Shown here in pieces: positions 1 through 22,680 of a stretch of DNA of 22,680 bases (position 1 is its first letter; every line of letters begins with the position of its first letter). The stretch is from Amoeboaphelidium occidentale (Eukaryota; Aphelidiomycota; Aphelidea). The notes below the pieces were generated by a model. The model was given only the letters and a program-made list of their open reading frames with translations, had not been told where the DNA came from and ran no database searches. The DNA lies in contig JALGPX010000124.1 of NCBI GenBank assembly GCA_023515795.1, forward strand, positions 10,124 to 32,803, given 5' to 3'. A program made the translations under genes and the position numbers.

Positions 1-1
1 T

Positions 2-250
2 CACTGCTTGACTCTATGGAATCGTGATATTAATGCTGCTAGAAACATTAGGTACATGTTCTTGGAGAGAAATTCAAATGGAGACAACCTTCCAGAAGTT
101 TTCAAGAAGAAAGAAGAATGCGCCAAAGAAAAGAAGACAAATGTTTCAAAAACGAGTGAGTTAAGTCACGTTCCGTCCCAGCCTCATGCGTCTGGATCGA
201 GTAAATCAAGTGTGGGTTTGGCGGAGGCGGCCGGAGAAGAGATTTACTAA
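2..250 (+). CDS. Fanzor (eukaryotic TnpB-like) protein, C-terminal end only
   Basis: The window opens inside this reading frame; the 5' part lies to the left. The first codons read H-C-L-T-L-W-N-R-D-I-N-A-A-R-N-I, which is the last zinc-ribbon cysteine followed by the RuvC-III block with its catalytic Asp (NRDINAARN). It nearly matches the end of the minus-strand Fanzor at 17671-18648 (CLTVWNRDINAARNIRHVFL), so the two are paralogues, though at DNA level they differ clearly. After the RuvC block comes a hydrophilic Lys/Glu/Ser tail of about 50 residues that differs from the other copy. Fanzors are RNA-guided nucleases of eukaryotes related to transposon TnpB. Whether this copy is intact cannot be judged. 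The stop is TAA at 248-250. Confidence 0.8.
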   Translation, partial: HCLTLWNRDINAARNIRYMFLERNSNGDNLPEVFKKKEECAKEKKTNVSKTSELSHVPSQPHASGSSKSSVGLAEAAGEEIY

Positions 251-566
251 AGACCTGATGCACAAACATACGAACAGTGCCCGTATTTTATATGGGTTCT
301 GACTAGTTAGGCTTGAAATGATTCTGATTTCTTTTGTGAAGAAAATCCAGAGCTTGCCTCTGTTGAGAATAGGAGTTCAAGGACAGATCGTAGAGGAGCC
401 ACTCAGTAATAGTTCTCTGTAGATACTGTACATTAAGGTGATAAAGGTATGATCACATAAAGAGGCACGTGAGGAATGCTCAATAAAGTGATATTCATGC
501 TGTAATCATTGTCTATTTTAGATTGGATCTTCTGTATCATGGATGTAACGCTGTTTCATCTACGTA
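251..566. other. Gap between Fanzor fragment and kinase gene, with one copy of a 21-bp direct repeat
   Basis: No independent gene is seen. A 21-bp sequence containing AATCCAGAGCTTGCCTC is present at 340-360 and again, identical, at 579-599 inside the 3' end of the kinase reading frame. On the minus strand one frame from about 545 down to the TAG at 303-305 could be the missing end of the kinase: with a 31-nt GT...AG intron at 426-456 it reads ...HVPLY|YLQRTITEWLLYDLS...QALDFLHKR. I found no clean splice that joins it to the kinase exon, so this stays a possibility. Confidence 0.35.
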
Positions 567-3500
567 TCACAGCACACCAGAAAATCCAGAGCTTGCCTCA
601 GATTCAGTTTTACTTTCTTTCCATGGCATCTTTCGTGTTAAGCACTCAAACAAAAGGATCGAGAAGGCAAAAATGTCACCAGCTGCCATCACTTTCGGAG
701 AATCATTCTTCCTTTCTCTGAATCTTTTAAAGCATTCCGGTGCCGCATATCTACATGACATTCCTCTTAAGTTAGCGACATTGAACGTTTTGGCTGCAAG
801 AACTTTGTCTGAAACGATATTGGTGATACCAAAATCTGTTAGTACGCAAAAGTAAATGCCATTTGCTTCGTCGCGATCAATTAAAACATTCTGAGGCTTA
901 ATATCGCAATGAATAAGCCAGCGAGCATGCATGCACATTAGTCCTCGACTTATATCTAGCATAAAGTGGGCAACCATCTTGTGACTGTAACGAAGCAGTC
1001 TCTGCTTATAAATCCAGGTGTCCAATGAACCATACAAGTAATATTTCATCAGGATACAGCATGGTACATGACAATATCCAACGATTCGAGCAATATTTCT
1101 GAACTCCTGCAACATTGTCATGATTGTGATTTCCTGATCAAAGGTCTGTTGCTGTGAAGGAGAGCATGTGTTGTAGTCAGCGTAAATCACTTTAACGATG
1201 ATATCATTATCTTCTGCTAATTCTATGCTGGATCCATGCAGAATTTCAGCGAGATAGATAGAACCAGCACCGCCTTTCCCCACCTTTTTGCGCAATCGAA
1301 ACCCAGTGGGATCGACTTCTAAGTATGCAGGCTTTGCTGCACCAAGATGTGTTGCGACTAAAGTTCCTTCAGGATCCATTACGGCTGATGTTTTCCGGTT
1401 GTGGCTCGTTGATGTGTTCTTGCTTGAGTCTCTGTCAATTATATACCTGGAATAACGCCAAACACAGACAAACATGATTAGAATCAGACTCCCCGCGACA
1501 GCAGAAATAGCTATCGCTAAGTCACTCAATCGAGAGTTCTGAAAATCAGTAATTCCTCTATCTCTTGGAACTATTGTGTCTCTTCTCAAGCTGCTCGATG
1601 TGACAACCGGAATGGTTGACCGTAGAGCTTGCCGAGGGATTACAGGATTCCAAACCAGGACAGAACCATCATTACTTGCTGAAAACAGTGACGAGTTATG
1701 AAATACTAAAGCATTGATTCTCCCTGAATGGCCCTCAAACGTATCCATAATTCTACCAGAGTCGATTTGCCACTGTTTTATCATTTTATCATCGCCAGCA
1801 GAGAACAAAACATTCTGAGTAGCAGCTATTGCTCTTATTGGACCTGTATGCCCAGGAATAGTGAATGTTCTTCTAAATATACGGACAATATGAAAGGTAT
1901 CATCCCATCGGATAATTGTGTTATCCTCCGATCCAGAATATAGGCTCCCATCGTGCTTTAACAGGCAAGTAACCACACCTTCATGCCCTGTTAATGTAAG
2001 GATAATTTTGCTTTGTCTTAGATCCCAAACCAGAATTGAGTTTGATTCGCCACCAGTGAATAGATACTTGCCCGACGATGCCATAGATACTATGGTGATA
2101 TTGAAACCCTGAAGAGCTACAACAGGAACAGAATCATTAGCATACCATAAAATAGTCTTGTTCAATGATGCGGCAAAAATCCCAGAGTCTCCGACATGAA
2201 AGCTTGAAAATCGACTATCTTGTAGTGAGATCTCATTTACCATTGAGAAATACTCAGCATTATGCCTTTGAATCTTTCCATCTAAACTGAGACTGTACAC
2301 TGTCTGATTGTGGTAACTCAGAAACGATATTTGTGTTTCAGGCTTTACGAAGTTTGCCTTGATCTTTGCAGTTTTGGAATCAAATGCATTGACAGAACCA
2401 TCTACTTGACCGACTAATACAGTGCAATTGTAAGCAACCAAGGAGGTAGATGCGCTATTTGAATCTTCCATCACTTTCACCAAATTAGAAGTGGTGAAGT
2501 CCCATTTTCGAACAGAGCCATCCATTGAAGAACTGTAAAGAAAGGAGCCTTCGACAGATAAAGCGGTTACAGAGTTAGTATGCCCTTCAAAGCTATACAT
2601 GAGCTGGTAATTATTATTAAGGTCGAGAACCCTTATTGCACCGCCCAAGAGACCGATTATTATAGCATATCCCTCTACAACAACCATCGACCCGATATGT
2701 TCGCTGCCTTTGAGTATTATTGTGAATTGCTCCGAGAAATTATTTAACCATACTGAACCATCAGCTGTAAGCAAAAAATGCCCTTCTCGTAGAATTATGT
2801 TCATTGCTGGATAGAATCCCGCAATTTTGTATTCTTGAACTATTACTCCGGTCTCTGTGCTAAATACTCGTATAAAACGATTTGCATCTCCAGCGACAAT
2901 GTACTGGTCATTGATATCCAGACCAGTGACTGCACCCGACATCGATAAGGATCTAACCAAGCTTCCTGTCTGAAGTGACCAGCAAGAGACAACTCCATTA
3001 GAGATCGCAGCGTAAAGGACGCCCTTATATATCTTCACAACGTTTGCGAGTCCGCCGCTTATGTTGATGGTCCGAAGAATGTCACCTGTGTCAGTATTCC
3101 ATAGAATAATCTTTCCGTCTGAGCCACTTGAATAGAAGGTTTTGTACACCGAATCGAAGAAAAGCGATACAACATAACTAGTATGGCCCGTTAGAATTCG
3201 CTCAAGTTCATACGATACTGGATTCCACTTCCTTATCAAATAATCGTCAGCGCCAGTAAATATGAAGCCATCCTTGCCCAATACCATAGTTCGAAGGTTT
3301 TTTCTTTGAGAATAGTAAAAACCAAGATACCAGCCAGAAAGCATATTATATCTGTAAATTATAGTGGCACTGTCCCCTGTAAATATGCGAGTACCAAATG
3401 TGGTCATGGACATAATTTCGCTTCCTGATACATCAAGAAATCTGTCAAAAGCAAACTTATTATCTTCCCACTTAAACCTTGCCAGTTTTGTATCCGATGA

Positions 3501-4339
3501 AGCATAGAGAAAGCCACTGTAGTAAGTCAAGAATTTAATCGGTTTGCTCACAATCCCTGTGATTAGATCTTGTCTTTGCCCTGAAATTGTATTCCAAACG
3601 ACTATGGAACCGTCATCACAACCGCATACCAAAAACTCATTGAAGGTAGTTAAAGCATTTGTGTTTGACAAATAGTAAATAGAATTAGGATTTTGTTGTG
3701 CAGTGGAGATATCAAACTTTCTAACAGATTTCTCTGAATCATCTATAGCTGCAGAATACAAGAAACCTCCGATAATAGCCAAACCTGTAACTGGCCTTTT
3801 GTGCCCAAAGTAACCAGTAATGAATCTGTTCGTAGCAAGATCCAAACGGCGTATTGAATTATCCCTGCAACCATAGAAGATCGAGTTCTCGTGAAACAAT
3901 GATACTTGACATTGATCAGGAGCAGGATTCCTGATGCGCGCAAGTATCGCACCCGTACTCAAATCCCACACAACAACATTGCCATCATCTGCGGATGAAT
4001 ACAGTTTGTCATCCTTCAAGTGAAGCGTGCGCACAAAACTCGTATGACCTAAAGCTTCAGTAAATACAAACAGCAGACAAACCTCTCAATGTTCTTACGA
4101 CCTCTCCAGTTAAGATCACTCTTTCGATGATATCATTACTCGCAACCGAATAAAGATACTCACTGTTGGCAGCCAATGCAAATACATCGACAGCATATTC
4201 TGTTTCAAGGTCAATTGCATGGTTAAAACTTACTTTGTATCAATAAACTTTTTTGATGTTCGGTTCCTTTAGTCGGATGGACTAGAAGAACCCACAATAC
4301 AGATAGAACCCAGGTACTGAAGCCAAAACTTGTAGCCAT
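567..4339 (-). CDS. Receptor-like protein kinase with signal peptide, WD40 repeats and one TM segment
   Basis: Joining exons 4339-4234, 4199-4083 and 4048-567 gives about 1,234 residues. The ATG at 4339 starts a clear signal peptide (MATSFGFSTWVLSVLWVLLV). Splicing the second intron restores a WD40 blade, LRGHTSFVRTLHLKDD, which supports both introns. Many WD40-like blades follow (GHT/GHEG...VWD/W), enough for two propellers. A TM helix lies near residues 912-935 (plus 1450-1520). The kinase domain then shows a Gly loop (VGKGGAGSIYLAE), VAIK-type Lys (IIVKVIYAD), catalytic loop HCDIKPQNVLID, DFG (LTDFGI), APE (SCRYAAPE) and the subdomain IX Asp (GDIFAFSILLFE). Subdomains X-XI are missing: the frame stops at TGA about 20 residues after KMPW. 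Predicted topology puts the propellers outside the cell and the kinase inside. The natural end may use further introns, or the gene may be truncated. Confidence 0.85.
4049..4082 (-). other. Intron 2 of the WD40 kinase gene (34 nt)
   Basis: Donor GTTTGT, acceptor GCTTTAG, with TTACTGA as possible branch site. Splicing yields LRG|HTSFVRTLHL, a textbook WD40 strand start, and removes an in-frame stop. Confidence 0.85.
4200..4233 (-). other. Intron 1 of the WD40 kinase gene (34 nt)
   Basis: Donor GTAAGT, acceptor GAAACAG. A TTAAC or TTGAC element could serve as branch point. Removing it joins the signal-peptide exon in frame to sequence leading into the first WD40 blade. Confidence 0.8.
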
Positions 4340-4415
4340 GGTTGAATTTCTAAAAATAGAACAAGTCGCGATTTTTGAATGAACAAGTTGAAAATTACAC
4401 AATTCTTAACAGAAA

Positions 4416-4421
4416 TTTATT
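4416..4421 (-). terminator. Poly(A) signal AATAAA of the uS3m gene
   Basis: AATAAA on the minus strand, 17 nt past the TAA stop of the uS3m gene and in the 99-nt gap before the kinase ATG. Confidence 0.6.
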
Positions 4422-4438
4422 ACCACAGTGATAATACG

Positions 4439-5542
4439 TTACCAAATGAACCTGGAATTTTCCTTGTCAGCGGGCTTCTGAAGATCAAGCAATTTATCAA
4501 CCAATGGCTTCAATTCATAATTGTGAACATCGCTTGCGTTCCATAAACCTCTCTTATATTCATACTTTGGCTTGTATTTAGGATCATAATTCTTGTCTAG
4601 CTTTAATAATGACGGAAACTCACAAGAGGAATATTCATCTTCTATGGATGGTCTCTGAAAATGCACCCAACATTTCGCGCCAACACTTCCTGATCGCATA
4701 ATCATAAATGCCTTTCCGAAATCAATAAGAGCACTCTTTCTTTCTTTAGGACAACTTCCATGAAGGAAATCGTGTTTAATTGCCATCTCCTCTCCGCCTG
4801 GTCTTCCTTTCACACGCAATCTAAATCCAGCAATCTTTAGCCATGAAACACCATCTGCTGTGCTTCTTGCTGGAACATCACCATCTTCCAGAGAGTTAAC
4901 AAGACGGTCATAAATAGCCGTTGATTTAAGGCCGCTGTTTAACATGTGCAGAACATACTGAGCCATAATATCAGCATTCTGGATGGGATTAACCACAGGA
5001 ATAGCATCGATCTTGACTTTAACTTGACCATCTTGTAAACCAGAAGTTCCAGGGCCCTGATACTCGCCAAAGACTTTTCCAAGAATACTTTCTAGTTCTT
5101 CCCATTCAACAGGCGTACCAGAGGGATTATACACAAACAGCCTCACAAGATTTCCTGATAATGCGCGGTAAATGAAGGGCGTAGATATCAAAATATTCTT
5201 TGGGGACAGATAACCTTCCAAATACTTCTTCATTCGTAAGTCCTGAATTAGCATCGGCGCGTATGACTGAGAGAACGGAGATTCCTGTTGTAAATACTTT
5301 GGCATGGCTGGATTTATCGGATGGTTGGAGTCTGTTCTGTTTTCCTGATATGTTGGATACTTTGAGGGAACGTAGAGCGTAGTTTGCCATGATCGCTGCG
5401 TATTTCTGTGGAATGGGACACCATTAGCCAAATAATTCAGACGGTACACAATCGGGTTAATCTCCTGCGATGCAAAGCGTTTCTGTGCGTTGTGAAATGC
5501 GTTGCTTTTGAAGGCGCTTTTGACAGTTCCTTGGAAGATCAT
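4439..5542 (-). CDS. Mitochondrial small ribosomal subunit protein uS3m, nuclear-encoded
   Basis: About 367 residues from the ATG at 5542. The N-terminus (MIFQGTVKSAFKSNAFHNAQ, then KRFAS) is basic and Ser/Ala-rich like a mitochondrial presequence. INPIVYRLNYLANG corresponds to the start of bacterial uS3 (VNPIGFRLG). Near the C-terminus, WLKIAGFRLRVKGRPGGEEM...DFGKAF...GSVGAKCWVHF matches the uS3 C-terminal domain (GxRxxxxGRLNGxExAR... DYG... GxxGVKVWI). The long segments in between are typical of fungal mitochondrial uS3. The protein should bind the head of the mitoribosomal small subunit. In many fungi this gene stays in mitochondrial DNA; here it lies among nuclear-type genes and uses the standard code. 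An upstream in-frame ATG at 5638 would add 32 residues and bury the presequence, so 5542 is preferred. Confidence 0.75.
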   Translation of the reverse strand: MIFQGTVKSAFKSNAFHNAQKRFASQEINPIVYRLNYLANGVPFHRNTQRSWQTTLYVPSKYPTYQENRTDSNHPINPAMPKYLQQESPFSQSYAPMLIQDLRMKKYLEGYLSPKNILISTPFIYRALSGNLVRLFVYNPSGTPVEWEELESILGKVFGEYQGPGTSGLQDGQVKVKIDAIPVVNPIQNADIMAQYVLHMLNSGLKSTAIYDRLVNSLEDGDVPARSTADGVSWLKIAGFRLRVKGRPGGEEMAIKHDFLHGSCPKERKSALIDFGKAFMIMRSGSVGAKCWVHFQRPSIEDEYSSCEFPSLLKLDKNYDPKYKPKYEYKRGLWNASDVHNYELKPLVDKLLDLQKPADKENSRFIW

Positions 5543-7454
5543 CTTTGCGCAACGATCAATGAGCAGATATAAATTAGGAACGCGTGAACAGGCATTCGCA
5601 GCCACTAAGATCATCAAGAAATTGGATAAGGAGAACAAAGTATGGGAAATGTTGGCGTATTTCTTTGGTCCTAAAGTTCAAGCACTGAAAGCTTCCAACA
5701 AGTTCAGCCGAGGTGTTCCGGGACAGTTGAAGGAATCTACTTTGAAGAATGGCAAATTTATGGATTACGGCTGCACAAAGCGCGTTGAAGTTTGGAATAC
5801 GATGCTATCATGCATGGCTGCGCGTGGGTTAGGCGAACAATGCTTCAAGCTCAGACGCAAGATGAAAGATATGGGTGCATCGACATCGGACGAAACTATC
5901 TCTATTTTACTTAAAGGTGCTGCGCAAAGTATGATGAAGAACAAGACGTCATTGGCTAAATCCTCTGTTGCTCCGGAGAAGATTGAGGTGTACACCAAAG
6001 CGAAATCAATGTTCAAGCGTGTTCAAGAGGAGATATCAAGTGGTCAAATGGACAGAGGTGTTAATCTTTCGATAATTCATGTGAATGGGATGCTTCAGTG
6101 TGCATCTCATGCTAAAGACTGGAAGCATGTCTTTGAACTTTATAGTCGATTAGCTCCAGTCGACGGCAAGGAGGTTGCAGAAGATCGTGTTGCTCCGAAG
6201 CCAGACGATAGCGAAGAATTTGATGAAGATGAAGATTCTACTCCTAAGACTGCTTCAAAAGAGATTGTGTCTAAATTGAATCCGTCAATAAGAACATTCT
6301 CTATACTTCTAAATGCTTGCGGTAGAATTGGAGGCGATGGTGGTTGCAATAAGGCGATTGAAATATGGAAAGATTTGAAGAGAAGAATCGATTTACAAAA
6401 CAAAAAGCCACCAAAAGATTACAGTACTGATTTAAGTAAAGTTGTAAAGAAGAAACACAAGAATGATTTAATTAGTGAAGCAATTTTTGGTGATGATGTT
6501 TATACAAAAGATGAATTAATTGATAAGATCAAAAAGGAAGAAAACGAGAGGTTACAGATTGATACTGATGTGATTAACTCTATGATTTATGCCTGCTCCC
6601 AAGCTGAATCGGATTCCAAGTTACTTAATGCATTTCTTGTTGGGCAACAAGAATTTCAGACCATAGACATTCTTGAATTCTTCAAAAAGTATAAGAAGGA
6701 CGAGTCATTCAAGAATCTTTATCTAAAGTATGTCAAAAAAGTTGAGAATGGTGAGATTATGTCAGACTCAGCTCCAGATGGTTTGATTGCCCTTGGTTGC
6801 GCGCCAAATTCTAAATCCGTCTCGCTGCTTCTGACTGTACTTACGAAACTGAAGGCTCCATCAAAAGTAATTTATGATTTTTATGAAGAAGCCTCTGGTG
6901 TTGGATTTGGCAGAGCAGATAGAGATATATCTCTCAAGCTGCACGCATTACAAATAATGGCGTCGAGTAAGGACATCAGTAGAGGTTTTAAAGTATTTTC
7001 TGATATCGAAAAGGATGTCAAGAAGGAAAACTTTGCATCAGGGCCTAACCCAAAAAGTGCAAAAGTAGTTGTACCGAGTTTAGCTGTTCAGAACATTTTA
7101 AAGTTATTATCTCACGATAATGAAAAAGAGTCTTTAGACAGAAACAAGAAATTGGCACAGAAACTTTGGGAAGACTCTTGTGATGCTGCTAACAGAGATC
7201 TTAGGGACTATATGACAGGGCATTCTTTCAGGCCTACTCCTGTTACGTTTATATACTTTTTAAAGACCATCAAAGACCCAGAGACTATCCGTGCGTATGT
7301 TGATGAGTTTTACGCTTTGTCACAAAAGGAAAACGACTCGAAAGACTGGAGAATCGATTTTGCCAAAAAGGTCACACAAATGGACTCTTTCGCTTATTAT
7401 TTGAAAAATAGTTCAAGAAGTTCAAAGAGTTTTAAGAAGCCAGTGGTTAAATGA
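5502..7454 (+). CDS. Pentatricopeptide repeat (PPR) protein, probably mitochondrial
   Basis: 650 residues from the ATG at 5502, or 631 from the ATG at 5559. The longer start gives MLLKALLTVPWKIIFAQRSM, a good mitochondrial presequence. PPR-like helical repeats are visible: VWNTMLSCMAARGLGEQCFK followed by a second helix and TSDETISILLKGA, then IIHVNGMLQCASHAKDWKHV, then RTFSILLNACGRIG and DTDVINSMIYACSQ. An acidic linker (EEFDEDEDST) lies near residue 245, and a Lys/Glu-rich stretch follows near residues 295-350. PPR proteins bind organelle RNA to stabilise, process or translate it; some are mitoribosomal subunits (mS39/PTCD3). The divergent uS3m neighbour makes a role in mitochondrial translation attractive, but the family member cannot be named from sequence alone. 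The stop is TGA. Confidence 0.75.
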   Translation: MLLKALLTVPWKIIFAQRSMSRYKLGTREQAFAATKIIKKLDKENKVWEMLAYFFGPKVQALKASNKFSRGVPGQLKESTLKNGKFMDYGCTKRVEVWNTMLSCMAARGLGEQCFKLRRKMKDMGASTSDETISILLKGAAQSMMKNKTSLAKSSVAPEKIEVYTKAKSMFKRVQEEISSGQMDRGVNLSIIHVNGMLQCASHAKDWKHVFELYSRLAPVDGKEVAEDRVAPKPDDSEEFDEDEDSTPKTASKEIVSKLNPSIRTFSILLNACGRIGGDGGCNKAIEIWKDLKRRIDLQNKKPPKDYSTDLSKVVKKKHKNDLISEAIFGDDVYTKDELIDKIKKEENERLQIDTDVINSMIYACSQAESDSKLLNAFLVGQQEFQTIDILEFFKKYKKDESFKNLYLKYVKKVENGEIMSDSAPDGLIALGCAPNSKSVSLLLTVLTKLKAPSKVIYDFYEEASGVGFGRADRDISLKLHALQIMASSKDISRGFKVFSDIEKDVKKENFASGPNPKSAKVVVPSLAVQNILKLLSHDNEKESLDRNKKLAQKLWEDSCDAANRDLRDYMTGHSFRPTPVTFIYFLKTIKDPETIRAYVDEFYALSQKENDSKDWRIDFAKKVTQMDSFAYYLKNSSRSSKSFKKPVVK

Positions 7455-7530
7455 ATAGATTGTTAGAGTTTGCTTTAAACTTCGTGTCTCCAAAACTTTG
7501 TTTGAAATCAGCCATCAGAGATCAAGGAAC

Positions 7531-10500
7531 ATGAGCAAACTCTTTAAGGATATTGTCACAAATAGAAGCAGGCAGGAATCTTCACCTCCGCCTGTGATAC
7601 TTCCTGAGGGCCCAAAGGAGAAAAAGAATGTGGGGATCTGCTTTAGTGGCGGCGGGATCAAGAGTGCATCATTCAGCTGTGGGATACTAATGGCTTTGGC
7701 TGGCCTCAAACCACCTGAAAAGCCCAAAGATCCCAACTATGCCAATTACAAAGATTTGATTCCAGAACCTGAAACAATGACCCACCTGGAACAATACACT
7801 GCTCTTCATCTTTTATCACAGCTTGATTTTCTCAGTGCTGTTTCAGGTGGTGCGTACTCCGCAACGGCGTACATCTCCTTCTTACGTCACTTCAGAGATA
7901 ATTTTTCTGAGGCAAGGAAGATCGCTTATGAGTTTGCTGATATCTTTGTATATCTTGATCGAAAGTTCAAGAACAAGATGAGAGGTGTTGATGCTTTGAG
8001 GGATACTACGGAAGATCCGAGAACTTCTCCTACTAGGGATAAATTCGATTCAAAAGAGGAGTCTAGGGCTGCAACAATGGTTGCCACGGCTGCAGTTCAT
8101 GCACTCTATCAAAAGATGCACAAGAATTGCGGATATGTTGTTGATAGAAGTGGTTCCACTCTGAGAATGATATATACTGCACTACGATTGATCTGGATAT
8201 TCATGTTTGCAGAAATTGTTACTCTCATTCCAGTTTTTGCATATATGTTTCTTGGTGCATCGGTTGCGGTGAACTTGTTTGGTGATTTGCTCAGTGATGC
8301 GATGGGAACAACAAGATTGTTCAGTGTCGATAACAAAACGATTGAGTTCGATGCGAAACCTGTTGATGCAGCATCAGATGGTACAGGGGTATTCGCTACA
8401 CTGTCAGAATTATACTTGTTTAGTGGAATTGCCGTTATCATCTTTATTCTAGCTTCATTAATATTACGTTTTATGAAGAAAAACTACAATCTTAGTTCCG
8501 AAAGACAGTGGTTGAAAGCTGTTGAAACATATTTCGTAATTTTGACGTTTGCAGTGGCTCTGTATTCGATTGTACTTCCAACTGTGGTTTTGATCCAAAC
8601 AAGTAGCGCATCAATCTTTATTTTTGCATGTGCTTGCGGCTTCTTGCTGATACTTCTATATTCCTTGTATAACGGTCTTGATCTTCAGGCTGTGATACTG
8701 AGTATCATTTCTATGGCAAGTTCTTTTGCAATTTTACTTGGATCTTCTTACCTTATACGACTGTGGATTTTTGATTTTGAAACCAGAAAGAATCGAGCAT
8801 CTTGGAACTTAGCTCTTATGTACAATTTTATTATCTTAATGATTTTCTCTTTGTGGGGAAGGAGATTTAGATCGGTACTTCCAGACTATTATGCAAGAAG
8901 TTTAGAGGCTTCTTTTTTCTTCCAAAAACCTATGAGCAGAACAAGAGCTCTTGTAGTTAATGCAGCGAGAGCTTTTAATCATCTAGTTGGTTGGATTCAG
9001 ATCGAATTGCCAGAATTTAGATATTCTCAGTTTCAGAATCCACCGCCTCTTTCTCAAGACTTTACGTCCAATGGATTACAGAAGTCGACACCAATTGAAA
9101 CACTTTTGCTCTTAAAACCAAAGCCTATCCTGATTATGAATGCGGTTATACACGATTTGTATTCAATAAGGAAAGATCATGCGAGGTTATTTCTATTAGA
9201 CAAAGCTCCAAATCCTTATAAAGAAATCAATCCCCCTGGTTTAAAGGAACCTAAGTTTGGCCACTTCATCATGGCGACAGGAAAAATAGAGGATGGAACA
9301 AAAGAAACAAGAGAGTCACCGGATTCACTTGATTTTGTATACTTTGGCGCACCTGATAGATTGAAACGGATAAAATTACCGCCAATTGCAATGCCTGATG
9401 CCATGGGTGTGAGTGGAGGAGCCGTTGGTGCTGTTAACGGAAAGTTTGAGGATCAAGCAAGAAGTAGGCAAATGATTGCGTTATTGTTCTCTGGAGGCCT
9501 CGGCACTTGGGTTAAATACTCTTCGGAAGAACCGACAGAATGGGAATACCCACCAAAAAGTCAAAGGAAAATCACCGGTTTGAAGGAATTTGAAATAGCT
9601 CCGATGATAAAAGTGCGTTTTGACTGGATGTTTGGATTTAAATCTAGTCTGGCCTTCTTTGTTGAATTTTTGGTAGCAGGAGCACTCTCTTTAGCGGGGT
9701 TTTGTTATGGAAGCTATACTCAACAGGCAGGTGTTTGTGATGGCCAATATACCTTTGAATGGCTCTTGGGCGATTCATGGGTGAATGGACGACCTCCTGT
9801 AGTTATAATTATTGCTTTACTCATATTTTCTCTTTATATGTTTTCGTCTTCAGTTCCTTCTAAATGGCTCAACATTGGATTTCATTCGCCGTTCATAAGA
9901 CACTTGTATCAGGTTTTCAAAGTTATATACGAAGGACCAACAACTCATGCTCCAGGGGACTTCATATATTTGACTGATGGCGGTCATCTGGAAAATCTGG
10001 GCGCCTTTCAGCTATTTAGACAAAAATGCGATCTAATCATAATGTGCGATGCCAACAATGACCCAGAAGGTAAATGTGAAGATTTGAATTACGTTCTGGA
10101 ATGGGCTAGAAAAGAACTTAATTGCTCTTTTGCGCCAAGTGAAGAAGATGAAAGAGATGGAATACATGACCTTGACAAAGCAATCTTTGAGTATACATAT
10201 TCTTCTCATGAGGAGCGACCATTTCTTAAGTTCAGAGTTTACTATCCTGAGCCTGAGAATAAGGGAGGACCAAAACCATTTCAAGGTAAAGAACAGGTTG
10301 CAAACTTTAGAGAAGGTATTGTGTATTACATCAAAACGTTCAAGTTAGCTCAAGAGGTTGATAAGAAAGAATTGCGCGCATTAGGATCCATTGATATTCC
10401 TGCTCGTGATACAAGTAACAAGAAGAATGCAAAATATTCTAATCCCTTTCTGGCCTTGATAAAGATGATATCTGGGGACTTTCCTATGCACAACTTCTTT

Positions 10501-10803
10501 TGGCAATTCTTTCATCCTGATGATTTTCTCGCTTATGCCGCTTTAGGATACAATTATATAATTCCTGTAGTTCGAGATATTGTCGATTATCAAATATGGT
10601 CACCATCAGGAGCTGCAGCTGCTTTTGTGGTAAGAGTAGCAGTAGATTCAAAAGGAAAACTTCGAGAATTGGTTGGTCCTGGTTCAGCAACGAGTATCAG
10701 AGGATCAGCCGAACTTGGACCGGAAGAGTTAGAAATGAAGAAAGAAGCTGATGAACTTAGAAAGCCAAAATTTGGAAGCACGGGAACGATCGCTAACTTG
10801 TGA
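7531..10803 (+). CDS. Large patatin-like phospholipase with central and C-terminal membrane segments
   Basis: About 1,090 residues from the ATG at 7531 (MSKLFKDIV), 76 nt after the PPR stop. The oxyanion-hole block is GICFSGGGIKSASFSCGILM. The nucleophile Ser sits in FLSAVSGGAYSATAY (plus about 7838-7855), and the dyad Asp in YLTDGGHLENLGAFQLF (about 9965-10010). Both are intact, so an active Ser-Asp lipid acyl hydrolase is expected. About six hydrophobic helices lie between roughly residues 210 and 460 and two more near 710-780, so the enzyme is split around a membrane region. This architecture, with the SGG nucleophile motif and DGGHxENLG, resembles long bacterial patatin-like proteins more than the short fungal Nte1 patatin domain. 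Substrate and membrane cannot be told from sequence. The stop is TGA, and the next gene starts 42 nt downstream. Confidence 0.85.
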   Translation: MSKLFKDIVTNRSRQESSPPPVILPEGPKEKKNVGICFSGGGIKSASFSCGILMALAGLKPPEKPKDPNYANYKDLIPEPETMTHLEQYTALHLLSQLDFLSAVSGGAYSATAYISFLRHFRDNFSEARKIAYEFADIFVYLDRKFKNKMRGVDALRDTTEDPRTSPTRDKFDSKEESRAATMVATAAVHALYQKMHKNCGYVVDRSGSTLRMIYTALRLIWIFMFAEIVTLIPVFAYMFLGASVAVNLFGDLLSDAMGTTRLFSVDNKTIEFDAKPVDAASDGTGVFATLSELYLFSGIAVIIFILASLILRFMKKNYNLSSERQWLKAVETYFVILTFAVALYSIVLPTVVLIQTSSASIFIFACACGFLLILLYSLYNGLDLQAVILSIISMASSFAILLGSSYLIRLWIFDFETRKNRASWNLALMYNFIILMIFSLWGRRFRSVLPDYYARSLEASFFFQKPMSRTRALVVNAARAFNHLVGWIQIELPEFRYSQFQNPPPLSQDFTSNGLQKSTPIETLLLLKPKPILIMNAVIHDLYSIRKDHARLFLLDKAPNPYKEINPPGLKEPKFGHFIMATGKIEDGTKETRESPDSLDFVYFGAPDRLKRIKLPPIAMPDAMGVSGGAVGAVNGKFEDQARSRQMIALLFSGGLGTWVKYSSEEPTEWEYPPKSQRKITGLKEFEIAPMIKVRFDWMFGFKSSLAFFVEFLVAGALSLAGFCYGSYTQQAGVCDGQYTFEWLLGDSWVNGRPPVVIIIALLIFSLYMFSSSVPSKWLNIGFHSPFIRHLYQVFKVIYEGPTTHAPGDFIYLTDGGHLENLGAFQLFRQKCDLIIMCDANNDPEGKCEDLNYVLEWARKELNCSFAPSEEDERDGIHDLDKAIFEYTYSSHEERPFLKFRVYYPEPENKGGPKPFQGKEQVANFREGIVYYIKTFKLAQEVDKKELRALGSIDIPARDTSNKKNAKYSNPFLALIKMISGDFPMHNFFWQFFHPDDFLAYAALGYNYIIPVVRDIVDYQIWSPSGAAAAFVVRVAVDSKGKLRELVGPGSATSIRGSAELGPEELEMKKEADELRKPKFGSTGTIANL

Positions 10804-10845
10804 CAATAGAAACGTGAAAATACCCCAATCATTGTTCTCCAAACA

Positions 10846-12345
10846 ATGTCAACGTCTGGGGAGAATCTTACATGTGCCTTCCCTTTCCATCCTTTAGTTA
10901 ATCCTCGCTACCTGGCTTACGCGGTATCTGCGATGATATTAGCATTGGGAACTTCGGAGATGCTGCACGATAATCTCTTGCTGTTGTTCTGCTTCTTGAT
11001 CGTGCTATATCTGGCGCCAATGTTTCTCATTTGGATGATACGAAAGCTTCTTGCTGATTTCGCACACTTGCATTTTGAATCGACGACATTTCGCGTTGAG
11101 TTCAGACCATTTCGGATTGTGTTTGAAGTAAAGAACGTTCATTTTTGGGTTGTTTGGTGGGAGAAAGTTGGTGTCAAGGGTGGATTAGATATCCCTTTAA
11201 AGCAGATCTATCGTAATATTCCTTATTCAACGAACACGATATACGATTTGTTTTGGTTTGGATCAGCTCCAAGTGTGACAATGTATTCACCTAGAACTCC
11301 GCTTGAACGATGGGATGAACGAACAAGGCTTTTACTGACAAGTATCGGTAGCGTTACTTGTACTTTCCATGTTTCAGGTCTATTGAGTAAGAAGGATACC
11401 GAAGATTCTTCACTATTTGTTGAAGTCAGAGATGTTCGACAATATCTTCCAGTTGATAGTGACAAAATTCAGGAAGAACAGAAGATACTTTATCCTAACG
11501 GGTATCCGAACTTCGTTAAACCCGTATACGAGTTATGGCTCAGATTAAGATTTATTATAGATCCAGTTGCGGTATATCTTTCAAAGAGATCAACAGTGCA
11601 CGTGAACAAGATTGAAATTCATGGATTACCAAATGTGGCGTCAAAACCTTCAGTCACAGATACCAGCGACTATGACACCGATTCAGAGAAGACATTAATG
11701 TCTGGTATTAGGAAAGTGATAAAGGAAACTAGAGAGCGAATGACTACAAAAGCTAAGCTGTACAGGAATGCTGAAGATGAAAAGTTTCTGGTGGTTACAA
11801 TCGAAGAAATGACTTCATTCATGAATGGCGCTGTGATTTCTGTGCGCACAGGAACGGTTAAAGTATTCAAAGGAAAGCAGTACGTTTTAAACAACAGCAG
11901 TCTCGCGCTTGTTGAAATAGGTTCAACTGAAGCATACTTGACTCTTAACGGATTGGAAATGGATGCAAGAAATGCTAAATCGACTTCTAGCTCATATGAT
12001 GCTCCAAGAAAAATGATATCCGTCGCCTTAGCAGGTGATGATGTTTCTATGAATATCGGTCTTAAAGTTGAGATGAAAAGTTTGGCGAAGCCTCCATTCA
12101 ATCTCAATTCGGATTACTTTGCTTTGATGGTAGATTATATGAAGAGAAACATTGTGGATAATCAAAACATATCAGGAAAAGCAATATTTCAGCCATTGGT
12201 CAATATCTGGTGGGAAGACGTTGGGTTTGGTGAATGGGGCGCAGAATTTTTCGGTAGAATTGTTTCAAGCGTTGTCGCCACAGTTGGCGTTTCTAATGGG
12301 CCACTAAATGCATCTTATGAGGAGGAGGTCATTCTAGTATGGTAG
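10846..12345 (+). CDS. Unrecognised N-terminally membrane-anchored protein
   Basis: 499 residues. Two hydrophobic helices at about residues 22-40 and 44-68 (NLLLLFCFLIVLYLAPMFLI) anchor the N-terminus. They are followed by a beta-rich region: HFESTTFRVEFRPFRIVFEV and then KNVHFWVVWW. The alternating hydrophobic strands right after a TM anchor recall the beginnings of bridge-like lipid-transfer or Mdm31-type proteins, but no diagnostic motif is seen, so no function is assigned. A short acidic Ser/Thr linker (TDTSDYDTDSE) sits near residue 275. The ORF ends at TAG, two codons before a TAA, and an AATAAA signal follows at once. It lies 42 nt after the patatin stop and converges on the RGS gene with only 14 nt between the stops. 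Confidence 0.7.
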   Translation: MSTSGENLTCAFPFHPLVNPRYLAYAVSAMILALGTSEMLHDNLLLLFCFLIVLYLAPMFLIWMIRKLLADFAHLHFESTTFRVEFRPFRIVFEVKNVHFWVVWWEKVGVKGGLDIPLKQIYRNIPYSTNTIYDLFWFGSAPSVTMYSPRTPLERWDERTRLLLTSIGSVTCTFHVSGLLSKKDTEDSSLFVEVRDVRQYLPVDSDKIQEEQKILYPNGYPNFVKPVYELWLRLRFIIDPVAVYLSKRSTVHVNKIEIHGLPNVASKPSVTDTSDYDTDSEKTLMSGIRKVIKETRERMTTKAKLYRNAEDEKFLVVTIEEMTSFMNGAVISVRTGTVKVFKGKQYVLNNSSLALVEIGSTEAYLTLNGLEMDARNAKSTSSSYDAPRKMISVALAGDDVSMNIGLKVEMKSLAKPPFNLNSDYFALMVDYMKRNIVDNQNISGKAIFQPLVNIWWEDVGFGEWGAEFFGRIVSSVVATVGVSNGPLNASYEEEVILVW

Positions 12346-12349
12346 AATC

Positions 12350-12355
12350 AATAAA
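12350..12355 (+). terminator. Poly(A) signal AATAAA for the 10846-12345 gene
   Basis: AATAAA lies 4 nt past the TAG, inside the 14-nt gap between convergent stops, so the transcript must end within the neighbouring coding sequence. Confidence 0.55.
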
Positions 12356-12358
12356 TAT

Positions 12359-12364
12359 TTTATT
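12359..12364 (-). terminator. Poly(A) signal AATAAA overlapping the stop codon of the RGS gene
   Basis: The minus-strand sequence GCAATAAAAT contains both the TAA stop and AATAAA. Together with the plus-strand signal at 12350-12355 it forms a bidirectional terminator. Confidence 0.5.
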
Positions 12365-13316
12365 GCTTTTCTACATCATCTTCGTAATCTGATGTTTCCA
12401 GATAATTTTGCAGTAAACGAGTCAATGATATGTTAAACAAAGCGGAAATCAATGTCACAGCAATCATAGTTCCTAGAATAGCTCGCTCAAATACAACCAT
12501 ATTAAACAAGTTCAACGCGTAAGCGCCAATGAGCCACAATAGGCAGAGAAACTCTGACAGTCTGAAGGGAAGAGCTGGTTTAAAATCATCGCTTGGGTAA
12601 CCATCAAAGACTTCTTGTAGTGACGGTCGTAGAAATATCACGACCAAAATTGCTTGCGGATCTAATCTACAGCCACACAATGTTCTCATTAGAAATCCGA
12701 GCATCACGTATAAATACAAGTAATTGTTGTTGAGCGTGATACTTATGACGAGTAACGCCGTGATAAGCAATGCAGAACACAAGTCGTTCACTCTTTCATC
12801 AGCTCTGTTTACCAATGTCTTCAGCATGAAAAATTGTTGGAAACTTGGCCAAGTCTTCTTTTTGAACCAAAGAGCTTCATTCTTTACAACTGTTTTTCGT
12901 CGTTGCGTGATTACATGCTTCAGATATTGCAGGAAAGGACCCTGGTTCATCATGTTGTATATATGTTCCTGAGCAACATCGAAAATTGTTTTATCAATGA
13001 TTTTCGAGCTCAATGAAGCTTGAAACCGCAATTCAATGTCTGTCACCATAGACTTTGGCAAATTGATTTGAAACGAGGACTCGCTTGTGATATATGTTTT
13101 GATGATCTCGCGAACCTCTTGAACATACAGATGAGGGTTATTGAAGAACATTGTTTCGCAACACGCTTTGAACTTTTCCACGGCCAGCCAGAATTCTACA
13201 TTCTCTGCATGATAGTTTGTCCAGCAATATTTACGAAAACCTTCTAAGTTGTACGGTTTCGCATTATCATTCTCGTTCTTGAGTATTTCTATCAGTGTTT
13301 TTGGCGCTTTGCTCAT
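12360..13316 (-). CDS. RGS domain protein fused to a DUF4395-like membrane domain
   Basis: 318 residues from the ATG at 13316. Residues about 8-140 form an RGS domain: TLIEILKNENDNAKPYNLEG, FRKYC, AENVEFWLAVEKFK, then IIKTYITSESSFQINLP and a final helix around FDVAQEHIYNMMNQGPFLQY. RGS domains speed GTP hydrolysis by G-alpha subunits. The second half has about four hydrophobic helices and the pattern NDLCSALLITALLVIS, MLGFLMRTLCGCRLDPQAIL and FLRPSL, which matches the DUF4395 layout (membrane helices flanking an RxxxGxRxSPxA-like loop). The protein should therefore sit in a membrane with the RGS domain in the cytosol. I do not know of a characterised RGS-DUF4395 fusion. The DUF assignment rests on pattern memory and is less certain than the RGS call. 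Confidence 0.8.
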   Translation of the reverse strand: MSKAPKTLIEILKNENDNAKPYNLEGFRKYCWTNYHAENVEFWLAVEKFKACCETMFFNNPHLYVQEVREIIKTYITSESSFQINLPKSMVTDIELRFQASLSSKIIDKTIFDVAQEHIYNMMNQGPFLQYLKHVITQRRKTVVKNEALWFKKKTWPSFQQFFMLKTLVNRADERVNDLCSALLITALLVISITLNNNYLYLYVMLGFLMRTLCGCRLDPQAILVVIFLRPSLQEVFDGYPSDDFKPALPFRLSEFLCLLWLIGAYALNLFNMVVFERAILGTMIAVTLISALFNISLTRLLQNYLETSDYEDDVEKQ

Positions 13317-14333
13317 GATGCGAAGAATGAATGAAATGGAATAGTCAAATGGATTGCAGTGAAACCTGAGGCCAAGCCAATCACTACATCACTGTGTGAT
13401 CCAGATTCGTCTGACGCAAAGACAGGCTCCCGTGAAGAATAACTTAAACACTTGATTGCCAAGCGGCCAAATTTGGCTGATTGACTGAAACATAAATTAC
13501 AATATCGCCAACTCTTTTTAAACAACTGACCTCGGGAATAGATCGCTTGTTTCGATGTAAGAAGGCATGCTGATTCTAGGGACATGTTTTTGATTTCAAG
13601 GTTCTTTCGTAGAGCAGAGATTTTTCGTGATCTCTGTTTGATCTCGTCTTTGGCCTAGAAATCGCAGTCTAGAAGTTTTTAGTCTAGCCACTGAGTAATC
13701 TGTTTGTATTCTGAGTTGGGTAACAGGCTATATTATTGGCAAAGCTGCGGCTGTTTTCTATGGATGGTCTCAGCATTCGTGGTCAATTCTCACCAGGAAA
13801 CTTTTTACTTTGGCATGACTTTTTCTGACAGTGGAAAGCAGGAATCGGAATTCAAACGAAGAAACTGCAATTGTTGGAGTACATTGGACAATTTAGTCGT
13901 GTGACAGACCTTAGATAGTTACCAGTTGAGTTCTCTGCTTTTTGCTATGAAGATGCATTATGGAATCGAAATAGCTGCATGATTTCGGACTCTTCTGGAA
14001 TGTTTAGCCTTTATGACAGGCAAACTAAAGCGTTATACAGAGAAAGAGACTCTGCATGCACTATTCAATTAATTTATTTAATTAGCGCATTTCTTTTTTG
14101 CATGCTGCGTTATTGGTCTTTCAAGTGGAGACAATATTTCGGAGTGGTACAAAGTAGACACGGTGTTGAATGATTGCGAAGTAAAAACATTCATTTGGTG
14201 TAGTTTAAAGGATGGAGCACGGATGGGGTAATTTCGTGGATATTTCTTTAAAATCTGTTTTCAACTGCAGAAGTGTTACCATTGTAGTGCTGTTAAACAA
14301 TATTATAAGAAATGAATGATTTGATATTTTTAT
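13317..14333. other. Intergenic region without a convincing gene
   Basis: About 1 kb upstream of the RGS gene and downstream of the Ulp1-like gene. It holds only short open frames (for example 13313-13585 minus, 13704-13904 plus, 13979-14173 plus) with no recognisable motif. The promoter of the RGS gene should lie in its left part. No tRNA-like or repeat structure was recognised by eye. Confidence 0.5.
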
Positions 14334-14339
14334 TTTATT
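14334..14339 (-). terminator. Poly(A) signal AATAAA of the Ulp1-like gene
   Basis: AATAAA on the minus strand about 22 nt past the TAG at 14362-14364, in an A/T-rich stretch. Confidence 0.55.
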
Positions 14340-14361
14340 GATCACTTGGTACAGATTATCC

Positions 14362-16497
14362 CTAAGAATCGTAGAAGCGGATCATTGAGTTCCTATAATC
14401 AGCAGCAGACTGCGATTCTAGTATGGATGATTCGTCAAACTTTCCACACGTCGAAATGCATCTTAAAACACCTTCAGCATTTATCAAAGCATGAACACCA
14501 CAGTCAAAATCATTTGGTTGCTGGCATACTGGGAATACTCTTGTTTTAAAGTCTTTCTGATAAATATCTCTAATAGCATCAAGTACAGTTCTTGTCAAGG
14601 TCCTTCCCGGAGATTCACAATCGGGAGCTTTCGATAAAGAATCAAGTTCGTACATAATGCAGTCGGTATAATCGATCACAAGAGTAATCCAATGATTAGT
14701 ATCAAGAAGAACACCAACAGCCTACCTATACCCTCCATGTTGCTTGGATTTTCGACCCTCTTCGATGTATAGCCTAACTTTTTCCATGCTGAATGATGTC
14801 TTGTTGTGATTGCATATAATAGGCTGGGCAAATGGAAGAATAATTGATATATCTTTCCTGGCTTCTTCGCTTAGCTGCGCAGCGAGACTAAACGTTATGC
14901 AAAATATAATAAATGCTTACTGTTCAAGATAAGTTTCAATAATATCGCTTCTCAACCAACCTGATGGCGCCTTGAGGTCGTTCAAAGCATCAGAACTAAC
15001 TATCGGAGACTTAACAATATTACCATCTTCCACATTTTCCTCATCAGAATCCTTGTTGATAATTTCAACATTGAAAGAAGGCTCCATGTTGGCAGACAGA
15101 TCCAAATTGTGATTGCTATCTTGTTTAGTGAATAATACAGGCTTAACGTCATTAGCAGAGCCATGAACAACCGGAATATCTGAACTCTTTTCCTGTCCGA
15201 ATTCTTGTAGATTCACCGCATCGAGGTCTACTCTTTGAACAATTTCACCAGACTTTAAAGGCGCAGAAAGATTATTTGTAGTTGAAATTGCCAATTCCAT
15301 CTTCTGCTCTTCATGATCCTTCTTTCTTGTTTTAAGATTATTCAAATGATCTTTCAACTGATGAAGGAAACTTTTCAACTCTGGATTATTAAGATTATAC
15401 GCCAAACTCCAATCGAACTCAGAAGGAATGTGCTTTTCAACGGCTTTTGCTCCACCAAGAACATCAAATATCAATGAAATTTTCTTTCCACTACAAATAT
15501 GTTTAGTCAGTAGAGAAACTCTGACGTCAACAAAAGATGGGTCTGTTACCCTGTTAATTTTGGCGTAAAGACCGAACACCGTTCTCATTTCTTCTTGTAA
15601 TTTACACCCTCTTGTAATAGCAATATGTTGTGAAAGATAGAATACTTCAAGCATGTAAAATGCTTGCTTTCGAACCAACTGTTGGGTCTCAATCGTGCAT
15701 GATGAAACTAAAGTATCCCAATAAAGCACTTTTCTAAGCTGAATATCTTCAATAAAATGCAATCGAGGATCTTCTTCACTGGTACACTGCAACTCGTGAT
15801 GACTAATTACGGTATCATTCGAACCACATTCAAAGTCTATAATTGACTTCATTAACTTTTTAACAGTAGCTGTCGTTTCGATACTATCATTCTCTGGGAT
15901 AATAGTATTGCCAATGTCTTGCTGTATTTTTAATTTTACACATGAATATTCTAAAGACTCAGCACTTATATCATCCAATTTGCGCTTATTGGTATCATCA
16001 TAATGGGTCCCTGGGGTATGCGGCAATATTTCTAAAGTGTTTTTATCAAGAAATGAAGGTTTGACAGCGGATTCTGTAGTAGAATCTTTCCAAGTAACCG
16101 GGAAGAAATCATCACGCACCTCACCATTAACTGTATTATCCTGAATATCAATCTTTTCTTTGAACCCGGTTTTTGTAGTTGCTTTATCAAGGTTCTTATT
16201 TTCAGACGTTTTGGTTTGATGCTCTTTGCTCTTAGAAGGAGCTCCTTGTAGGCCAGCGAAAGATTGCATTCCGTTATCACGCACAACTCTTCTCTCATTC
16301 AGCCTATATTTGTCTCTTTTGATTCTGCTAATAAACTCTTCCCTGTTCTCTCTGTACTTATCGAAATTGTCCAAGAGCCAATTCCCTCCAGTAACCGCCT
16401 AATTGGAGCTGCTTTTAGCCATGAATTCTTCAACTTTTACCCACGCTTCCCTCAGTAATCTCATTTCAAAATTATTTCCCTCTGGAACAGTAGTCAT
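14362..16497 (-). CDS. Ulp1/SENP-type cysteine protease (peptidase C48), with two in-frame TAG codons
   Basis: Exons 16497-14921 and 14887-14362 give 701 codons. The C48 signature is complete: start of the domain GWLRSDIIETYLE, catalytic His in NHWITLVID (His codon 14692-14694), Asp in YELDSLS, oxyanion Gln in PVCQQPNDFDCGVHAL and nucleophile Cys in DCG (codon 14500-14502). The intron at 14888-14920 joins YLE to the rest in frame and removes a TAA. Two TAG codons interrupt the model: at 16399-16401 (MAKSSSN-TAG-AVTGGNWLLDN) and at 14722-14724 (KQHGGYR-TAG-AVGVLLDTNHW). The second lies inside the protease domain with good coding on both sides. Such enzymes cut SUMO or related modifiers. The roughly 450-residue N-terminal region is hydrophilic and unrecognised. 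The gene may be dead, may use an unusual intron at the first TAG (GTAAAA...AATTAG, 42 nt), or may be read through. Confidence 0.7.
14888..14920 (-). other. Intron in the Ulp1-like gene (33 nt)
   Basis: Donor GTAAGC, acceptor CGTTTAG, branch-like CATAACG. Its removal joins GWLRSDIIETYLE to the rest of the C48 domain in frame, and its size matches the two kinase introns. Confidence 0.75.
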
Positions 16498-16638
16498 AAT
16501 TCTTTCAATTAAAATAATTAAAAACCGTTGGCTGGTATTTAAAACGCACAAATCGTTAGAGGTCGAGCGATGCAAAAAAAAGGTTCCCAGAATGGCACAA
16601 TCTGATCAATCGATACATTCTTTTCCAACAAAGTCCTT

Positions 16639-16644
16639 TTTATT
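16639..16644 (-). terminator. Poly(A) signal AATAAA of the AlkB-like gene
   Basis: AATAAA starts 4 nt after the TAA stop (16649-16651) on the minus strand, the same tight arrangement seen in the other genes. Confidence 0.55.
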
Positions 16645-16648
16645 GCAG

Positions 16649-17554
16649 TTACATTGACAGGTTGATGTCAAAAATTTCGCCTGCTTTCTTTTGTCTGTCG
16701 TAGTAAAATCGGAACGTTATGGACATGCGTGTTTCATTTGGGTTGTATGGAACACGTAAAACTTCTTTAACTCTTTTGGCAACATTTTTTAACTGAGTTC
16801 CACAAGTCTGTACGCCATGATAGAACTTAAATCTAGATGCACCTGAAATGACATATAAATCACCAGGTCCAAGCCACAAACAAAACGTTTTATCTTTGGC
16901 GGATTGCGATTCTGAAAAAACTATGAAGCCACCTCCCGATAATATCAAGTTTACCACAATATCTCCATACCCGTCATTTGTAATAGTGTCTTTATGAAAT
17001 GTCAAGCCAGACTTGCAGCAAGCGTTAATATTTACGCTGATTAACTTTAATTGTTCTAAATCAACATTTCCGTGTCTACTAAGGCTGCTAATGACCTTGT
17101 CAGTTAAGCTGTTCAGCCACTCAATGGATCCGCGTGGATATGGCTCAGTTACTGCGTAGTTTGATAGTTTAACCTTTCTGTTCCGCTTGTACTCTCTATA
17201 ATTCTCAGCGATTCTGTCAGTCCACAGGAATGCCTTAGCAAACTTTGTAGAATAGGCATTATTCCAGGATTTCCAGAGTAATAAATGCCAAATTTCCTCT
17301 ACCTTGTCCATAATTTCCTGCTAAAATTGATCGAAGGACTCATACTCAAAACAATTGGTATACCAAAACAATCCATTCATATTCCATTCCTGAGTTAGCT
17401 CCAAATCGCCCTGAATTAATGCATACTTCGGGCTTAGTTTTCCAAAAGAATGATTGTGGTCTTCCTCCTTCCATTGAATTATCTTTTCATTATAGCAAAG
17501 ACCCTTTTTATTTTCAGTTCCATAGTGCTCTTTACAAATTCTGCCGGAATTCAT
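16649..17554 (-). CDS. AlkB-like Fe(II)/2-oxoglutarate dioxygenase, with one in-frame TAG
   Basis: The catalytic core is complete: HxD in LTFHKDT (His codon 16994-16996, Asp 16988-16990), distal His in FYHGV (16817-16819), and RMSITFR, which fits the AlkB-specific RxNxTxR motif that binds 2-oxoglutarate and lines the active site. NINACCKSGLTFHKD also fits the AlkB N-Y...H.D region. AlkB enzymes oxidatively remove alkyl groups from nucleic acids, some from proteins. The ATG at 17311 gives 220 residues. The same frame, however, is open upstream to an ATG at 17554, broken only by TAG at 17321-17323; that part reads NGLFWYTNCFEYESFDQF-TAG-QEIMDKVEEI, like the 'GLxYxPxFLxxEE' N-terminus of AlkB. 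No phase-0 intron donor exists upstream, so the TAG is either a nonsense change or is decoded. Substrate is unknown. Confidence 0.75.
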
Positions 17555-17670
17555 GACTAGCTAACAACAATGATTACGAATAAGAATAACTGGCCCTTCG
17601 CTACAGGATTAGTTCAAATAAAACCAAACCTTACTTAGAAGAGCGTTACACGAATCGCAAGATTTCTCGG

Positions 17671-18648
17671 CTACGCTGGTGGAGACTGCACAAGTAAATA
17701 TGCGAGCATAATCACCTGTCTTTTACCACCATTTGCATTCAAATCCAAGAAAACGTGTCTGATATTTCGTGCAGCGTTAATGTCCCTGTTCCAAACAGTT
17801 AAGCAATCTGAATTGCAGACTTTAACCGCCCAAAACTTTGTCTGTTTCAACTCATGTAAACAGAAGGAACATAACTTGCTGGTATTGTGCTCGTTGACTA
17901 ATCTTGCTCTGAAACGCTTCTTCAACTCTTGGAACAGGTGCTTATTAGGAGTGGGAGGGTTTCCTCTAGAACAAGGATTGAAACTGGCTCCACCGTATGC
18001 TATCACAACATCTTTTCTTGAACCAGCCAATGTCTTCGCCAACGAAGCGTAAGCCTTCTGTCTTTTGATTCTAGTCTTCCAACGCAAACGTCTCCATTTC
18101 ATTTCGGAATAAAAATCCAGCAATGCACCAGCATGATCAAAGAAAGCAAGCATGTGTAACAAGTATGATTCCATGTTGAAACAACAAGCTGTAGGAAAAG
18201 TTGACTGAACAAGTCTCAACTCAGGATTCATGCCAGTCCATGAAGCAGTTTGTTTGGCAGAGAAAGTGGCGCCAGAGATTTCCCGCCAGTGTTTCGTTGT
18301 ACACTCAAAGTTGTCTTTTTTCTCGTCGCCCCAATTGGCAGTGAATAAAGACTTTCTCCCAGGATCCAATGAAACAACACGAGTTTCCTCACCAATAACC
18401 AAAGGATGATACTTGTCAGACTCATCGTAACCATAATCGGTCAGAACAGATGTAACAGCAGGCTTCAACAAGTGAACAGATACTTTAAGCCCATTTGTTG
18501 TGACAGAGTACGCAAACCGCTTGTTCTCAGTAGTGACTGAGCCGATATCAAACACTTTATGCCACCAGTAACTTGCAAAGGTCCTGAATATTGCCTTGTT
18601 TGGTAGATCCTTCTGTTGGTGATACGTGATTGAAGCAACCAGCGTCAT
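17671..18648 (-). CDS. Fanzor RNA-guided nuclease, N-terminally truncated
   Basis: 325 residues from the ATG at 18648. YWWHKVFDIG...TNGLKVSVHL is the block that precedes RuvC-I in Fanzor proteins. RuvC-I Asp is in VVSLDPGRKSLF, and RuvC-III Asp in NRDINAARNI. The zinc ribbon is KLCSFC...KVCNSDC. The usual RuvC-II Glu position (VVIAYGGASF) has no Glu, while NEHNTSK before the zinc ribbon does, which agrees with the relocated catalytic Glu described for Fanzors. Known Fanzors have 150-300 more residues at the N-terminus (guide-RNA and target recognition); here an in-frame TAA stands just upstream of the ATG, so that part is lost or encoded elsewhere. The stop is TAG, and the frame runs 11 codons further to TAA. 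No guide (omega) RNA could be identified by eye. Confidence 0.85.
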   Translation of the reverse strand: MTLVASITYHQQKDLPNKAIFRTFASYWWHKVFDIGSVTTENKRFAYSVTTNGLKVSVHLLKPAVTSVLTDYGYDESDKYHPLVIGEETRVVSLDPGRKSLFTANWGDEKKDNFECTTKHWREISGATFSAKQTASWTGMNPELRLVQSTFPTACCFNMESYLLHMLAFFDHAGALLDFYSEMKWRRLRWKTRIKRQKAYASLAKTLAGSRKDVVIAYGGASFNPCSRGNPPTPNKHLFQELKKRFRARLVNEHNTSKLCSFCLHELKQTKFWAVKVCNSDCLTVWNRDINAARNIRHVFLDLNANGGKRQVIMLAYLLVQSPPA

Positions 18649-18669
18649 ACATTTTTATTAATAGAATAA

Positions 18670-19677
18670 TTTGTCCATCTACAATGGCTTCATCATCTCC
18701 AACAACAGCACCTGACCAACAAAGAAGTTGTTGATTTTGAAAGTTTTACATGGAAGACATCACAGAAACTGAATTTTGATTCTATTCCTACTTTAACAGC
18801 AGAAGAAGCAAAATCCACTTGGTTTGTTGGTATTGATGTTGGGCAAACGTTTGCTGTTGGAGTTTGTGCGAAGAACGCAGGTCTGGGAGTTGTACGAAAT
18901 CTGGCTGTAAAATCTAAAGCGCTGCGCATTCCACAGAAGAGATTTCAAAAGTATCTGGCTGAAAAGAAGAACAAGTTTGATGGCTGCTTTGAGGCGGAAA
19001 GGGATATGACTCGAAAGCCCAATGAAACTCTTACAGATTTCGCAAAACGATGGTTGCAAAAGTACTGCGATTTATATCCTCTGTATAACAGCAAAGCAAT
19101 GAAGAAAAGAAAGTGGGATTTAGAAAGGGCAATCGAAGCTGAGTTCACAATCGCTGTTAATTCTATTATGAAAATGGTTGACAAGAAGATTTCTAGAAAG
19201 GTTTCAACGAAGTGTCGCAGTAAATACATATTTGCTGTTGGCTCAAGTGACGTGCAAGGAAGTGACAACATTCATACTGCATTTGGAACCTTTCTCGTGA
19301 AAAAGCTGCAAAGTCTTGGTTATCTTGTTGTTACAGTAGACGAAGACTTCACTTCTCAGAAATGTCCTCGATGTTGTTCTCAAAGTGAAGCTGTGTGTAT
19401 GAGAGTCAAATACTGCCGCACTCGTCACCAATACTTTCACAGAGATGTTATGGCTGGAGAAAATATGATCAATATTGTAAAAGGTTTGGCGGTGGATGGC
19501 ATAAGGCCCGAGTATTTGTGCAGAAAACCTCCAGATAATCCCGAAGTTGGTGATAGTAATGATTCTGGTGATGAGACGATCCATGCGCAAACTGAAACAG
19601 ATCAGAGTACTCGTATCTCCTCCTACAGAATCTTAACAAGATCACAGAAGCGGCTTGACAAGTCCGCACAAAAGTAA
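18670..19677 (+). CDS. Second Fanzor, different subfamily, 5' end broken
   Basis: The frame is open from 18670 (after TAA at 18667-18669) to TAA at 19675-19677. RuvC-I Asp is in WFVGIDVGQTFAVGV, a Glu in VTVDEDFTSQKCPRC, and RuvC-III Asp in FHRDVMAGENM; the zinc ribbon is CPRC...YCRTRH, where His may replace the fourth Cys. The first in-frame ATG (19006) lies after the RuvC-I Asp and so is not the true start. An ATG at 18684 begins MASSSPTTAPDQQ in another frame and stops after 16 codons; a frameshift there would join it to NKEVVDFESF. The N-terminal recognition lobe is absent. It differs clearly from the minus-strand Fanzor in motifs and length between RuvC-I and the ribbon. The C-terminus is acidic and Ser/Thr-rich. 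It is probably a decayed copy. Confidence 0.8.
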   Translation, partial: FVHLQWLHHLQQQHLTNKEVVDFESFTWKTSQKLNFDSIPTLTAEEAKSTWFVGIDVGQTFAVGVCAKNAGLGVVRNLAVKSKALRIPQKRFQKYLAEKKNKFDGCFEAERDMTRKPNETLTDFAKRWLQKYCDLYPLYNSKAMKKRKWDLERAIEAEFTIAVNSIMKMVDKKISRKVSTKCRSKYIFAVGSSDVQGSDNIHTAFGTFLVKKLQSLGYLVVTVDEDFTSQKCPRCCSQSEAVCMRVKYCRTRHQYFHRDVMAGENMINIVKGLAVDGIRPEYLCRKPPDNPEVGDSNDSGDETIHAQTETDQSTRISSYRILTRSQKRLDKSAQK

Positions 19678-19749
19678 CCAAGGTAAACTTGTACGAAAGT
19701 GATTTTTTAATACTTTTAGAATCATGGCATTCAAGGGGTTAAACAAAAA

Positions 19750-19755
19750 TTTATT
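19750..19755 (-). terminator. Poly(A) signal AATAAA overlapping the stop of the VWA gene
   Basis: Minus-strand CTTAATAAATT: AATAAA begins with the last two bases of the TAA stop at 19754-19756. Confidence 0.5.
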
Positions 19756-21856
19756 AAGACATTAAATTGTCTGTGCTTCCTGCATTCTGATAAAGTGGGT
19801 TCTCAAATCCTCCGCGGGAATTGTATAAAGGATTGTCGACAATATTTCCGAGACTGTTAGATGAGCTGCCTGCCACACTACCAATAGGCCTTCCGACTCT
19901 ACTTCTATAAAATACGACACCGGCAACTATTGCAGCTAATCCGGCAACGATACCACCAACAGCACCGCCAATAACATTATCGTCTCTCTTTTCAGGTGGA
20001 GCATTAATTGGTTGGCTTGTTTGTGTTGGGGAGGAGCATAAATAAAGAGTTCTAGTAATCACGGTGGTTGAAGGGCGTGTAGCTGTAGTCGTGGTAGGAG
20101 TGCTGTATAATGTTGTTGATGTGGTGGCATAAGAAGGAGTCTCTGTTGTTTCGAGAGTTGTGCTACTTTCAACTGTTGTTGTCTCTGGAGTTTCTGAAGG
20201 AGGATATGATGTTGTCGAATAAACCGGCGTGGTTGAGGAATGGTCATCAACGGTTGTTGTTGAATGATCAAGAGTCGTTGTGCCTTCTGTCATTTCATAA
20301 ACCGTGGTTGAGCTTCCAAATGTTGAAGTTGCAGGGGTGTCAGAAGTGCCAATAAAAGTAGTTGTCGAGGAAGTTGTTAAAGACGTCGTTGAAGTCGTTG
20401 TTTTGGATGATGTGGTTGGCGAAGAAGTCGTTGAAGTTATTGTTGTGGAAGGTTGAGGTGACGGAAGAACAGTCAAAGATGAAGTTATTGCCGTAGACCT
20501 TGTCGTAGTCGTTGTTCCTGATGAAGCGGTTGTTGAAGACGTAGTTGCTGGTGTACTTGTTGCACGAGAAGTGGTAGAGGTGGTGGAAGTTGGAGTTGTT
20601 GAGGCAGGAACGGCCGTTGTAGAAGTAGTTTTTGTTGTGGTAGTTGCATGAACTGTGGTTGAAGTTTTCTGCGGAGTTGTTGATGGTTCTGGGATAAAAG
20701 TGCAGCTTTGTTGCAAGTAATCGGCGTGATAAACCAATTGTTGGTAGAATGCATTGACCATGTTATTACCTATAGTACCACCACTAGCAAACAAATCGAT
20801 GTCAAATACTCTCATCAAACCCACACCATTAGATCCTGAAAGAACTTTGTACTGAAGTGAATTTTCTGTTTTGAATTTAACTAGCTTGTTGAGAGTAGCT
20901 GGCACATCGAAGCTGGTGAAATTAGAATCTTGGACTTGAGCATTCAAAGAGCCAAATTGAATTGCTGCGACATATCTACTATCGCTTTGGAGAGAGCTGT
21001 TTGCACTTTTCAAAGCGTTCCAATGAGGGCTACGATGATCAAAGTATGAAACCGGTAAAAACTCAAAAGTATAACTCGAGTACAATAAGTTCAGATAAAC
21101 ACCACTGCTTAACAACATATTTGCGGTTAAGTCCAACTCATTCTGGTAAATTTGTGATAAAGATATTTCAGTACTACTTCTGTAGTAATTGTTTCTTTGA
21201 AAATAATCACCGTAAACCGTGCGAATTGTGTATGGTCCCCATGTTGGCTCATGCCTGAATACATCATACAAGCAGTTTCCTGATGCATCTGTATAACCAT
21301 AGCATAAACTCGAGGACGGTGTTTGACCAGGAACACGCAAAACATGAGGAAGGTCGCTGTCTTCATCAGTTGCCAGTATTATCACACGCGTTGAGTCTTG
21401 CCTCCAAGTCAGGTTGCATTTGGATTTATCGCTACCACCGAATTCATCTGTGCAACAAGCATCCATATCATTACCATCATTTTGCAATGCCATTCTGATA
21501 GCTTCAAACGAAGCTTCTTGACCACCTTCCGTAGTATCAATACTGAGCATAACCTGTCTGAACGCGGTGGTATTTGAAGTGAAGGGCAACTTTATCTTGG
21601 GCAAATAACCAAAAATAACTATTGCGAAACGAGCATCCATAGTCTTGGTTGAAATCAACTCAGCAAACTTATTCAAGCCAGAATTTACGGCAGCAATCTT
21701 TGAGTCCATACTGTTGGAAGCATCGATTATAAAGAGAAAATCTGCCTTGGAAGTATGATTAGTGACTGTGATGGTGTAATTCTGACACTCATAACGTGTT
21801 TGAACCAAACCAAGCAAAGATAGGAGAAGGGGAATATATGAAAGTCTAAAGAGCAT
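19754..21856 (-). CDS. VWA-domain surface protein with mucin-like stalk, one TM segment and two NPLY motifs (Sib-like)
   Basis: 700 residues from the ATG at 21856, chosen because it starts a signal peptide (MLFRLSYIPLLLSLLGLVQT); an in-frame ATG at 21979 would bury it. A von Willebrand A domain follows: FLFIIDASNSMDSKIAAVNS gives the MIDAS DxSxS, and RVIILATDEDSD the later metal-binding Asp. Eight or more Cys and many N-glycosylation sites point to an extracellular fold. Residues about 390-600 are a Thr/Ser/Pro stalk (TTTT repeats), then dibasic EKRDD and a Gly/Ala TM helix (VIGGAVGGIVAGLAAIVAGV) with GxxxG patterns. The 50-residue cytosolic tail carries NPLY twice (19823-19834 and 19790-19801), the NPxY type that PTB/talin FERM domains bind. 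VWA, GxxxG-type TM and paired NPxY match Dictyostelium Sib proteins and integrin-beta tails. A role in adhesion is inferred. Confidence 0.85.
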   Translation of the reverse strand: MLFRLSYIPLLLSLLGLVQTRYECQNYTITVTNHTSKADFLFIIDASNSMDSKIAAVNSGLNKFAELISTKTMDARFAIVIFGYLPKIKLPFTSNTTAFRQVMLSIDTTEGGQEASFEAIRMALQNDGNDMDACCTDEFGGSDKSKCNLTWRQDSTRVIILATDEDSDLPHVLRVPGQTPSSSLCYGYTDASGNCLYDVFRHEPTWGPYTIRTVYGDYFQRNNYYRSSTEISLSQIYQNELDLTANMLLSSGVYLNLLYSSYTFEFLPVSYFDHRSPHWNALKSANSSLQSDSRYVAAIQFGSLNAQVQDSNFTSFDVPATLNKLVKFKTENSLQYKVLSGSNGVGLMRVFDIDLFASGGTIGNNMVNAFYQQLVYHADYLQQSCTFIPEPSTTPQKTSTTVHATTTTKTTSTTAVPASTTPTSTTSTTSRATSTPATTSSTTASSGTTTTTRSTAITSSLTVLPSPQPSTTITSTTSSPTTSSKTTTSTTSLTTSSTTTFIGTSDTPATSTFGSSTTVYEMTEGTTTLDHSTTTVDDHSSTTPVYSTTSYPPSETPETTTVESSTTLETTETPSYATTSTTLYSTPTTTTATRPSTTVITRTLYLCSSPTQTSQPINAPPEKRDDNVIGGAVGGIVAGLAAIVAGVVFYRSRVGRPIGSVAGSSSNSLGNIVDNPLYNSRGGFENPLYQNAGSTDNLMS

Positions 21857-22455
21857 GTATAACGGGTTAATCTTGAAAATTGAGTGAGTACAGTTATTTT
21901 TCTGACAATGCTCATAGAGAATGACAACATTCACACGAATCAGGTGTGATTCAGGTTGCCGCAAGACGAATAAAGACAAGACAAGACAAGCTTTTTTTCA
22001 ATATTTCATTCTGCAACTTGGTATTGTTAAAAAAAGTCGATCTTTTCCGTAATTTATCTCTCTGCTGAGATGTTATTTAGATCGACATTACTCTTTTGGG
22101 CTGCAGCTCTTTCTTCTTAAAACGTCCGCCATGCTAGCACGTTCTTCTGCAGTGACTTTATTTAGAACTGTTACTGTTACAATCTCACACTCTTATGCTT
22201 TCATACTATGTATAGTTTTACTATGCGTACACTCTTTTACTTTTGTCTCGTAATCATCTGCTCGTCTTGTTATGCGTTTACAGAACTTAATCGATACTTA
22301 GAGAAAATTTACTATTAAGAAGAATAATGAGGAACATGAAAAGAAGATATTCACGAAAACTTGCTGGAGATTTAGATGAAAGTATCTCACAGAAACCATT
22401 CTGTCAGTTCTTTTGCTGCTGCTGAAACTTCTACATGGTCTTGATAGTTAGGATA
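21857..22455. other. 5' flank of the VWA gene, no gene seen
   Basis: A/T-rich sequence. Three tandem GACAA units (21975-21989) lie about 120 nt upstream of the VWA ATG. A short frame at 22327 (MRNMKRRYSRKLAGDLDESI...) of about 32 residues has no recognisable motif. Confidence 0.4.
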
Positions 22456-22611
22456 ATGTTGCACGCCTTTATTGTTTTCAGTAGTTCAGTGGATACTTCG
22501 ATGTTACCACTGCAGATAGTGTCGAAAGACTCAAGATTAGATGAAATCGAATGGGTTCTCATTGAGAATGAATCTAAATTCAACAAGCTCTTGCGTAAGG
22601 CGCGCGAATAA
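22456..22611 (+). CDS. Small unrecognised ORF, possibly the last exon of a gene
   Basis: 51 codons ending RLDEIEWVLIENESKFNKLL, then RKARE and TAA. The C-terminal half looks like protein (amphipathic, charged). A strong splice-acceptor-like sequence, TTTATTGTTTTCAG, ends at about 22480, with a GTTAGG 35 nt upstream, so the coding part could be a terminal exon. I could not find a frame-compatible upstream exon. AATAAA overlaps the stop codon (GAATAAACG), as in other genes of this window. No homology is recognised. Confidence 0.25.
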   Translation: MLHAFIVFSSSVDTSMLPLQIVSKDSRLDEIEWVLIENESKFNKLLRKARE

Positions 22612-22680
22612 ACGATCGCTTAGCAATTCCTCGCTCCTCTGCTAAATTAGTCAATGCGTTTGAAGACGTTGAAACAAGTC

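Follow-up and report, generated by a model that had tools for sequence, protein, structure and literature searches.

Several kinds of gene are known in which a stop codon stands inside an otherwise continuous coding sequence. Nuclear codes with UAG as a sense codon have been described (PMC5304391, PMC11687900) and, as far as the available parts of those two papers go, the locus reported here is like them in carrying in-frame TAG within coding sequence, and unlike them in that TAG still terminates genes and that no constant residue corresponds to the three sites. Editing of UAG to UGG affects PUK1 and 69 other genes of Fusarium, in exons annotated as introns, and the edited A's favour hairpin loops, according to the part of the article available (PMC4817773). 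The locus resembles the PUK1-like genes of Fusarium graminearum, as that same part presents them, in that only UAG interrupts, that gene models bridge the stops with introns and that the sites fall in predicted hairpin loops. It differs in having K and Y at two of the sites in its paralogue, in being known from DNA alone and in belonging to an aphelid rather than to a filamentous ascomycete.

The third comparison is with young pseudogenes of duplicated genes, which are familiar from general knowledge. Here too there is an open paralogue, point stops fall at unrelated residues and dN/dS is raised in a recently shared tract, whereas there are as yet no frameshifts and the AlkB core still looks constrained. 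It is to this ordinary class that the case probably belongs, with three nonsense point mutations in one of two AlkB and Ulp1 gene pairs, a copy that is losing function.

The interrupted gene pair and its paralogues

The window, by which is meant the whole 22,680-nucleotide stretch that was analysed, from a contig of the alga-killing aphelid Amoeboaphelidium occidentale, carries an AlkB-like and an Ulp1-like gene side by side on the minus strand. They are interrupted by TAG at 17323-17321, 16401-16399 and 14724-14722, termed here TAG1, TAG2 and TAG3 (Table 1). An earlier note, made from the sequence of the window, had placed three in-frame TAGs at exactly these positions and had claimed that neither TAA nor TGA breaks the coding outside a 33-nt intron. 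Both statements hold for the AlkB and the Ulp1 frames, which are otherwise open. The intron, in the Ulp1-like gene, reads GTAAGC...TTTAG (14920-14888).

Table 1. Features of the interrupted gene pair (positions in the window)
Feature	Position	Strand	Remarks
AlkB N-terminal coding block, upstream of TAG1	17324..17500, upstream end approximate	-	counterparts in C170, C146 and C140
TAG site 1 (AlkB)	17321..17323	-	paralogues: K (C170), R (C146), K (C140)
AlkB-like 2OG-Fe(II) dioxygenase core ORF, 220 aa	16649..17311	-	first ATG past TAG1 (ATG at 17311); PF13532
Ulp1-like gene exon 1	14921..16497	-	C170 counterpart MP638_002736
TAG site 2 (Ulp1 exon 1)	16399..16401	-	Y in C170; would-be acceptor of candidate 42-nt intron 16440-16399
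Ulp1-like gene intron, 33 nt	14888..14920	-	same position and length in C170; spliced in NCBI models P0002 and P0003
Ulp1-like exon 2, C48 catalytic region	14362..14887	-	terminator TAG 14364-14362; PF02902
TAG site 3 (Ulp1 exon 2)	14722..14724	-	ten codons upstream of catalytic His codon 14694-14692; W in C170
Tract 89.7% identical to C170	13443..15507	-	Ulp1-like 3′ half and non-coding flank; suggests recent duplication or gene conversion

The hallmark of AlkB-like 2OG-Fe(II) dioxygenases is HxD...H with R...R. The AlkB core, which scores 37.3 bits against PF13532 (cut-off 31.2), has the HxD, the distal His and the R...R, and these residues are invariant across four paralogues. A search by sequence for a relative of the AlkB protein with a solved structure found none. 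C48 peptidases such as Ulp1 have a His-Asp-Cys catalytic triad, and in the window gene this centre is located 3′ of TAG3, in a stretch that scores 25.5 bits with PF02902; the Ulp1-like protein of C170 scores 35.3 bits and gives a weak match to the yeast Ulp1 structure 1euv (E 0.0025). Protein relatives at E <= 1e-3 are A. occidentale records only (1, 2 and 2 matches). A phage origin of AlkB was rejected, with zero matches in phages, and a viral one was set aside too, none of 18 pattern-matching stretches in viral contigs encoding a relative. Directly upstream of AlkB two divergent TnpB/Fanzor-like ORFs with a Cas12f1-like TNB domain (PF07282) lie head to head, at 17671-18648 on the minus strand and about 18720-19677 on the plus strand.

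Genome searches, which covered 11.3 Mb in 204 contigs as part of the published 13.6 Mb assembly, gave four AlkB loci: that of the window and those on contigs C170 (65% identity), C146 (38%) and C140 (39%). The C170 locus has the same AlkB and Ulp1 pair (proteins MP638_002740 and MP638_002736). The 3′ half of Ulp1 is much more alike in the two copies, its non-coding flank included, than is 16226-17390, which is 68% identical, and this difference points to recent sharing of the 3′ part, through conversion or duplication, superimposed on an older duplication event.

The C170 copy is open at all three sites. The residues aligned with the TAGs in homologues, which the earlier note had proposed to examine, are neither Gln, as it had thought tolerable, nor any other single amino acid. 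For site 1 they come from a four-way AlkB alignment, in which the column is less sure for C146 and C140 than for C170, these distant copies being weakly alike there; for sites 2 and 3 they come from the single paralogue in C170. We infer that the TAG state is derived, and this is best supported at site 1, where the two further paralogues are aligned.

The AlkB gene of C146 (locus L044, C146:17000-26999) adjoins a gene weakly like a part of the Ulp1-like protein (19% identity, residues 236-387), and a genome search with the C48 stretch gave matches in C170 and in the window's own contig, C185, only. From these two observations, the AlkB/Ulp1 association may predate the protease part, or else a loss of the protease may have taken place. 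In the C140 AlkB gene the N-terminal block and the core are in two overlapping frames, as after a frameshift, on the minus strand near the region of site 1 (about 3369-3402 of locus L047, C140:44500-49500).

Divergence of the two copies and the all-TAG pattern

With the window holding one of two paralogous AlkB and Ulp1 pairs of A. occidentale, each in-frame TAG would have arisen independently in this copy, by a point mutation to a stop. TAG2 and TAG3 would truncate the Ulp1-like product upstream of the protease centre, which makes it most likely that the Ulp1-like gene has recently become a pseudogene; its premature stops precede the catalytic residues and its paralogue is open. TAG1 would strip the N-terminal block from AlkB. 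Since an ATG that follows after three further codons opens a 220-aa frame with all the catalytic motifs, the gene may still yield AlkB in a shorter form. We infer both the loss of Ulp1 function and translation from the downstream ATG.

Comparison of the window with C170 gives a dN/dS for AlkB of 0.13 at a dS of 1.76 (247 codons), while for the 25 AlkB codons adjoining TAG1 dN is 0.28 and dS is saturated. For Ulp1, dN/dS is 0.27 from TAG2 to 15400 and 0.62 in the converted 3′ coding part (p 0.045 for dN below dS), the latter dividing into 0.74 between 15400 and TAG3 (p 0.33) and 0.42 past TAG3 (p 0.046). Divergence in the shared tract is 9.2% in Ulp1 coding sequence (92/1002 bp) and 8.4% in the flank (77/916; Fisher p 0.57), with zero indels in the coding part and four in the flank, all these changes being counted for window and C170 jointly and not assignable to one copy. 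Such divergence in the 3′ part of Ulp1 is what one constrained and one free copy, mixed, could give, and the ratios below 1, for this part as a whole and past TAG3, together with its freedom from indels, suggest that some constraint may remain, in either copy.

Relative to C170, neither AlkB nor Ulp1 in its 5′ part has a frameshift, even at a dS near 1.7. Nor does the window copy of AlkB show acceleration: where C146 and C140 agree there are 6 window-only and 5 C170-only changes (51 residues are kept by both), and with C146 alone as outgroup 10 and 17. The test for relaxed constraint in this copy, with two outgroup paralogues, thus came out against it. Young pseudogenes by chance, an option of the earlier note, is the best supported of those it named, the support being stronger for Ulp1 and weaker for AlkB.

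The earlier note had also expected random decay to yield TAA and TGA. Counted over the C170 copy, the opportunities for a one-step nonsense change stand at TAA:TAG:TGA = 183:149:114, and the probability of three TAGs is 0.037 and of three stops alike 0.12 (0.041 and 0.12 with transitions weighted double). At a chance of about 4%, or 12% for any single stop type, the all-TAG pattern is mildly unusual only and needs no special mechanism, and with three events the expectation is a weak argument. The accompanying statement that the other genes lack an internal TAG over about 4,800 codons is partly circular because ORFs are found as stop-free runs. What counts against three nonsense changes in a decaying copy is the kept frame, the unaccelerated AlkB, the dN/dS below 1, the all-TAG probability of about 0.04 and an excess of hairpin-loop placement described below.

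UAG as a terminator, read-through and editing

UAG is an ordinary stop codon in A. occidentale. Among 69 open runs of at least 150 codons, some of which may be non-genes, 32 are closed by TAA, 27 by TGA and 10 by TAG (129,789 usable bases from the window and 32 loci, of which L045 is all N, with overlapping loci counted once). TAG also ends a 499-aa ORF of the window and a Fanzor-like ORF. It is the terminator of the two Ulp1 copies as well, but with a TAA one codon past it, so that taken alone these ends are weak evidence for termination.

Another option of the earlier note was that the genes come from a source in which UAG is sense. The proposal is considered here both for such a foreign source and for A. 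occidentale itself, with Gln as an example of the amino acid. Only the all-TAG pattern favours it. At the three sites the paralogue, which is in the same genome, shows K, Y and W in place of the TAGs, and TAG functions as a terminator; on the paralogue residues and this use of TAG a sense UAG was rejected as barely credible. A tRNA with a CUA anticodon was absent from the 30 of 39 tRNA matches that were read, introns allowed (63 of 546 first-look candidates in the partial assembly were scored), which is weak evidence in the same direction, and the proposal is left unsupported. Two family searches of the partial assembly for eRF1 gave one place, read as Pelota-like, and eRF1 itself did not turn up.

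Read-through, likewise an option of the earlier note, or a tolerated leaky UAG would give some full protein. The constraint past TAG3 and the freedom of the converted coding part from indels are what it would explain, but with three stops spread over the two genes the losses would compound, and divergence across the converted tract as a whole looks near-neutral. We regard it as improbable.

A-to-I editing of the mRNA would make UGG (Trp) of UAG, the change described for PUK1-like pseudogenes in Fusarium. It accords with TAG being the sole interrupting stop and with the W of the paralogue at site 3. It also accords with the doubtful introns of the gene model described below, false introns having been set by automated annotation at edited sites in Fusarium (PMC4817773, available part). 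All three sites have the A of the TAG in a predicted hairpin loop when the flank is set at 25, 40 or 60, and two of the three when it is set at 30. For control TAGs, 163 exonic ones in any frame, the counts at the three flanks with controls, 25, 30 and 40, are 55/163, 47/163 and 34/163, and for the C170 counterparts 1, 0, 0 and 0 of 3 for flanks of 25, 30, 40 and 60. The predicted placement is suggestive support for editing from a post hoc test on three sites. Trp, however, fits the paralogue at site 3 only, rather than homologues at every UAG, with basic residues at site 1 and Y at site 2. A literature search for A-to-I editing in early-diverging fungi found no report, and we know of no stop-codon A-to-I editing in aphelids. 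UAG-to-UGG editing of these mRNAs is highly improbable. Its stage-specific form, or some other programmed read-through, with full AlkB and Ulp1-like proteins made at one life stage only, is a distinctly improbable proposal as well; if true, stop-codon recoding would extend beyond filamentous ascomycetes, into a close relative of Fungi.

Short introns that end in TAG

Lone in-frame TAGs are common in this genome because its short introns end in TAG. The 15 introns considered (14 delimited by our own reading or kept from a paralogue, 1 from an NCBI model) are 33-44 nt long and all end in TAG. In a kinase survey, with 135 matches listed from the 123 of 318 first-look candidates that were scored, TAG was the commonest lone stop type: among the matches listed 18 have TAG only, 7 TAA only, 7 TGA only and 17 mixed types. 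The 32 matches with a single stop type were read by eye, as gene models predicted from DNA, and the 17 mixed ones left out. Among the 18 with TAG only there is no clear exonic TAG: 15 of the TAGs fall within a short intron or at its 3′ end (7 with the whole intron in the stretch and its letters checked, 8 inferred, with one end outside or unclear) and 3 are at apparent gene ends. Of the 3 known sites, 1 passed a codon-score scan meant to find further interrupted genes, which hence has no power.

For the three AlkB/Ulp1 sites the short-intron explanation applies poorly, since an in-frame span that begins with a GTA or GTG donor and runs to the TAG exists at site 2 alone (42 nt), and that span is coding in the paralogue. 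An intron at site 1 was rejected, no frame-keeping GT-AG span of 28-120 nt ending at TAG1 (one other covers it), and likewise at site 3, where the one such span that ends at TAG3 is 57 nt with donor GTTAGG. At site 2 a 42-nt intron that keeps the frame, 16440-16399, could have arisen by intronization within the exon and have TAG2 as its acceptor, with TAG1 and TAG3 as nonsense changes. The GT...TAG ends, a length that is a multiple of 3 and within the range of the 15 introns, and an NCBI model that skips the same stretch (MP638_000305) are consistent with this. Nevertheless C170 has these 42 nt as coding sequence of unchanged length, which differs by five synonymous changes; T content is 0.24 against 0.43 +/- 0.08 in the 15 introns, although one of these has 0.26; the donor GTAAAA and acceptor AATTAG depart from the commonest forms seen; and Ulp1 exon 1 has four GTA..TAG spans of 30-60 nt whose length is a multiple of 3, the candidate included. 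Such an intron is unlikely. The earlier note's suggestion of an unusual intron at one site thus has its one candidate at site 2, with the coding paralogue and the paucity of T against it.

Nonsense changes remain the preferred account of TAG2 as of the others, and the NCBI model MP638_000305 (P0003) is probably wrong, with doubtful introns and fused genes. It begins past TAG1, fuses AlkB to Ulp1 and bridges both TAG2 and TAG3. Its bridge over TAG3, 156 nt as read from P0003 (14725-14570), deletes the catalytic His, and its C48 score is 19.3, under the cut-off of 20.7. The case is a warning that an automated model here bridges apparent true nonsense changes with doubtful introns, even fusing two genes.

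The three kinase TAGs at apparent gene ends belong to WD40-kinase ORFs; in the paralogues of these ORFs the terminator near the same place is TGA (6) or TAA (1). A multi-copy family, which in the window has WD40 repeats followed by a kinase domain, is present at 567-4034 on the minus strand of the window and in loci L061-L063, L070 and L073-L078. In this family the match to the kinase profile breaks off near positions 198-214 of 263, with the terminator close by in most copies.
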